Below, in pieces: positions 1 through 64,000 of a stretch of DNA of 64,000 nucleotides (positions within the stretch are counted from its first letter, which is position 1; every line of letters begins with the position of its first letter). The notes under the pieces were generated by a model that saw only the letters and a list, made by a program, of their open reading frames with translations, had not been told where the DNA came from and did no database searches. Source of the DNA: Geoalkalibacter halelectricus (GTDB lineage Bacteria > Desulfobacterota > Desulfuromonadia > Desulfuromonadales > Geoalkalibacteraceae); the NCBI RefSeq assembly GCF_025263685.1, contig NZ_CP092109.1, positions 186,001-250,000 on the forward strand. Direction: 5' to 3'. Made by a program: the position numbers and the translations under genes.

Positions 1-1
1 G

Positions 2-112
2 GGACAAACCGCCGCCGCCGAAAAATTACTGACCGAGCTGGCTGCCTTGCCCTGGTCGGTGGAATATTACCCCTGGATTCCCCCATACATCGCATCCCTG
101 AGGGAAGAATGA
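2..112 (+). CDS. C-terminal end of an unidentified protein (partial)
   Basis: An open frame enters from the left edge and stops with TGA at 110-112. The 36 residues visible read like normal protein (helix-friendly, ending ...PYIASLREE) and use GC-rich third positions, while the frame ending at 120 gives an Arg-rich, unlikely peptide. Nothing identifies the family. It could be the tail of a TPR-type protein, but that is a guess. The gene lies upstream of, and in the same direction as, the cytochrome at 279. Confidence 0.4.
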   Translation, partial: GQTAAAEKLLTELAALPWSVEYYPWIPPYIASLREE

Positions 113-130
113 ACGCATAATCACCCGGCG

Positions 131-234
131 TGGGGTCGCAGCCCCATGACAAGGGTGTCCGGCGCCAGGGATGGCGCCGGTCAAGCGGCCAGGGACGGCG
201 AAAAGCGCCCCTTGTCATGGGGGTTGCGACCCCA
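131..234. repeat. Long inverted repeat enclosing two GGA-loop hairpins (CsrA-site-like)
   Basis: Outer arms 131-153 and 211-234 are complementary over about 23 bases with one bulge. Inside, 159-180 forms a perfect 8-bp hairpin (CCGGCGCC / GGCGCCGG) with loop AGGGAT. A weaker 3-bp hairpin at 188-199 carries loop AGGGAC. GGA presented in a hairpin loop is the established recognition feature of CsrA/RsmA proteins. A fragment of the outer arm recurs at 16120-16140, so this is a dispersed element. Whether it is transcribed is not known. Confidence 0.6.
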
Positions 235-278
235 GGCCACACTGTAACGAATGAATTTAGCCCATGAAGGAGTCCGAC

Positions 279-764
279 ATGATCCGCAACCTGTTGCTGC
301 TTTTCACCCTGCTGGTCTTCCTGGTCGCCTGCAGCCGCGAGGAGCCCGCGCCCCCCGAGCCCAAGGAGGAGCCACCCGCCGTGGAGGCGCCGCAGCCGCG
401 CCCTATGCCCACCGGGCCCATCGTCACCAGCAACACTCAAGAACTTTTCGAGATGGGCGCGCGCTATTACCATCGCGGCTGCGCGCAATGCCACAATGAC
501 GGCATCGAGGGCGCCCCGCGTCTGGGTGATGTCCAAGCCTGGCAGCCGCGCCTGGACAAAGGAATGCATGTGCTGGTGGAAAACGCTATTGCGGGTTATG
601 AAGGGGACAGCGGCCTGATGCCGGCGCGCGGCGGTAATCCCGGCATGCGCGCCGAGGCGGTGTCCCTGGCGGTGCGTTTCATGGTCGAAATGGCCCAGCC
701 CGATGAGGAAGATTGGGACGAACTGGACGACGAGGACTGGGACGAGGATTCCGACGAAGAGTAA
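279..764 (+). CDS. Monohaem c-type cytochrome lipoprotein (cytochrome c5-like)
   Basis: A 161-residue exported haem protein. The N-terminus has a hydrophobic signal ending in a lipobox (FLVAC), so it is probably lipid-anchored. A Pro/Glu-rich linker follows, then one haem motif (CAQCH). The downstream GAPRLGD and MPARGG segments are typical of cytochrome c5 domains, and the Met of MPARGG is the likely distal ligand. The C-terminus is an extremely acidic Asp/Glu/Trp tail of about 20 residues, which is unusual and could dock a basic partner. The ATG at 279 is preferred over the in-frame ATG at 264 because AAGGAG (267-272) lies six bases upstream of it. The likely role is periplasmic electron transfer; the partner is unknown. 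Confidence 0.85.
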   Translation: MIRNLLLLFTLLVFLVACSREEPAPPEPKEEPPAVEAPQPRPMPTGPIVTSNTQELFEMGARYYHRGCAQCHNDGIEGAPRLGDVQAWQPRLDKGMHVLVENAIAGYEGDSGLMPARGGNPGMRAEAVSLAVRFMVEMAQPDEEDWDELDDEDWDEDSDEE

Positions 765-770
765 ATCCCT

Positions 771-805
771 GGGCCGAACTCCCGCAGATTGCGGGAGTTC
801 GGCCC
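771..805 (+). terminator. Perfect 15-bp hairpin after the cytochrome gene
   Basis: GGGCCGAACTCCCGC (771-785) pairs exactly with 791-805 around a 5-base loop. It starts six bases after the stop codon. The flank is AACAAAAC and not a T run, so this is either a weak terminator or an mRNA 3'-end stabilising hairpin. Confidence 0.5.
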
Positions 806-918
806 AACAAAACGCAATTCCTACCTTTTCCGCAAAAAAGCGGTCCTTATTTTGCAGGATGACGGGGATATTCGGGTAATCCCGAGCGCAGTGCCTCATT
901 TCCGCACCGGAGTCCTGC

Positions 919-3453
919 ATGGAGCCGCGTCCCTGCCAAAAAGCCGTCATTTACCTGATTTTTGTTCTCTCAGGCTTCTGCGCCCTGGTCTTCGAGGTGC
1001 TGTGGAGCAAGTACCTCGCCCTGACCTTCGGCACCACCATCGGGGCGGTCAGCATCGTCACCGCCACCTTCATGGCGGGCCTGGCCCTGGGCAGCTACAT
1101 CTTCGGTCGCTACACCGTCGACCACGACGCCAATCCGCTGCGCCTCTACGCCTGGCTCGAGGTCGGCGTCGCCGTGACCGCCCTGCTCTTCGCCCCGACC
1201 CTGGTCATGGTCGAACGCATCTACGTTTTCTGGACACATATCCTGCCCCAGGCGCCCTGGCTCACCACCAGCGTCAACATCCTGTTCTGCGCCATGCTAT
1301 TGTTACCGCCGACCATATTCATGGGCGGAACCCTGCCCGTCATGTGTCGGCTGTTCGCCCGCAGAAAGTGCGGCGGGCAGATCGGCCGCCTCTACGCCCT
1401 CAACACCCTGGGCGCGACCCTGGGCGCCTTCGCCGCCGCCTTCATGCTGATCCCGGCTCTGGGTCTGTCGCGCACCGGCTATCTGGCCGTGGCCCTCAAT
1501 CTGGCGATAGCCGGCGGCGCCTTTATCCTCTCGCGCCGTTGTGCCGCCGCCCCCGGCGAAAAACCCGCGACGCCGCGCCACCGCGACTGGTTCCCGGACC
1601 CCAGGACGCACCGGCCGGTGCTCATCGCGGTGGGACTGGTGGGCTTTTTCACTCTGGCTTACCAGATTCTCTGGACGCGGGTGCTGATGCTGTTTCTCGG
1701 CAACACCGTCTATGCCTTCGCCCTGATGCTCTCCACCTACCTGGTCGGGGTTGCCCTGGGTGCCGCCCTCTATGCGCGCCTGGTTCATCCGGCCCTGAAC
1801 GAGCGGCGCCTGTTCTGCCTGCTGACCCTGCTCATCGGTCTGGTGGTGCTGGCGAGCGCTCCCTTCTACGATCAACTGGCCCTGGTATTCCAATTCGCCC
1901 ACGATGCTTCAGGGGATCGCTGGTGGCATCTGTCCCTGCTCTCCTATCTCATCGTGTTCGCCGTGCTGGGCCTGCCGACCCTGCTCTCCGGGGCGCTGAT
2001 CCCGGCGGCCTTCGCCATCCTCGATCCGGGGCAGCGTCACACCGGCGAGGGTATCGGCCTCGTGGTGCTCCATGACACCCTGGGCAGCGTCCTCGGCGCC
2101 CTGGCGGCAGGCTTCGTGCTGCTGCCCCTGCTCGGCCCCCTCGACAGCTTTCGCCTGCTGGCCGTGGCCAATCTGATCCTGGGCGTCTGGCTTTTTTACC
2201 ACTTCCGCCTCGACCGCCCGCTGGTGCGCCTGCTGCCGATCACGGCCGCGGTGCTGGCGGCGGTGCTGTTTCTGCCCCTGCAATGGGACGCCAAGCTGAT
2301 GAACAGCGGGGTCTATGTCTATGCGCCCAAATACCGCGCCCTGGGCGGCATGCAGGTGGCCATGGCCGATGAAAACATTCTCGATGTCATCAAAGGGCGC
2401 GACGCCACCGTGGCGGTGTTCGAAAGCGCCGACGGGCGGGTGCGCTTTTTCACCGTCAACGGCAAGACCGACGGCGGCACCGGTCTCGACCGCCATACCC
2501 AGACCCTCATCGGCCATCTGCCCCTGTTCGCCCACCCCGAACCGCGCGAGGTCCTGGTTATCGGCCTGGGCACCGGCATCACCCTGCAAGGGCTGAGCGC
2601 GCATCCCACCGAGCGTATCGACTGCGTGGAAATCTCCCGCGAAGTGGTGCGCGCGGAACAATACTTCCGCGAAGCCAACGACAACGTCCTCGCCGACCCC
2701 AAAGTGCGGCTCCTGGTGCAGGACGGCCGCAACCTGCTTCTGACCCGCGACCAGAGCTACGACGTCATCGTCTCCCAGCCTTCCAACCCCTGGCAGAGCG
2801 GCAACGCCAACCTCTTTACCCTGGAGTTCTACCGCCTGGCCGCCGAACACCTCAGGGAAGGCGGCATCTTCGGTCAGTGGCTGGGGCTCTACGACATCAC
2901 CCCGGACAACCTGCGCCTGGCGGTGCGCACCCTGATGGAGGTGTTTCCCGAGGTGCAGGTGTTTCATTCGGGAGCCGATCTGATCCTCATCGCCTCGCAA
3001 CAGCCGGTGGAGTTCGACTACCAGGCCATGGCGCGGCGCTTCGCCCAACCGACCCTGGCCGCCGTCATGCAAGCCGTCGACTTGGCCTCGCCGGGCGAAC
3101 TCATCGCCGGGCACTACCTCTACGACGGCCCGTCCCTGCGCACCTTCGCCGGCATGGGCCCGCCCTTCAACAGCGACGACCGCCCGGTGCTCGAACACGC
3201 CTCGCGCCACAACCTGGGCCAAAACACCCTGGGCGAATTTCAGCAGGCCAACATGCAGGCCCTGCTCGCCGCCCGCGGCCACAGTTGGTTGCCCCTCACC
3301 AATCTGGGCACCGGCCCGCGACAATTCGCCGCCGCCCTGCGCGACCTCGGCGACGGCTACGCCCGCGTCGGCATGAGCGCCGAGGCGCGCAACTTTTATC
3401 AGCGCGCCGCCGAGGTGGAAAGGGAACTTCTGACGGAGGGAAGGGGCGGATAA
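919..3453 (+). CDS. Fused multi-pass membrane protein / spermidine synthase-like protein
   Basis: An 844-residue fusion. The first roughly 460 residues are a string of transmembrane helices (starting IYLIFVLSGFCALVFEVLW) of the kind found fused to polyamine aminopropyltransferase domains. A soluble Rossmann domain follows, with the nucleotide-binding loop VLVIGLGTG near residues 545-553, an acidic residue in DCVEIS, and DGR near residue 600. The C-terminal 60 residues look like a short TPR helix pair. ATG 919 has GGAG six bases upstream. Members of this fused family are widespread in Desulfuromonadales; the substrate is generally not established, so spermidine synthesis is only suggested. It is convergent with the giant cytochrome gene downstream. 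Confidence 0.85.
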   Translation: MEPRPCQKAVIYLIFVLSGFCALVFEVLWSKYLALTFGTTIGAVSIVTATFMAGLALGSYIFGRYTVDHDANPLRLYAWLEVGVAVTALLFAPTLVMVERIYVFWTHILPQAPWLTTSVNILFCAMLLLPPTIFMGGTLPVMCRLFARRKCGGQIGRLYALNTLGATLGAFAAAFMLIPALGLSRTGYLAVALNLAIAGGAFILSRRCAAAPGEKPATPRHRDWFPDPRTHRPVLIAVGLVGFFTLAYQILWTRVLMLFLGNTVYAFALMLSTYLVGVALGAALYARLVHPALNERRLFCLLTLLIGLVVLASAPFYDQLALVFQFAHDASGDRWWHLSLLSYLIVFAVLGLPTLLSGALIPAAFAILDPGQRHTGEGIGLVVLHDTLGSVLGALAAGFVLLPLLGPLDSFRLLAVANLILGVWLFYHFRLDRPLVRLLPITAAVLAAVLFLPLQWDAKLMNSGVYVYAPKYRALGGMQVAMADENILDVIKGRDATVAVFESADGRVRFFTVNGKTDGGTGLDRHTQTLIGHLPLFAHPEPREVLVIGLGTGITLQGLSAHPTERIDCVEISREVVRAEQYFREANDNVLADPKVRLLVQDGRNLLLTRDQSYDVIVSQPSNPWQSGNANLFTLEFYRLAAEHLREGGIFGQWLGLYDITPDNLRLAVRTLMEVFPEVQVFHSGADLILIASQQPVEFDYQAMARRFAQPTLAAVMQAVDLASPGELIAGHYLYDGPSLRTFAGMGPPFNSDDRPVLEHASRHNLGQNTLGEFQQANMQALLAARGHSWLPLTNLGTGPRQFAAALRDLGDGYARVGMSAEARNFYQRAAEVERELLTEGRGG

Positions 3454-3573
3454 CGAATGGTCTTCCGCACCTGTCCAGTGCACCCATAGATTCACCGAGG
3501 CGCGGAAATCCTTCCGGAAAAACCCGGCAGGTTTGTTGGCGCAATATCCGCACCCGGGTTTGACAATGGGGCC

Positions 3574-3741
3574 GTAGGGGCGCAGCATGCTGCGCCCTGG
3601 TTAGATCCCAACGGATGCGGGTTAGGGCGCAACGGATGCAGGTCAGGGCGCAGCACGCTGCGCCCCTACGCGGTGCATTCGGTTATTTTTCGCCAACGCA
3701 AAAGGCCCGGATTTCTCCGGGCCTTTTGCGTTCATCAGTTG
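3574..3741. repeat. Palindrome-terminator repeat unit, copy 1
   Basis: The unit holds two palindromes of the type GTAGGGGCGCAGCATGCTGC (3574-3596 and 3645-3669), an ATCCCAACGGATG spacer, and a GC-rich hairpin at 3698-3729. It recurs 230 bases later as a diverged tandem copy. The 547-base gap 3454-4000 contains only these repeats and no convincing gene. Confidence 0.75.
3698..3729. terminator. Bidirectional terminator in repeat copy 1
   Basis: A 13-bp stem (GCAAAAGGCCCGG at 3698-3710 with 3717-3729) and a 6-base loop, with A/T tracts built into the stem so that both strands end in a T run. It lies between the convergent genes ending at 3453 and 4001. Confidence 0.7.
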
Positions 3742-3803
3742 GTCTTAAACGGATGCCATTTGCGGGCCGTGCCCACCCTGCGACTGATGGAGGGACGGTG
3801 GTC

Positions 3804-3972
3804 GTAGGGGCGCAGCGTGCTGCGCCCTTGTTTAATCCCAACGGATGTGGTTTAGAGCGCAGCAGAAGCAGGTCAGGGCGCAGCACGCTGCGCCCCTACC
3901 CGGCACATTCGGTTGTTTTTCGCCAACGCAGAAAGGCCCGGATTTCTCCGGGCCTTTTGTGCGTTCATCAGT
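3804..3972. repeat. Palindrome-terminator repeat unit, copy 2
   Basis: A diverged copy of the 3574-3741 unit: palindromes at 3804-3827 and 3875-3900, the same spacer, the same hairpin, and the same TTCATCAGTTG ending. The two copies are separated by about 60 bases of unrelated sequence. Confidence 0.75.
3932..3957. terminator. Terminator hairpin in repeat copy 2
   Basis: AAAGGCCCGG (3932-3941) pairs with 3948-3957 around ATTTCT. It sits about 45 bases beyond the stop of the minus-strand giant cytochrome and probably ends its transcript. Confidence 0.65.
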
Positions 3973-4000
3973 TGTGGCAATAACTATGGTGGGCGGATTA

Positions 4001-7000
4001 TCACTGCCAGGGCGTCACCCTGTTCCAGCCCGGCTCCTCGGGCTCGCCGCTGCCGCTGATGTTGACATAGCGGTGGCAGTTCTGGGCACTGGTGGCATAG
4101 GCGAACTGGCGATCCACGCGCACACCGCGGGCATCGGTGCCGCTGTAGGGCATCACGCCCTGGTTATTCCAAGCGACACTGGTGCCATCGGCTTCCCCTT
4201 CCCACCAATCACGGTCGTTGGCGAATACATCGTCCCAGGTGTTGTGATAAACATCCAGGCAATTGGTGATCATCAGCCGCGGCAGACGTGATGCGTGCGG
4301 GTTGTGGCACTTGGAACAACTGAAGCGGTGGTAGCCCAATTCCGGTGCGGTGGTGGAATCATCCACCCCCCAGCTCGGCTCCCAAACGGCATAACGATTT
4401 TCACCACGATCGCTGTTCCAGGCATAGGGATACACTCCTCGCCGGTTCCGGCTGGTCACATGACTGCTGCTTTCTTTGGTGCTGCCACCGTCATCGTTAC
4501 GTAAACCGTAAATTCTATCACCATCCTTGCCTATGGTGTCCTGATAGCCCATGGCCGGTCGCCGCCAGTCATAGAGCCGGGTGTCGCCGGACATGTAACC
4601 TTCCTTGCGGATTGCCGGATTATAGACATTGGCCGCATGCACCCCGCTGCCGCCGATCACCGCATTGGAGTGGCCGTTGACGCCCACCCAGGCGTCGGCC
4701 GGATCGCCGAAGCGGTTCATGTTGTCCACATCGCGCCCATGGCACATGACGCACAAACCGGCGGAATCGTCCAGCGTCCAGTCGGCGGTGGGGTAGCCGC
4801 TGTTCTGGTCGATCCAGTAGCCGCCCATGCGGTTTTGCGTGGTGGAACCGCGCGGCACCATGCCGTAGTCCTCGTCCCAGTCATACCAGTTGTGCACCGC
4901 GCTGTTCACCCCGTCGCGATCGTAGCGACCGGGCGCCCCGTCCTCCTTGTAGGGATTGCCCTTCCAGGTGCCGCGCAGATAGGGCGGCCCCGAAACGTCG
5001 TCATTGGGCGCCAGATTAAGATCATGCACGTCATGACAGTAGCTGCAGCGGATCATTTCCACCGGGTCCACCCCGGGACCGAGCACATCGGGATTGACCG
5101 AATGGGTCGACTGAATCTCCCCGGTTTTGTAGCTGAAGTTGGGGCTGGTCCAGATCGCCCCCACCCAGCGGGCCTGGTTGAGAGAGCCGTAATCGTAATC
5201 CATGTTGCCGGTGTTTGCCTTCTGGTTCACCCCCCACTCGGAGATGTTATTGTCCTGGTGGCAGGCCCAGCACACTTCCGCCTCGCTGGTGATGGGCTGG
5301 CCGTCCAGGTGGGTGCGGCCGTTGATCACTCGGCGCAGATGAATACCACCCGAGCTGTAATCAATGCCCACCATGGGATAATTGGGGATGAAGACGGTTT
5401 CGCCGCCATCATCGTGCCCTCCCTGGGGATGGCCTTCCACATGACACCAGGTACAGTGACGCACCTGCCCGCCGTCGCTGGTGTGGGGTATGTGCTTGGT
5501 GCGAATCTGTTCACCGTGGGAAAATCTCATCCCCACAGGGATCGGCCTGTGCAGGGTCAGGGTGGTGCCGGACTTGGCGGTGATCTGGAAGAAAGTCCCG
5601 TTTTTCCTTATGCGATCACCGATCTGCAGATTGTTGCCGGAACTCGACACCGTCAAGGTATTGATGGCGCCGTCACCATGCTGGGTGCCGCTGATGGTCG
5701 AGGCGCGCCCCACCGTTGCAGAGTTGGTTGACTCACCCACCCAGTAGACATAGCCCTGATGACCATGACACTCGTTGCATTCCACCAGGCGCGGGCCGTG
5801 GGGCTCGGGACTGCGCGTGGTCCAGGTCGGGTCGACGGCGCCGCTGCCGTGACAGCGCAGCTCCGAGGTGCCGATGCACGAACCCGGCTCCAGTTCCGTG
5901 GGCGGCACCCACTCGGCATCCCTGCCGGCGGCCCGCAGGTTGAGGCGCACATCGACCGTACCGTCGGCGTGATCGTTGCCCTCGTGACACAGGGTGCAGG
6001 AGTGCCCGGTAAAGCGGTAGGAGAAGTTGAGATGGCGCAGATGCTGGCCCACCGCATCACCATCTTCATTGCCGAGCAAGTCGATGGGCGGCGCGGCCTG
6101 GTAGATGGGCCGGTTGCCGTAATAGCGCTCATCCAGGGTCGGATCCTCGAAGGGTCGACCATAGGGGTCGATGTTGGGCCGGTCGGGATCGCCGTGACAG
6201 CCAGCGCAGGTGACGGTGCTGGGATCGTTCCACATCGGCTCGCCGCTGCCGTGGCAACCGGTCACACCCGTGGCATTGAAGCCGAAACAGGTGCCGCTGT
6301 CGATGTTTTGCATCTCTATGGTCAGATCGTTGAAACCTCCCGGCCCGGTGAGATCCTCATATATTTTCACGTCGCCATCATGGTAGACGACCTTGTCGGC
6401 GGTCAATTCCGTCGGGCCGGTGGCGGTGTTGAAAAAGCCCTTGCGCGGATTGTTCCAGGCCATACGGATTTCACCCACCATGTGATCGAGCCCGTAGTGC
6501 ATGGAATCCTCGCCGTGGCACTTGGCGCAATCCACCTGGGTGTAGCCGTGTCCGATATGGGCGCCGAGGCGATTGGGCTCGTCCGGCGGCGTGCCGTGGC
6601 ACACGCCGCACGCCAACCCGCCCTCGGCGGCGGGCGAATTGGACACTTGCGACCAGTTGCCCGCATGATCCTGGGTCTTGATCCCGAAGAAATAAGCCGT
6701 GCCGGGCTGCAGGCCCACCACCTCGTACCCCTGAGTCAAGCCGGGGTCGCCGGGCACCGGTGGCGCGGGCAGCACCGTGGAGGACGCCCAGGTGCTTTCA
6801 TCGACGGGTCCGTCGCCGTCGGCGAGTTTATAGCGGATGTCGTAGCGGGCGGCACGGCCGCCTTCATCGCCGTCATCGCCCGGCGCCGTCCAGTAAAGCT
6901 GCACCGTTCCCGCCTTGGGACGGTGCTCGGCACGCAGGTCGGTAATCGCCGCCGGGGGGGTGGTGTCGACGCTGTTGTCGACGGTGAAGATCCCCGAAAA

Positions 7001-10000
7001 CGCCTCGCGGTGGGAATGGAACGTACCATCTTCGTTGTGGGCATAGCCGTCGGTAGCCAGCACCCTGATGCGCACCTGGGTGTTGGGGCTGTCCAGGCCG
7101 ATGCCTTCCAGGGCCGTGTCCCACTTGGTTGAACGCTCGGCCAGGTTGAGGGCGATGACGTGCTCAAAGCTCGCGCCGCCATCCGAAGAGCCATAGACGT
7201 CATAGGTCACCGGATCGCCTTCAGGGTCGACCGCCTCGCTCCAGTCAATATCGATGACACCGGATACCGCGCCGCCCCCACCAGGCGTGGTGACGGTGAA
7301 GGGTGCGGGCCGGTCGTTGGCCACCTGTTCGCTGACCGTCAGCATGCTGCCGAAGCGCTGACTGCCAAAGCGCAGCCTCAAATCTCTATCCGCGTTGAGG
7401 TTCTCCTTTTTAAGGCGCACGGCCAGATGGCCGCCGGCTGGGATACGTCCGCCAATCTCCACCAGGCTGAAGCGCACCATGGTCTTGCTTTTGCGCCTGA
7501 TATCGCGATCCACATGGCCGAGGGAGTGCCAAGTGGTGCCGTTGGCGGTGTAATAGCCAAGTTCAACCCTGAGTCTCTGGTTTCTATCGCCGCGCTCCTC
7601 GACAAAAATCTGGAAACGGCCGCCCTGGATGTTCATGTCCTCGACATAGGGATCAGGCATGATCCAGGTCTTGATGATGTTGGTGTTCCTGATGTCCTCA
7701 ATTTCGTTCTTTCGCTTGGGACTGCTGCATCCCCAGTCGCCGTCGGTCAACTCCGAACGCCAAGGTCCGCTGGAGTGAGAGCGCTTGGATTCGCAACTGC
7801 CGAAGTTGGTCGTCAGGCCGGCGATGCTTCTGCCCGTGGGACTGGCGATGGCCTTCAATACCCGCGGCCGCCACTCGTTTTCGGAGAGCATCTGCGGGAT
7901 GGCTTCACGGGCACGGATGTTGGCGTCGCGGTTGCCGGCCTCGTCCTGGGCGCGCACCAGGAACTGGTAGGTTTTTCCATCATCCAGGCCGCCGACCTGA
8001 TAGCCCAGGCCGGTGGTGACATCCGTCCAGATGGTATATTCCTCATCACCGGAGCCATAGGTCGTGTCCATCTCCGGCAGGGTGCGGCCCAGATTGAAGT
8101 GCAGGTTGAAGGAGCCGTCGGTCCACCACACTTTGTAGGTGACGCGGCTGTAATCGTCCACCGCGATAGGCCAGAACAGGTTGACGGCGCCGCTGATATG
8201 GGCGGGAACGGCCTTCTCCAGGCCGAAGAACCGCGGCGGCGTCACATCGGGGCTGGCCTGGGAGCTGACCGCGTTGGAAACCTCCGACCAGTTGAAGGAT
8301 TCGTCCGCCGTTTTCACGGCGAAATGGTAGTTCTCTCCCGGCTCGAGGCCGTAAACCCGCATGTTCTGGGTCCATCCGGGGCTCAGCACCGAAGGCGGAC
8401 CGCCGGCGATCTCCGCGTCGTTCCAGGCGGCTTCGCCGTTGATCGGGCTGGTGCTGTAGCGTACCTGGTATTGATAGGCCATGGGCCCGGTTCCATCGTC
8501 GTTGCCAGGCGCGGTCCAGCTCAGCAGAGCCGTTCCGGTCCTGTCGCCGATGGTCGCGGACAGATCGGTGATTTTACCCGGGGCGATGGCATCTTCGTAC
8601 CAGGTCCAGGTGAAGGAACCATTGCTGTGGCAGGCAATGTTCGAGCAGCGCTGGATCACTGGGTTGTAGAAGCCGGTGGGATCGAAATCGCCGTTCATAT
8701 CCCTGAAGTAAGTACCTTCGTTCCAGGGGTCGCCATGGACATCGGCGGTCAAATCGTTGCGCCCCGTCACCGGCGTGGTATGGGGACCGCCCTCGGCATT
8801 GCTGCCGCCCGGATCGGGATGGCAGTAGGCGCAGGCCAGGTTCTGATAGCTGAGCTTGTTGTCGTAAGCCGCCCAGGCCGCGTCACTCAGGCCCGAAATG
8901 GCCTGGCCGATGGCATCGACATGAGGCTGATGCGACCCGGCGCGGTCAGCGATGCTGTAATCGATGCGCAGCTCGCCATCAGGCCAGAAATTGTCGGCGG
9001 GCGGGTCGTTGTTGCCGCCGCCGTGGCAGCCGTTGCAGCCCGTGGGGGTAAAGGCGAGTTCCTCGCCGTCGTGCATGTGACAACTGATGCACAATCCGGC
9101 GAAATGGTCCGGGGCCTCTTCGGTGCGGTTGTAGTAACTGACCGCGTCGGACTCATGGCACACCTGGCAGATGCCGTACTGGTTGTTGCCGCCCTGGTTG
9201 GGCAGATCCAGATAGTAGCTGGAGCGCTCGCTGCGGTCGCTAAAGCCCACCACCTGGCGCCCACCGATCTGGTCGCGGATCATGGCATCCTGCGCGCCGC
9301 TCTGACCGTGGGGATCGTGGCAGGCGATGCAGTTGGAAGCGTCATGGCTGGTGCCTGTGGTGGCGTAATGGAGCTGGGCGTCGAAACTGTGACAGATGTT
9401 GCAGAAAGCCTGCGGATCGCTGTTGAAGTCATTGCCGTAGATGCTGCGCAGGCGGTTGGTGGAGTCGGCGCCCATGTGGTCGGCGTCGAACTCAGTGCTG
9501 TGGCAGTCGCGGCACCGTTGAGGCGCGGCGACCCCGCCGTGACCTGCAGCATAATAGGCGCTCATGGCCGAAGCGCTGCGCTCGACCCCGTCGCGATCCA
9601 CATACACGGTGGTCTGCGCCCCGGTATGGCAGGTCATGCAGTCGGCGCTCTCGGCGTTGCCCCACACCAGGATGATCTCTTCCGATTCCACCCCGTGGCA
9701 AGAGTTGCAGGTTTCATGATCGACCGTGAGCGCCCCGTCCACATGCCCGGCATGGGCGCCCGTATCGGCACCAGCGCCGTGACAGGCCGCGCAGCCGATG
9801 TTGGCGCCCAGGGGAGCGACGTGCACCCCATGGCTGCCGCTCAAATCTTGCCCGGACACCGCATGACAACTGCCGCAGGCGCCGCTGGCGGCATCGCCCC
9901 AGGTGGGCGAAGCGAAGTTGCCCTGCCCATCCGAGTGGCAGAACACCGCGCAACTACCGTCCACGCTGTTGTAGGTCGCGGCGCCGAGCAGGGCGTTGCC

Positions 10001-11812
10001 GAGATTGTAGTCGCTGTCGAACACCACATCCACCAGGCCGTTGACGTGGGTGCCGCCCCTGGCGCCCGCGACCAGAGTGGTGGCGCTCGCGGCGGTCTCC
10101 ACATGGCAGACGTTGCAGGCATAGCCCGCCGCCAGGTGCTTGAGATGGGCGCTGGAGTTTAGCCCTGTCATACTGTCCACGTCGTTGCCGTGGCAGGCGT
10201 TGCAGGTGGTGATGGTTCCCTTGCCGCCGCCCCAGGAGACGCTCACCGTGGTGAAATCGCTCGCGGTCTTGCCGGACGGGTTGTGCTTGCCGCCGCTGCT
10301 GTGGCAGTAGAGGTTGCTGCAGGTACCCGCGCCGGAGGGATCATAGGAGGGGCTGAGAATCCCGTTCGCGGTGACCAGGGGATCGAAGGAGTTGCCGGCG
10401 AGAAACACGTCCTGAAAGCTGCCCTGGTTGTGGGTGGCGGCGAAGTCGTCGGCGTTGTGGCACAGGTTGCAGGTAAACCCGTAGCCGCTGCCTGAGCCGG
10501 CATGGGAGGTATGGGCGCTGAGATTCTCATCCTTGGAATAGGGATCGGCGGCGTAGTCATGACCGCCTTCGACGTAGGCATAGCCGTCGGGTCCGCCCGC
10601 GACGTTCACCGAGGGCGGAAAGCCATGGCAGTCGGCGCAGTTGGCGCCGAAGGAATACTCCATACCCGCCGCATTGTGGTTGTGGCAGGCCAGGCAGTTC
10701 TCGCCCGCGATGTGAGCGCGCGCGCTGCCCTCCATGGTGGTTACCTCACCGTGACAGCGCTCGCAGAACCCGTCGGGGCTGCCGGGAGTGCCTGCCCATT
10801 GGGCGGCGATGGTGGAAGAGCCGCCGTGCACGTCGGGCAGGGCCGCGTAGCGCAAGCCGCCCACCGCCCCATAGGTCTGGGTTTCGGTCTGGCTGCGCAG
10901 CACGAAGTAGTTGATCTCGCCCTGGTTGTAGGAGTGGCCGCTGTGGCACACCAGGCAGCTCACCTCTTCCGTGGCGCTGCCGTGGAGTTTGTAAGTATGG
11001 CAGGCCTGGCAGAGGGGATAGGTTCCGGCCGATTGCGGGCCGTCGCCACGCAGCAGCTTGCCATCGCCGATACTGGCTTGACCCGGGATTACTGGCGTCT
11101 CGGAGCTTGAATCGGCATAGTGCACGCCATGACAGGAGGCGCACCCCACACCGCCGTTGTCGAGCAACTGAATGTCGCCGGGCCAGGCTTCGACTTCCGC
11201 GATGGGACGATACTTGTCGGGCTGGGCGGCGACCACTGCCGCATAGTCTTCCACGGTGGGGTGAGTGAGCAGGCCGCGATCCTCGCTGCCCACCACCCAG
11301 GGCGCATGGCACTGGATGCACATCTGGTCGCGGCTGCCCGCGCCCAGGCGCAGGATCTTGGTGTTCTCCGGATCGCGGCTGTGGGGATCGTGGCAGCGCT
11401 GGCAGGTGATTTTGCCGGTGGAGATGTGGTAGCGGCCGTAGAAGCGCCGGTCGCTGGGGGCTTGGGCGCCGGCTTGCGGGTTGACATCCGAGGCCGCCCA
11501 GATGTGCGAGGTCTGCGCGCCCGGCTCCAGGCCATCCGGGTAGGAGCCCAGGGCGTTGCTGGCGTCGCCCGGCGCGAAACGCCCGGTGGGCGCGCGGAAG
11601 GTGCCGTCGAGCATCTGAATGGAGCCGGCGCCTTCCTTGTGGCATTGCAGGCAGATATTGGTCGTGCCCTGGCCCAGGTCGGTGAAGCTCACCCCCACGC
11701 GATGGCAGTTCTTGCAGTCGAAATTGTGCACCACCGTGGCGGAGGCCGGCGTAACCAGCAGGCACAGCCCCAACAGCATCCCCCAGAAGGACATTTTTCG
11801 CGACAATGTCAT
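4001..11812 (-). CDS. Giant secreted multihaem cytochrome c with fibronectin type III-like domains
   Basis: A 2603-residue protein beginning with a cleavable signal peptide (cleavage probably after TPASA). I count 34 canonical CXXCH motifs: 24 in residues 1 to about 1000 and 10 from about 1735 to the end. Five further Cys...CysHis motifs have longer spacing: CAVFCH, CSNLYCH, CSNIACH, and CX7CH and CX10CH forms. CSNLYCH followed by CNACH matches the C4XCH/CXXCH arrangement known from Geobacter cytochromes. The haem-free centre, about 1065-1730, contains at least three fibronectin-III-like modules (ITDLSA...LSWTAPG...LEPGENYHFAVKTAD and a second ITDL...LYWTAPG copy). It has no lipobox, so it is secreted or surface-associated. 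The start has AGGAGGT upstream. It probably carries electrons outside the cell; substrate and partners are unknown. Confidence 0.92.
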   Translation of the reverse strand: MTLSRKMSFWGMLLGLCLLVTPASATVVHNFDCKNCHRVGVSFTDLGQGTTNICLQCHKEGAGSIQMLDGTFRAPTGRFAPGDASNALGSYPDGLEPGAQTSHIWAASDVNPQAGAQAPSDRRFYGRYHISTGKITCQRCHDPHSRDPENTKILRLGAGSRDQMCIQCHAPWVVGSEDRGLLTHPTVEDYAAVVAAQPDKYRPIAEVEAWPGDIQLLDNGGVGCASCHGVHYADSSSETPVIPGQASIGDGKLLRGDGPQSAGTYPLCQACHTYKLHGSATEEVSCLVCHSGHSYNQGEINYFVLRSQTETQTYGAVGGLRYAALPDVHGGSSTIAAQWAGTPGSPDGFCERCHGEVTTMEGSARAHIAGENCLACHNHNAAGMEYSFGANCADCHGFPPSVNVAGGPDGYAYVEGGHDYAADPYSKDENLSAHTSHAGSGSGYGFTCNLCHNADDFAATHNQGSFQDVFLAGNSFDPLVTANGILSPSYDPSGAGTCSNLYCHSSGGKHNPSGKTASDFTTVSVSWGGGKGTITTCNACHGNDVDSMTGLNSSAHLKHLAAGYACNVCHVETAASATTLVAGARGGTHVNGLVDVVFDSDYNLGNALLGAATYNSVDGSCAVFCHSDGQGNFASPTWGDAASGACGSCHAVSGQDLSGSHGVHVAPLGANIGCAACHGAGADTGAHAGHVDGALTVDHETCNSCHGVESEEIILVWGNAESADCMTCHTGAQTTVYVDRDGVERSASAMSAYYAAGHGGVAAPQRCRDCHSTEFDADHMGADSTNRLRSIYGNDFNSDPQAFCNICHSFDAQLHYATTGTSHDASNCIACHDPHGQSGAQDAMIRDQIGGRQVVGFSDRSERSSYYLDLPNQGGNNQYGICQVCHESDAVSYYNRTEEAPDHFAGLCISCHMHDGEELAFTPTGCNGCHGGGNNDPPADNFWPDGELRIDYSIADRAGSHQPHVDAIGQAISGLSDAAWAAYDNKLSYQNLACAYCHPDPGGSNAEGGPHTTPVTGRNDLTADVHGDPWNEGTYFRDMNGDFDPTGFYNPVIQRCSNIACHSNGSFTWTWYEDAIAPGKITDLSATIGDRTGTALLSWTAPGNDDGTGPMAYQYQVRYSTSPINGEAAWNDAEIAGGPPSVLSPGWTQNMRVYGLEPGENYHFAVKTADESFNWSEVSNAVSSQASPDVTPPRFFGLEKAVPAHISGAVNLFWPIAVDDYSRVTYKVWWTDGSFNLHFNLGRTLPEMDTTYGSGDEEYTIWTDVTTGLGYQVGGLDDGKTYQFLVRAQDEAGNRDANIRAREAIPQMLSENEWRPRVLKAIASPTGRSIAGLTTNFGSCESKRSHSSGPWRSELTDGDWGCSSPKRKNEIEDIRNTNIIKTWIMPDPYVEDMNIQGGRFQIFVEERGDRNQRLRVELGYYTANGTTWHSLGHVDRDIRRKSKTMVRFSLVEIGGRIPAGGHLAVRLKKENLNADRDLRLRFGSQRFGSMLTVSEQVANDRPAPFTVTTPGGGGAVSGVIDIDWSEAVDPEGDPVTYDVYGSSDGGASFEHVIALNLAERSTKWDTALEGIGLDSPNTQVRIRVLATDGYAHNEDGTFHSHREAFSGIFTVDNSVDTTPPAAITDLRAEHRPKAGTVQLYWTAPGDDGDEGGRAARYDIRYKLADGDGPVDESTWASSTVLPAPPVPGDPGLTQGYEVVGLQPGTAYFFGIKTQDHAGNWSQVSNSPAAEGGLACGVCHGTPPDEPNRLGAHIGHGYTQVDCAKCHGEDSMHYGLDHMVGEIRMAWNNPRKGFFNTATGPTELTADKVVYHDGDVKIYEDLTGPGGFNDLTIEMQNIDSGTCFGFNATGVTGCHGSGEPMWNDPSTVTCAGCHGDPDRPNIDPYGRPFEDPTLDERYYGNRPIYQAAPPIDLLGNEDGDAVGQHLRHLNFSYRFTGHSCTLCHEGNDHADGTVDVRLNLRAAGRDAEWVPPTELEPGSCIGTSELRCHGSGAVDPTWTTRSPEPHGPRLVECNECHGHQGYVYWVGESTNSATVGRASTISGTQHGDGAINTLTVSSSGNNLQIGDRIRKNGTFFQITAKSGTTLTLHRPIPVGMRFSHGEQIRTKHIPHTSDGGQVRHCTWCHVEGHPQGGHDDGGETVFIPNYPMVGIDYSSGGIHLRRVINGRTHLDGQPITSEAEVCWACHQDNNISEWGVNQKANTGNMDYDYGSLNQARWVGAIWTSPNFSYKTGEIQSTHSVNPDVLGPGVDPVEMIRCSYCHDVHDLNLAPNDDVSGPPYLRGTWKGNPYKEDGAPGRYDRDGVNSAVHNWYDWDEDYGMVPRGSTTQNRMGGYWIDQNSGYPTADWTLDDSAGLCVMCHGRDVDNMNRFGDPADAWVGVNGHSNAVIGGSGVHAANVYNPAIRKEGYMSGDTRLYDWRRPAMGYQDTIGKDGDRIYGLRNDDGGSTKESSSHVTSRNRRGVYPYAWNSDRGENRYAVWEPSWGVDDSTTAPELGYHRFSCSKCHNPHASRLPRLMITNCLDVYHNTWDDVFANDRDWWEGEADGTSVAWNNQGVMPYSGTDARGVRVDRQFAYATSAQNCHRYVNISGSGEPEEPGWNRVTPWQ

Positions 11813-11922
11813 TTTTTTCTGACCTCCTGCCGGCTCAACCGTCCGCCGGCTCCAGGCGCCGCCCTCTCAAGAAGCGGGTTCGGCCATTTGGCCAAGCCCT
11901 CGGCAATTTCACGGAATCGCGA

Positions 11923-11959
11923 CTGTGCATGCGCACAGGGCGAAAAATCGCCTTTTTTT
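11923..11959 (+). promoter_or_regulatory. Two abutting hairpins followed by T7 (terminator-like)
   Basis: CTGTGC/GCACAG (11923-11938, loop ATGC) directly abuts GGCGA/TCGCC (11939-11952, loop AAAA), followed by seven T (11953-11959). On the plus strand this has the form of an intrinsic terminator, yet no plus-strand gene precedes it. It may end a short leader or small RNA. The 325-base gap 11813-12137 also holds a perfect 12-bp palindrome (11976-11987) and a CTGTC...GACAG dyad (12017-12034). Confidence 0.4.
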
Positions 11960-12137
11960 CCTGACTTAAGGATTCCGAAGCGCTTCGCTCGGATTAAAAT
12001 CACTAAACCTGTTTTCCTGTCGTGCAAAAGACAGTCCTAAAGCAATCAAATGATTTTATTTTAATCTTTTTTGCTGCTTGTCTTAATCCCGTCACATCAA
12101 GGATAATGACCTTCTTTTTCGCCAAGGAGAATCGCTC

Positions 12138-12743
12138 ATGAGCCTTCTTTATCTCCTCGATCTGATCGGCACGGCGGCCTTCGCCGCCTCGGGCGCCTGG
12201 GCCGGCATCCGGCGCCGCATGGACCTGCTCGGCGTTCTGGTGCTGGGGGTGGTCACCGCCACCGGCGGCGGCACCCTGCGCGATATTTTGCTCGGCGACG
12301 TACCGCCTTTTTCCTTCAAGGACGAAACCTACCTGTATATCTCCATAGCGGTGTCGCTGGTGGTGTTCTTCTGGCACCGCCGCATGGAATTCATTCAACA
12401 TCCGCTGCTGTATTTCGATGCGGTGGGTTTGGGAACCTTCGTGGTGATCGGCACCAGCAAGGCGCTGGCCTTTGAGACGGGCTTTCTGGTCGCGGTGGTT
12501 CTGGGGGTGATGACCGCCACCGCGGGTGGGGTGATACGCGACGTGCTGTCCAACCAGGTGCCGCTGATTCTGCGCAAGGAGGTCTACGCCTCGGCGTGCA
12601 TTGCCGGTGCAGTGCTGCTGGTGCTGCTGCATCGCCTCGACGCGCCGCCGACCCTCGCGGCCTTGAGTGCCGCGGTGGTCGTCATCGCCGTGCGCCTGCT
12701 GGCAATCCATTTCAACTGGGCCCTGCCGCGCGCCAAGGAATAG
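12138..12743 (+). CDS. TRIC/UPF0126-family membrane channel protein (YadS/YicG type)
   Basis: A 201-residue protein of about seven transmembrane helices made of two similar halves. Each half carries a Gly-rich turn followed by Arg-Asp (GGGTLRD near residue 45, AGGVIRD near 130), the signature of the UPF0126 family that is structurally related to trimeric intracellular cation channels. It presumably conducts monovalent cations in the inner membrane, though the bacterial role is poorly defined. AAGGAG precedes the ATG. It is divergent from the giant cytochrome gene. Confidence 0.9.
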   Translation: MSLLYLLDLIGTAAFAASGAWAGIRRRMDLLGVLVLGVVTATGGGTLRDILLGDVPPFSFKDETYLYISIAVSLVVFFWHRRMEFIQHPLLYFDAVGLGTFVVIGTSKALAFETGFLVAVVLGVMTATAGGVIRDVLSNQVPLILRKEVYASACIAGAVLLVLLHRLDAPPTLAALSAAVVVIAVRLLAIHFNWALPRAKE

Positions 12744-12915
12744 ACGCCGTTTTGATCCTATCCCCGGGGATTTCCCTCAAGGCTTCAGCTATGGAGCGAC
12801 TCTTGCATTAACATTTCCTCACGTCAATATTTCGCCCGGTGGGTCGCCGCCGTCGTTATGAAACCCATAACGGCTGAGGGCGCGCCCACTCCAGCGCTTG
12901 ATCGCGAGGATATTC

Positions 12916-15180
12916 ATGGAACAAAATCTGACCCTGACCTTCATGGACGGCGGTGAAACCGCGGCGCGGCTGGCCCGCCCGTTTCAGCCCCGCGAGAATG
13001 AAATCGAAATCACCCTGCCCGACCAGGATCTGCGCCTCGCCTATCCCCTGCATGACTTGTGCTGCATCAAGCTGCACGGCAAACCCACAAGCGGCACCGA
13101 CAACGGTGCCCAGCCCGCCGAGGAGGTAGAAACCGCCACGGGAGAGACCTACCGCGTGCAGGTCATCGGGCGCGACAAATACCCCGCCGGGTTTTACGGC
13201 CTGCCCATCGACCAGGACAGCCCCTTCAAAAGTATTTTCTTCACCTTCCACGGCGTGCGCACCAGGCCCCTGGAGCGACCCCTCGGCAGCATTCTGCGCG
13301 AGCGCGGCCTGGTCGACGAACCAGGAATGAACCAGGCCCTGCAGGAACAGCGCAAGCTGCGCACCCGCCGTGTGGGGGAAATCATCGCGGAACAGAACAA
13401 CATCGCCCAGAGCCGCATCGACGAGGAAGTCGCGCAGGTGCGCGGCAACCTCGGCAAAATCCCCAAGAACGTGCGTGTCGGCGACATCCTGGTGGCGGCC
13501 GGCCTGGTGACCCGCGAGCAGGTCGAAGAGGCACTGGCCGCCCAGAAGGACGGCAAGAAAAAACGCATCGGCAGTCTGCTCATCGAAATGGGCCTGATCA
13601 CCGAAGCTCAGCTCCTCTCGGCCCTGGCCACCAAGTTCGGCCTGCGTTTCGTCGACCTCGACAATTTCGAGCCGAGCGCCGAGGCCCTGGAAGCCTTGCC
13701 GCGCGAGGTGGCGACGCGCATGCAGGTGCTGCCCATCGAACTGCGCGGCCGCCTGCTCACGGTGGCGACCTCTCAGCCCACCGACCCCACCATCGGAGAG
13801 AACCTGCGCTTCGGCAGCAACCGGCAGATCGAGCTGGTGGTCGCCTGCAGCGACCAGATCACCCAGGCCCTGGAGAGTTTTTACGTCAAGACCGAATCCC
13901 AGGTGCGCGAACTGATCGGCGAACTCTCCGAAGCCGCCGATCTGGAGATGGAAGAGAGCGACGACTCGCAATTCCACGAGACCGATTCGCAGATCATCAA
14001 TCTGGTCAACAAGATTCTCATCGATGGGTACAAGAAAGGCGTCTCGGACATCCACTTCGAGCCGGGCCTGGGCAAGCAGCCCCTGGGGGTACGCTACCGC
14101 ATCGACGGGGTCTGCCAGGTGGTGCACAAGATCGCGCCGGCCTATCGCCACGCGGTGGTGGCGCGCATCAAGATCATGGCGCGGCTCGACATCGCCGAAC
14201 ATCGCCGGCCGCAAAGCGGCAAGATCCTGCTGCGTTACGAAGGGAGAAAAGTCGAATACCGCGTCGAGATCACCCCCACGGTGGGCGGCAACGAGGACGC
14301 GGTGCTGCGCATCCTGGCCTCGTCCAAGCCGCTGCCCCTCAACCAGATGGGCTTCAGCGACACCAACCTCAAGGCATTCGAGCAAATCCTCGCCAAGCCC
14401 TACGGGATCATCCTGTGCGTCGGCCCCACCGGCTCGGGCAAGACCACCAGCCTGCACTCGGCCCTGGGGCACATCAACAAGCCCGACCGCAAGATCTGGA
14501 CGGCCGAGGATCCGGTGGAGATCACCCAGGCGGGCCTGCGCCAGGTGCAGGTGCATCCCAAGATCGGCTTCGGCTTCAAGGAGGCGCTGCGCTCCTTTCT
14601 ACGCGCCGATCCCGACGTCATCATGATCGGCGAGATGCGTGACGCGGAAACCGCCAAGACCGCCATCGAGGCCTCCCTCACCGGGCATCTGGTGTTCAGC
14701 ACCCTGCACACCAACAGCGCCCCCGAAACCGTGGTGAGACTGATCGAAATGGGCATGGATCCCTACAATTTCGCCGACGCCATGCTCGGCATCCTCGCCC
14801 AGCGCCTGGCGCGCCGCCTGTGCGTGGCCTGCCGCGCCCCCTACACGCCGAGCCGCGAGGAATACGACCATCTGGTGCATGCCTACGGCGAAGCCTGGTT
14901 CACGCGCCGGCAGATGCCCGCCTACACTGAAGATTTGACCCTGATGCGCGCGGTGGGCTGCCGCGACTGCAACCAGACCGGCTATCGCGGCCGCATCGCC
15001 GTACACGAACTGCTGACCACCAGCGAGACCATGCGCACCGGCATCAAAAAAGGCATGCTGGCCGAGGATCTGCGCGATCTGGCCGTCGAGGACGGCATGA
15101 CCACCTTGCGTATGGACGGAATTCACAAGGTCTTTCAGGGCATCACCGACCTCGATCAGGTGCTGCGCGTGTGCCTCTAA
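12916..15180 (+). CDS. GspE/PilB-type secretion or pilus assembly ATPase with MshEN-like N-terminal repeats
   Basis: A 754-residue hexameric ATPase of the type II secretion/type IV pilus family. Walker A GPTGSGKTTS is at about 503-512, followed by an Asp-rich Walker B region (DVIMIGEMRD near 566) and His-box segments. C636, C639, C682 and C685 form the zinc tetracysteine typical of PulE/PilB. The first 95 residues are unassigned. Residues about 115-260 hold repeated motifs of the form LGxxLxxxGLV...AL..Q, resembling MshEN domains, some of which bind cyclic di-GMP. ATG 12916 (CGAGGA upstream) is preferred over the TTG at 12898. No other secretion or pilus genes lie nearby, so the gene is an orphan. 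Confidence 0.88.
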   Translation: MEQNLTLTFMDGGETAARLARPFQPRENEIEITLPDQDLRLAYPLHDLCCIKLHGKPTSGTDNGAQPAEEVETATGETYRVQVIGRDKYPAGFYGLPIDQDSPFKSIFFTFHGVRTRPLERPLGSILRERGLVDEPGMNQALQEQRKLRTRRVGEIIAEQNNIAQSRIDEEVAQVRGNLGKIPKNVRVGDILVAAGLVTREQVEEALAAQKDGKKKRIGSLLIEMGLITEAQLLSALATKFGLRFVDLDNFEPSAEALEALPREVATRMQVLPIELRGRLLTVATSQPTDPTIGENLRFGSNRQIELVVACSDQITQALESFYVKTESQVRELIGELSEAADLEMEESDDSQFHETDSQIINLVNKILIDGYKKGVSDIHFEPGLGKQPLGVRYRIDGVCQVVHKIAPAYRHAVVARIKIMARLDIAEHRRPQSGKILLRYEGRKVEYRVEITPTVGGNEDAVLRILASSKPLPLNQMGFSDTNLKAFEQILAKPYGIILCVGPTGSGKTTSLHSALGHINKPDRKIWTAEDPVEITQAGLRQVQVHPKIGFGFKEALRSFLRADPDVIMIGEMRDAETAKTAIEASLTGHLVFSTLHTNSAPETVVRLIEMGMDPYNFADAMLGILAQRLARRLCVACRAPYTPSREEYDHLVHAYGEAWFTRRQMPAYTEDLTLMRAVGCRDCNQTGYRGRIAVHELLTTSETMRTGIKKGMLAEDLRDLAVEDGMTTLRMDGIHKVFQGITDLDQVLRVCL

Positions 15181-15219
15181 CAACCCAAGGGGCGGCCTCA
15201 TGCGGTCGCCCCTTGGTTG
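15181..15219. terminator. Hairpin between convergent gspE-like gene and proC
   Basis: CAACCCAAGGGGCG (15181-15194) pairs with 15207-15219 with one bulged C, starting immediately after the plus-strand stop codon. It lacks a strong T run but serves the only gap between the two convergent genes. Confidence 0.6.
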
Positions 15220-15242
15220 TTCCTCTGCTTGTCCCTCCCCTT

Positions 15243-16052
15243 CTACCCGCGCCCCAGTTCCTCGGAGCGGCGCGCGGCGCGCCCGACGGCATCCATGAGC
15301 GCGGCGCGCAGGCCGCCATCCTCCAAGGCCCGAACTCCGGCAATGGTGGTGCCGCCGGGGCTGCACACCCGGTCGCGCAGTTGCGCGGGATGTTCGCCCG
15401 TATCGAGCACCATGCGCGCCGCCCCGGCCACCGTCTGCGCGGCCAGCGCCAGGGCGGTGTCGCGCGACAGGCCCTGGGCGACGCCCCCGTCGGCCAGGGC
15501 TTCGATGAAGGTGTAGACATAGGCCGGCCCCGAACCCGAGAGGCCGGTGACCGCATCCATTTCCCGCTCCGCAACCACCCGCGCCAAACCGACGGATTCC
15601 AGCAGGCGCTTGCTCAGGCGCAAATCCTCGCTCGTTGCATAACGGCCGGCACACAGGGCCGAAGCGCCCTGGCCGACCAACGCCGGCGTGTTGGGCATGA
15701 CGCGCACCACGCGCGGGGCGCCGCCGAGGTAGGCCTCAAGGGCGCCGGTGGAGACGCCGGCCAGGATGCTCAGCAACAGCTTGCCCTCGCTGAGGGCATC
15801 GGCGAGGGGCGTGAGGACGTCGGTGAGCAGTTGCGGCTTGACGGCCAGAATCAAAACGTCGCATTCCTGAACAACGGTCCAATTGTCCTCGTGCGCCTCC
15901 ACCCCGTAGGCGCTCGCCAGGGCCTGGCGCTGGGATTCACGCGGCTCGCCCACCAGGATGCGCGCGCCGGGAAAGGTTCCCGCCGTCAGCCCCCTGATCA
16001 GGGCTTCAGCCATGTTGCCGCCGCCGATGAATCCGATTTTCTCGGGCTGCAT
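15243..16052 (-). CDS. proC: Pyrroline-5-carboxylate reductase
   Basis: A 269-residue NAD(P)H-dependent reductase catalysing the last step of proline synthesis. The N-terminal Rossmann motif (IGFIGGGNMAEALI) binds the cofactor. The ProC signature lies in the C-terminal domain (VTGLSGSGPAYVYTFIEALADGGV and a later PGGTTIAG). Length matches the family. The ATG at 16052 follows AGAAAGGA; in-frame codons further upstream would add a low-complexity leader absent from the family. It is convergent with the GspE-like gene. Confidence 0.95.
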   Translation of the reverse strand: MQPEKIGFIGGGNMAEALIRGLTAGTFPGARILVGEPRESQRQALASAYGVEAHEDNWTVVQECDVLILAVKPQLLTDVLTPLADALSEGKLLLSILAGVSTGALEAYLGGAPRVVRVMPNTPALVGQGASALCAGRYATSEDLRLSKRLLESVGLARVVAEREMDAVTGLSGSGPAYVYTFIEALADGGVAQGLSRDTALALAAQTVAGAARMVLDTGEHPAQLRDRVCSPGGTTIAGVRALEDGGLRAALMDAVGRAARRSEELGRG

Positions 16053-16119
16053 GGTTTTTTCCTTTCTGGGTTGAATCGAGGGTTGTGCTGTGTATGGTTG
16101 AGGTATGCTATTCATCCGC

Positions 16120-16140
16120 CATGGGGGTTGCGACCCCATG
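16120..16140. repeat. Short copy of the left-end inverted-repeat arm
   Basis: ATGGGGGTTGCGACCCCA here is identical to part of the arm at 217-234 and can itself fold (ATGGGG...CCCCAT). It lies upstream of proC, about 70 bases from its start codon. Confidence 0.6.
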
Positions 16141-16201
16141 CTGAACAGTTACTGGTTGAGTAAAGCCGCGATGGAGAGTGAAGTCAAGACTTTGAGCCCG
16201 A

Positions 16202-16337
16202 GACCTATTTATCTGTGACCTATTTATCTGTTGACTTCCGGCCGACGACGGCGTAAATAGACTGGTTTTGCCGCGGTCTTGAGCGCTCCCTGGCCGTGAA
16301 GAACCGCGTGGGAAACCCGGCGGCGCCTTCGCCGCCG
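16202..16337. repeat. Tandem 15-bp repeat and hairpin in the proC-mscS gap
   Basis: GACCTATTTATCTGT occurs twice head to tail, perfectly, at 16202-16216 and 16217-16231. Further on, CGGCGGCG/CGCCGCCG (16318-16337) forms an 8-bp hairpin with loop CCTT. The 391-base gap 16053-16443 between these divergent genes otherwise holds only the 16120 repeat. Confidence 0.55.
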
Positions 16338-16443
16338 TCATCCTCTGGAACGATGCTTAACCTGATCTGACTCGCGGGTGGCCCCGTCGGTGGATTCGTC
16401 ATCGACGCAATGGTTGTCCCGCACTTGCCAAGGAGGAAATTTC

Positions 16444-17268
16444 ATGGAATTTTCCGCGGACAAGATTATCGAATTGGTGCAGGTATGGGGACTGAAGGCG
16501 GTCATGGCCGTGGTGATTTTCATCATCGGTCGCATCATCGCCCGCGTACTGCGCAACTCCCTGCGCGCCGCCCTGCGCCGCGGAAAAGTCGAAGAAACTC
16601 TGGTCTCCTTTGCATCCAATCTGACTTACGCCCTACTGATGGTGATGGTCATCATCGCCGCTCTCAATCAGCTCGGCATCCAGACCACCTCGTTCATCGC
16701 CATTCTCGGTGCCGCCGGTCTGGCCGTCGGCCTGGCTTTGCAAGGATCCCTGGCCAACTTCGCCGCCGGGGTGCTGATGATCATTTTCAAGCCCTTCAAG
16801 GTCGGGGATTTCATCGAGGCCGCCGGCACCATGGGCATCGTCGAGGAGATCGAAATCTTCACGACCAAAATGCGCACCCCCGACAACAAGCAGATCATCA
16901 TCCCCAACAACCAGATCACCAACGGCAACATCACCAACTTCTCGGCCAAGGACACCCGCCGCGTCGATCTGGTGGTCGGAGTGAGCTACGGCGACGACCT
17001 CAACAAGGTCAAGGCCGTGCTCGAGGACATTCTCAGCCAGGACGAACGCATCCTCGCCGACCCCAAGCCGACCATCGGGGTGCTGCAACTCGGCGAGAGC
17101 AGTATCGATTTCGCCGTGCGCCCCTGGGTCAACTCGAGCGACTACTGGCCCACCCTGTTCGATCTCAACAAAACCATCAAGGAGCGCTTCGATGCCGAGG
17201 GGATCTGCATTCCCTTCCCGCAGCGCGATGTGCATCTCTATCAGGTCAAAAGCGGCGCCGCCGCCTGA
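16444..17268 (+). CDS. Small-conductance mechanosensitive channel (MscS family)
   Basis: A 274-residue channel that releases solutes on hypo-osmotic shock. It has three N-terminal transmembrane helices. The pore helix carries the family's Gly/Ala pattern (GAAGLAVGLALQGSLANFAAG), followed by FKPFKVGD, the beta-domain motif, and IPNNQITNGNITNFS. Its length is close to the minimal E. coli MscS. AAGGAGG precedes ATG 16444. It stands alone, 69 bases before speA. Confidence 0.95.
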   Translation: MEFSADKIIELVQVWGLKAVMAVVIFIIGRIIARVLRNSLRAALRRGKVEETLVSFASNLTYALLMVMVIIAALNQLGIQTTSFIAILGAAGLAVGLALQGSLANFAAGVLMIIFKPFKVGDFIEAAGTMGIVEEIEIFTTKMRTPDNKQIIIPNNQITNGNITNFSAKDTRRVDLVVGVSYGDDLNKVKAVLEDILSQDERILADPKPTIGVLQLGESSIDFAVRPWVNSSDYWPTLFDLNKTIKERFDAEGICIPFPQRDVHLYQVKSGAAA

Positions 17269-17337
17269 TCGACATTCTCTAGCCAAGCAGCACGGGGCGG
17301 CCGCCGAGCACGCCCCGCGCCCCAGGAGTACGTGCTT

Positions 17338-19260
17338 ATGACGCCCAAGACCTCCCCCGCCTGGACCACCGAGGATTCCGCCCGCCTCTACCGCATCCAC
17401 GAGTGGAGCGCCGGTTATTTCGACGTCACCGAAACAGGCGATGTCGCCGTCAAGGTCAACTTCCCGTCCGGCGATGTGCGGGTTTCGCTGATGGACATCG
17501 TGGCCGGGGTGCATCAGCGCGACCTGCAGATGCCGGTACTGCTGCGCATCGAAAACCTGCTCGACAGCCAGATTGCGCTGCTCAACGAGTCCTTCCGCGC
17601 CGCCATCGCCCAGCAGGGCTATCGGGGCCGCTACCAGGGAGTCTTTCCCATCAAGGTCAATCAGCAGCGCAATGTCATCGAGGAGATCGCGCGCTTCGGG
17701 GCCCGCTACAATCACGGCCTTGAGGCGGGCAGCAAGGCCGAGCTGATCGTAGCGCTCTCGGCGCTCTCCGACAGCCAGGCCCTGATCGTGTGCAACGGTT
17801 ACAAGGATCCCGAATTCATCGACCTGGGGCTGCGCGCGCGCAAGCTCGGTTATCGCTGCGTGTTCGTCATCGAAACGCCCACCGAACTGCCCATCATCCT
17901 CGAGCGCAGCCGCGCCCTGGGCATCCGTCCGCTCATCGGCGTGCGCGCCAAGCTGGCGACCACCGTCGGCGGCCACTGGAACAAGACCAGCGGCGACCGC
18001 AGCATCTTCGGCCTGAGCACCAGTCAGTTGATCAGCATCGTCGACGCCCTCAAGGAAAACGACCTGCTCGACTGCCTGCAACTGCTGCACTGTCACCTGG
18101 GTTCGCAGATCCCCAACATCCGCGACATTCGCCAGGCGGTCATGGAAGCCTGCCGCTACTACATCAACCTGGTGCAGGAAGGCGCACCCATGGGCTTTCT
18201 CGACCTCGGCGGCGGCCTGGCGGTCGATTACCTGGGCTCGAAAACCAACAACGTACTCTCCATGAACTACAGCATGGACGAATACTGCGCCGACATCGTC
18301 GAGGTGATCATGCAGAGCCTCGACGCCGAGGAGGTGCCCCACCCGACCATCGTCACCGAGTCGGGGCGCTCCACGGTGGCCTATTATTCCCTGCTGCTGT
18401 TCAACATTTTCGACGTGACCTACTTTGAGCCCACGCCCCTGCCCCAGGCGCCCGCCGAGGACGAGCACACCCTCATCCACAGCCTCTACTCGGTGCTTGA
18501 GCGCTTCAAGCCGGCCAAAATCCAGCAGAGCTACAACAACACCATCTATTACCGCGACGAAATCCGCGAGCTGTTCAAGCGTGGTCAGATCTCGCTGCGC
18601 TCGCGTGCCCTGGCGGAAAACCTGGTGCTGGAAATCTTCCGGCGCATCGTCGTGGCCCTGGATCAGGCCGATGAAACGCCGCCGGAGCTCGAGGGGCTGC
18701 GTGAACATCTGGCCGACATCTACTACGGCAACCTGAGCATCTTCCAGTCCCTGCCCGATGCCTGGGCCATCGACCAGGTGTTCCCCCTCATGCCCATCCA
18801 CCGCCTCGACGAGCGGCCGACGCGCGAGGCCATCATCGCCGACATCACCTGCGACAGCGACGGGCGCATCGATCACTTCATCGACCTGCACGGCACGCGC
18901 AACACCCTGCCCCTGCACCTGCTCAATCCCGACGAGGATTACTACCTCGGCGCCTTTCTGGTCGGCGCCTACCAGGAAACCCTGGGCGATCTGCACAACC
19001 TCTTCGGCGACACCAACGTGGTGAGCATCCGCGTCAACGAGGACGGCAGCTTCGATGTCACCCGCGAGATCCAGGGCGACAGTATCGCCGACATCCTCGG
19101 CTACGTGCAGTACAACCCCAAGGATATCTTCGAGCGCTTCCGCGACACTGCCGAGCAGGCCGTGCGCCGCGGCGCCATCAGCGTGCGCGAACGCCAGGAA
19201 ATCCTCGAGCGCTTCTCCGCCAGCCTGCGCGGCTATACCTATTACGAAACGGATGCCTGA
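17338..19260 (+). CDS. speA: Biosynthetic arginine decarboxylase
   Basis: A 640-residue PLP enzyme (alanine-racemase-fold type III decarboxylase) converting arginine to agmatine, the first step of the agmatine route to putrescine and spermidine. It starts in the typical SpeA manner (YRIHEWSAGYFDV), with FPIKVNQQRNV holding the PLP lysine. GLEAGSKAELI, LHCHLGSQI and DLGGGLAVDY follow, with a C-terminal Tyr/Asp-rich domain. ATG 17338 lies nine bases after AGGAG; the GTG at 17332 is too close. A perfect 18-bp terminator follows. The fused spermidine-synthase-like gene at 919 could be in the same broad pathway, but it is distant. Confidence 0.96.
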   Translation: MTPKTSPAWTTEDSARLYRIHEWSAGYFDVTETGDVAVKVNFPSGDVRVSLMDIVAGVHQRDLQMPVLLRIENLLDSQIALLNESFRAAIAQQGYRGRYQGVFPIKVNQQRNVIEEIARFGARYNHGLEAGSKAELIVALSALSDSQALIVCNGYKDPEFIDLGLRARKLGYRCVFVIETPTELPIILERSRALGIRPLIGVRAKLATTVGGHWNKTSGDRSIFGLSTSQLISIVDALKENDLLDCLQLLHCHLGSQIPNIRDIRQAVMEACRYYINLVQEGAPMGFLDLGGGLAVDYLGSKTNNVLSMNYSMDEYCADIVEVIMQSLDAEEVPHPTIVTESGRSTVAYYSLLLFNIFDVTYFEPTPLPQAPAEDEHTLIHSLYSVLERFKPAKIQQSYNNTIYYRDEIRELFKRGQISLRSRALAENLVLEIFRRIVVALDQADETPPELEGLREHLADIYYGNLSIFQSLPDAWAIDQVFPLMPIHRLDERPTREAIIADITCDSDGRIDHFIDLHGTRNTLPLHLLNPDEDYYLGAFLVGAYQETLGDLHNLFGDTNVVSIRVNEDGSFDVTREIQGDSIADILGYVQYNPKDIFERFRDTAEQAVRRGAISVRERQEILERFSASLRGYTYYETDA

Positions 19261-19278
19261 GCGCAACGCTTCAACTCT

Positions 19279-19330
19279 CCGAAAAGAAAACCCGTCCCTT
19301 CGCAAGTGAGGTGACGGGTTTTCTTTTCGG
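19279..19330 (+). terminator. Strong terminator after speA
   Basis: A perfect 18-bp stem (CCGAAAAGAAAACCCGTC at 19279-19296 with 19313-19330) and a 16-base loop. The descending arm contains GGGTTTTCTTTT, giving a T-rich 3' end. Confidence 0.85.
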
Positions 19331-19346
19331 ATCAGGGCAAAGATTC

Positions 19347-19392
19347 TTGACAAGTTCCGCCGCCCCTCGCCATACTGACTGACCAATCAGTT
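19347..19392 (+). promoter_or_regulatory. Promoter with TetR-type operator for the efflux operon
   Basis: TTGACA (19347-19352), an 18-base spacer and CATACT (19371-19376) form a sigma-70 type promoter. An inverted repeat ACTGA-CCAA-TCAGT (19378-19391) begins at the end of the -10 box, where bound repressor would block transcription. The downstream regulator at 19408 is the obvious candidate to bind it (autoregulation; inferred). Confidence 0.7.
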
Positions 19393-19407
19393 AAGAAGGA
19401 GTCTTGC

Positions 19408-20007
19408 ATGTCCCGCAAAAGCGCCATCCTCGCCGCCGCGACGGATCTGTTCGCCGAAAAGGGTTTCAACGAGACCTGCACCGCCGAAATCGCCGCGCGG
19501 GCCGGCGTCGCTCAGGGCACCCTGTTCTACCACTTCAAGTCCAAGGAAGGCATGCTGCTCGAAGTTTTCGCCGACGTCATGGGTGCCTATCTGCACGGCC
19601 AGGAACAAGCCCTGCAAGGCGCCGGCGACGGCCGCGCGGCCCTGGAGGAGATGCTGCGCTTTCACTTTCGCTTTCTCCAGGACAACAGCCGCCACCTGCT
19701 GGTTTTGATTCGCGACTTCCCCTGCCACTTGCTGCGCGAGGACGGTCCGCGGCGCAGCCAAGTCAGGGAGCAGTTGCTGGCAATGATCGCGCTCTTGCGC
19801 ACCTGTTTAGAGCGCGGCGCGCACGACGGCTCCCTGCGCGTGAAGGATGCCCACACCACCGCCCTGCTGCTGCGCGGCCTGCTCTCCGGCCTGACGCGCC
19901 AGCAGCTGCTCAGCCCCTTGGATGTGCCTGATCTCGGCGAGGAGGCGGTGGCCTTCTGCCTTGAGGCCCTGCGACCCGACGGATTGCCCGCTCCGCTCGC
20001 CCCTTAG
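19408..20007 (+). CDS. TetR/AcrR family transcriptional repressor
   Basis: A 199-residue one-component regulator. The N-terminal helix-turn-helix is clear at about residues 20-50 (AEIAARAGVAQGTLFYHFKSKEGML). The rest is an all-helical ligand-binding domain of no recognisable specificity. It is the first gene of a tetR-tolC-MFP-RND operon, 17 bases before the tolC start. An inverted repeat resembling TetR operators overlaps its promoter, so it probably controls its own operon in response to a pump substrate. Confidence 0.93.
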   Translation: MSRKSAILAAATDLFAEKGFNETCTAEIAARAGVAQGTLFYHFKSKEGMLLEVFADVMGAYLHGQEQALQGAGDGRAALEEMLRFHFRFLQDNSRHLLVLIRDFPCHLLREDGPRRSQVREQLLAMIALLRTCLERGAHDGSLRVKDAHTTALLLRGLLSGLTRQQLLSPLDVPDLGEEAVAFCLEALRPDGLPAPLAP

Positions 20008-20024
20008 ACACAGGATTGGTTTCC

Positions 20025-21593
20025 ATGCCGCGTATATTTTCCGCCTGGCTGCTCCTGATTTTTCTCGCCGCGCCGACCCTCGCCCTCGCCGAGGGCCCGG
20101 CCGCCCGCTTATCCCTGCACGACGCCCTGGCGCGGGGTCTGGAGCGCAACTTCAATCTGCGCATCGAACATCTCAACGTTCCCATCGGGGAGCAGGTGGT
20201 CGTCACCGAGCAGGCGCGCTTTGATCCCCTGGCCGAAGCGCGTCTCAATACCCGTTCCCAGCGCACCCCCAACGCCTCGGCCCTGGCCGGCGACGATTAC
20301 GCCCGCCGCCGCGACCATAACGCCGCGCTCTCCCTGAGCAAGGAATTCCACGGCGGCCTCGATGCGCGCCTGAGCCTGGAGACCTCGCGCCTGAGCACCA
20401 ATTCCGCGGTGGACATCCTCGATCCGCAGTACCGCTCGTTTCTCTTTCTCGACCTGAACCAGCCGCTGCTGCGCGATTTCGGCGCCCGCGTCAACACCGC
20501 CGACTTGCGTCTAGCCGACAACCGCCTGCGCCAGGCGCGCCTGGACTATCTCGACCAGGCCCAGCGGCTGGTGGAGGAGATCGAGGTCGCCTATCTCGAT
20601 CTGAGCCGCACCCTGGAAATTCTGCAACTGCGCATCGAGGGGCGGGAACTGGCGCGCGAGCTGCTCGAAGCCAACCGCGAGAAGTTCGAGGCCGGCATCG
20701 TGCCGGTCACCGAGGTGCAGGAGGCCGAAACCGCCGTGGCCGGGCGCGACGAGCAGGTGGTCTTCGCCCGTCAGCAGGTCGAAGGGGCGGCCCACCGGCT
20801 GCGCCGGCTGCTGGCCATCGAGCGCGGCGATCCGCTGTTTCTGCTGGAGCTGGCCACCGACCCCCTGGGCGAGCCCGACGCCGACTGGCCCAGCGCCGAT
20901 GAGGCCCTGGCCGAGGCCCTGGACACTCGGCCCGATCTCAAGCGCCGGCAACTGGAAATCGTCGACCGCGACATCCGCCTGGAATTTTTCGCCAACCAGA
21001 AGCTGCCGCGCCTGGATCTCGAGGCCTCCCTGGGTGTCAACGGCCTCTCCGGCGAGGAGCGCGCCGTCGCGTTTGCCGACGGCGCGGCGGGCAGCCCCAA
21101 CAGCGGCGGCTACTGGCGATCCCTGGATCGCATGAGCAGCGCCGACGGCTATGAATGGTACACCGGCGTGCGTCTGAGCTATCCCCTGGGCAACCGCGCC
21201 GCCCAGGCCAACCACCGGCGTGCCGACCTGGAAAAGCGTCAGGCCCTCTATGGACTCAAGGATCTGGAAAACCTCATGGAAACCGAGATCCGCAACGCCC
21301 TGACGGCGGTGGAGCGCGGCTTTGAGCGCGTGCTGGTGGCCGAGCGCTTTCAGCAACTGGCCGACACCACCCTGTCCCAGGAAATGGAGCGGCTGCGGGA
21401 AGGCTTGTCCGACACCTTCCGCATCCTGGATTTTCAGGACAACGTCATCGAGGCCCGGGTGCGCAAGACCAACGCCCTGGTGGACTTTCATCAGGGACTC
21501 GCCGGCCTTTACCGCGCCATGGGCTTGAACCTCGAACGCCGCGGCATTGTGCACGACCCCGCCCTGAAGGAGATGTTGCATGTTCAGAACTGA
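20025..21593 (+). CDS. TolC-family outer-membrane efflux protein
   Basis: A 522-residue outer-membrane channel with a signal peptide (cleavage probably after ALA, about residue 22). Two long-helix repeats follow, starting RLSLHDALARGLERNFNLRIE and DIRLEFFANQKLPRLDLEASL, the usual OEP domain architecture. It forms the exit duct for the adjacent RND pump. Start ATG 20025 has AGGA nine bases upstream. Its last codons overlap the MFP start by 14 bases, pointing to co-translation. Confidence 0.92.
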   Translation: MPRIFSAWLLLIFLAAPTLALAEGPAARLSLHDALARGLERNFNLRIEHLNVPIGEQVVVTEQARFDPLAEARLNTRSQRTPNASALAGDDYARRRDHNAALSLSKEFHGGLDARLSLETSRLSTNSAVDILDPQYRSFLFLDLNQPLLRDFGARVNTADLRLADNRLRQARLDYLDQAQRLVEEIEVAYLDLSRTLEILQLRIEGRELARELLEANREKFEAGIVPVTEVQEAETAVAGRDEQVVFARQQVEGAAHRLRRLLAIERGDPLFLLELATDPLGEPDADWPSADEALAEALDTRPDLKRRQLEIVDRDIRLEFFANQKLPRLDLEASLGVNGLSGEERAVAFADGAAGSPNSGGYWRSLDRMSSADGYEWYTGVRLSYPLGNRAAQANHRRADLEKRQALYGLKDLENLMETEIRNALTAVERGFERVLVAERFQQLADTTLSQEMERLREGLSDTFRILDFQDNVIEARVRKTNALVDFHQGLAGLYRAMGLNLERRGIVHDPALKEMLHVQN

Positions 21594-22686
21594 TAAAATC
21601 CGCCGCTCGCTCGTGCTTCTTGTGGCCCTGGCGGCGCTGTTGGCGGGCTGCGGCGAAACCGAGACGCAGGAGGTGCGCCGCGAGGCGCCGGCGGTGCCGG
21701 TGATTCTCGGCGAGACGCAAACCCGCCGGGTGGAGCTGACCCTGGAGCAGGTCGGCACCCTGGAAGCGAGCCAGGACGTGACCCTGCGCGCCGAAAGCGA
21801 AGGACGCGTCACCGCCATCAGCTTTCAGGAAGGCCGCGCGGTGGAGCGCGGCGCGCTGCTGGTGCAATTGGACAGCGAGCGCATCGAGGCGGCCATTCTC
21901 AGCCTGCGGGCGCGGCTGACCGAGCTTGAGGCGCGCCTGGACAACCAACTGCGCACCCTGGAGCGCAACCGCCCGCTGCTGGAGCGCAATCTCATCTCGC
22001 GGCTGCAATTCGACAACCTTGAAACCGAGATCGCCGAGACCCGCGCCCAAATCGAGGGCGTGCAGGCCAACCTCGCCCAGGAACGCATTCGCCTGGCCGA
22101 AACCCGCATCCGCGCCCCCTTCGCCGGGGTGGTGGGGGCGCGCACCCTGGCGGTGGGTGATTACCTGCGCATCGGTGATCCGGTGGTGAGCCTGGTCGAT
22201 CTCGATCCCCTGGAAATCTCCTTTCAGGTGCCCGAGGCCCTCAAGCCCAAGCTCTCCCTAGATCAGGGGGTGAGCCTGCGCGTGGCCGCCTATCCCCAGC
22301 AGGTCTTCCAAGGGACCATCAGCTTCATCGCGCCGCGCGTGAACATCACCACGCGCACCTTTCAGGTCAAGGCCCAGATCGCCAACGCCGAGCGGCTGCT
22401 CAGCCCCGGCATGTTCGCACGGGTCGAGGTCATCACCGATGTCTTCGAACAGGCCCTCACCGTGCCCTGGGAGAGCGTGATCCGCACCGAGGACGACACC
22501 TATGTCTATACGGTGGAGGAGAATCTGGCGCGGCGCGTGCCCGTGCGCCTGGGCCGCATCACCGGCGAGTGGGCGCAGGTTCTCGAAGGCGATCTGGCGC
22601 CCGGAGCGCCGGTGATTCTGGAAGGCAAATTCGCCGCCCGCGACGGTCAGCGCGTCGCGCCGCGCAACGCCCCGCCACGCCCGTAG
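21580..22686 (+). CDS. RND efflux periplasmic adaptor (membrane fusion protein)
   Basis: A 368-residue HlyD/AcrA-type adaptor. The signal ends in a lipobox (ALLAGC), so it is probably a lipoprotein of the inner membrane. It contains a lipoyl-like half (EGRVTAISFQEGRAVERGALLVQLD), a helical hairpin (about residues 100-160), the second lipoyl half (RIRAPFAGVVGARTLAVGDYLRIGDPV) and a beta-barrel. It couples the inner-membrane pump to TolC. It overlaps the tolC-like gene and lies 38 bases before the pump gene. Confidence 0.93.
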   Translation: MFRTDKIRRSLVLLVALAALLAGCGETETQEVRREAPAVPVILGETQTRRVELTLEQVGTLEASQDVTLRAESEGRVTAISFQEGRAVERGALLVQLDSERIEAAILSLRARLTELEARLDNQLRTLERNRPLLERNLISRLQFDNLETEIAETRAQIEGVQANLAQERIRLAETRIRAPFAGVVGARTLAVGDYLRIGDPVVSLVDLDPLEISFQVPEALKPKLSLDQGVSLRVAAYPQQVFQGTISFIAPRVNITTRTFQVKAQIANAERLLSPGMFARVEVITDVFEQALTVPWESVIRTEDDTYVYTVEENLARRVPVRLGRITGEWAQVLEGDLAPGAPVILEGKFAARDGQRVAPRNAPPRP

Positions 22687-22724
22687 AACCCTGATTCCCA
22701 TAATCCGAGGAAAAGGATAGATCC

Positions 22725-25700
22725 ATGTTTTTGTCGCACATGTCCATCAAGCGGCCGGTGACGGCGACCATGCTGGTCGGCGCCCTGGTGATCTTCGGCC
22801 TCATCGGCTTCGCGCGCCTGGGCGTCTCGCTGTTTCCCGACGTCGACTATCCCATGGTCACCGTGACCACCACCTGGGACAACGCGCGCCCCGAGGAGGT
22901 CGACAACGAAATCACCGATCTGCTCGAGGACGCCATCGCCGGGGTAAGCGGCATCAAGCACATCATCTCCCAGAGCATGGAAGGCCGCTCGCGCATCACC
23001 ATCGAATTCGAATTGCACAAGGATCTCGACATTGCCGCCCAGGAGGTGCGCGACAAGGTTTCGGCGCGCCTGCGCAGGCTGCCGAGCGACGCCGACGTGC
23101 CGGTGGTGGACAAACTCGACATCAACGCCCAGCCCATCATGTGGCTGGCGGTGACCGGCCAGCGCGCCATCGAGGATCTGACCCTGCTCGCCGATGAACA
23201 GGTGCGCCCTATTCTGCAGAAAATCGACGGGGTGGGTGAGGTGCGCCTGGGCGGCGCGCGGGAAAAACAGGTGCACATCCGCCTCATGCGCGAGCGCCTG
23301 GCGGCCTACGGCATCGGCGTCGACGAGGTGATCGACGCCATCCGCCGCCAACACGTCGAGGTTCCCGGCGGCAAGATCGAATCGGCGCAGAAGGAGTTTC
23401 TCATCCGCACCGTGGGCGAATTCGAATCGCCCGAGGAATTCAACAACGTCATCGTCGCCCATCGCGGCGGCACCCCCGTGCGCCTCGGCCAATTGGGCAC
23501 CGCCGAGGCCGGGCGCACCGAGGATCGCCCGGCGGGACGCTTCACCAACCGCGAGGGCGTCGAGCGCACCGCCGCCCTGGGCATCACTCCGCGCTCTGGC
23601 GCCAACGAGGTGGCCATCGCCCGCGAGGTGCGCGCCCTGCTGCCGGAAATTCGCGCCGGGCTGCCCGAGGGCATGGCCATTCACGTGGCCACCGACACCA
23701 CGCGCTTCATCGAGCAATCCATCGACGAGATCAAGTTTCAACTGGTGCTCGGCGGACTCGCCGCTGCATTCGTCATCCTGCTCTTTTTGCAGAACATCCG
23801 CACCACCGTCATCAGCGCCGTGGCCATCCCCACCTCCATCATCGCCACCTTCGCCTGCATGTACGCCATGGGCTTTACCATGAACAACATGAGCATGCTC
23901 GCCCTGGTGCTGGCCGTGGGGTTGGTCATCGACGACGCCATCGTCATGACGGAGAACATCTTCCGCCACCGCACCGCCCTGGACAAGGGACCCATGCTCG
24001 CCGCCTACGAGGGTTCGCGGGAAATCGGCTTCGCCATCATCTCCACCACCCTGGCCATGGCCGGGGTCTTTCTGCCGGTGGCCTTCATGGGCGGGATGAT
24101 CGGGCGCTTTTTCTTCGAGTTCGCGGTCACCGTGGCCTTCGCCATCGCCTGCTCGACTTTCGTCGCCCTGACCCTGGTGCCCATGCTCAATTCGCGCTTT
24201 CTCAAGCGCGGCTCGCCCAACCTCCAAGTGTTTCGCGTCTTCGACCGCATCATGGCCTGGGGCGCGGATTTCTACCGCCGCTGGATGCACCGCTTTCTCG
24301 CCCACCGGGTGCTGGTGCTGGCCATGGCCCTGGCTGCCATGGTCGCCGGCGGCTGGATCTTCAGCATCCTCGGCAAGGAGTTCATCACCGAGGAGGACCA
24401 GAGTCGTTTCGTGGTGCGCATTCAAACGCCGCTGGCCTACGCCGTCGACAAGACCGACGAGGTCATGCAACGCGTCGAGGAGCAATTGCGCGAGATCCCC
24501 GAAGTCAGCCACTTCTTCAGCTTCACCGGCTGGGGCGGCTCCAACCGCGCCACTGCTTTTGTGACCCTGGTGCCCAAAAGCGAGCGCGAGCGCAGTCAGC
24601 GCGAGATCCAGACCGAAGTGCGCCAGATGCTGCGCCAGATGCCCGATGTGCGCGGCAGCGCCACGCCGATTTCGCCCCTGGGCGGCGGGCAGCGCAATGA
24701 AGACATCCAGTTCGTCATTCAGGGCCCCGATCTCACCGAGATCGATCGTATCAGCCGCGAGGTCATGACCCGCCTGGAAGAAACGTCCGGCTATTCCGGC
24801 ATCACCCGCGACCTGGAAGTCGGCAAGCCCGAGGTGCGGGTGCGCATCGACCGCGAAAAAGCCGCCGAAGCAGGCATCAGCGCCCGCGATATCGCCACGG
24901 CCGTGGGTGCCTTGCTCGGCGGCGTCGAAGTCGCCACCTACCGCGAGGGCGGGCGCAGCTACGACGTACGCCTGCGCCTGCTGCCCGAACAGCGCCTGCT
25001 GCCCACCGACATCGAGCGCATCTTTCTGCGCGGCGCCGACGGCGGCCTGCGCGACATCAGCAACTTCGCGAGCATCGAGGAAGGCGTCGGGCCCAGCGTC
25101 ATCAATCGCCTCGACCGCCAGCGCTCGGCCACCGTCTACGCCAACCTCGAAGGCGGCAAGCTGCTCGGCGACGCCATGCCCGAGGTCCAGGCCATCGCCG
25201 CCGCATTTCTCACCGAGGGCTATACCACCAAATTTTCCGGCGCCGCCGAAACCTTCCAGGAAACCGGCCAGTACATCCTGTTCGCCTTTTTGCTCGCCAT
25301 CCTGCTCACCTACATGGTGCTCGCCGCCCAGTTCGAGAGCTTCTCCCAGCCCTTCGCCATCATGATGGGCCTGCCTCTCTCGTTTCTCGGCGCCTTCGGG
25401 CTGCTGTGGATCATGGGCAACACCTTCAACCTGTTCTCCATGATCGGCCTGGTGCTGCTCATCGGGTTGGTGACCAAAAACGGCATCCTGCTCATCGACT
25501 ACACCAACCAGTTGCGGCGCAGGGGCATGGAGGTCCACGACGCCCTGGTCGAGGCCGGGGCCACGCGCCTGCGGCCCATCCTCATGACCGCCATCTCCAC
25601 CATCGCCGGCGTGCTGCCCGTCGCCATCGGCTTCGGCGAAGGCAGCGAAAGCCGCCAACCCATGGCCGTGGCCATCACCGGCGGCCTGCTTTCCTCCACC

Positions 25701-25826
25701 TTCCTGACCCTGGCAGTGCTGCCGGTGATTTATTCCTATCTCGATCAGGCAGGACGCTGGTCGTTGCTGGAGAGATTCAAAGGCTGGCTGATTGCACGCG
25801 AGGAGGGAGAAAAAGACCAGAGCTGA
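22725..25826 (+). CDS. RND-family efflux pump, inner-membrane permease (HAE1/AcrB type)
   Basis: A 1033-residue proton-driven trimeric transporter with 12 transmembrane helices and two large periplasmic loops. It begins SIKRPVTATML as usual. The proton-relay Asp pair is present in helix 4 (GLVIDDAIVMTENI), and the conserved GLVTKNGILLIDYTNQLR is in the second half. Drug- or lipid-type substrates are more likely than metals, because the sequence follows the HAE1 and not the CzcA pattern. It is the last gene of the TetR-controlled operon. Confidence 0.95.
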   Translation: MFLSHMSIKRPVTATMLVGALVIFGLIGFARLGVSLFPDVDYPMVTVTTTWDNARPEEVDNEITDLLEDAIAGVSGIKHIISQSMEGRSRITIEFELHKDLDIAAQEVRDKVSARLRRLPSDADVPVVDKLDINAQPIMWLAVTGQRAIEDLTLLADEQVRPILQKIDGVGEVRLGGAREKQVHIRLMRERLAAYGIGVDEVIDAIRRQHVEVPGGKIESAQKEFLIRTVGEFESPEEFNNVIVAHRGGTPVRLGQLGTAEAGRTEDRPAGRFTNREGVERTAALGITPRSGANEVAIAREVRALLPEIRAGLPEGMAIHVATDTTRFIEQSIDEIKFQLVLGGLAAAFVILLFLQNIRTTVISAVAIPTSIIATFACMYAMGFTMNNMSMLALVLAVGLVIDDAIVMTENIFRHRTALDKGPMLAAYEGSREIGFAIISTTLAMAGVFLPVAFMGGMIGRFFFEFAVTVAFAIACSTFVALTLVPMLNSRFLKRGSPNLQVFRVFDRIMAWGADFYRRWMHRFLAHRVLVLAMALAAMVAGGWIFSILGKEFITEEDQSRFVVRIQTPLAYAVDKTDEVMQRVEEQLREIPEVSHFFSFTGWGGSNRATAFVTLVPKSERERSQREIQTEVRQMLRQMPDVRGSATPISPLGGGQRNEDIQFVIQGPDLTEIDRISREVMTRLEETSGYSGITRDLEVGKPEVRVRIDREKAAEAGISARDIATAVGALLGGVEVATYREGGRSYDVRLRLLPEQRLLPTDIERIFLRGADGGLRDISNFASIEEGVGPSVINRLDRQRSATVYANLEGGKLLGDAMPEVQAIAAAFLTEGYTTKFSGAAETFQETGQYILFAFLLAILLTYMVLAAQFESFSQPFAIMMGLPLSFLGAFGLLWIMGNTFNLFSMIGLVLLIGLVTKNGILLIDYTNQLRRRGMEVHDALVEAGATRLRPILMTAISTIAGVLPVAIGFGEGSESRQPMAVAITGGLLSSTFLTLAVLPVIYSYLDQAGRWSLLERFKGWLIAREEGEKDQS

Positions 25827-25843
25827 GCGCTGCAGCGCTCAGC
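25822..25843. terminator. 22-bp perfect palindrome at the end of the RND gene
   Basis: GCTGAGCGC (25822-25830) and GCGCTCAGC (25835-25843) are exact complements around TGCA. The palindrome includes the TGA stop codon of the pump gene. No T run follows, so a role as a 3'-end hairpin is likelier than canonical termination. Confidence 0.45.
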
Positions 25844-25918
25844 AGAAACCGGAAAGGAATTTTTCGGAGGCGGTGTTCGAAAATGCTTCCCTGAGACGCG
25901 ATGCCCGAGGATAGCCGG

Positions 25919-25952
25919 TTGACTGAACGCGTCAAATTGCTATCATTGCAAT
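25919..25952 (+). promoter_or_regulatory. Promoter/operator of the FitAB-like toxin-antitoxin pair
   Basis: TTGACT (25919-25924), a 16-base spacer and TATCAT (25941-25946). An inverted repeat ATTGC-N7-GCAAT (25936-25952) covers the -10 box, the expected position for autorepression by the ribbon-helix-helix antitoxin. Confidence 0.6.
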
Positions 25953-25977
25953 CAGTGACATCCTCAAGGAGGCACGC

Positions 25978-26214
25978 ATGTCCAGCCTAACCATTCGCAA
26001 CATTGACGACGAAATAAAAAAGCAGTTGCGCCTGCGGGCTGCCGCTCATGGGCGGTCCATGGAAGCTGAAGTCCGACACATCTTGCGCGAGGCACTATCA
26101 GGGCCCACGGCGTCGGATCTTGTCCAGCGCATCCGGGGGAGATTTCGCGACTGCGGCGCCGAACTTGAATTTCCCCAACGTCAATCCGTTCGCACTCCGC
26201 CGAAACTGGACTGA
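25978..26214 (+). CDS. FitA-like ribbon-helix-helix antitoxin
   Basis: A 78-residue antitoxin. Residues 1-45 (SLTIRNIDDEIKKQLRLRAA, then HGRSMEAEVRHILREAL) form the ribbon-helix-helix typical of FitA/Phd-like Arc-fold antitoxins; the C-terminal tail would wrap the toxin. AAGGAGG precedes the ATG. It ends four bases before the PIN toxin gene. The pair should neutralise and autorepress as in FitAB systems. Confidence 0.9.
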   Translation: MSSLTIRNIDDEIKKQLRLRAAAHGRSMEAEVRHILREALSGPTASDLVQRIRGRFRDCGAELEFPQRQSVRTPPKLD

Positions 26215-26218
26215 GCTT

Positions 26219-26650
26219 ATGAGCGACATTTTGCTCGACACCAATGTACTTTCCGAGTTGATGCGTCCGCATCCCGACAGGCAAGTACTCGCCTGGTTCT
26301 CGCGGCATGCAGGGCTGCGCCTGTCGATCAGCGCCGTCACTAAGGCCGAAATTTTGTTTGGTATCGGATTGCTGCCGAAAGGCAAACGGCGCACCGCCCT
26401 TGAGGCGGCGGCGCATGAAATGTTTGAGGAGGATTTCGGCAAAAACTGCCTGGCTTTCGATGCCCTTGCCGCCGATTTTTATGCGGATGTCGTCCTCGGC
26501 CGCAGGCGAGCCGGCCTACCGATCACCACCGAAGATGCCCAAATCGCCGCAATCGCTTTATCACACAAGATGCCCCTGGCCACCAGGAACACACGCGATT
26601 TCGCCAAAATCGACGGTCTTACGATTATCGATCCATGGAATGATGAATAA
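26219..26650 (+). CDS. PIN-domain ribonuclease toxin (FitB/VapC-like)
   Basis: A 143-residue PIN nuclease. The conserved acidic residues are visible: LLDTNVLSELM (first Asp), AVTKAEILFG (Glu), ITTEDAQIAAIA (Asp) and TRNTRDF (Asp). It is an Mg-dependent endoribonuclease that inhibits growth when free of its antitoxin. ATG 26219 is chosen because the reading frame upstream overlaps the antitoxin gene and gives no family-like sequence. It is the second gene of the two-gene operon. Confidence 0.9.
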   Translation: MSDILLDTNVLSELMRPHPDRQVLAWFSRHAGLRLSISAVTKAEILFGIGLLPKGKRRTALEAAAHEMFEEDFGKNCLAFDALAADFYADVVLGRRRAGLPITTEDAQIAAIALSHKMPLATRNTRDFAKIDGLTIIDPWNDE

Positions 26651-26662
26651 GCCCCAATCAAG

Positions 26663-27741
26663 CAGGGGACGTTGTTTACTCGTCAACCAGCCCCAACAAT
26701 CCAAGGTTCTTACGCACCACCGCCTCACCCCGCACCGCCGCGCGGCTCACACCCGCACGCCCCAGATTGATGCGTTCGCCGACCTTGACCCCGCTATACC
26801 CTGCCTGGCGTACGGCGAGGTAAGAGATAACGCTGCGCGCCTTGACGATCTGGGCTGCCCTGGTGTTGGTTTGCAGATCCTCCGAGTTAACGCCGTAATA
26901 CTCGCAGACCCGCTGCACAAGACCTTCAAGGCTAACTCGGCCGGCCTGGCGCGGGATCGCCACCTGCCGAGCGTGCAGTTGCTCGACGAACTCCTGTCCA
27001 CCCAGAATCCGGCTGTCGAAGGACTCCTCTGCGTCGGCCTTGGCGCCACCGGCGGGTCGCTTGCCGACCAGATCCTCGCGCGCCTCAAGGTCTAGACCAT
27101 CGGCGACAAAGGCGCGATATCTGACCCGCCCCTGTTGTGCATCCTCGGCGAAAAGCCCCAGCACCTCACCCACCAATTGTCCCTCAAATCGCGCCTGTCC
27201 CATCAATACCGCGTGGCCGCACCAGGGATAGGTGTCAAGGGCTGCGAGATCGTCGACGAGCCCGCCCCGCAGGGGATTCAAATGGATGTAGCGAATCAGT
27301 TCGAGGAGGTAGGAGTTCTCCTCGCAGGCAATGGATTTGTAACGATTTTGGAACAGGTGGCCGGTGCGATTATGGCGCCGGTTGAAGGAAATGGCATAGC
27401 CGGTGAGCAGTCGCCGCATGAGATGAGCGAGGGTGGCGCGGCGCGGCCGCAGCAGCAAGTGAAGATGATTGCTCATCAGCGCCCAGGCGAAACACTCGGT
27501 TTGCGTTTCCGTGAGGAGGCCGGAAAGACGCTGCAAAAACCACCGCCGGTCGTCATCGTCAGCGAAAATATCGCTGCCGTTGACTCCACGCACAATGACG
27601 TGCTGGAGGAGATCGGGAAGGTCGAGGCGAGCTAAGCGTGGCATAGACGTAAGCTACCTTATAAAATGCGCCTTGGCAACAGTGGACCACCGTCCCTCGG
27701 ATTAAACAACAAACAGATCAACAAACAAACAACGTCCCCTG
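26663..27741. mobile_element. RAYT transposase unit flanked by inverted CAGGGGACGTTGTTT
   Basis: CAGGGGACGTTGTTT at 26663-26677 is repeated in exact inverse orientation at 27727-27741, enclosing the Y1 transposase gene. A third, solo copy with a 25-base match (one mismatch) lies at 35152-35176. The unit is inserted between two toxin-antitoxin operons. RAYT enzymes act on such palindromic repeats, so this is best read as a transposase with its cognate repeat family. Confidence 0.7.
26676..27644 (-). CDS. REP-associated tyrosine transposase (Y1 / IS200-like family)
   Basis: A 322-residue HUH-fold transposase. The metal-binding HUH motif is visible as SNHLHLLLRP near residue 60, and a Tyr candidate lies in the helix containing GYAISFNRRHNRTGHLFQNRYKS. 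IRYIHLNPLRGGLV is a hallmark of the family. The C-terminal part (RVCEYYGV... and SVISYLAVRQAGYS) resembles a DnaA-like helix-turn-helix found in longer RAYTs. The stop codon lies inside the flanking repeat at 26663-26677. It appears intact, with no frameshift, so it may be active. Confidence 0.9.
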   Translation of the reverse strand: MPRLARLDLPDLLQHVIVRGVNGSDIFADDDDRRWFLQRLSGLLTETQTECFAWALMSNHLHLLLRPRRATLAHLMRRLLTGYAISFNRRHNRTGHLFQNRYKSIACEENSYLLELIRYIHLNPLRGGLVDDLAALDTYPWCGHAVLMGQARFEGQLVGEVLGLFAEDAQQGRVRYRAFVADGLDLEAREDLVGKRPAGGAKADAEESFDSRILGGQEFVEQLHARQVAIPRQAGRVSLEGLVQRVCEYYGVNSEDLQTNTRAAQIVKARSVISYLAVRQAGYSGVKVGERINLGRAGVSRAAVRGEAVVRKNLGLLGLVDE

Positions 27742-27752
27742 GCTGTCGTTGC

Positions 27753-27800
27753 TTGTGCCGGATAACATCTTCGGGTAGAATTCTTACTTGAATCTTACCC
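27753..27800 (+). promoter_or_regulatory. Promoter/operator of the AbrB-PIN toxin-antitoxin pair
   Basis: TTGTGC (27753-27758), a 17-base spacer and TAGAAT (27776-27781). GGGTAGAATTC (27773-27783) and GAATCTTACCC (27790-27800) form an imperfect inverted repeat around the -10 and start site, suitable for AbrB-type autorepression. Confidence 0.55.
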
Positions 27801-27811
27801 GGAGGAGTTTC

Positions 27812-28063
27812 ATGGAAATCGTTCGGCTTTCAAGCAAGGGGCAATTCGTCCTGCCCAAGTCCATTCGCGACCGTCACCACTGGGAAGCAGGCACGGAATT
27901 CATCATTATTGAGCGCGGCTCTGAGTTGATCATCAGGCCGGCGCGCGTTTTTCCTCCATCAGAGCTTGAGGCACCCGATGCACCTTCTGTTTATCAGGGC
28001 AAGGCTCTTTCTCTCGAGGAAATGGATCAAGCCGTTCGCGATGAGGCGGGGAAACATCGATGA
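27812..28063 (+). CDS. AbrB/MazE-type swapped-hairpin antitoxin (VapB-like)
   Basis: An 83-residue antitoxin. The first 45 residues (IVRLSSKGQFVLPKSIRDRHHW...GTEFIIIE) are the SpoVT/AbrB DNA-binding hairpin. The C-terminus, ending in EEMDQAVRDEAGKHR, is the probable toxin-binding segment. GGAGGAG precedes ATG 27812. It overlaps the toxin gene by ATGA (28060-28063), so the two are co-translated. Confidence 0.92.
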   Translation: MEIVRLSSKGQFVLPKSIRDRHHWEAGTEFIIIERGSELIIRPARVFPPSELEAPDAPSVYQGKALSLEEMDQAVRDEAGKHR

Positions 28064-28461
28064 TCGCCCTCGACACCAACATCCTTGTGCGTTATGCCGT
28101 CAAGGATGACCGCCGGCAGACCGCCCTTGCAACCAGATTTCTTGCCGAACATCGTTGCTTCATTCTCAAAAGCGTGTTGCTCGAATGCGCTTGGGTTCTC
28201 TCTTCCCCATCCGGATACAACCTCCCGCGCGTAATAGTCCACGAACGCCTGCTTCACATTCTGGGGCTCCCAAACATTGAAATGGAAGACGCCGTCCACG
28301 TCGCCCAGGCACTTGCCTGGTATGCCGAGGGAATGGATTTTGCCGATGCGCTGCATCTGTGCGGAGCGACCAACCTTGAGGGAATCGCCACCTTCGATCG
28401 CAAATTTTCTTCTGCGGTAGAAAAAGGCGAGTGCGTCCCGCCGGTCATTCTTCTTCGGTAG
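28060..28461 (+). CDS. PIN-domain ribonuclease toxin (VapC-like)
   Basis: A 133-residue PIN nuclease with the catalytic acidic set: IALDTNILVRYAV, SVLLECAWVL, GMDFADALHL and ATFDRKF. It is paired with the AbrB-type antitoxin immediately upstream through a 4-base overlap. This is a different subfamily from the FitB-like toxin at 26219, so the two modules are unlikely to be duplicates of each other. Confidence 0.92.
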   Translation: MIALDTNILVRYAVKDDRRQTALATRFLAEHRCFILKSVLLECAWVLSSPSGYNLPRVIVHERLLHILGLPNIEMEDAVHVAQALAWYAEGMDFADALHLCGATNLEGIATFDRKFSSAVEKGECVPPVILLR

Positions 28462-28476
28462 CCGTGTCGGGCGCAT

Positions 28477-28502
28477 AAAAAAAGCCCCGCAAAAGCGGGG
28501 CT
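28477..28502 (-). terminator. Intrinsic terminator of the porin-cytochrome operon
   Basis: AGCCCCGC (28483-28490) pairs with GCGGGGCT (28495-28502) around AAAA. Read on the minus strand the stem is followed by seven T (28483 down to 28477). It lies about 60 bases beyond the last gene of the operon. Confidence 0.9.
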
Positions 28503-28559
28503 GAATTGGTTTAAAGTTTGGCAAGGGGCGCTTAAGCCCCTTGCCAGATGCGAATATCT

Positions 28560-31064
28560 TTACAGTTCAGGGACAGGGAGAGGGCGCAGTTCTTGATCCA
28601 AGCCCCTCATCAATTCACCGCGGCCTGTACCATCACCAATCGGCACATTGAATTCAGCAGCCTTAATACTAAGGTTCACCAAATTGTCGGGGTTGATATC
28701 TTCGATGGCATCATACATCAACTCGCGGGCCAAAATGCTGTTATGGGCCCATCCACCCTTGTCGTCATACATGAAGTTTTTCCAGATGGCTCCGGCAATC
28801 GCCAGTTGGTTGGTGATCATTCTGGAACCGGTCGCGTCACGGGTGGAACCGGTGATGAATTTCTTGAGTCGCGCTTTCTGATCAGCAAGAGTGCCACCTT
28901 GGGCTACCGCCTCGCCCAGCACAGATTCACGCTCAAGATACTCCGCCAAAGCTTCGGTTACATCTGGATGGTTCGTTCCTGCGATAATAGCAGCAATGTC
29001 CGACTGGTTGGCCTCCGTCAGGTTCGGGTACTCGGCACTGTCGAAATCTCCATCATCAAACATGATGGCGAGTTCATCGAGGATGGTCTCCAGCAGCACC
29101 TCAGCAAAGACCTTGGTACGATCTCTCAAGGTTTCAAAGCTGCGGGTCGTAGTAATGCCGTCGCTCGGCGCGTCCGTATGACAACCTGTGCAATTGAATC
29201 CGGTCGCGAGGCCCGGTGAGTGGAAAGTGCCGGGATTTTCAGTATGGAAACTGTGGCAACCTACGCACGTTGAGCGATCGGCACGGCCCACATGATCCGT
29301 ATCTCCAAGAGCGATTGAAAGCCCCTCGGTGTAGACCTTGCCCTCATAGCCAGGAATCATTACATCCACCATCCCAAACAAGATTGGGAACTGCGCCTTG
29401 TAATGAAGATAGCTCACATTGAACACCTGCGCGGCGGTGGTGGCAAAGTTTGCTTTCAGGCCATCACGCCCTTTGTGGCACTCAAAACAAGTGCGGTTGT
29501 CATAGGTGATGTCGTTGCGCACACGAACCAGGTCGTCGACATCAACCAACGTGTCATCGCTGACGGCACTTTTGAACTCGAAAACATAGGCATCCTGGAA
29601 ATCGCGAGGCTGAGTCACATCGCCATCCGCGCCAACTGCCATGTCATGGCAGCTCACGCAGCCCAGGGCGTTCCAACGCGGGGAACCGATTCGGTCCAGA
29701 CCCTGCGCAAGGTTATTGCTGAAGGTCAATTTCGGAAATTCACGACCGGTATGGCACGGGGTACAACTAGTGCTCTCATAGGAAAATGCGTTGGAAAAAT
29801 AATTGCCGTGGGTCTTGCCGATACCTTCCGCGAAGGCGCGGGCCATTTCGCCCTCAAACTTATTGTTCGAGTGCGGGTCATGGCAAGAGGTACATGCGTT
29901 GGGGCTGGCCGGATTAACACCATAGCCCGTCACCGGTCCAGCAAAATCACCAAAGAAAGCACTCAATGTACCTGCGAAGTGGGTGTTGGACATCGTCCGG
30001 CTAAAGGCCGGGGTGCCATCAGCGCGGCGCGCGTGATAGTCGATTTCATCTCTGGTGTCCGCATCAACGGTGCCGTAAATGTCGGCCAACGCATATTCGA
30101 ACATGCCGCCGTCATTATAGCCGGCGTCCGGGTTATAGGTCACTTTCAGATCAACCATGTGGCATGCGGTACACAGGTTGAATTCGGCGGAGAACACTAC
30201 GCGATCTTGAGGAGCAGGCCCTGTATCAGTCGACACAGTTATATCAATCTCATCGAGATCGACACCGAGGTCATCTTCCCAATCGAGCCCCAAGCCAGCG
30301 GCGGTCTGATCCCCAAGTCCGCGGATCGCACCCGAATGGGCATCATGACAGGTTGTACAGCGCTTCATTGCGCTTTCATCACCGTCCCATCCTTCGGGAT
30401 AGAGCTGTCTTTGCTTGACCGAAATGACACCATTGGTCCCGACGGCAGTCGCCATATCCCCATAGGTCGTGATCTTTTGATCGATAGAAAGGTAGGCCAC
30501 GGCGCCCTGGTGGCTGTGGCAGGCGCGACAGCCGGATTCGCTGTTGTTAATGCGCTGTCTTGGATTGCCTTTGGGACTCGCGGCGAAACGCTCCGAGATT
30601 ATATTGGAGAAAGGATTATTCCCCAGATGCGTACCAGCCGCGGCCACGGTCAAAGCACTGTGGCACTGGGCACATTGGGCGTCACCAGGCGCGGGGAACG
30701 GCAGGGGACCCAGGCCGCGGTGGGCGCTGCCACCGCCATGGCAAGATTCGCAACCGACGACATTTTGGCGGTCAATCCCAAAGGCCTGCAAGGCCTCTAC
30801 ACCGTCACCGTCCGGATCATGGCAACGGAGACAGGTAGCTCTCGTATCGCCATAGCTGCCCGCCGCATGCTTGCTATCCAGCCATTTGGCAACCTGCGGT
30901 CCGCCGGCATGGCAGGTCGAACAGTTGAAGATACCAACCGTCTGCACATCCGCCGGATCGATGGGTGTCACATCCGTGCCCCCCGACCCACTGCTGCCGC
31001 AGCCCCAGAGCATCGCCGCGCTGAGCAGCAATGCGGTGAGAAAAGCGAGTTTCCTTGTTTGCAT
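28560..31064 (-). CDS. Outer-membrane 13-haem cytochrome c lipoprotein
   Basis: An 834-residue lipoprotein: the signal ends LLLSAAMLWGC with the lipobox Cys, followed by a Gly/Ser linker suited to outer-membrane export. I count 13 CXXCH motifs between about residue 45 and 650; the last 190 residues are haem-free and helical. ATG 31064 follows AGGAGGT; the longer frame upstream is rejected. It is the last gene after a porin and a periplasmic decahaem cytochrome, so it is very probably the cell-surface partner of that conduit, passing electrons to extracellular acceptors. It resembles OmcB-class proteins in role; orthology is not claimed. Confidence 0.92.
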   Translation of the reverse strand: MQTRKLAFLTALLLSAAMLWGCGSSGSGGTDVTPIDPADVQTVGIFNCSTCHAGGPQVAKWLDSKHAAGSYGDTRATCLRCHDPDGDGVEALQAFGIDRQNVVGCESCHGGGSAHRGLGPLPFPAPGDAQCAQCHSALTVAAAGTHLGNNPFSNIISERFAASPKGNPRQRINNSESGCRACHSHQGAVAYLSIDQKITTYGDMATAVGTNGVISVKQRQLYPEGWDGDESAMKRCTTCHDAHSGAIRGLGDQTAAGLGLDWEDDLGVDLDEIDITVSTDTGPAPQDRVVFSAEFNLCTACHMVDLKVTYNPDAGYNDGGMFEYALADIYGTVDADTRDEIDYHARRADGTPAFSRTMSNTHFAGTLSAFFGDFAGPVTGYGVNPASPNACTSCHDPHSNNKFEGEMARAFAEGIGKTHGNYFSNAFSYESTSCTPCHTGREFPKLTFSNNLAQGLDRIGSPRWNALGCVSCHDMAVGADGDVTQPRDFQDAYVFEFKSAVSDDTLVDVDDLVRVRNDITYDNRTCFECHKGRDGLKANFATTAAQVFNVSYLHYKAQFPILFGMVDVMIPGYEGKVYTEGLSIALGDTDHVGRADRSTCVGCHSFHTENPGTFHSPGLATGFNCTGCHTDAPSDGITTTRSFETLRDRTKVFAEVLLETILDELAIMFDDGDFDSAEYPNLTEANQSDIAAIIAGTNHPDVTEALAEYLERESVLGEAVAQGGTLADQKARLKKFITGSTRDATGSRMITNQLAIAGAIWKNFMYDDKGGWAHNSILARELMYDAIEDINPDNLVNLSIKAAEFNVPIGDGTGRGELMRGLDQELRPLPVPEL

Positions 31065-31102
31065 TGTGTTACCTCCTCTGTGTGTGTGGCGGGAAAATCC
31101 CT

Positions 31103-31948
31103 CTAGTGGCAAATTCTGCAGGTTTTGCCGTTACTGGCTCTATCGAGTCGATTCTTGCGGTCATCCCAGCCCTTGCCGTGGGGGTTGAAGCCGACGGCGC
31201 CGCCCTTGGCGCTGTGGCAGCTCAGGCAGACATCGCCCTGGGGATGGCAGGCCTGGCAGGTGGCGAGATTGCGGCGCGCTTCGCGGGCGTGATTCACCGA
31301 CCAGTCATGGAAATTGGGCGCCACCGAACCTTGCAGGTGACAGGAGTCGCAGTTGGTGCCCGCGGTCATGCCGGCGTGGATGGCGTCGATGTCGCCGTTG
31401 AAGCCCAGGCCGAAGGTGCGTGTATGGGAAGGCCCGCCCGCGCGTCCGGTGCGGCCGCGGAAATCGGCGTGGCAGTCCATGCAGAAGCTCGACTCGTGGC
31501 AGCTCGCGCAGAGCTGCTGGTTGGTGCGCGCGGCGATGGGATGGGTGATGTGGAAGTCGCTGCTGTGCACGTTGATCATGGCGTTGCCGAAATCGCCCTG
31601 CTCGTCGGCGAAGCCGGCCGTGTGGCAATCGAGACAGAAGCTCTGCTGGTGGCAGGCCGCGCAGTCCATGGCGCCGCTTTTGGCTTCGCTGCGGTGGTTG
31701 AGTGCCCACACCGGGCCGTGGGTCTTGATGGCGCCCAGGGTGGTCATCTCGCCGTACTCGGGACCGTGACAATCCAGACACACGTCCTTGTCGGGAATGA
31801 TGCTCGGGGCATCGGGCAGATGGCAGGCATCGCAGGAGATGCCCGGGAAGTAATCCTCGAGATGGGCGCGGTGGTCAAAACGCATGCCCCAGACCAGGCT
31901 TGCGCTCACCAGCAGCAGCACGAGGCTCAAGAGTCCTTTACGCGTCAT
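31103..31948 (-). CDS. Periplasmic decahaem cytochrome c (conduit component, MtrA/OmaB-like role)
   Basis: A 281-residue protein with an N-terminal signal (GLLSLVLLLVSASLVWG) and ten CXXCH motifs spread evenly through the chain. The protein ends exactly on the tenth motif (CRICH-stop). Haem number and size match the decahaem family whose members plug outer-membrane porins (MtrA-type). ATG 31948 is eight bases from AAGGAG. The gene sits between the porin (18 bases upstream) and the surface lipoprotein cytochrome (38 bases downstream). Confidence 0.92.
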   Translation of the reverse strand: MTRKGLLSLVLLLVSASLVWGMRFDHRAHLEDYFPGISCDACHLPDAPSIIPDKDVCLDCHGPEYGEMTTLGAIKTHGPVWALNHRSEAKSGAMDCAACHQQSFCLDCHTAGFADEQGDFGNAMINVHSSDFHITHPIAARTNQQLCASCHESSFCMDCHADFRGRTGRAGGPSHTRTFGLGFNGDIDAIHAGMTAGTNCDSCHLQGSVAPNFHDWSVNHAREARRNLATCQACHPQGDVCLSCHSAKGGAVGFNPHGKGWDDRKNRLDRASNGKTCRICH

Positions 31949-31966
31949 ATCCAAAACTCCTTGCCG

Positions 31967-33208
31967 TTAAAAGAGAACGTTGAGGCGGATGCGACCGCGG
32001 TTGTAGTAATCCCACAGATCGCTCTCGATCCGCTCCACCTTGGCCTGCAGGTTGACCGCGCGGGTGATGAACACCGTGCCGTCGACCCAGAAGCGCTTGG
32101 CGGTGGTTTCGTCCTTGCCGGAGTCGATGTCGAAGAAGTTGATCTGGCGATCAAAGACATCGACCTCAAGCCCCGCGCCGGCGAGCAGCCGCTGGTTGAA
32201 CAGATACGAGCCGCGCGCCTTGAAGCCGCGCAGATCCTGCCCGTCGCTGTCGCTGCGGTAGACCCCGGAGAGATAACCGGCCCAGCGCGCGGTGCGCAAC
32301 TTCTCGATACCGGCCTCAAAGACGTTGGCGTTGGAGAATTCAGGATAGATCTCGTGGGTGTAGCGGCCGAAGGCGCGCCAGCCCGGAACGATGGTGTAGT
32401 TGAGTTCGGCGAGGATTTCCTCGTACTCGTCCACCGCGAACACCGAGAAGATGGAGGTGGCAGAGAACACCGGCAGGGAGTAGAGATACTCAAGGCGCGC
32501 GTTCCAGCGGGGATTCTGATAGTACTTGGCGCCGAGCAGGAAGTAGCTCACGCGATCGGAGAGATAATCGTACTGGGTTTCGCTGTAGAGATGCAGGGCT
32601 TCGAACAGGTCGAGTTCGGCGTTGAGGCCGAAGAGTTCCTGGCCGAGATTGCCGCCGTCCCACTTGGAGACGTAGGAGAGGCCCAGATGCAGGTTCTTGT
32701 CGAGGAAGGCGCCGGCGATCTCGCCGCCGACGATGGCGTCCTTGGCGTTGTAGCCCTCGTAGTAGGTCACGTCGCCGCCGCCGAACACACTCAGGCGATA
32801 GTTGTCGAGAAAGCCGTAATCGAGCCGCAGACCGTCCATGAGTGAGGCGCCCGCGGTGGTGGAAATGAACTGACGGCCCAGGCGCGCATCGAGGGTGTCG
32901 AGAAACAGGCCCTGTTTTTCCACATAGGCGAAATAGAGCCGACTTTTCGCCGAGGCGTTGCGCTCGCCGGCCAGATCGTCGCCGAGGCGCCCGTACATGC
33001 GAAAGTCATAGCCCTGGTCGGCGATGTCGAGGACGTTGAGTTGCAGATACTGAAAGACCGGAACGATGGTGTGCTCGTTGGCGCTGTCGAACCATTCGAC
33101 AACCGTGCTGGTGCGGCCGGATACCTTGGCCCCCAGGGCGTCGCCGACCGGCCACAGGGCCAGGGTGGCCAATGCCAGACCGCATGTGAGCCCTTGCCAA
33201 ATTTTCAT
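31967..33208 (-). CDS. Outer-membrane beta-barrel porin of a porin-cytochrome conduit
   Basis: A 413-residue protein with a signal peptide (cleavage after DALGA). A continuous series of amphipathic beta strands rich in aromatic residues (RLYFAYVEKQGLFLD, YDYLSDRVSYFLLGAKYY) follows, and it ends in Phe, as outer-membrane barrels do. It has no haem motif. It would hold the decahaem cytochrome in the outer membrane and let electrons cross to the 13-haem lipoprotein. ATG 33208 has GAAGGAGG upstream. It is the first gene of the operon. Confidence 0.88.
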   Translation of the reverse strand: MKIWQGLTCGLALATLALWPVGDALGAKVSGRTSTVVEWFDSANEHTIVPVFQYLQLNVLDIADQGYDFRMYGRLGDDLAGERNASAKSRLYFAYVEKQGLFLDTLDARLGRQFISTTAGASLMDGLRLDYGFLDNYRLSVFGGGDVTYYEGYNAKDAIVGGEIAGAFLDKNLHLGLSYVSKWDGGNLGQELFGLNAELDLFEALHLYSETQYDYLSDRVSYFLLGAKYYQNPRWNARLEYLYSLPVFSATSIFSVFAVDEYEEILAELNYTIVPGWRAFGRYTHEIYPEFSNANVFEAGIEKLRTARWAGYLSGVYRSDSDGQDLRGFKARGSYLFNQRLLAGAGLEVDVFDRQINFFDIDSGKDETTAKRFWVDGTVFITRAVNLQAKVERIESDLWDYYNRGRIRLNVLF

Positions 33209-33260
33209 GGTGCCTCCTTCCCTCTCGTGCTGATTTGGTAAACACTGGTCAATCGACCCG

Positions 33261-33279
33261 AAAAAAATCCCTCTGGATT
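33261..33279 (-). promoter_or_regulatory. Terminator-like hairpin within the 5' leader of the conduit operon
   Basis: On the minus strand AATCC (33279-33275), loop AGAG, GGATT (33270-33266), then a T run to 33261. It lies between the predicted start site (about 33354) and the porin ATG at 33208, so it would end transcription before the first gene unless it is overridden. A GCCGG...CCGGC hairpin lies just upstream of it. This is the layout of an attenuator; the stem is short. Confidence 0.5.
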
Positions 33280-33360
33280 CAACGCTTTGCTCGCCGGAAC
33301 CAAGGGCCGGCAAATATTAATTAACAACAATGAGTGGCAGAATCATTAGCTAACCGTAAA

Positions 33361-33388
33361 AATATATTCAGTGCCCAGGATTTGTCAA
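33361..33388 (-). promoter_or_regulatory. Sigma-70 promoter of the porin-cytochrome operon
   Basis: Reading the minus strand: TTGACA (33388-33383), a 16-base spacer, TATATT (33366-33361). Both hexamers are at or near consensus. The predicted leader to the porin ATG is about 145 bases. Confidence 0.75.
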
Positions 33389-33411
33389 CAGAAATTCACA
33401 AGCTTTAATTC

Positions 33412-33611
33412 GAAAAAACCCATTCTTCATAGGGTTTTTCATATACACTCAGAGCGATAAGGCGAACAGGGTGAAGAAACCGGTGCAGGAAGAGAAGGAG
33501 GAGGATAATCGCATCCGGCGGTGGAATTTACCCAACGCGCTGGTAAAATGATGAGGTTTTGCCGATTCAGGGCACCTAAGCGGCCACCTCGGCACTGTGC
33601 AAAAGCACAGT
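33412..33611. promoter_or_regulatory. Hairpins in the porin-cytochrome b5 gap
   Basis: The 491-base gap 33209-33699 contains, besides the minus-strand promoter, a hairpin AAAAACCC/GGGTTTTT (33414-33421 with 33432-33439) that could stop transcription in both directions. It also contains a dyad ACTGTGC-AAAA-GCACAGT (33594-33611). The core GTGCAAAAG of the dyad recurs in the dyad upstream of the giant cytochrome at 12017-12034. No gene is visible in the gap. Confidence 0.5.
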
Positions 33612-33699
33612 TTCGCCATCGTCAAGACACAGATTAACAGCCCGCCGCTGCAAAACGCAAGGGGGTTAAGAATTTTTTTACGATCGAGACAGGTGGCCA

Positions 33700-33969
33700 A
33701 TGACTCTCAATGAACTCGCGCAACATGATGGCCGCAACGGCAACAAGGCCTACGTGGCAGTCAACGGCAGGGTCTATGATGTGAGCGCCAGTCCCCTCTG
33801 GCAGAACGGCGACCACCAGGGCGCCCACCAGGCCGGCGCCGACCTGACCCGGGAATTGGCCACGGCGCCCCACGTGCGCGCGGTCATCGAGCGCTTCCCC
33901 ATCGTCGCCCATATCGAAGACCCCGATCCGCCGAAGAAAAAGGGGTTGTTGGGGTTTTTCAAGAAATGA
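33700..33969 (+). CDS. Cytochrome b5-like haem-binding domain protein
   Basis: An 89-residue single-domain protein. TLNELAQHDGRNGNKAYVAV, followed by GRVYDVS, is the b5 fold start. WQNGDHQGAHQAGADLT and APHVRAVIERFP supply the His residues that take the place of HPGG in this bacterial subfamily. The Lys/Phe C-terminal tail is short and charged. It has no signal peptide and is presumably cytoplasmic. The function in these organisms is not established. The gene stands alone. Confidence 0.85.
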   Translation: MTLNELAQHDGRNGNKAYVAVNGRVYDVSASPLWQNGDHQGAHQAGADLTRELATAPHVRAVIERFPIVAHIEDPDPPKKKGLLGFFKK

Positions 33970-33975
33970 AAAACC

Positions 33976-34092
33976 GTCATTTGTCATTGGTCATTGGTCA
34001 TTTGTTTTAAGACCTAAAAAGCGTCCGCGCCTGCTGGCAGGCTCTATCTTTTCACTCGCGCGTCCAACAAATGACAAATGACAAATGACTAA
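33976..34092. repeat. MITE-like repeat with GTCATTN heptad arms, copy 1
   Basis: The left arm 33976-34006 is a run of GTCATTTGTCATTGGTCATT type heptads; the right arm 34066-34092 is the inverse (AAATGACAAATGAC). The roughly 60-base core is unrelated to that of copy 2 at 36667-36803. The right arm ends directly at the hydrolase gene, contributing sequence next to its ribosome-binding site. Confidence 0.75.
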
Positions 34093-34103
34093 GGACAAAC
34101 TTT

Positions 34104-34937
34104 ATGCACGCAAAAATCAACGACATCCAACTCGCTTACACCGACGAGGGCAACGGACCGGCGCTGGTACTTATCCACGGATTCCCCTTGTGCCGAACCA
34201 TGTGGCAGCCGCAGGTGGTGGCGCTGAGTGCGGCGGGGTTTCGCGTCGTGGCGCCGGATTTGCGCGGGTTTGGTGAAAGCGAGGCGCCGCGGAGCGGGTA
34301 TTCCATGGACCGCTTTGCCGACGACATCGTCGAGCTGATGACCTATCTGGGCATCGGGCGCGCGGTGGTGGGCGGGATGTCCATGGGCGGCTATGTGCTG
34401 CTCAACCTGCTGGAGCGCCATTCGCGCCGCGTTGCCGGGGCGGCGTTTCTGTTGACGCGCTGCAACGCCGACGACGCCGCGGGCAAGGCACGCCGCGCCG
34501 AATTGGCGCAGTTGGTGCGCCAAGGAAAACGCTCGGCGGTGGAAGGAGCCTTCGCCGACATCCTCTTCGCGCCTTCCACGTCCGCCGAACAGCCGCAGCT
34601 CGTCGATACGGTCAGATCCTGGATGCGGAAAACCTCGGACGCCGGCCTGATCGGCGCCCTGGAAGCCATGGCCGCGCGCCCCGATTATTGCGACAGGCTC
34701 GGTGAATTCTCCACCCCCGCTCTGGTCATGGGCGGCGCCGAGGATCGCATCGTGCCGCAAGAGACCATCGCCCCCTTCGCCGCCGCCCTTCCCAATTCAA
34801 GCAGTTGCATCATCCCTAAAGCGGGGCACATGGCCAATCTGGAACAGCCCCAGGCCTTCAACACCTGCCTGATGGACTTTATGCGGCTGTGCAGTCAGGC
34901 TTTTGACGCACCAAGAAACGACTCCGGGAACGCTTAA
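34104..34937 (+). CDS. Alpha/beta-fold hydrolase
   Basis: A 277-residue hydrolase. HGFPLCRTMW forms the oxyanion-hole region, PDLRGFGES is the usual strand-turn, GMSMGG holds the nucleophile Ser93, GGAEDRIV carries the acid, and AGHMANLEQP the catalytic His. It is closest in pattern to small esterase/peroxidase-type hydrolases; the substrate cannot be told. No signal peptide. AAGGA precedes the ATG; the repeat ending at 34092 abuts this leader, so its expression may depend on the repeat. Confidence 0.9.
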   Translation: MHAKINDIQLAYTDEGNGPALVLIHGFPLCRTMWQPQVVALSAAGFRVVAPDLRGFGESEAPRSGYSMDRFADDIVELMTYLGIGRAVVGGMSMGGYVLLNLLERHSRRVAGAAFLLTRCNADDAAGKARRAELAQLVRQGKRSAVEGAFADILFAPSTSAEQPQLVDTVRSWMRKTSDAGLIGALEAMAARPDYCDRLGEFSTPALVMGGAEDRIVPQETIAPFAAALPNSSSCIIPKAGHMANLEQPQAFNTCLMDFMRLCSQAFDAPRNDSGNA

Positions 34938-35050
34938 TTTTTAGGCAAAACCAAGAAACCAAGGGCAAAAGGGACGCAGATCAGATCGGATCAAGGCGGA
35001 TTTTGGATTCTTTTTTTTTCCACGGCAGAGCTGGGCAGCCCCTCTTCTTT

Positions 35051-35067
35051 TTGGCACGACCATTGCT
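35051..35067 (+). promoter_or_regulatory. Sigma-54 promoter upstream of a candidate small RNA
   Basis: TTGGCAC (35051-35057), GACCA, TTGCT (35063-35067). GG and GC are separated by exactly ten bases and both elements match the consensus. No protein gene begins within 200 bases; a terminator-ended 67-base stretch follows. Confidence 0.8.
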
Positions 35068-35077
35068 TTAAAAAGTC

Positions 35078-35144
35078 TTGAGGCGATTCACGCCTTACTC
35101 ACTTCCATTGGGAGTCTCGCCGGCCGCGGGGCTCCCTCTTTTTT
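35078..35144 (+). ncRNA. Candidate sigma-54-dependent small RNA, about 67 nt
   Basis: The start is predicted 12 bases after the -12 element. Hairpin 1 is AGGCG/CGCCT (35081-35095, loop ATTCA), extendable by two pairs. A single-stranded ACTCACTTCCATT follows. Hairpin 2 (35110-35136) is an 11-bp stem, counting two G-U pairs, with loop CGGCC and TCTTTTTT directly after it, a canonical intrinsic terminator. There is no open reading frame of note inside. The C/U-rich linker could pair with ribosome-binding sites. I do not recognise the family. Confidence 0.65.
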
Positions 35145-35151
35145 ACAAACC

Positions 35152-35176
35152 CAGGGGACGTTGTTTCCTCGTCAAC
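35152..35176 (+). repeat. Solo copy of the RAYT-associated repeat
   Basis: CAGGGGACGTTGTTT then CCTCGTCAAC matches 26663-26687 at 24 of 25 positions. It lies eight bases after the small-RNA terminator. The rest of the 348-base gap 34938-35285 holds the sigma-54 promoter and small RNA and no protein gene. Confidence 0.7.
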
Positions 35177-35285
35177 TAAGCATCTTTTTTTCCGCGCAAA
35201 CCAGAACAAAACCCCGTCACCCTGGCCTTTTGTATGGTAGATTAGCCGCTTGATCTTCAGCCTTTTCAGCCAAAGGATTGAGCCG

Positions 35286-35807
35286 ATGCCGCGCATGGTC
35301 GAAAAAATCTTTGAAGGCCGTATTGTTTCCCTCCACCGCGAGGAGCATGAACTGCCCGATGGCCGCCGCGCCGTCTTTGAAATGGTGCGACATCCCGGCG
35401 GCGCGGCGATCCTGCCGCTGCTGGAGGATGGTCGGGTGTTGCTGATCCGCCAGTTTCGCCCGGCGGCGGGCGGCATGGTGTGGGAAATCCCCGCCGGGCG
35501 CCTGGAACCGGATGAGGGCCCGCTGGAGTGCGTGGCGCGCGAGATCCAGGAAGAAGTGGGCTATCGCGCGGGCACGATCGAAAAAATCGGCGAGATGCTC
35601 ACCGCCGTGGGCTTTTGCGACGAGGTGGTCCACCTGTATCTGGGAACCGACCTCGAACCTGTCGAGCGCGCCCTGGAGCCCGATGAATACATCGAGGTGG
35701 TCGCCATGCCCCTGGCCGAGGCCTTGACCCGCATCATGGATGGCGAAATCACCGACGGCAAAACCCAACTGGCGCTGTTGTTGGCGCGCAGCCAGGGAAG
35801 GGTGTAG
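35286..35807 (+). CDS. Nudix hydrolase, ADP-ribose pyrophosphatase type (NudF-like)
   Basis: A 173-residue enzyme hydrolysing ADP-ribose or related nucleoside diphosphate sugars. The Nudix box is complete (GRLEPDEGPLECVAREIQEE, then VGY, about residues 70-92). Upstream HPGGAAILPLLEDGRVLLIRQFR is the ADPRase pattern. ATG 35286 is about nine bases from AAAGGA; the TTG at 35250 is rejected. It stops three bases before the NudC gene, so the two nucleotide-cleaning enzymes form an operon. Confidence 0.9.
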   Translation: MPRMVEKIFEGRIVSLHREEHELPDGRRAVFEMVRHPGGAAILPLLEDGRVLLIRQFRPAAGGMVWEIPAGRLEPDEGPLECVAREIQEEVGYRAGTIEKIGEMLTAVGFCDEVVHLYLGTDLEPVERALEPDEYIEVVAMPLAEALTRIMDGEITDGKTQLALLLARSQGRV

Positions 35808-35810
35808 ACC

Positions 35811-36674
35811 ATGTCGCCCCTGCCCGAGAGCTACGCCTCGCCCCTCCACCTGCCATTTAACGCCACCTGCCTGGGTGATTTCACCCGCCAACCCCAAGAC
35901 GCCGACCCAGGCGGCGAGGCGGGCCTGTGGCTTGCCCTGCGCGGCACGGAACTGCTGCTGCGCGAATCCGACCAAGGCCTGGCCCTGCCGCAGGGCCCTT
36001 GCCCGCTTGCGCCTGGCGATGACACACCGATCTATCTCGGCCGCCTGCGCAACCAGCCGCTGCGCGCCCTGCACCTCGATCGTTCGACACCACAGCCTGC
36101 GGGATATGTGTTCGAGAATCTGCTCACCAACCAGCCGCGCATGGACATCGCCCAGTTAAGCCTCGGCGGCCTGGCCGCGCAGGCCCTGCACTGGGAACAC
36201 AACAGCCGCTTCTGCTCGCGCTGCGGCGCCGCGACCCAGGCCCTGCCCGGCGATGGGGGCAAGAAATGCGTTAGCTGCGGCTATGTTCACTATCCCCACA
36301 TTCACCCCTGCGTGATCGTCATTGTACGACGTCCGGGCGAAGTGCTGCTGATCCGCAAGGCCATCTGGCCGGAGGGGCGCTACAGCCTGGTGGCGGGGTT
36401 TCTTGATTTCGGCGAGTGCCTGGAAGAAGCCGTGGCGCGCGAGGTGGAGGAAGAAACGGGCGTGCAGGTCACCAACATCCGCTACATCGGCAGCCAGGGC
36501 TGGCCCTTCCCCAGCCAGCTCATGGCCGGCTTCGTCGCCGACTACACCGGTGGCGAGGTACGGGTGCAGGAATCGGAACTCGAGGACGCCCGCTGGTTCC
36601 CCGTGACCGCCCTCCCCACCCTGCCGCCCAAACGCAGCATTGCTAGATATTTGATTGATAAGTTCTGTCATTAG
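35811..36674 (+). CDS. nudC: NADH pyrophosphatase / RNA decapping hydrolase
   Basis: A 287-residue Nudix protein. A four-Cys zinc ribbon (FCSRCGAAT...KCVSCGY) precedes HYPHIHPCVIV. The Nudix box is GFLDFGECLEEAVAREVEEE then TGV, and SQGWPFPSQLM is the NudC-specific motif (normally SQPWPFPxS). It cleaves NAD(H) and removes NAD caps from RNA in characterised homologues. Co-transcribed with the ADP-ribose pyrophosphatase upstream. Confidence 0.94.
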   Translation: MSPLPESYASPLHLPFNATCLGDFTRQPQDADPGGEAGLWLALRGTELLLRESDQGLALPQGPCPLAPGDDTPIYLGRLRNQPLRALHLDRSTPQPAGYVFENLLTNQPRMDIAQLSLGGLAAQALHWEHNSRFCSRCGAATQALPGDGGKKCVSCGYVHYPHIHPCVIVIVRRPGEVLLIRKAIWPEGRYSLVAGFLDFGECLEEAVAREVEEETGVQVTNIRYIGSQGWPFPSQLMAGFVADYTGGEVRVQESELEDARWFPVTALPTLPPKRSIARYLIDKFCH

Positions 36675-36803
36675 TCATTTGTCACTGGTCATTTGTTGTG
36701 AGCGTTGTCACCCGCCAGCGGTGAGAAAACGCGCCAAGATGGACATCCGCAGGGTTCTTTAATTTGGGTTTTTACAAATGACTAATGACCAATGACAAAT
36801 GAC
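36667..36803. repeat. MITE-like repeat with GTCATTN heptad arms, copy 2
   Basis: The left arm 36667-36701 (GTCATTAGTCATTTGTCACT...) and the inverse right arm 36774-36803 flank a 70-base core. The arms are homologous to those at 33976-34092. It starts within the stop region of nudC. This and the next two entries account for the 383-base gap 36675-37057. Confidence 0.75.
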
Positions 36804-36815
36804 GATTTTTCTTCC

Positions 36816-36848
36816 AAAAAAAATCCCCCAGGTGGGGAGCCCGGGGGT
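36816..36848 (-). terminator. Probable terminator for the alanine dehydrogenase transcript
   Basis: On the minus strand CCCCC (36847-36843) and GGGGG (36829-36825) form a GC stem followed by A and eight T (36823-36816). It lies about 210 bases past the ald stop codon. Confidence 0.5.
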
Positions 36849-36936
36849 CGCAGAGTGATATCTCGTGTTAAAGGGATTGCCGTTTTGGAGGAGGTTTAAT
36901 GGCAACGACAGAGATATCTGCGGATTGAAATTTTTT

Positions 36937-37036
36937 ACCGCTGAGCTCGCCAAGAACGCAGAGAAAATCTCAAGAAGATATGGATTGAAATATCTGCCCA
37001 GTGCTTTTTCTTTGCGGCCTCAGTGGCCTTTGCGGT
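36937..37036. repeat. ACCGCTGAG-type inverted repeat element, copy 1
   Basis: Left arm ACCGCTGAGCTCGCCAAGAA (36937-36956) and right arm ending GGCCTTTGCGGT (to 37036) are imperfect inverse copies, about 27 bases each. A related element lies at 39394-39476. Confidence 0.6.
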
Positions 37037-37057
37037 GAAATTTTTGCTATCGGACCC

Positions 37058-38161
37058 TCAGGGCCAATACTCTTGAAACGCCAGGCCCAGTGAATCGGCG
37101 ACGGGCTTGCTGCGCACCACGCCGCCCAGGGTGTTGACGCCCTTGCGCAGGGCCTCGTCCTTGCGGCAGGCGCCGGCCAAGCCCTGGCCGGCGATTTTTT
37201 GCACATAGGGCAGGGTGCTGTTGGTGAGGGCGAAGGTGCTGGTGCGGCTCACCGCGCCGGGCATGTTGGCCACCCCGTAGTGGATCACCCCGTCGACTTC
37301 GTAGACCGGATCATCGTGGGTGGTGGGGCGAATGGTTTCGACGCAGCCGCCCTGATCGACGGCCACATCGACGATGACGCTGCCCGGATTCATGCGCGCC
37401 ACCAGTTCGCGCCCGACCAACCGCGGCGCCCGCGCCCCGGCGACCAGCACCGCGCCGATGAACAGGTCGGCATCGAGGATTTCGTCCTCGATGTTCTGCG
37501 AATTGGACATGAGCGTGCTGATGCGGTTGCCGTAGTGATCGTCGAGCCAGGCCAGGCGCGCCGGACTGACATCCATCACGCGCACGTCGGCGCCCATGCC
37601 GGCGGCGATGCGCACCGCGTTGCGGCCCACGGTGCCGGCGCCTACCACCAGCACCTTGCCGGGCTTGACTCCGGGCGCTCCGGCCAGCAGCACGCCGCGC
37701 CCGCCGTTTTCCTTTTGCAGGTAATGGGCCCCAACCTGGACCGCCATGCGCCCGGCGATCTCGCTCATGGGCTGGAGCAAGGGCAGACTGCCGTCGGCCA
37801 GCTCGATGGTCTCATAGGCGACCGCGGTGACCTCGCGCTCAAGCAGCTTTTCGGTCAACTCCCGAGCGGGCGCCAGGTGCAGGTAGGTGAAAAGAATCTG
37901 CCCGGGGCGCAGCAGATCATATTCGCCCGGCAGGGGCTCCTTGACCTTGACCACCAAATCAGCGGCGAACACCTCGGCGGCCGTGCCCACCACCTCGGCG
38001 CCGACGCGCCCATATTCGCCATCGGCGATGCCACTGCCGAGTCCGGCGCCGGCCTGCACCAGCACCCGGTGCCCCTCCTCGACCAGGGTGCGCGCGCCGG
38101 CGGGCGTCAGGGCAACCCGGTACTCGTGGGTTTTGATTTCGGTGGGAACGCCTATGCGCAT
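37058..38161 (-). CDS. ald: Alanine dehydrogenase
   Basis: A 367-residue NAD-dependent enzyme interconverting alanine and pyruvate plus ammonia. It has the family start ([20 protein letters not shown]) with the substrate-binding Arg and Lys, the [18 protein letters not shown] signature, the active-site His in LFTYLHLAP, and the NAD loop [14 protein letters not shown]. Length is normal. It is monocistronic, with its own promoter and downstream terminator. Confidence 0.96.
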
Positions 38162-38188
38162 CTTAATTCTCGATAAAAATTTTTAGCA

Positions 38189-38217
38189 AAAATAACGCCG
38201 TTTAAGGCGTCCGTCAA
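38189..38217 (-). promoter_or_regulatory. Promoter of ald with internal dyad
   Basis: Minus strand TTGACG (38217-38212), a 17-base spacer, TATTTT (38194-38189). The spacer contains the inverted repeat ACGCC-TTAAAC-GGCGT, a plausible operator between the -35 and -10 boxes. Confidence 0.6.
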
Positions 38218-38315
38218 GAGAAGACGCATCAAGCAACCTCGGGAATGAGATTGACCCCACCCCGCTTTTGTTGTCCAATGACGGCGAGATTTCACGCGAC
38301 GAGGCGCTTATCATC

Positions 38316-39401
38316 ATGGCCGACCAAACAACTTGGGGCCGCGGCTCACGCTTTCTGCTCACGGCTGCCGCCTTCGTGGTGGTGGTGGCGGGGATGCGCG
38401 AGGCGGCCGCCTTTATCGTACCCTTTCTGCTCGCCATCTTCATCGCCATCATCTGCGCGCCTGCGGTTTTCTGGCTGACACGGCGCGGCCTGCCGCCCTT
38501 TGCCGCGGTCTTGACCGTGATCCTCGGCATCTTCGGCATCGAGTTGCTCCTCGGGGCCTTCGTCGGCACCTCCATCGACACCTTCGTCGACAACCTTCCG
38601 ACCTACCAGGAGCGCCTCAAGGAAGAAACGACCGCCCTGCTCGCCTTGCTGGCCCGTTTCGGCATCGACCTTCCCCGCCAGCAGTTCCTCGATTTTATCG
38701 ATCCGGGTGCGGCCATGCGCCTGGTCGCCTCCATGCTCACCGGCTTCGGCGGCATCCTGACCAATATGTTTCTGATCCTCATCACGGTCATTTTCATGCT
38801 GCTTGAGGCGGCGAGTTTTCCCGCCAAGCTGCGCGCCGCCTTCAGCAACGCCGACGCGCCTTCGGGGCACCTGACGCGCGTGGCGCAGAGCATCAAGCGC
38901 TACCTGGCCATGAAGACCCTGGTCAGCCTGGGCACCGGCGTGACCGTGACCATCTGGGTCGCCCTGCTGGGGGTGGATTTCCCCATCCTCTGGGGGCTGC
39001 TGGCCTTTTTGCTCAACTACGTGCCCAACATCGGGTCGATCATCGCCGCCCTGCCTGCGGTGCTGCTCGCCTTTATTCAGTTCGGCGGCCTGCGCGCCCT
39101 GATCGTGGCGGCGGGCTACATCCTCATCAACATCGTGTTCGGCAACCTCATCGAGCCCAAGGTCATGGGCCGCGGCCTGGGACTTTCGACCCTGGTGGTG
39201 TTTCTGTCGTTGGTCTTTTGGGGCTGGATTCTGGGACCGGTGGGCATGCTGCTCTCGGTGCCCCTGACCATGACCGTCAAGATCGCCCTGGAAAGCGGTC
39301 CGGACACCCGCTGGATCGCGGTGTTGCTTGGCGAGGAGCCGCGGGAAGCCATTGAACCCGAGGGGAAAGCACGTAAAAAGGCTGGATCTTTTCACCGCTG
39401 A
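38316..39401 (+). CDS. AI-2E family (PerM/YdiK-type) membrane transporter
   Basis: A 361-residue protein of about eight transmembrane helices. FLLAIFIAIICAPAVFWLTRRG, a central soluble stretch (residues 75-140), and LLAFLLNYVPNIGSIIAALPA with IEPKVMGRGLGLS are hallmarks of the AI-2E/UPF0118 family. Members export small molecules or act as Na/H antiporters; the substrate here is unknown. ATG 38316 is favoured over the TTG at 38268, which has no ribosome site. The last residues (SFHR-stop) are encoded by the left arm of a repeat element. Confidence 0.88.
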   Translation: MADQTTWGRGSRFLLTAAAFVVVVAGMREAAAFIVPFLLAIFIAIICAPAVFWLTRRGLPPFAAVLTVILGIFGIELLLGAFVGTSIDTFVDNLPTYQERLKEETTALLALLARFGIDLPRQQFLDFIDPGAAMRLVASMLTGFGGILTNMFLILITVIFMLLEAASFPAKLRAAFSNADAPSGHLTRVAQSIKRYLAMKTLVSLGTGVTVTIWVALLGVDFPILWGLLAFLLNYVPNIGSIIAALPAVLLAFIQFGGLRALIVAAGYILINIVFGNLIEPKVMGRGLGLSTLVVFLSLVFWGWILGPVGMLLSVPLTMTVKIALESGPDTRWIAVLLGEEPREAIEPEGKARKKAGSFHR

Positions 39402-39476
39402 GAGCGCAAAGGGCGCCGAGACATAAGCCATGAACTTTTCAAGGATTTTCTTGGCGAACTCTGCGACCTCAGCGGT
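39394..39476. repeat. ACCGCTGAG-type inverted repeat element, copy 2
   Basis: ACCGCTGAGAGCGCAAAG begins the left arm (39394-39421); its inverse ends the right arm (39449-39476, closing CCTCAGCGGT). The left arm supplies the stop codon of the transporter gene at 39399-39401. Confidence 0.7.
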
Positions 39477-39535
39477 AAATCCAAGATTTTGAATTTTAAA
39501 TTTAAATTTCTAGCAGGAACTCTAAGGAGAGCATC

Positions 39536-40753
39536 ATGACGGACGAGATCAAGAATAATCACGACGCCGAGGAGCCCGAGGAGGATTTCGCCGCCATGCT
39601 GGAGGCGAGTCTCGGCGGCAAGGCCGCGCCCAAGCTCGAACCGGGACAGAAGATTCGCGCCAAAATCCTTGCCTTCAGCGGCGACTGGGTGTTTCTCGAC
39701 GTGGGTCAAAAGGGCGAAGGAGTTCTCGAGCGCAAGGAAGTGCTCGATGAGCAGGGGCAGCCAACGGTGGCGGTGGGCGATGTGCTCGATGTTTATTTCG
39801 TCAGTCGCGCCGGGGGCGAGCTGCGCTTTGCCCTGCGCCTGGCGGCTACCGGCCGCAGCGATCTGGAAGAGGCCTGGAAGAGCGGCATTCCCGTGGATGG
39901 GCGGGTGGAGAAGGAAATCAAGGGCGGCTTCGAGGTGCGCCTGGCGGGTCAGACCCGCGCCTTCTGCCCCTTCTCCCAGATGGGCCTGCGCCGCACCGAG
40001 GCGCCCGAGGAATGGCTCGGCCGCACCCTGCCCTTTCGCATCACCCAGTACGGAGAGCAGGGGCGCAACATCGTGGTCTCCCACCGCGCCCTGCTTGAAG
40101 AGGAGCGCGAACAGCAACGCGCGCAGTTACGCGACACCCTGCACGAGGGCATGCGGGTGCGCGGCACGGTGACCTCGTTGCGTGATTTCGGCGCTTTTGT
40201 CGACATCGGCGGCGTCGAGGGCCTGCTGCCCATCTCGGAAATCGCCTGGGGCCGCGTCGAGGATATCCGCGAAGCGCTGCACGAGGGCCAGGAGATCGAG
40301 GTGTGCATCAAGAGCATCGACTGGGACAAAAATCGCTTCTCCTTCAGCCGCCGCGACACCCTGGCAGACCCCTGGGAAGAGGCGGCACGCAACTTCGCCG
40401 AAGGCTCGCGGCACCTCGGCAGGGTGGTGCGCCTTGCGCCCTTTGGCGCTTTCGTCACCCTGGGCGAGGGGGTCGACGGTCTGGTCCATATTTCCAAGCT
40501 CGGCGGCGGCAAGCGCATCAATCATCCGCGCGAGGTTCTCAAGGAGGGCCAGGAGCTTGAGGTGCTGGTGGAGAAAATCGACCATGAGGCACGGCGCATC
40601 TCCCTGGCCCTCGCGGCTCAGGAGGCCGCCGAGCCGGGCGAGGCCGACCTGCGCGCCTACCTTGAGCAGGATAGCGGCGCGGGGCTCGGCACCCTGGGCG
40701 ACCTGCTGAAGAAAGCCCAGCAGCCCAAAAAGCACAAAAAGGGCAAAAAATAG
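39536..40753 (+). CDS. S1 RNA-binding domain protein (ribosomal protein S1-like, four repeats)
   Basis: A 405-residue protein with four S1/OB-fold repeats, beginning near residues 38, 118, 205 and 290. The third and fourth are the most typical (GTVTSLRDFGAFVDIGGVEG, GRVVRLAPFGAFVTLGEGVD). The N-terminus is acidic and the C-terminus a Lys-rich tail (KKHKKGKK). It is shorter than the six-domain housekeeping S1, so it is probably an accessory RNA-binding or translation factor. AAGGAG precedes the ATG. Confidence 0.9.
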   Translation: MTDEIKNNHDAEEPEEDFAAMLEASLGGKAAPKLEPGQKIRAKILAFSGDWVFLDVGQKGEGVLERKEVLDEQGQPTVAVGDVLDVYFVSRAGGELRFALRLAATGRSDLEEAWKSGIPVDGRVEKEIKGGFEVRLAGQTRAFCPFSQMGLRRTEAPEEWLGRTLPFRITQYGEQGRNIVVSHRALLEEEREQQRAQLRDTLHEGMRVRGTVTSLRDFGAFVDIGGVEGLLPISEIAWGRVEDIREALHEGQEIEVCIKSIDWDKNRFSFSRRDTLADPWEEAARNFAEGSRHLGRVVRLAPFGAFVTLGEGVDGLVHISKLGGGKRINHPREVLKEGQELEVLVEKIDHEARRISLALAAQEAAEPGEADLRAYLEQDSGAGLGTLGDLLKKAQQPKKHKKGKK

Positions 40754-40846
40754 GTCCTCGGCTTTCCCCTTGACCTTGTGCCGCTTTGCAGTAGGTTTAT
40801 AATTCGAAATCGACATTCCGGATGACTACATAAGGACGAAAACACC

Positions 40847-43350
<2,504 letters not shown>

Positions 43351-43354
<4 letters not shown>

Positions 43355-44292
43355 TGGCCGAGGTCGGGGAAGATCCCAGTGCCGCCTGGGTGATCGAAGC
43401 CGAAAACCTGGAAAAGTCCTACGGCACTTTCAAGGCCGTGGACGGGCTGTCCTTTCGCGTGAAACGCGGCGAGTGCTTTGGATTGCTCGGCCCCAACGGC
43501 GCGGGCAAGACCACCAGCATCCGCATGCTCTACGGCTACAGCCCCATGGGCGCGGGGCGCCTGCGGGTGTTCGGGCGCGACCTGGAACCGAACCTGCGCG
43601 CCGTCAAGCAGCGCATGGGCATCTGCCAACAGGAGGACAATCTCGATCCCGACCTCTCGGTGCGCGAGAACCTGCTGGTGTACGCGCGCTACTTCGATCT
43701 GCCGCGCGCCGAAGCCCGAACCCGCGCCGATGAACTGCTGAAATTCTTCGCCCTCGACCATCGTGGCGGGGCCAATATCCGGGAACTCTCCGGCGGCATG
43801 AAGCGGCGGCTGATGGTGGCGCGCGCCATCATCAACCGCCCCGATCTGGTGATTCTCGACGAACCCACCACCGGCCTCGATCCGCAGTCGCGCCACCAGG
43901 TCTGGCAGCGCCTCGAGGATCTCAAGCACCGCGGCCTGACCATCCTGCTCACCACCCATTACATGGACGAAGCCGCGCGCCTGTGCGACCGGCTGATCAT
44001 CGTCGACCGCGGCAAGGTGCTGGTGGAAGGCGCCCCCGAGGCGCTCATCGCCGCCCATGTGGGTCGCGAGGTCATCGAGGTGAACCGCCCCGACGAACCC
44101 CTGCGCCGCTTTCTGCATGAGCGGCGCTGCGCCTTCGAGGATCTTGGGGCGCGGCTGGTGGTCTACAATCACGGCAGCGACGACCTTTTTCTGCGTCTCA
44201 CCCGGGATTTCTGCCCGGGCGGCTGCACCCTGCGCCAGGCCGGCCTCGAGGACGTGTTTCTGCGCCTCACCGGTCGGGAGCTGCGCGAATGA
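43351..44292 (+). CDS. ABC transporter ATP-binding protein (ABC-2/NodI-like)
   Basis: A 313-residue ATPase. Walker A is GPNGAGKTT (47-55), followed by a Q-loop, the signature LSGGMKRRL, Walker B VILDEPTTGLDP and the H-loop TTHYMDEA. The C-terminal 80 residues form the extra domain of NodI/DrrA-type exporters. It energises the ABC-2 permease encoded next, with which it overlaps by ATGA. The substrate is unknown. Confidence 0.94.
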
Positions 44293-45083
44293 TCCGCCTT
44301 CCCTCCCCCACCCGTTTCAGCCGCCGCTTCGTGCGCGTCTGGCAGCGCAATCTGTCCGTCTACCGCAAAACATGGAAGATCAGCTTTCTGCCGCCGCTGC
44401 TCGAGCCCCTGCTCTACCTGCTGGCCTTCGGCGTGGGCCTTGCGGTCATGGTCGGCACCCTGAGCCACGCGGGGCGTGAAATTTCCTATCTCGCCTTCAT
44501 CGCCCCGGCGCTGCTGTCGGTGGCCATCATGTACAATGCGTTCTTCGAGACGACCTACAACTCCTTCGTGCGCATGTACTACCAGAAAACCTTCGACGCC
44601 ATGCTCGCCACGCCCCTCAACCTCGAGGAGATCATTCTCGGCGAATTGGTGTGGGCCGCCACCAAATCGCTCATCGCCACGCTGCTCATGGGCACGGTAA
44701 TCAGCGCCTTCGGCCTGCTGGCGTTTCCCGCCTCGCTGTGGCTGCTGCCCCTGGCCTTGCTCGGCGGGCTGGCCTTCGCCGCCCTGGGCATGATCTGCAC
44801 CGGGCTGATACCCAACATTGAAACCTTCAACGTGCCGATCTTTCTCATCATCACGCCCATGTTTCTGTTCAGCGGCACATTTTTTCCCCTGGCAAACCTG
44901 CCCTCCTGGGCGCAAATGCTCGCCCAGGCCCTGCCCCTCACCCACCTGGTCGCCCTGGCGCGCGCCTGCGCCCTGCACGCCTGGCAGGCCGAACTCTGGT
45001 GGAGTCTGGCCTACCTGCTCCTCTTCACCGCCCTTGCCGTGCCCCTGGCCATCGCGCTCATGGTGCGCCGCCTGATTCACTAA
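44289..45083 (+). CDS. ABC-2 type transporter permease (NodJ-like)
   Basis: A 264-residue permease with six transmembrane helices. It starts with the N-terminal amphipathic segment (WQRNLSVYRKTWKISFLPPLLEPLLYLL) and includes the ABC-2 signature near FNVPIFLIITPMFLFSGTFFP. It pairs with the ATPase upstream and presumably exports a small glycolipid, drug or polyketide-like molecule. It ends about 90 bases before the hemerythrin gene. Confidence 0.93.
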   Translation: MIRLPSPTRFSRRFVRVWQRNLSVYRKTWKISFLPPLLEPLLYLLAFGVGLAVMVGTLSHAGREISYLAFIAPALLSVAIMYNAFFETTYNSFVRMYYQKTFDAMLATPLNLEEIILGELVWAATKSLIATLLMGTVISAFGLLAFPASLWLLPLALLGGLAFAALGMICTGLIPNIETFNVPIFLIITPMFLFSGTFFPLANLPSWAQMLAQALPLTHLVALARACALHAWQAELWWSLAYLLLFTALAVPLAIALMVRRLIH

Positions 45084-45172
45084 CCTGAATCCGCTTTTCA
45101 TTGACAGCCCGCCACAGCCCTGCCAAAATTAGACATCACAAATCTCATCATTCGACCTGGAAGGAGCAGTTC

Positions 45173-45580
45173 ATGCCGACCATCGCCTGGGAAGAGCGCT
45201 TCAGCGTCAACGTCGACAAGATCGACCGGCAGCACCAGCATCTTTTTCGTCTGTTCAACCAGTTGCAGGAGGCGATCATCGCCAAGCAGGGCCAGGAGGC
45301 CCTGGCCCTGATCGTCGACGAAATGGTGGATTACACCCTGACCCATTTCGCCACGGAAGAAAAATACATGCTCGCCTACGACTACCCCGAGCTGGCCGAT
45401 CATAAGGCCGAGCATGAGGTGTTCACGGGCAAGGCCCTGGAGCTTCAGAGCCGTATCCGCAACGACGAATTCATTTTGTCCCTCGAAGTGCTGCGCTTTC
45501 TCAGCGACTGGATCGCCGAACATATCTGCACCAGCGATCAGCGCTACAGCCGCCATTTCAACGCCGCGGGGCTGCGCTAA
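45173..45580 (+). CDS. Bacteriohemerythrin
   Basis: A 135-residue four-helix O2-binding protein. All diiron ligands are visible in order: DRQHQHLF (His), THFATEEKYM (His and Glu), DHKAEHEVF (two His), and AEHICTSDQRY (His and Asp). It probably binds or senses oxygen in this anaerobe. ATG 45173 follows AAGGAG by six bases. A TTGACA at 45101-45106 with AAAATT 18 bases on is a possible weak promoter. Confidence 0.95.
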   Translation: MPTIAWEERFSVNVDKIDRQHQHLFRLFNQLQEAIIAKQGQEALALIVDEMVDYTLTHFATEEKYMLAYDYPELADHKAEHEVFTGKALELQSRIRNDEFILSLEVLRFLSDWIAEHICTSDQRYSRHFNAAGLR

Positions 45581-45587
45581 GACCAAA

Positions 45588-45673
45588 CGATGCGGTTCAC
45601 CTGCGTTCACCGCATCCTACGACCGCACCCACGACCCCAGGTAGGATGCCGGTGAGCAAAGCGAACCGCATCG
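45588..45673. repeat. REP-like long hairpin (GATGCGGTTC...GAACCGCATC)
   Basis: Arms 45588-45620 and 45641-45673 are near-perfect inverse copies, with GCATCCTAC/GTAGGATGC at the inner ends and a 20-base loop. It fills the gap between the convergent hemerythrin and RND genes and may also end both transcripts. Confidence 0.7.
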
Positions 45674-45674
45674 A

Positions 45675-48600
45675 TCAATTTTCATAGCGCTTGCGATAGA
45701 CGGCGTAAAAGGCCACCGGGACCACCACCAGGGTGAAGAGGGTCGAGGAAAACAGGCCGAAGATCAGCGCCCAGGCCAGACCGGAGAAAATGGGATCGAG
45801 GGTGATGGGCCAGGCGCCCAGGGCGGTGGTTAATGCGGTCAGCACGATGGGACGCAGCCGCACGGCGCCGCTTTCGAGGATGGCGTCACGCAGGGCCAGG
45901 CCTTCCTTGAGAGCGCCGCGGATGAAGTCGATGAGCACCACGGCGTTGCGGATCACGATGCCGCCCAGGGCAATCATGCCGATCATGCCCGTGGCGGTGA
46001 AAAACACCGGATCGGCAAAACCGCCCACGGGGCGGTCGAGCAGCAGGTTGAGAAACCAGAATCCCGGCATGATGCCGATCACCGTCAGCGGCACCGCAAG
46101 CAGAATCAGCAACGGCAGAAAAAACGATCCGGTCTGCAAGGCCAACAGGATGTAGACGCCCACCATGGCCGCGCCAAAGGCCAAACCCAGATCGCGAAAC
46201 ACCCGCAGGGTGATTTCCCATTCGCCTTCGCCCGCCCACTCGACCTCGATGCCCGCCGGCAGAGGCTCGTCCCGCAGACGTTTTTGCAGATCGAGAATCG
46301 CTTCGCCGGGCGCCTGGCCCGCCATTTCCGCCGTGACATAAACCACCGGGCGAAGATTCTTGTGGTAGATGGTCTGGGCTTCGGACACCTGCTCGAAGCG
46401 GCCCAATTCCACCAGCGGCACGGGTATTCCCGCACTGCCCACCAGGGCCAGTTGCCCCAGGGCCGCGGAGCCGGCGCGTTGGGCGCGAGGCGCGATCAGG
46501 TTGATGCGCAGGGGCTGGCGCTCATCGTCGAGGTGCAAGGTCGCCGGCGACGCGCCGCCGACGGCCAGGGCCAGGGTCTGGACGAGGGCGGCGGTGTCGA
46601 TGCCGTGCAGGGCGGCCTTTTCCTTGTCCGGAATAAAATCCAGGCGATAGCGCGCGGCTTCGATGGTGCTGTCGACATCCACCACGAAGGGTTCCTCGGC
46701 CATGAGGCGATGCACCCGCAGGGCCGCATCCTGCAATTGGGCGTAGCCCACCCCCGGCGCACCGTAGATTTCCGCCACCACCGTCGCCAGCACCGGGGGC
46801 CCCGGCGGCGTTTCGACGATCTTCAGGGCGGCGCCGTGAGCGCGGGCGAGATCTTCGAGATCGGCGCGCAGGCGCAGGGCCAGGGCATGGCTTTGCATGC
46901 GCCGCTCGCTCTTGTCGGCCAGGTTGATGCGAATGTCGGCCAGGTGCGGCTCGCCGCGCAGATAGTAATGGCGCACCATGCCGTTGAAATCCATGGGCGA
47001 TGGCGTGCCGACATAGGAGACAAAGTTGGTCACCTCGGGCACGCCGCGCAAAAAGTCCTCGAAATCGCGCACCATGCGGTCGGTGGCTTCCAGGGTGGCG
47101 CCCTCGGGCAGATCAAGCACCAGTTGCAACTCGTTTTTGTTGTCGAAGGGCAGCATTTTCAAGGGCACCAGCCGCAACAGCGGCAGGGCCAAGGCCAGGG
47201 CCAGCAGCAGCAGAATCCCTCCGACCAGGGCCCAGCGCCACAGCCGCGCGCCGAGAAACGGGCCGACCACCCGGGCGTAGCCCCTGCGCAGCCAGTCGGG
47301 AACCACGTCCTGCCCATCCCCAGCCTCAGCCGTGGAGTTTTCCACCCGGCCGCGAATCAGGGTATAGGCCAGCCAGGGCACCAGGGTCAGGGCCGCCAGG
47401 GTGGAAAAAGTGACGGTGAGGGGCACGTTGGCGGCCATGGGCGCCATGTACGGACCCATCATCCCGGTGATGAAGAACATGGGGGTAAAGGAGATGATGA
47501 TCGCCAGGGTCGAGAGGATCACCGGCGGCAGCACTTCGCCGACGGCGAACAGGGTGGCCGCGAAGGGGTTCCGGCGTCTGGCGAGGATGTGGCGCTGAAT
47601 GTTGTCGACGTTGGTGATGGGATCATCCACCACCAGGCCCAGGGAGAGAATCAGGGCGAAGAGGGTGACGCGGTTGATGGTGTAGCCGAGCAGGTAATTG
47701 ACGAACAGCGCCAGGGCAAAGCTCACCGGCACCGCCAAGGCCACGATCAGCGCCTCGCGCCGGCCGAGGGTCATGGCGAGCAGCACCACCACCGTGGCCA
47801 CGGCGAAAAACAACGAGGTCAGCAGGTCGTTGACTTTTTGCTGGGCGGTCTGGCCGTAATTGCGGGTGACCTCCACCTGCACGTCGTCGGGGATCACCGT
47901 GCCGCGCAGCTGAGCGAGCCGCGCAAGGATCGCATCGGCGACCTCCACCGCATTGCTGCCCTTTTTCTTGGCCAGGGCCAGGGTCACGGCGGGATAGGTG
48001 CCGTAGGCCGCCGCCGGTGAGATTTCATCGGCGGGGAAGTGGGCGGCGGGATGATCGGGATTGCGCTCCAGGAACAGAAGGGAAAAGCCGATGCGCGAAT
48101 AGTTTGAGGGCTCCTCGGGCCCGTCGAGAACCCGCGCCACGTCGCGCAGATAAACGGGGCGCCCGGCATGGACGCCGACCACCAGGGATTCCACCTCACG
48201 CACGCTCTGCAAAAAGGCGCTCGCACTGACCCCGATGCTGAGATCCTGCTGATCGAACCGCCCGGCGCGCACCGCCGCGTCGGCGGCGCTCAGGCTTTGG
48301 CTGACCTGCAGGGGGGAGATGCCGCGCGCGGCAAGCCGTGTCGCGTCGAGTTCGACACGCACCTCGCGGTCGCGCCCCCCGATCAGTTCCGAGCGCGAGA
48401 TGTCCTCGACCTCGGTGAGCCGCGCCAGGGCCTCCTGGCCGATGCGCCGCAGCTCATAATCGCTGTAATGGCGCGAATAGAGGGTCAGGTTGACGATGGG
48501 GACGTCGTCGATTTCCACCGGGCGGATCAGCCAGCCGGTCACGATGGGCGGCGCCTGGTCGATGTTCATGCTGATCTTGTTGTGCAGCTTGACCAGGGAT

Positions 48601-48938
48601 CGCTCGCGATCCTCGCCCACATGAAAACGCACGGTGACCAGGGCCTGGCCGTCGCGCGACATGGAGTAGACGTATTCCACCCCGTCGATTTGCCACAGCA
48701 GCTTTTCCAGGGGCGTGGCGACCAGTTGCTCGACCTCGCGGGCCGAAGCGCCCGGCGCCTGAACGAACACGTCGGCCAGGGGCACCACGATCTGCGGCTC
48801 TTCCTCGCGCGGCGTCAGCAATAACGCCGCCACCCCCAGGCTCAGGGCCAGGATCATGAGCAGCACCGGCGGTTGGGTGCGTAAGAAGGGCGCCACCAGA
48901 CGCTCGACCAGGCCCCTGGGCGCGGCCCGCTCGCTCAT
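45675..48938 (-). CDS. RND-family efflux pump, inner-membrane permease (second system)
   Basis: A 1087-residue RND transporter with 12 transmembrane helices and two periplasmic loops. The helix-4 proton-relay pair is kept, but in the variant context LGLVVDDPITNVDNIQRH (normally DDAIVVVEN). The second half has MIALGGIVIRNAVVLIDFIRGALKEG. It is quite distinct from the pump at 22725 and belongs to a less studied AcrB-related branch; the substrate cannot be assigned. Its start overlaps the adaptor stop by ATGA, making it the last gene of the minus-strand operon. Confidence 0.93.
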   Translation of the reverse strand: MSERAAPRGLVERLVAPFLRTQPPVLLMILALSLGVAALLLTPREEEPQIVVPLADVFVQAPGASAREVEQLVATPLEKLLWQIDGVEYVYSMSRDGQALVTVRFHVGEDRERSLVKLHNKISMNIDQAPPIVTGWLIRPVEIDDVPIVNLTLYSRHYSDYELRRIGQEALARLTEVEDISRSELIGGRDREVRVELDATRLAARGISPLQVSQSLSAADAAVRAGRFDQQDLSIGVSASAFLQSVREVESLVVGVHAGRPVYLRDVARVLDGPEEPSNYSRIGFSLLFLERNPDHPAAHFPADEISPAAAYGTYPAVTLALAKKKGSNAVEVADAILARLAQLRGTVIPDDVQVEVTRNYGQTAQQKVNDLLTSLFFAVATVVVLLAMTLGRREALIVALAVPVSFALALFVNYLLGYTINRVTLFALILSLGLVVDDPITNVDNIQRHILARRRNPFAATLFAVGEVLPPVILSTLAIIISFTPMFFITGMMGPYMAPMAANVPLTVTFSTLAALTLVPWLAYTLIRGRVENSTAEAGDGQDVVPDWLRRGYARVVGPFLGARLWRWALVGGILLLLALALALPLLRLVPLKMLPFDNKNELQLVLDLPEGATLEATDRMVRDFEDFLRGVPEVTNFVSYVGTPSPMDFNGMVRHYYLRGEPHLADIRINLADKSERRMQSHALALRLRADLEDLARAHGAALKIVETPPGPPVLATVVAEIYGAPGVGYAQLQDAALRVHRLMAEEPFVVDVDSTIEAARYRLDFIPDKEKAALHGIDTAALVQTLALAVGGASPATLHLDDERQPLRINLIAPRAQRAGSAALGQLALVGSAGIPVPLVELGRFEQVSEAQTIYHKNLRPVVYVTAEMAGQAPGEAILDLQKRLRDEPLPAGIEVEWAGEGEWEITLRVFRDLGLAFGAAMVGVYILLALQTGSFFLPLLILLAVPLTVIGIMPGFWFLNLLLDRPVGGFADPVFFTATGMIGMIALGGIVIRNAVVLIDFIRGALKEGLALRDAILESGAVRLRPIVLTALTTALGAWPITLDPIFSGLAWALIFGLFSSTLFTLVVVPVAFYAVYRKRYEN

Positions 48939-50092
48939 GGTCGGGCTCCCTCGATCAGCAGGATCTCCTCACCCCTGAGGCCGGAGAGAATCTCCACATC
49001 CGCGCCGATGCGCGCGCCCGTGGTCACCAGCAGAACCCGCACCCGCTCCTGATCGAGAATGCGCACCATCTCCAACTGCCCGACGCGGCGCACCGCCTCC
49101 GCCGGCGCCAGCACCGCCGGACGCGGATCGAGGGGCACCTCCAGGCGCCCGAACATGCCGGGGTAGAGAGACGGCACACCGGGAGGCAAGCCGACCTTGA
49201 CCAGGAAACTGCGGGCCGCGGGATCGGCGGCGGGCACCATTTCCTCGACGCGGCCGGGGAGATTGCGGCCCGCGATTTCGACGGCGACTTCCTGGCCCAG
49301 GGTCAAGCGCTCGATCAACCCCTCGGGCACCAGGGCTTCGAGACGCAGCAGCGCCTCGCCCTGAAGGGTGAGCAGGATTTTGCCGGGCATGGCCAGATCG
49401 CCCGGGTCGACCCGCCGCTCCACCACCTGACCGGCCAGGGGGCTGAGAATTCTCGCGTAACCAAGGCCCACCTCGGCCTCCTCGAGCCGGCGTTCGGCCT
49501 GGCCGATTCGCGCGCGCGCCTGGGCCACGCTGGCCTCGGCCTGGGCGTGCGCGGCCTGCGCCTGGCGCCATTCGGCCTCGGCCTGCTCCAGGGCCTGGGC
49601 GGTCGCCGCCTGGGCGGCAAAAAAAGTGCGGATGCGCTCATGCTGCGCCCGCGCCCGCGCGTATACCGCCTCGGCGGCCTCCACCTGGCGCTCGGCCTGG
49701 ACCTGCTGCTGGCGGGCGGCGCTCAGGGCTTCTGCGGCCTGCTGGTAGCGGGCGCGCAACTCCCGGTCATCGAGTTCGAGTAGCAACTGGCCCGCGGCGA
49801 CCTGTTCGCCGGAGCGCACCGCCACGCTTTTCACCCGGCTCATGACCTGGGCCGCGACCTGCCCGGTGGTGCGCGCCCGCACCGTGCCGACCGCTGCGTG
49901 GGTCTGGGGCAGCAGCACCTGGCGCACCGGCACGCGCACCTCGGTGTCACCCACCGCGGGATGCTCGACGGAACGCGCATCCTCCGGCCCGATCAAGCCG
50001 GTTCGAAACACGCCGCCCATGTAGAGAATCAGAAACACCAAGGCCAGGATACCGAGCAATATCGGCGCCAGGCGCTTAAGGGTCTTGCCCAT
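48935..50092 (-). CDS. RND efflux periplasmic adaptor (second system)
   Basis: A 385-residue membrane fusion protein. An N-terminal transmembrane anchor (LAPILLGILALVFLILYMGG) is followed by two lipoyl halves separated by a long Ala/Gln/Glu-rich coiled coil (about residues 115-190), then the beta-barrel. ATG 50092 is chosen because GAGAGG lies upstream and it overlaps the TolC stop by 17 bases; further upstream codons lie inside the TolC gene. It links the pump to the TolC-like channel. Confidence 0.92.
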   Translation of the reverse strand: MGKTLKRLAPILLGILALVFLILYMGGVFRTGLIGPEDARSVEHPAVGDTEVRVPVRQVLLPQTHAAVGTVRARTTGQVAAQVMSRVKSVAVRSGEQVAAGQLLLELDDRELRARYQQAAEALSAARQQQVQAERQVEAAEAVYARARAQHERIRTFFAAQAATAQALEQAEAEWRQAQAAHAQAEASVAQARARIGQAERRLEEAEVGLGYARILSPLAGQVVERRVDPGDLAMPGKILLTLQGEALLRLEALVPEGLIERLTLGQEVAVEIAGRNLPGRVEEMVPAADPAARSFLVKVGLPPGVPSLYPGMFGRLEVPLDPRPAVLAPAEAVRRVGQLEMVRILDQERVRVLLVTTGARIGADVEILSGLRGEEILLIEGARP

Positions 50093-51485
50093 GATTGAAC
50101 CTCTCCGTCGCGGGTCCGGCGGTTGCTTCGGCTCCCGAAAGCGGCCGCCAGTCTCCCATGGCCCGGGCCAGTTCGGCCTGGGCGCGTTGATGATCGCGGC
50201 GCGCGGCGGACGCATTGACCCGCGCCCGCGCCCAGGCCAGCTCGGCATCGAGATAGCGGGTCACCTCCACGGCGCCCCCGTCGAACTGAACGCGCACCTG
50301 GGTAAAAGCCTCCTCGGCATGAGCCAGGGCCGCCTCGGCCAGATCCAAATTGGCGCGGTGCTCCTCGAGGTCGAGCCAGGCCTGGCGCACCTCGAATTCC
50401 ACCGCCTGGCGCATGCGCCGCTGGGCGGCACGGCTCTCCTGGGTCTGACCCAAGGCGTGCGCTTCACGCGCACGGGTGGTGAAGCCGGAAAAGAGATTCC
50501 AACTGAGCCGCGCGCCGAACGTCCAATTGAGCTGGTCGTCGTTGTAGGCAAAATCGGGATCATCGTGATAAAGACGCGCCTGAACATCCAGCCGGGGAAG
50601 ATATTCCGCCCGCGCCAGACGCTCCTCCAACCGCGCCAGCTCGCGCGCTCCGGCCGCCGCGGCCAACTCGGGACGCTGCTCCAGGGCGCGCCGCAGCGCC
50701 TGGGAATAGTCCTCGGGCAAGGGAAAATCCGGTTCTTCATCGCGCGGCTCAAAGGCCGTGGCGGCATCGCGGCCCAAAAGAATCGCCAGGGCCGCCTGCA
50801 AGCGCTGGCTGGCCGCGGCAGCGCGCACCCTGTCGGCGCGTGCCTCGGCCAGCCGCACTTGCAGGGACAAAAGCTCCGAGCGCAGCAGGCTGCCGCCCCG
50901 CAAACGCACCTCGGCCAGATCCACTTCCCGCTCAAGCACGGCAACGCTTTGGCGGGCGATGTCGCCGCGATCACGGGCCGAAAGCATGGCCAGATAGGTA
51001 TCGACCACCGCCGCGCTTAAATCGTTGTGCTCGGTTTGATAGGCATGGCGGGCCTGCTCGAACCGCGTTTCGGCCTGGCTGAAACGCAACCGGTCACGGC
51101 CTCCGGCGTAGACGTTGAGGCGCGCCTCAAGGTAGCTTTCGAAATTCTCAAAGCGTCCGGGATGGTTGAAGTCGACGTTTTCCGGCAGTTGGCGGGCATC
51201 GATGGTTTTGAACAGGTAGGCCGAGGGGGCATCGCCGCGCAGGTATTCAAGACCGGCATCCAGGCGCGGCCAAAAGGCCGCGCGGGCCTCATCGCGGGCC
51301 GCGCGGGCCTGGGCGATGCGCCCCCGGGCTTCCTCCAGGGCGGGGTTGTCGTCCCACGCCAGGGCCAGGGCCTGCTCCAGGGTCAGAGGCTGGTCCGCCT
51401 GGGCCGCAAGGGGCAGCCCCATCCACAACCCCATCCAGACCCCGACCCAGATCTTTGCGCGGATCCAACGAAACAAATTATTCAT
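50076..51485 (-). CDS. TolC-family outer-membrane efflux protein (second system)
   Basis: A 469-residue channel with an N-terminal signal (cleavage after AAQA). Two OEP repeats follow (LTLEQALALAWDDNPALEEARGRI and a second from about residue 255), with long coiled-coil helices. It is the first gene of a tolC-MFP-RND operon, the reverse of the pump-last order only in lacking a regulator. ATG 51485 is very close to GGAGG; GGGA seven bases upstream, or the TTG three codons on, are alternatives for initiation. Confidence 0.9.
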   Translation of the reverse strand: MNNLFRWIRAKIWVGVWMGLWMGLPLAAQADQPLTLEQALALAWDDNPALEEARGRIAQARAARDEARAAFWPRLDAGLEYLRGDAPSAYLFKTIDARQLPENVDFNHPGRFENFESYLEARLNVYAGGRDRLRFSQAETRFEQARHAYQTEHNDLSAAVVDTYLAMLSARDRGDIARQSVAVLEREVDLAEVRLRGGSLLRSELLSLQVRLAEARADRVRAAAASQRLQAALAILLGRDAATAFEPRDEEPDFPLPEDYSQALRRALEQRPELAAAAGARELARLEERLARAEYLPRLDVQARLYHDDPDFAYNDDQLNWTFGARLSWNLFSGFTTRAREAHALGQTQESRAAQRRMRQAVEFEVRQAWLDLEEHRANLDLAEAALAHAEEAFTQVRVQFDGGAVEVTRYLDAELAWARARVNASAARRDHQRAQAELARAMGDWRPLSGAEATAGPATERFNHGQDP

Positions 51486-51535
51486 GCCTCCATCCCTGCG
51501 GCAAAACACCTTAAATGACGTCGACTTACCGCAAA

Positions 51536-51563
51536 AGTGTAAGCCAGCAACCGGGGATGTCAA
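51536..51563 (-). promoter_or_regulatory. Promoter of the second efflux operon
   Basis: Minus strand TTGACA (51563-51558), a 16-base spacer, TACACT (51541-51536), about 50 bases before the TolC start. In the 340-base gap 51486-51825 the only other signal is TTGGCAC (51711-51717), a sigma-54 -24 box with a poor -12 (ATGAA), upstream of the histidine kinase. Confidence 0.65.
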
Positions 51564-51825
51564 GCAATGGTCACCCGCCAGGCGTGCTTAGGTATATGAA
51601 AAAACAAACTTTTTTCTTTCCCGGCAAACCATCGGCCTTCTCCGCTAAAAAACTCCCAAAACACATGCAGGTTTGAAGCTCTACCTTTGCATCAGACAGG
51701 ACTTAAATCCTTGGCACAAAACATGAAAATGATCCTGTCCGCACCCACCAACCTGCCGTTGAGGTCAATATTTTGAATCACCACCAAGCGAAACACCTTC
51801 CGATCTCTCCCAAGGCAGAGGCCCC

Positions 51826-53499
51826 ATGAGCGACTGGCTGATTCCCTCGCAGATCGCCTCGCTGTGCGGCAGCGCCGTACTGGTTGTGGTCTTCGCCTCC
51901 CTGTTCGCCCGCGACCGCAAGCCCCATCTGGCCCTTTGGGCCTGGTGTTGGGCCTTCTATGCCCTGTGCTTCGCCCTGGCCCTGACCGCCGCGGCCTTTC
52001 CCCGCGCCGATGCCCTGTTATCTGCCCGCGAACTGAGCCTGGTGGTCAGCTCCTTGCTGCTGGTGGCCGGCGGACACGCCTTTGTGGGCCGCAAGCTGCC
52101 GAGATTTTGGCAGGCCCTGGCCCTGCTCGCTACGCTCTGGACGCCGTTGGCGCTGAGCACCGGTTCCCTGGTGCATCTGCTTCCCGTTTATCTCTTTCAC
52201 GCCCTGGTCGCCATCACCACGGGCCTGCTTATTCTGCGCGCCACCGAGTTTTATGCCTTCGGTCGCTACCTCACCGGCGGGGTCCTCATCCTCTGGGGCC
52301 TGCACCGGGCCAACTACCCGTTGCTCGCCTCCATCCCCGAAATCGCCCCCTGGGGTTTTTTGCTCGGGGCTTTTTTCAGCTTTGCCTCGGCCGGCGGCAT
52401 CATTCTGATTCACTTCGCCCGCGCCTGCGACGCCGCCGAGGACAGTCGCCGCCTCAGCCAGACCCTGCTCGATGCCATTGCCGACCCCCTGGTTCTGCTC
52501 AGCGCCGATTTGCGCGTGCAGTGGAGCAACCAGGGCGCCTGGCGGCACCTGTCCCCGGCCCTGGAAACTCCCGCCGGGCGCCGCTGCTTCGAGCTGTGGC
52601 GCGGGCGCGACCAGCCCTGCCGGCCCTGCCCAGCCCGTAGCAGCTTCGACACGGGCACCTCTGCCGATCTGCAACTGGAAACGGAGGACGGGCGCAACTG
52701 GGCGGTGCGCGCCTTTCCCGTTCCCGGAAAAGCCCCCGGCAAGGTGGTCGGGGTCATTTTGCATTTCGAGGATCAGGCCCCCAAGCGCGAGAGCAGCCGC
52801 CAGGCGCAGCTCGCCGCCCTGGGCGAGCTCTCCGCCGGGGTCGCCCACGAGATCAACAATCCCATCAACGGCATCATCAATTACGCCGAGCTGCTCGGCG
52901 ATACCCTGCCGCCCGCGGGGAGCGAGGCCGACCTGGCGCGCCGCATCGGGAGCGAAGCCGAACGCATCGCCACCATCGTGCGCAACCTGCTGCGCTTTGC
53001 CCGGGACAGCCGCGAGGACAAGGAGGCGGTGCTGCTCTATGAAATTCTTCTCGATACCCTGGTGCTGTTCGAGGCGCAGTTGCGCCGCCATGGGGTCGAA
53101 ACTCTGATCGACATGGCCCCTGATCTGCCGGCGGTGCGGGTACACCCGGAGCAGATCCAGCAGGTGTTTCTCAATCTGCTCAGCAACGCCCTGTTCGCCC
53201 TCAACGAAAAATTCGCCGTCGGAGCCGCCGGTAAGCAGATCGAGATCTCGGCGACCCGCATCGAGGAGGAGGGCCAGGCTCTGCTGCGCACCTGCATTCA
53301 CGATCGGGGAGCGGGCATCGCCGTCGAGCACCTGGCGAAGGTCATGAACCCGTTTTTCACCACCAAGCCACCGGGCAAGGGCACCGGACTGGGCTTGTCC
53401 ATCAGCCACGGCATCGTGCGCGATCACGGCGGGCGACTCGCCATCGAAAGCCACGCGGGTGAATGGACCCGCGTCACCCTGGATCTGCCCTGCGCCTGA
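51826..53499 (+). CDS. Membrane sensor histidine kinase (NtrB/PAS type)
   Basis: A 557-residue kinase. Seven or so N-terminal transmembrane helices (residues 5-205) form the input domain. A PAS-like segment (LLDAIADPLVLLSADLRVQWSNQ) has a short Cys pair (CRPC). The phosphoacceptor is in ELSAGVAHEINNPINGIINY, and the ATPase domain carries NLLSNALFAL, DRGAGI, FFTTKPPGKGTGLGL. It is followed 16 bases later by a sigma-54 response regulator, its obvious partner. The seven-helix input suggests a membrane-soluble or small-molecule signal; which one is unknown. Confidence 0.93.
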   Translation: MSDWLIPSQIASLCGSAVLVVVFASLFARDRKPHLALWAWCWAFYALCFALALTAAAFPRADALLSARELSLVVSSLLLVAGGHAFVGRKLPRFWQALALLATLWTPLALSTGSLVHLLPVYLFHALVAITTGLLILRATEFYAFGRYLTGGVLILWGLHRANYPLLASIPEIAPWGFLLGAFFSFASAGGIILIHFARACDAAEDSRRLSQTLLDAIADPLVLLSADLRVQWSNQGAWRHLSPALETPAGRRCFELWRGRDQPCRPCPARSSFDTGTSADLQLETEDGRNWAVRAFPVPGKAPGKVVGVILHFEDQAPKRESSRQAQLAALGELSAGVAHEINNPINGIINYAELLGDTLPPAGSEADLARRIGSEAERIATIVRNLLRFARDSREDKEAVLLYEILLDTLVLFEAQLRRHGVETLIDMAPDLPAVRVHPEQIQQVFLNLLSNALFALNEKFAVGAAGKQIEISATRIEEEGQALLRTCIHDRGAGIAVEHLAKVMNPFFTTKPPGKGTGLGLSISHGIVRDHGGRLAIESHAGEWTRVTLDLPCA

Positions 53500-53515
53500 A
53501 CCTAAAGGATTTTCC

Positions 53516-55183
53516 ATGTCCCAGCACATTCTGATCGTCGATGACGAAGAAAGCATCCGCTATACCTTTTCGCGTTTCCTGTTGGCCCCGGGGCGGACGG
53601 TGGAGGTGGCGCATAGCTACGAGGAGGCGCTGGAGAAGCTAACGACCTGCGCCTTTGATCTGATTTTCTGCGACATTCTTCTCGGCGGACGCAGCGGCAT
53701 CAATCTTCTCGAGGAGGTCCGGCGGCGCGGCCTCTATTTGCCGGTGGTCATGATCACCGGCGCTCCCGAGGTGGACAGCGCCACCGAGGCCCTGCGCCTG
53801 GGGGCCTACGATTATCTCGCCAAGCCGGTGCGGCGCGAGGCGCTGCTGCGCATTGCCGACAAGGCCCTGCAGTACAAGGCGCTGCGCGATGAAAAGGAGA
53901 AGCTTCAGGCGGATCTGCAGGCCGTGTTCCGCAGCGTCAAGGACGCCATCCTCACCACGGACGGCGACCTGCGCCTGGTGCAGGCCAACGCGGCCGCCGG
54001 CCGCCTGTGCGGCATCTCCGCCGCCCGCGCGGGAGAATCCCTCGACCAGCTGGCACCCTGCGCGGACAGGTGTCTCGGGTTGCTGCGTCAGAGCCTGGAA
54101 AGCCGCCGCACCCTGGAGCGCGAGCGCATCGAATGCGTACATCCGCGCCACGGACGGCGCATCGTGTCAGTGTCCGCCTCACCCCTGCGCGGCGCCCAGG
54201 GCGAACATCGCGGCGCAATGCTGGTGGTCCGCGACGAAACCCGGCTCGACGCCCTGGAACGCCGCATCGGCGAGCGCTCCAGCTTTCATGGCCTGGTGGG
54301 CACCAGCGCGCCCATGCAGGAGGTCTATGCATTGCTCGAAACCCTCGCCGAGGTCCCCACCACGGTGCTGATTACCGGGGAGAGCGGCACGGGCAAAGAA
54401 CTGGTGGCGCGCGCCCTGCACGATGGGGGACCGCGCCGGGACGGACCCCTGATTCGCGTCAACTGCGCGGCGCTTTCGGAGAACCTGCTGGAGAGCGAAC
54501 TCTTTGGCCATGTACGCGGCGCGTTCACCGGCGCCGTCAAGGACAAGGTGGGGCGTTTCGAGGCGGCGCACGGCGGCACCCTGTTTCTGGATGAGATCGG
54601 CGACATCACCCCCGCCCTGCAACTGCGCCTGCTGCGCGTGCTGCAGGAAAAGGAAATCGAGCGGGTCGGCGCGAATCGCTCGATCCCCGTGGACGTGCGG
54701 GTGGTCGCGGCGACCAATCAGAACCTGACCGAGAAGATCCGGCGCGGTGAATTCCGCGAGGATTTGTTTTACCGCCTCAAGGTGGTAACGGTGAAGCTGC
54801 CGCCCCTGCGGGAGCGGCGCGAGGATATCGCTCCCCTGGCGGCGCATTTTCTCGCGCAGTTCAATGAAAAGCTCGGCCGCGACATCCGCGACCTCTCGCC
54901 CGAGGCGCACAAGGCCCTGCTGGCCCATCCCTGGCCGGGCAACGTACGCGAGCTGCAGCATGCCCTGGAGCACGCCTGCATCCTGTGCCGCAATGGTCGC
55001 ATCGAGGTCGCTCATCTGCCGGCGGAAATCATCACCGCGGCCGCCACCGCGGATCAGGCCATCAGTCCGGCGGCTATTCAGCGCGCCCTGCACGCCGCCG
55101 GGGGCAATAAAACCCAGGCGGCGCGGATGCTCGGTATCAGCCGACGCACGGTCTACCGCAAACTCGAGGAGGACCAGGGCTGA
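53516..55183 (+). CDS. Sigma-54-dependent response regulator (NtrC family, with PAS domain)
   Basis: A 555-residue activator. Receiver domain 1-125 (VDDEESIRYTF, phosphoacceptor Asp in FCDILLGG, Lys in YLAKPVRR). A PAS domain spans about 130-245, less common in this class. The AAA+ domain has Walker A GESGTGKE, the sigma-54 contact loop GAFTGA, and Walker B LFLDEIGD. A Fis-type helix-turn-helix closes the protein (NKTQAARMLGISRRTVYRKL). ATG 53516 follows AAAGGA. It acts with the kinase upstream; nearby sigma-54-like sites at 35051 and 55362 are possible but unproven targets. Confidence 0.95.
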   Translation: MSQHILIVDDEESIRYTFSRFLLAPGRTVEVAHSYEEALEKLTTCAFDLIFCDILLGGRSGINLLEEVRRRGLYLPVVMITGAPEVDSATEALRLGAYDYLAKPVRREALLRIADKALQYKALRDEKEKLQADLQAVFRSVKDAILTTDGDLRLVQANAAAGRLCGISAARAGESLDQLAPCADRCLGLLRQSLESRRTLERERIECVHPRHGRRIVSVSASPLRGAQGEHRGAMLVVRDETRLDALERRIGERSSFHGLVGTSAPMQEVYALLETLAEVPTTVLITGESGTGKELVARALHDGGPRRDGPLIRVNCAALSENLLESELFGHVRGAFTGAVKDKVGRFEAAHGGTLFLDEIGDITPALQLRLLRVLQEKEIERVGANRSIPVDVRVVAATNQNLTEKIRRGEFREDLFYRLKVVTVKLPPLRERREDIAPLAAHFLAQFNEKLGRDIRDLSPEAHKALLAHPWPGNVRELQHALEHACILCRNGRIEVAHLPAEIITAAATADQAISPAAIQRALHAAGGNKTQAARMLGISRRTVYRKLEEDQG

Positions 55184-55361
55184 GGACATTAAAACTGTGC
55201 CATGTCACACCTTCCGGGGCCGCCGCGGTGTGACAAGACACGGGGCAGAGGCCCGGCGGATTGCCGCCCCCGGGACCGGCTTATGCACGCAACCCTTTGA
55301 CAACAGAAAAAAATTCCTTCCCGCTTTGATTTTTTCCTCGGCCCTTTGCGCGGGGAATAAA

Positions 55362-55433
55362 ACGGCATGCTCCTTGAAAACACCTTGGGGGCGAGACGGG
55401 ATAAATCCCCGTGTCTCAAATTCCCAAGGAGCA
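55362..55433 (+). promoter_or_regulatory. Leader of the Cys-rich protein/chemoreceptor unit with anti-ribosome-site complement
   Basis: TGCTCCTTG (55368-55376) is an exact complement of CAAGGAGCA (55425-55433), which contains the ribosome-binding site of the gene at 55441. A GAGAC...GTCTC hairpin lies between. CGGCAT...TTGAA (55363-55378) also resembles a weak sigma-54 promoter with GA in place of GC. If that promoter is used, the complement would not be transcribed, so the two readings exclude each other. The gap 55184-55440 holds no other gene. Confidence 0.45.
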
Positions 55434-55440
55434 AGACGGC

Positions 55441-55650
55441 ATGCGCACCCCCCACCTTCCGGACAACTCAACGGCATCAACGGGTCGCTGTCCGCTGATT
55501 CGCGAGCCCCTGCCGCAATGCTATTGCTATGATTCCAGCAGCGCCAACATTGAGGCCATGATCCGTTTCTGCGGCGGCGATTATCACCAATGCCGCATCT
55601 ATCTACGTATTCTTCCGATTACCAATTCCCTGCCAAGGAGACAGCCTTGA
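55441..55650 (+). CDS. Small Cys-rich protein coupled to the chemoreceptor
   Basis: A 69-residue protein with five Cys: one near residue 17, CYC, and two single Cys in FCGG and QCRIY. The core ([20 protein letters not shown], then [15 protein letters not shown]) has the look of a metal or Fe-S binding mini-domain; I recall similar small proteins in Desulfuromonadales but cannot name a family. AAGGAG (55426-55431) lies nine bases before the ATG. Its TGA stop overlaps the TTG start of the chemoreceptor (TTGA, 55647-55650), so the two are translated as a pair. Function unknown. Confidence 0.7.
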
Positions 55651-57407
55651 ACAATCTACGCATGAGTACCAAGATCTACCTGCTGAGTGCCCTGATCATG
55701 CTGGCCTTCACCTTCGCCGTCGCCTGGGTCTACCTACAGGCGCGCGGCAACTTCTACCAGGCCAAGCAAAATGAGATCCGCCATATCGTCGAGGCGGGCT
55801 GGGGGGTGGTCGATCACTACGCCAAGCAGGCCCAGGCCGGCCACCTGTCCCGCGAGGAGGCCCAGCGCCTGGCCCTCGACGCCCTGCGCGGGGTGCGCTT
55901 CGAGGGTGATAATTATTTCTGGATCAACGACCTGACCCCGCGCATGGTCATGCATCCCATCAATCCGGCCCTCGATGGGCGTGATCTCTCGGAGAGCCGC
56001 GACCCCAACGGCAAGGCCCTGTTCCTGGAGATGGTGCAGGTGGCGCGCGCCACGGGCGAGGGCTATGTGGATTACCAATGGCCGGTGCCCGGATTCGACG
56101 AGCCGGTAGACAAGACCTCCTTCGTCAAGCTGGTGCCCGAGTGGGGTTGGATCGTCGGCGGCGGCCTCTATATCGACGACATTCAGGCCCAGCTCAGCCG
56201 CATGTTCTGGACCGCGGCGACAGTCATCGCCCTGGTGGTCCTGGCCGCGCTGGCCCTGGTCACGGTGGTGGCGCGCAGCGTGGCCCAGCCCCTGAAAAAA
56301 ACCGTGAGCATGATCGAGGCCATGGAGCAGGGCCGCCTCGACGGGCGCCTCAACCTGGCGCGGCGCGATGAAATCGGCCAGATGGCCCGCGCCATGGACA
56401 CCTTTGCCGACAATTTGCAGCACGAGGTGATCGGCTCACTGAAAAAGCTCGCCGCCGGCAACCTTAACCTGAGCATCCAGCCCCGCGACGATCAGGATCA
56501 GGTGCGCGGCGCCCTGAAGAAGGTAAGCGACGACCTCAATCTGGTCATGGGTCAGATTCAGTCGGCCGCCGTGCAGATCGCCGGGGGCGCGGGGCAGGTC
56601 TCCGACACCAGTCAGTCCCTCTCCCAGGGCGCTACCGAACAGGCCAGTTCCCTGGAGGAAATTGCCGCCTCCATGAACGAGATGGCGGCGCAGATCAAGC
56701 ACAGCGCCGACAACGCGCTCCAGGCCGATCGCCTGGCCGGGGAGATGAAGCAGGCCGCCCTCGAAGGCACCGGCCACATGCGCGAGATGGTCGGGGCCAT
56801 GGGTGAGATCAATAGCGCCGGCCAAAGTATTTCCAAGATCATCAAGGTCATCGACGAGATCGCCTTTCAGACCAACCTGCTCGCCCTCAACGCCGCCGTG
56901 GAAGCCGCGCGCGCCGGCCAGCACGGCAAGGGCTTCGCGGTGGTCGCCGAGGAGGTGCGCAACCTGGCGGCGCGCAGCGCCCGGGCGGCGCGCGAAACCG
57001 CCGATCTCATCGAAGGCTCGGTGAGCAAGACGGCGAGCGGCGCCGAAATCGCGGAGAAAACCGCCGCGGCGCTGGATCAGATGGTGGTCGGCGTGACCAA
57101 GGTCAGCGATCTGGTCGGCGAGATGGCGGCCGCCGCGCGCGAGCAATCCGAGGGCATCTCCCAGGTCAACGTAGGCCTGAACCAGATCGACCAGGTCACC
57201 CAGCAGAACACCGCCAACGCCGAGGAGTGCGCCGCTGCGGCGGAGGAACTCTCCAGCCAGTCCGAGCAACTGCGCCAGATGCTCAGTCGCTTCACCCTGC
57301 GCGGGGGCGCGACCAAGGCGCAGGTACTGACCCTGCCCCGCCAGTCCTCGGGCGGCGCCTGGGATGCGGACCCAACATCGCGGATTTGTCTGGATGAATC
57401 CGCCTGA
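55647..57407 (+). CDS. Methyl-accepting chemotaxis protein with periplasmic Cache domain
   Basis: A 586-residue chemoreceptor. TM1 is at about 10-30. A single-Cache type sensor domain spans about 35-185 ([45 protein letters not shown]), typical for small organic acids. TM2 is near 195-215, followed by HAMP. The signalling hairpin carries [19 protein letters not shown] and [13 protein letters not shown]. The TTG at 55647, six bases after AAGGAG, is the best start; the ATG at 55590 overlaps the small upstream gene, and the ATG at 55662 lies too far from AAGGAG. There is no C-terminal CheR pentapeptide. No other chemotaxis genes are near. Confidence 0.93.
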
Positions 57408-57419
57408 CGCAGGCAAAAA

Positions 57420-57463
57420 AAACGCCCGGAGACAGGTTTATACAGCCCTGCCTCCGGGCGTTT
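57420..57463. terminator. Bidirectional terminator
   Basis: AAACGCCCGGAG (57420-57431) pairs with CTCCGGGCGTTT (57452-57463). On the minus strand the stem runs into nine consecutive T, ending the small-protein transcript from 57840. On the plus strand it ends the chemoreceptor mRNA. Confidence 0.85.
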
Positions 57464-57495
57464 GCAACCGGAGAAAAATTATGTTTTGTAAGGAG

Positions 57496-57840
57496 TTAGC
57501 GACCGCGGCCCCGAGCAGGAGCGTGGGCTGGAGGCCCAGACTCTTCCTGCGACTCTTCCTCGACCACCGCTTCGACGGGTTCAGGGGCCGGCGTCACCGC
57601 GCTCCCGCCCGCGGCACAAGCCTGCAGGCAGGCATTGAGTTGCTCGCTACCCTGAAAAACGCGCGAGCGGCGCTCGGCGTAGGTCGCACCGGGATCTTTC
57701 GCCGACATTTCAATGGGCGGCCCATGCAGTTCCACGCATTTTCTCTCACATTCACTCATCCCCTGTGCGGGCACGATCGCGGCAGACGCCCCCGCCGCGC
57801 CCAGCAACAGGCAGGCCAGAAAAAAAACGAACCCCTTCAT
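57496..57840 (-). CDS. Small secreted protein with twin CX3C motifs
   Basis: A 114-residue protein. Signal peptide MKGFVFFLACLLLGAAGASA, then CERKC and CLQAC (both CX3C) about 40 residues apart, likely to form disulfides in a helical hairpin. The tail is Pro/Glu-rich and ends in Arg/Gly repeats. AAAGGG precedes ATG 57840. I do not recognise the family. Twin CX3C occurs in small chaperone- or metal-binding proteins, but that is no basis for a function. A strong terminator follows. Confidence 0.7.
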   Translation of the reverse strand: MKGFVFFLACLLLGAAGASAAIVPAQGMSECERKCVELHGPPIEMSAKDPGATYAERRSRVFQGSEQLNACLQACAAGGSAVTPAPEPVEAVVEEESQEESGPPAHAPARGRGR

Positions 57841-57970
57841 CCCTTTTTCCCTTCTTTTTGATGGTTGGCAGGCACTCGGCTCGCAGCCGCATCTCTGGCG
57901 ACAAACCACAGCACCGTCAAGGATAAGTCAGTTTTCTCCAGAAAATCAAGCGTCAAGAACGATTTATGCA

Positions 57971-58159
57971 TCAATCCAGAATGTCCGACCCCATGTATTC
58001 ATCGTTGCGATGTCGCTCCTCCTCGGCACGACGCACATCGTAGCCGGAACCCTGGGGGGTCCCGGAGAGAACCCGGTGCTCACGCAGATAGTCCATATTA
58101 ATGCTCTTGAGGTCTTCCACGGCTTCCTGAAACATGCCTTTGAGTTCTTGAGTTTTCAT
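57971..58159 (-). CDS. Hypothetical 62-residue charged helical protein
   Basis: It begins MKTQELKGMFQEAVEDLKSI and stays highly charged (EEERHRNDEYM), with no signal peptide, no Cys and no transmembrane segment. GGAGGG is about five bases from the ATG, which supports it as a real gene. It lies between the twin-CX3C gene (130 bases downstream) and the helicase. No function can be inferred. Confidence 0.55.
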   Translation of the reverse strand: MKTQELKGMFQEAVEDLKSINMDYLREHRVLSGTPQGSGYDVRRAEEERHRNDEYMGSDILD

Positions 58160-58270
58160 GACGTCCCTCCCGTGAACGGGTCTGAGGGTTGAATACCTGA
58201 ACGCAATTATACCTCAATCGGTCATCATTTGGCAGGAGGAAAAATCAGCGCGCACCTCCTACCCCCACCT

Positions 58271-60310
58271 TCAGTCCCCCAGAATGCTCATGATGTTGGC
58301 GAAGGCCTTGGAGGCGCGTTGATCCTTTTCCTCCTCGGGAAGTTGGGGCGGTTCCTCGCCGCGGCTGGCGTTGAGCAGTTCGGCGGGGATTTCGGCGAGA
58401 AAGCGGCTGGGTACGCGCAACTGCATCTCGCCGTATTTCTTGCGGCGGCGCGCGCCGGTGAGCACCAGGCGGCGGCGCGCGCGGGTGATGCCGACGTAGC
58501 AGAGGCGGCGCTCTTCGTCGAGGTCGAAGGTTTCGGTGAGGGTTTTCTTGTGGGGCAGAAATTCCTCCTCCATGCCCACCAGAAAGACGTGGGGAAATTC
58601 CAACCCCTTGCTCGAATGGATGCTCATGAGCACCACGGCGTCGCGCTGAAGCTTCTTTTCCTTGGAGTCGCGTCCCGGGCGCTCCTCGTCGAGCAGCGAA
58701 ACCTTTTCGAGAAAGCCGGGCAGCGAAGGACTCTCCTCGCGCTCCAGGTAGGAAGCCAGGGCGTTGGCCACCTCCTCCATGTTCTCGACGCGGCGACGCG
58801 CCTTCACGGGATCATCCACGGTGCGGTAGATTTCCTGCTCCAGGCGCACCTCGGCGATGAGCTCGCGCAGGGTTTCGACCATCATCCCGTGGCGGTTGAA
58901 CAGCCGCCGGTAGCGCTCCATGAGGGCGACGAAGGCGGCGATGGCCTCCTGGGCCTTGTCGCCGAGGTCGTCGAGTTCGGAGGCGCTTTTCAGCACCTCC
59001 CACAGGGGCTTCTGAGTCTGGGCCGAGTGGCGGATGAGGCGGTCGGCGGTGGTTTCGCCGATGCCGCGCTTGGGATAGTTGAGAATGCGCAGCAGATTGA
59101 CCTCGTCGCGGTGGTTGACCAGCACCTTGAGATAGGCGATGAGATCCTTGACTTCCTTGCGGTCGAAAAACTGCTGGCCGCCGATGAGCACGTAGGGGAT
59201 GTTCTCGTAGCGCAGCTGCTCCTCGAAGGCGCGCGACTGCACGTTGGTGCGGTAGAGGATGGCGAAATCGGAATAGTTGAGCTCCTCGCGGAAGCGCTCG
59301 CCGTGGATGCGCTCCATGACCGCGCGCGCCTCGTCCTCCTCGTCCTCGCAGAGCAGGTAATCGACCCGGGGTCCGGCGCCGTCGGCGGTCCACAGGGCCT
59401 TCTCGCGGCGCTTGCCGTTGTTCTTGATGACGGCGTTGGCGGCGGCGAGGATGTTGCCCGTGGAGCGATAGTTCTGTTCCAGCTTGACCACCCGCGCGCC
59501 GGGGAAATCGCGCTCGAACTCAAGGATGTTGCCGAGATCGGCGCCGCGCCAGCCGTAGATGGACTGATCGTCGTCGCCCACCACGCACAGATTGTGGTGA
59601 CCGCCGGCGAGCAGCTTGAGCAGCAGGTACTGGGCGGCGTTGGTATCCTGGTACTCGTCGACGAGGATGTAGCGAAAGCGCGCGCGGTATTTCTCCAGCA
59701 CCGCCGGGTGCTCCTGCAAAAGGCGCGCGACGAGCATGATCAGGTCGTCGAAATCCACTGCGTTGAAGGCCTTGAGGGCCTTCTGATAGCGCGGATAGAC
59801 GGCGGCCGCCATGTATTCGTAGTCGTCGTGGTACTTGACGGCGAACTTCTCCGGCGGCACCAGGCGGTTCTTGGCGTCGGAGATGGCGTAGAGCACGCGC
59901 TCGGCGTCGAATTTGCGCCCGCCGATGTCCACCTGCTGGATGAGATCCTTGATCAGGCGCAGCTGATCGGCGGTGGAGTAAATGGAGAAATTCTTCTTGT
60001 AGTCCAGCGCCTCGATGTCCTCGCGCAGAATGCGCACGCACAGGGAGTGAAAGGTGGCGATGACCATGCCCTTGCAGCGCTTCTTGCCGAGCATCTCCTC
60101 GACGCGCTCGCGCATTTCGCGTGCCGCCTTGTTGGTGAAGGTCACCGCGAGGATATTTTCCGGCGCGACACCGCGCGCGGCACTCAGATGGGCGATGCGG
60201 CAGGTGATGACGCGGGTCTTGCCCGACCCGGCGCCGGCCAGAATCAGCAGCGGGCCTTCGCCGTGACAGGCGGCCTCGCGCTGTTGGGGATTGAGCAGGG
60301 AGAGTTCCAT
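58271..60310 (-). CDS. Superfamily 1 DNA helicase (Rep/UvrD/PcrA family)
   Basis: A 679-residue 3'-5' helicase for replication restart or repair. All SF1A motifs are visible: LAGAGSGKTRV (26-32 loop), FTNKAAREM, ILVDEYQDTN, GDDDQSIYGWRGA, LEQNYRST, SIHSSKGLEFPHVF, and YVGITRARRRL. Length and the C-terminal KKYGEMQLRVPSRFL stretch are nearer to Rep (673 residues in E. coli) than to UvrD. ATG 60310 is chosen for family-like N-terminus; its ribosome site is weak. Confidence 0.94.
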   Translation of the reverse strand: MELSLLNPQQREAACHGEGPLLILAGAGSGKTRVITCRIAHLSAARGVAPENILAVTFTNKAAREMRERVEEMLGKKRCKGMVIATFHSLCVRILREDIEALDYKKNFSIYSTADQLRLIKDLIQQVDIGGRKFDAERVLYAISDAKNRLVPPEKFAVKYHDDYEYMAAAVYPRYQKALKAFNAVDFDDLIMLVARLLQEHPAVLEKYRARFRYILVDEYQDTNAAQYLLLKLLAGGHHNLCVVGDDDQSIYGWRGADLGNILEFERDFPGARVVKLEQNYRSTGNILAAANAVIKNNGKRREKALWTADGAGPRVDYLLCEDEEDEARAVMERIHGERFREELNYSDFAILYRTNVQSRAFEEQLRYENIPYVLIGGQQFFDRKEVKDLIAYLKVLVNHRDEVNLLRILNYPKRGIGETTADRLIRHSAQTQKPLWEVLKSASELDDLGDKAQEAIAAFVALMERYRRLFNRHGMMVETLRELIAEVRLEQEIYRTVDDPVKARRRVENMEEVANALASYLEREESPSLPGFLEKVSLLDEERPGRDSKEKKLQRDAVVLMSIHSSKGLEFPHVFLVGMEEEFLPHKKTLTETFDLDEERRLCYVGITRARRRLVLTGARRRKKYGEMQLRVPSRFLAEIPAELLNASRGEEPPQLPEEEKDQRASKAFANIMSILGD

Positions 60311-60449
60311 GGGGAATGCGACTTCGGGTCTGCGTTGGTGATTGAGTGGGGAGCGCTGATCAGAAGTGCAGGCTACCATGAAGGGGGCAGGAGCGGCAAG
60401 CTGTTGTCTTTTGACGACAAATAAATCAGGAAAAACAAGAACTTTCCCC

Positions 60450-60478
60450 TTGATTTTCAAGTCGCGATTGTGTATTTT
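60450..60478 (+). promoter_or_regulatory. Possible promoter upstream of the 40-residue ORF
   Basis: TTGATT (60450-60455), a 17-base spacer, TATTTT (60473-60478). A hairpin GAGATT/AATCTC (60494-60512) lies in the leader. Confidence 0.4.
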
Positions 60479-60559
60479 CCTAGCGACTCACGGGAGATTT
60501 CTTAACAATCTCTGAGGAACTTTCCTGTTCGCCAATCAATCCTTGCGTACGTGGTAGCC

Positions 60560-60682
60560 ATGACTAAGTTCATCGTATTACTGGTGGGAATCATCTGGGC
60601 TTGCCTGCTGTTCATCTCCTGGGGCCAGGCCGACGGCATCGTGCCGCCGCCGGTCGAGACCGGGCAGAACCAGCAGAACTGA
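60560..60682 (+). CDS. Candidate 40-residue membrane or exported peptide
   Basis: ATG 60560 opens a frame reading MTKFIVLLVGIIWACLLFIS followed by a polar Pro-rich tail (GIVPPPVETGQNQQN). One hydrophobic segment is followed by a soluble tail, as in small single-span proteins. Support: a possible promoter 85 bases upstream and plausible composition. Against: no clear ribosome-binding site. Function unknown. Confidence 0.4.
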   Translation: MTKFIVLLVGIIWACLLFISWGQADGIVPPPVETGQNQQN

Positions 60683-60719
60683 AGCCACTCACCACCGCCA
60701 TCCCGCCACGCTTTTCCCC

Positions 60720-61640
60720 TTACGGGGCCGTGCATTTTGCGCCCTGCCGCACTCCTCGTCGCTCCAATTCCGCATCGATGGCATTAAGCACTTCCCACTT
60801 GTTCAAAGACCACAACGGCGCCAGCAACTGATGACGCGGGCCGTCCCCGGTCAGGCGCTGAATCAGGGTGTCGGGGTGAAGGCGCTCGATGAAATCGGCG
60901 GCCAACCGCACATAATCCTTCTGCCCCAGGACCGCGATCTCTCCCTGTTCATATAGCGCCCCCAAGGGCGTGCCCGCCAGCACATGCAGCAGATGGATCT
61001 TGATGCCAGCCACCTTGAGCCGCGCCATTTCATCGGCGGTCGCGAGCATCCGGGTGCGGTCCTCGCCCGGCAGACCGAGAATCACATGAACGCACACCCG
61101 CAGACCGCGTGCCACGGCTTGCTCATAGGTCCGCAGAAAGCAGCGGTAGTCGTGGCCGCGGCGCAAATAGTCAAGGGTTGCGTCATGCACCGACTGCAGG
61201 CCCAGTTCCAGCCAGAAATAGCTGCGGAGGTGGTACTCAGCGAGCAGATCGAGGACTTGCGGCGGACAGCAATCGGGACGGGTGCCCACGGATAGGCCCA
61301 CCACATCCGCAACGCCCAGGGCTTCATCATAGAGGGCGCGCAATTGCTCGGGCGGCGCGGCGGTGTTGGAAAAGGGCTGGAAATAGGCGAGAAAGCGGCC
61401 GGCCTTGTACTTGCGACGCATCACCTCTTTGCCCGCCTCGATCTGCGCGGCCACGGGCAGGGCGCGCTCGATGCCCACCGCCCCCGAGCCGCCGGGGTCG
61501 CAGAACAGGCAGCCCTGCCTGCCGCGCCCGCCGCCGCGATTGGGGCAGCCGAAGCCGGCATCCACGGAGATCTTATGCACGCGCCCGCCGAAAACCTCCT
61601 TGAGGTGTGCGGAAAACAGATTGTAGCGTTTGGAAGTCAT
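60720..61640 (-). CDS. TIGR01212-type radical SAM protein (YhcC-like)
   Basis: A 306-residue radical SAM enzyme. The cluster cysteines are C32, C44 and C47 (FGCPNR...GCLFCD), the spacing specific to the YhcC/TIGR01212 group. VGTRPDC, WLELGLQS and VHVILGLPGE are conserved strands. Reaction unknown in bacteria, although the family resembles the Elp3 radical SAM core. It lies 57 bases downstream of the SLC13 gene and shares its direction. Confidence 0.93.
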   Translation of the reverse strand: MTSKRYNLFSAHLKEVFGGRVHKISVDAGFGCPNRGGGRGRQGCLFCDPGGSGAVGIERALPVAAQIEAGKEVMRRKYKAGRFLAYFQPFSNTAAPPEQLRALYDEALGVADVVGLSVGTRPDCCPPQVLDLLAEYHLRSYFWLELGLQSVHDATLDYLRRGHDYRCFLRTYEQAVARGLRVCVHVILGLPGEDRTRMLATADEMARLKVAGIKIHLLHVLAGTPLGALYEQGEIAVLGQKDYVRLAADFIERLHPDTLIQRLTGDGPRHQLLAPLWSLNKWEVLNAIDAELERRGVRQGAKCTAP

Positions 61641-61697
61641 GGCGGCATGATGCCAATTTGGGCGGCGGGAGGCAAGCCCTTGAGCACCGGCGCACCG

Positions 61698-63149
61698 TCA
61701 AGGCAGGGAAAACCCCATGAGCGGCCAGACAAAGCGCACGGTCAGCAAAAACAGCACCAGCGCCAAGGCCTGCACCAGCAGCCCCGGCAACACCATCTCC
61801 CGCATCTTGAGGTGGCCCGAGGAGAAAACGATGGCGTTGGCCGGGGTGCCCATGGGCAGACAAAAAGCCAGTCCCGAAGGCAGGGCGATGACCAGGGTCA
61901 TGAGGCGGGGGTCCAAACCCATGCTGCCCTCCAGGCTCAGGGCGATGGGCATGAGCATGGCGATCACCGCGGCGTTGCTGATGCACTCGGTCAAAAACAG
62001 CGACAACAGAGCAAACACCGCCAGCACCAGCAGGGGTGAATCGGTCAATCCCGACAGCCCGAGATCGGCCAGGTAGCGCGCGGCGCCGCTGCGTTCCAGG
62101 GAGGCGGCCAGGGCGATGGCGCCGCCGTACATGAGGATCACCCCCCAGTTGACGTATTCCTCGATCTGCTTCCAGCTGACCACGCGAAAAGCAAAGAGCA
62201 CCGCCACCGCAACGATGGCGATGTTGGCAAGGCCCAGGGTCCGGCCGAGGAAAATCCAGCACAGGATGGTCACCGTCATCACCACCGCCACGATCAACTC
62301 GCGGTGGTTCATGCGGCCCATTTCAAGGCGCCTTTGCTTGAGATAGGCCTGGCCCTTTTCCACCGTCGCGATATCGATGGGAAACAGCAGGCGCAGCAAG
62401 ACGAAACCGACGATCAGCAGCGGCACGACGATGGGCAGGGCGGCGGCGGTCCACTCGACGAAGGAAAAATCCAGGTCGGTGCCCTCGCGCAGCATGCCCA
62501 CCGCCAGGGGCGCGCGGGCGCCGCCGAGAAAGGTGGCGATGCCGCCGATCACGCAGCCCCAGGCAATGCTCATGAACAGCAGCTTGCCGTAGCTGCTGCG
62601 GCCCGGCTCCAGCCCCAGGCTGCGCACGATTTCCGCCACCATGGCGAACATCATCGCCGCCACGGCATGCTCGCTCATGGCAAAGGAGAGCAGCGCCGAG
62701 AAGATAAACACCGTCAAAGCCAGGCTGCCGGGGGTCTTGCCGAACCGCGCCAGCATGGTGCGGGCCAGCCGCGCGGAGAGCCCCGAGCCGCTCATGGCGG
62801 CGGCAAGAATAAAGGCGCTCAGAATGAAGAACACCGCCTCGTTGCCGAACAATGCATAGGTTTCGCGTCGACCGAGAATGCCCAGCAGCGGGATGGCCGC
62901 CAGGGCCAGCAGGGAAGTCACCGCCAAAGGCAGCAGCCCGCTCACCCAGAGAAAGGTGCAGGCCCCGAACAGCACCAAGGCCCGGTAGCCTTCGCGCGAG
63001 AGCTCGGCCGGCGGCTCCAGGCCGAAGAACAGGAGGGCGAGAATCAGCAAAGCGGCTATAATCTGATAGCGGCGGGTGCGCTCGGCCAGAATCACCCACA
63101 TGGGGCGCCGGTCGATCTTGAGGGGATTTTTGAACTGGTTGGGATCCAT
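61698..63149 (-). CDS. SLC13/DASS-family anion:cation symporter
   Basis: A 483-residue inner-membrane protein with about 11-12 helices. MSEHAVAAMMFAMVAEIV and TECISNAAVIAMLMPIALSL are the two substrate/sodium-binding signatures, followed by LAFCLPMGTPANAIVFSSGHL. It takes up dicarboxylates, sulfate or similar anions; specificity cannot be read. The ATG at 63149 overlaps the TGA of the preceding gene (TGATG), so they are co-translated; GTG 63152 is an alternative start. Confidence 0.92.
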   Translation of the reverse strand: MDPNQFKNPLKIDRRPMWVILAERTRRYQIIAALLILALLFFGLEPPAELSREGYRALVLFGACTFLWVSGLLPLAVTSLLALAAIPLLGILGRRETYALFGNEAVFFILSAFILAAAMSGSGLSARLARTMLARFGKTPGSLALTVFIFSALLSFAMSEHAVAAMMFAMVAEIVRSLGLEPGRSSYGKLLFMSIAWGCVIGGIATFLGGARAPLAVGMLREGTDLDFSFVEWTAAALPIVVPLLIVGFVLLRLLFPIDIATVEKGQAYLKQRRLEMGRMNHRELIVAVVMTVTILCWIFLGRTLGLANIAIVAVAVLFAFRVVSWKQIEEYVNWGVILMYGGAIALAASLERSGAARYLADLGLSGLTDSPLLVLAVFALLSLFLTECISNAAVIAMLMPIALSLEGSMGLDPRLMTLVIALPSGLAFCLPMGTPANAIVFSSGHLKMREMVLPGLLVQALALVLFLLTVRFVWPLMGFSLP

Positions 63150-64000
63150 CACAGGCCAGCCGAATCAAAGGATTCTTCGACCCGCCGCACCCGCAGCAGC
63201 CGCCGCAGGTCGCTGCCGGCGCGCAGACGCGCATCCTGGGCGCGCCCCAGAAGGGAACCGACCAGGGTACGCGGCACCGCGACGGCCAACGGCGTGGTCA
63301 GAACGATCAAAGGCGCCAAGGGGCGCAGCACCACGCCGGCGCGCCGCCAACATTGTTCCAGATGCGCGAAGAGCGCGCCGGTCGCCTCGGCATCCACCGC
63401 GCCGCAGTGCGCATCCAGACTAAGCAAGGGCAGGATGCGACGCCGCGCCAACTCATCCATGGCCGCCATCAGTTTTGGCGCCTCGGCGCCGCGCCAGCCG
63501 AGGGTCGCGCTCACCGCCCAGCGGGGGAAAATATCCCGGGCCAGTTCGAGAGCATGAAGCCTTTGCTGCACCGGGGGGCTGTCCCAGTCGGCCGCGCCGT
63601 CGATCTCCAGGTCAAGCAGATCGATTCCTTGGGTGTAGGCGAATTCGAGCTGGGCGCGCTGGGGAGCGAAACCCAGGCGCGCAAAAACGAAACCGCGCAG
63701 ATTTTTTTTGATCAGCCCGAGAAGTTCGGCGGTAGCCCCGAGTGTATCCGGGGTGGGGAGGTCAAAGAGAAACAGCTCGACGGGAGCTTGGCAGTCGCTG
63801 TCAAAAATGGTTTCCAGGGTGGGTTGCGGCTCCAGGCCGGCGCCCACCAGAAAGACCCCGTTCACCCTCCGCAATTCCTGCGGCCTGGGACGTAGGGGCG
63901 GCTGGTGGAGCAGATCGGGGATTCTGGACAGCTCAAGTTGCATCGGCAGGTACCAGGGCTCAAGGCAGCGGCTGTATGAAAACGCAACCGCGCAGGAAAA
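63149..64000 (-). CDS. Unidentified protein, N-terminus beyond the window
   Basis: The frame is open from the right edge to TGA at 63149-63151. An internal ATG at 63943 would give 264 residues, but it has no ribosome-binding site, and the codons upstream (ending RCLEPWYLPM) read as protein, so the true start probably lies outside. Alternating hydrophobic strands and helices (GVFLVGAG, LFLFDLPTP, LRGFVFARLG, LLDLEIDGA) suggest a TIM-barrel-like fold. No cluster-binding Cys set is visible in this part. It is coupled to the SLC13 transporter by TGATG. Confidence 0.65.
   Translation of the reverse strand, partial: FSCAVAFSYSRCLEPWYLPMQLELSRIPDLLHQPPLRPRPQELRRVNGVFLVGAGLEPQPTLETIFDSDCQAPVELFLFDLPTPDTLGATAELLGLIKKNLRGFVFARLGFAPQRAQLEFAYTQGIDLLDLEIDGAADWDSPPVQQRLHALELARDIFPRWAVSATLGWRGAEAPKLMAAMDELARRRILPLLSLDAHCGAVDAEATGALFAHLEQCWRRAGVVLRPLAPLIVLTTPLAVAVPRTLVGSLLGRAQDARLRAGSDLRRLLRVRRVEESFDSAGL

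Follow-up and report, generated by a model that had tools for sequence, protein, structure and literature searches.

A probable sigma-54-controlled small RNA of Geoalkalibacter with predicted pairing to the start codon of a porin mRNA

In the 64,000-nucleotide stretch of Geoalkalibacter halelectricus DNA analysed here (the window), a hairpin, a linker and an intrinsic terminator were found behind a promoter of their own, and together they form what we regard, from sequence and conservation, as an almost certain small RNA (sRNA) gene. Since its -24/-12 element is exact, the spacing of that element is conserved and 37 matches to the enhancer-binding domain were found in the genome, control of the sRNA by sigma-54 is likely. 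Granted the gene and this control, it is probable from the predicted duplexes that the sRNA pairs with the start of a porin mRNA, and we propose, with somewhat better than even confidence in the whole explanation, a sigma-54-controlled, Hfq-assisted sRNA that would repress one porin.

In the proposed mechanism, an enhancer-binding protein would switch the sRNA on through sigma-54, and the -24/-12 promoter would give an RNA of about 67 nt from about 35078, with hairpin 1, an exposed linker and the terminator. Hfq would hold this RNA by its U-rich tail. The linker CUUACUCACUU would land on the GUG start codon of the porin mRNA, at positions -2 to +9, and hairpin 1 would then open so that its 3' arm extends the duplex by four pairs beyond a bulged A, up to about +13. 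Since the start codon would be bound and closed to ribosomes, less porin would be made, and the sRNA would in this way repress an outer-membrane channel under sigma-54 control.

An earlier note on this DNA had described a consensus -24/-12 promoter with GG and GC ten bases apart. This element was exact (Table 1), its distance to the predicted RNA is the one expected of such a promoter, and its spacing was kept in all four Geoalkalibacter species. The core TGGCAC-N5-TTGC has its sole exact copy in the window here, with 0.21 copies expected from shuffled sequence, and was found 21 times genome-wide compared with six for a reversed control pattern. Because at least one copy arose in 17 of 100 shuffles, the motif by itself is no rarity. 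No sigma-70-type promoter was found within 34900-35400. The 37 matches to the enhancer-binding domain in the genome include 33 strong ones, and one such regulator, with receiver, PAS, AAA+ and Fis-type HTH domains, is encoded in the window at 53459-55183. The sRNA had been suggested to respond to an enhancer-binding regulator, such as this one or a nitrogen or flagellar regulator; no link between the sRNA and the regulator in the window, which lie about 18 kb apart, was found. In Geobacter sulfurreducens, an rpoN deletion was not obtained (PMC2725144).

The 69 bases from 35077 to 35145 were predicted to fold into two hairpins with an energy of -30.2 kcal/mol (z -4.47), and none of 200 shuffles equalled this value. 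For the opposite strand the z score was -1.70, with 10 of 200 shuffles equal. The RNA of the other three species gave z scores of -4.36, -4.18 and -3.92. These folds, together with the conservation of the layout in all four genomes, bore out the hairpin, C/U-rich linker and intrinsic terminator that had been read from the letters. The linker after hairpin 1 runs to 35109, and every cell of the terminator stem was paired in the four species. A terminator scan of the 501-base stretch 34900-35400 returned one site; as 0.9 such sites are expected in shuffles, the terminator by itself is no rarity either. By eye, neither an evident reading frame nor a protein start with a ribosome site was seen inside the sRNA; the earlier note had likewise seen no protein start. 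The 5' end (35075-35080) was placed from the promoter and the 3' end from the terminator. The promoter and the conservation support the previously proposed discrete sRNA gene that would begin near 35078 and end at the terminator. This terminator is Rho-independent and has a U tail, Hfq is present in all four genomes of the genus, and by inference the U-rich tail is the likely Hfq site.

Table 1. Features of the sRNA locus (window coordinates) and of a second RNA elsewhere in the same genome
Feature	Position	Strand	Evidence
Alpha/beta hydrolase gene, directly upstream	34104..34937	+	Pfam PF00561; syntenic anchor in 4/4 species
Left half of dispersed inverted repeat	34969..35005	+	Present here in 4/4 species; 17/29 columns identical in 34977-35005
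Full promoter TTGGCACGACCATTGCT (TTGGCAC-N5-TTGCT)	35051-35067	+	Read from sequence
-24 element TTGGCAC, sigma-54 promoter	35051..35057	+	5/7 columns identical in 4 species; GG in 4/4
-12 element TTGCT	35063..35067	+	5/5 columns identical in 4 species; GG-GC spacing exact; spacer 1/5
Predicted small RNA, ~67 nt	35078..35144	+	Fold z -4.47; conserved in 4/4 genus genomes
Hairpin 1, core AGGCG-AUUCA-CGCCU at 35081-35096	35079..35097	+	Predicted fold; core invariant in 4 species
Predicted pairing seed CUUACUCACUU in linker	35094..35104	+	11 nt perfectly complementary to porin start-codon region
Intrinsic terminator: stem 35110-35136, tail TCTTTTTT to 35144	35110..35144	+	Fold and terminator scan; 30/34 columns of 35110-35143 identical
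NUDIX hydrolase gene, downstream	35286..35807	+	PF00293; start by eye
Second RNA, two-hairpin sRNA, sigma-70-type	G000 C1 ~3101108-3101182	+	Loci L178, L163, L171, L165, L181

In each of the four Geoalkalibacter genomes, the sRNA is preceded by one and the same alpha/beta hydrolase gene. When the four species were compared column by column, identity was mostly confined to separate blocks. Only one of the six columns before the promoter was identical, the two promoter elements were conserved to the extent given in Table 1, and none of the 13 columns in the gap between promoter and RNA was identical. Hairpin 1 plus the linker (35081-35103) was identical in all 23 columns, followed by two of the next six, the largely conserved terminator and one of seven columns downstream. 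Conserved elements with diverged stretches between them form the pattern of a promoter and an RNA gene, and because this pattern is kept in all four genomes of the genus, promoter and RNA together are above chance. Only one base pair, in the terminator, had changed on both sides; this was equalled in 235 of 500 shuffles and was not significant. Since the core of hairpin 1 is invariant, covariation was unable to test this hairpin, and support for the structure therefore comes from energy and conservation.

When 58 genomes, including that of G. halelectricus, were searched with the DNA sequence, strong matches were confined to this genome and its three congeners. The covariance search of Desulfuromonadales that the earlier note had put forward did not reveal an order-wide RNA: with 36 candidates scored per genome and strict filters, strong matches (E at most 2.9e-20) were obtained only in the four genus genomes out of 136, the next match had an E value of 1.1e-4, and none of the remaining 132 genomes had a strong match. 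By the same model the sRNA is single copy in its own genome, where the next match had an E value of 3.1. Among 26 weaker covariance loci, those viewed in place (L044, L046, L050, L052 and L057 left out) looked like ordinary terminators or coding sequence, and two Erwinia persicina records with a 21-base motif were considered chance. One genome of the same family, G004, has CTTACTCAC followed by a terminator-like stretch; no -24/-12 element was seen before it, and it was not counted as a relative. This CTTACTCAC, near base 1500 of locus L166, stands after a GGCCT...AGGCC repeat and before the terminator-like stretch, which has eight T, and may represent a diverged RNA with this layout.

No Rfam family matched the 64-kb window at gathering scores, and the best match below threshold was a CRISPR repeat model with an E value of 0.84 (15 of 39 bits). 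Membership in Qrr or another Rfam family was accordingly rejected, as no covariance match exceeded a gathering score. A protein-titrating RNA of the CsrB/RsmY type was also rejected, because such RNAs carry several GGA motifs in hairpin loops, whereas the only GGA here sits in the terminator stem, as read from the folds.

Since the linker is invariant, its complement AGTGAGTAAG was searched in the four genomes. Nine matches were found, namely the four sRNA genes, three porin start codons, one leader of an ext-like operon and one place elsewhere, L103 in G. halelectricus, which was without such context. The three porin matches belong to one orthologous gene in G000 (the own genome), G001 and G003. 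Its GTG start, which was placed by eye after AGGAGG, reads AGGAGGCCAAA-GTGAGTAAGAGCGTT, and the protein has 447 aa with a signal peptide recognised by eye. The porin scored 68.6 bits against NCBIfam DESULF_POR1 (outer membrane homotrimeric porin), which is under the cut-off of 250, and no Pfam family matched at E 0.01. At E 1e-20, relatives were present in 10 of 48 genomes, with 85%, 70% and 60% identity in G003, G001 and G005, respectively, and more distant ones in the others. This porin was not found in G002, which carries the RNA and is 92% complete in about 200 contigs.

The conserved RNA stretch ACGCCUUACUCACUU is complementary to positions -2 to +13 of the porin mRNA, with 15 pairs (16 in G001) and one bulged A; these pairs are formed by the seed together with the hairpin-1 arm ACGC (35090-35093). 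The linker had been thought suited to pair with Shine-Dalgarno sequences. This stood in part, in that its conserved portion CUUACUCACU fits the start-codon region GUGAGUAAG of the porin, whereas the UUCC portion differs between species. The predicted duplex energies are -22.0, -22.4 and -22.8 kcal/mol for G000, G001 and G003, and the values net of opening both RNAs are -8.5, -10.5 and -11.5 kcal/mol. None of 2000 mononucleotide-shuffled linkers equalled the linker on the porin target. By plain duplex energy with 20 bases, the porin came first among 124 candidate starts in the stretches of the own genome that were covered (-22.0, next -20.1), and it was also first with the conserved 14 bases (-20.2, next -16.4) or the linker (-11.3, next -10.4). 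Because the porin had been picked beforehand by the seed match, this rank is a weak test. A ranking by net energy, in which the porin start scored -6.7, placed it 10th of the 124. Target prediction with the linker as seed, which the earlier note had recommended, led to the porin start in three species and placed it first by duplex energy, but only tenth by net energy. An unrestricted duplex calculation produced long implausible hybrids and was dropped.

Nine candidate starts therefore have a better net energy than the porin, and its duplex energy (-22) is equalled at three further sites of the window; short seeds match many places, and the RNA is present in G002, where the porin was not detected. 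These observations favour a different reading, in which the sigma-54 sRNA is real but acts mainly on a different mRNA, or by binding a protein, with the porin match due to chance or of minor weight. We consider this reading rather unlikely. The starts that outrank the porin would mostly be bound by the CUUCC stretch on Shine-Dalgarno-like sequences, and CUUCC is absent in the other species, whereas the invariant part of the RNA matches the porin start in all three porin-bearing species; moreover, two unrelated RNAs share complementarity to the same start. Since most of the higher-ranking starts use the non-conserved CUUCC, the argument for the porin draws less on energy than on position and conservation. 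A conserved, accessible seed against an mRNA start was found in the three porin-bearing species of the four with the RNA. The 20 bases from the porin start codon are identical in these three species, with divergence thereafter, the porins themselves being 70-85% identical. In G005, where the sRNA was not found, the porin start shows the same conservation over 14 bases, which indicates that this start is not kept for the sRNA alone.

The two further RNAs were found through nine shared bases, GTGAGTAAG. There are 24 copies of this 9-mer in the four genomes, compared with 20 of a reversed control, so that it is not enriched as a whole. The 24 matches comprise four in the sRNA, three in the porin, four in a second RNA gene, one in the ext-like leader and 12 elsewhere; one of these 12, G003 L153, was seen in one species only and is at a start that, from its context, looks like rnpA. 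In G005 there are three matches, in the porin, in the second RNA and at one place elsewhere. The second RNA (Table 1) has a TAATAT (-10) box in four aligned copies. Its first hairpin encloses CUUACUCAC, which the ext-like leader also carries against the same porin site, and its terminator loop region contains the anti-Shine-Dalgarno stretch CCCUCCUGG; one loop matches the start codon of the porin and the other its Shine-Dalgarno sequence. With the porin of G005, the second RNA would form 11 contiguous pairs. It was found in five of six family genomes (G000, G001, G002, G003 and G005, the last from another genus of the family, with the copy at L181 in G003 differing slightly) and not in G004, and the four loci scanned against Rfam had no match. 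The third RNA, the leader CTTACTCACTTTGGCC of G000, is exactly antisense to the porin start over 16 bases and complementary over about 22 in all, with a duplex energy of -44.6 kcal/mol. It precedes a gene for an ExtI-like porin (93.0 bits, under the cut-off of 150) and one for an enhancer-binding protein. The second RNA and the leader are post hoc findings made via the shared nine bases, and their further complementarity was unselected. We tentatively suggest, with less than even confidence, that three unrelated RNAs with different promoters converge on one porin start codon as a hub for nitrogen, carbon or electron-acceptor signals. If this is true, those signals would act through the hub mRNA to shut an outer-membrane channel of metal-reducing bacteria. 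In enteric bacteria, several RNAs acting on one porin mRNA are familiar.

The leader element GTCCTGAGCANGACANTAAAAGGCTCATTTTTT (L142; G000 C1:925779-926119, minus strand) was also observed in seven other genomes of the 30 searched (L143-L149), with 87-94% identity. By eye, TGGCAC, N5 and a -12-like NTGA or NTGT stand upstream in all seven (TGGAAC in G000). Several copies have an anti-Shine-Dalgarno stretch just before them, several are followed by a small exported-protein-like gene, and the six loci scanned had no Rfam match. This element is possibly an order-wide sigma-54 leader RNA or sRNA.

The distance from the hydrolase stop codon to the hairpin core is nearly constant, at 141-158 bases in each of the four species. 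This would favour a structured 3' end of the hydrolase transcript, in which the RNA is derived from the 3' UTR or is a mere terminator and the promoter-like motif is inactive. A parallel exists in Campylobacter, where a sRNA with a conserved RpoN-like motif near its end, inactive in a reporter, is mostly cut from an mRNA; the motif was placed at -18 to -3 and not at -24/-12, an unusual distance (PMC11187230). This case calls for some caution on the sigma-54 control proposed here. In Geoalkalibacter, however, the -24/-12 elements are conserved and the DNA around them is not, with only six of 45 columns identical between gene and promoter (35006-35050). Among 20 hydrolase loci scanned downstream, the RNA was present in all four of the genus, whereas its exact motifs were absent behind the 16 homologues outside the genus (one flank N-masked, one cut short). 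On balance, an origin from the hydrolase transcript is unlikely. A leader with an attenuator for the downstream NUDIX gene, which is on the same strand about 140 bases past the terminator in the own genome, is very improbable, as this gene is about 800 bases away in G002, a 177-codon opposite-strand reading frame directly follows the RNA in G001 and the sequence past the terminator is not conserved; the NUDIX gene is not thought to be controlled by the sRNA.

The stretch 34969-35005 was rejected as an upstream activator site because it is half of an inverted repeat dispersed at other intergenic places of the genus; a putative activator function is possible there. The repeat has arms of the type GGGGACACGGATCAAATCTGATCAAGGCGGATTTT and occurs at several intergenic places (34969-35005, L072-L091), with the left half only before the sRNA promoter. 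Short repeats of the TCATTTGTCATTGGTCATTTGT type with inverted copies flank neighbouring genes at 33970-34100 and 36670-36800. The minus-strand genes at 28560-33313, which encode numerous CXXCH haem motifs and also a beta-barrel-like protein, likely form an extracellular electron transfer cluster.

No sign was found that the sRNA gene itself has been described, given the absence of an Rfam match and of a Geoalkalibacter small RNA paper in the open-access literature, where a search for Geoalkalibacter with small RNA found nothing. Titles and abstract openings of the open-access papers listed for Geobacter, sRNA and Hfq named no characterised base-pairing sRNA, and such RNAs appear little studied in this bacterial group. 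Since the promoter class, the seed and a precise target are given, the proposed sRNA is testable at once. If it is confirmed, a porin would be controlled under sigma-54, compared with sigma-E for several well-known porin sRNAs.

The sRNA belongs to a kind already known, that of sigma-54 sRNAs such as Qrr and of porin-silencing sRNAs such as MicA. CrcZ and CrcY are sigma-54-dependent and NrsZ is a small RNA under sigma-54; these RNAs and GlmY/GlmZ are longer and differently built than the sRNA described here, and the NrsZ model gave 5.8 bits, compared with a cut-off of 76.9. GlmY and CrcZ act through proteins, unlike the base pairing predicted here. GlmY and GlmZ have been described as small RNAs under sigma-54 (PMC3162934), and CrcZ and CrcY as small RNAs (PMC6292655). 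A studied sigma-54 regulon in a related genus is that of G. sulfurreducens RpoN, with 110 predicted promoters in noncoding regions, all collected in front of protein-coding genes; neither small RNA nor sRNA occurs as a term in the main text of that paper (PMC2725144).

Like the Qrr RNAs, which depend on sigma-54 and LuxO, the sRNA is predicted to be a small RNA made from a sigma-54 promoter. Qrr RNAs act with Hfq. Qrr1 of Vibrio has a sigma-54 promoter that is controlled by an enhancer-binding protein (PMC10162802), and Qrr RNAs destabilise an mRNA (PMC2680268). The sRNA differs from them in having no Rfam match, a single copy, another host group and a porin, as opposed to a quorum regulator, as its predicted target. 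Among porin regulators, sRNAs under sigma-E bring about the decay of omp mRNAs (PMC1804206), and VrrA acts on ompA (PMC2628432). Like MicA, RybB and VrrA, the sRNA would, by prediction, pair with an mRNA for an outer-membrane protein around its start; those RNAs need sigma-E and belong to enteric bacteria and Vibrio, whereas the sRNA of Geoalkalibacter has a sigma-54 promoter and matches no Rfam family.
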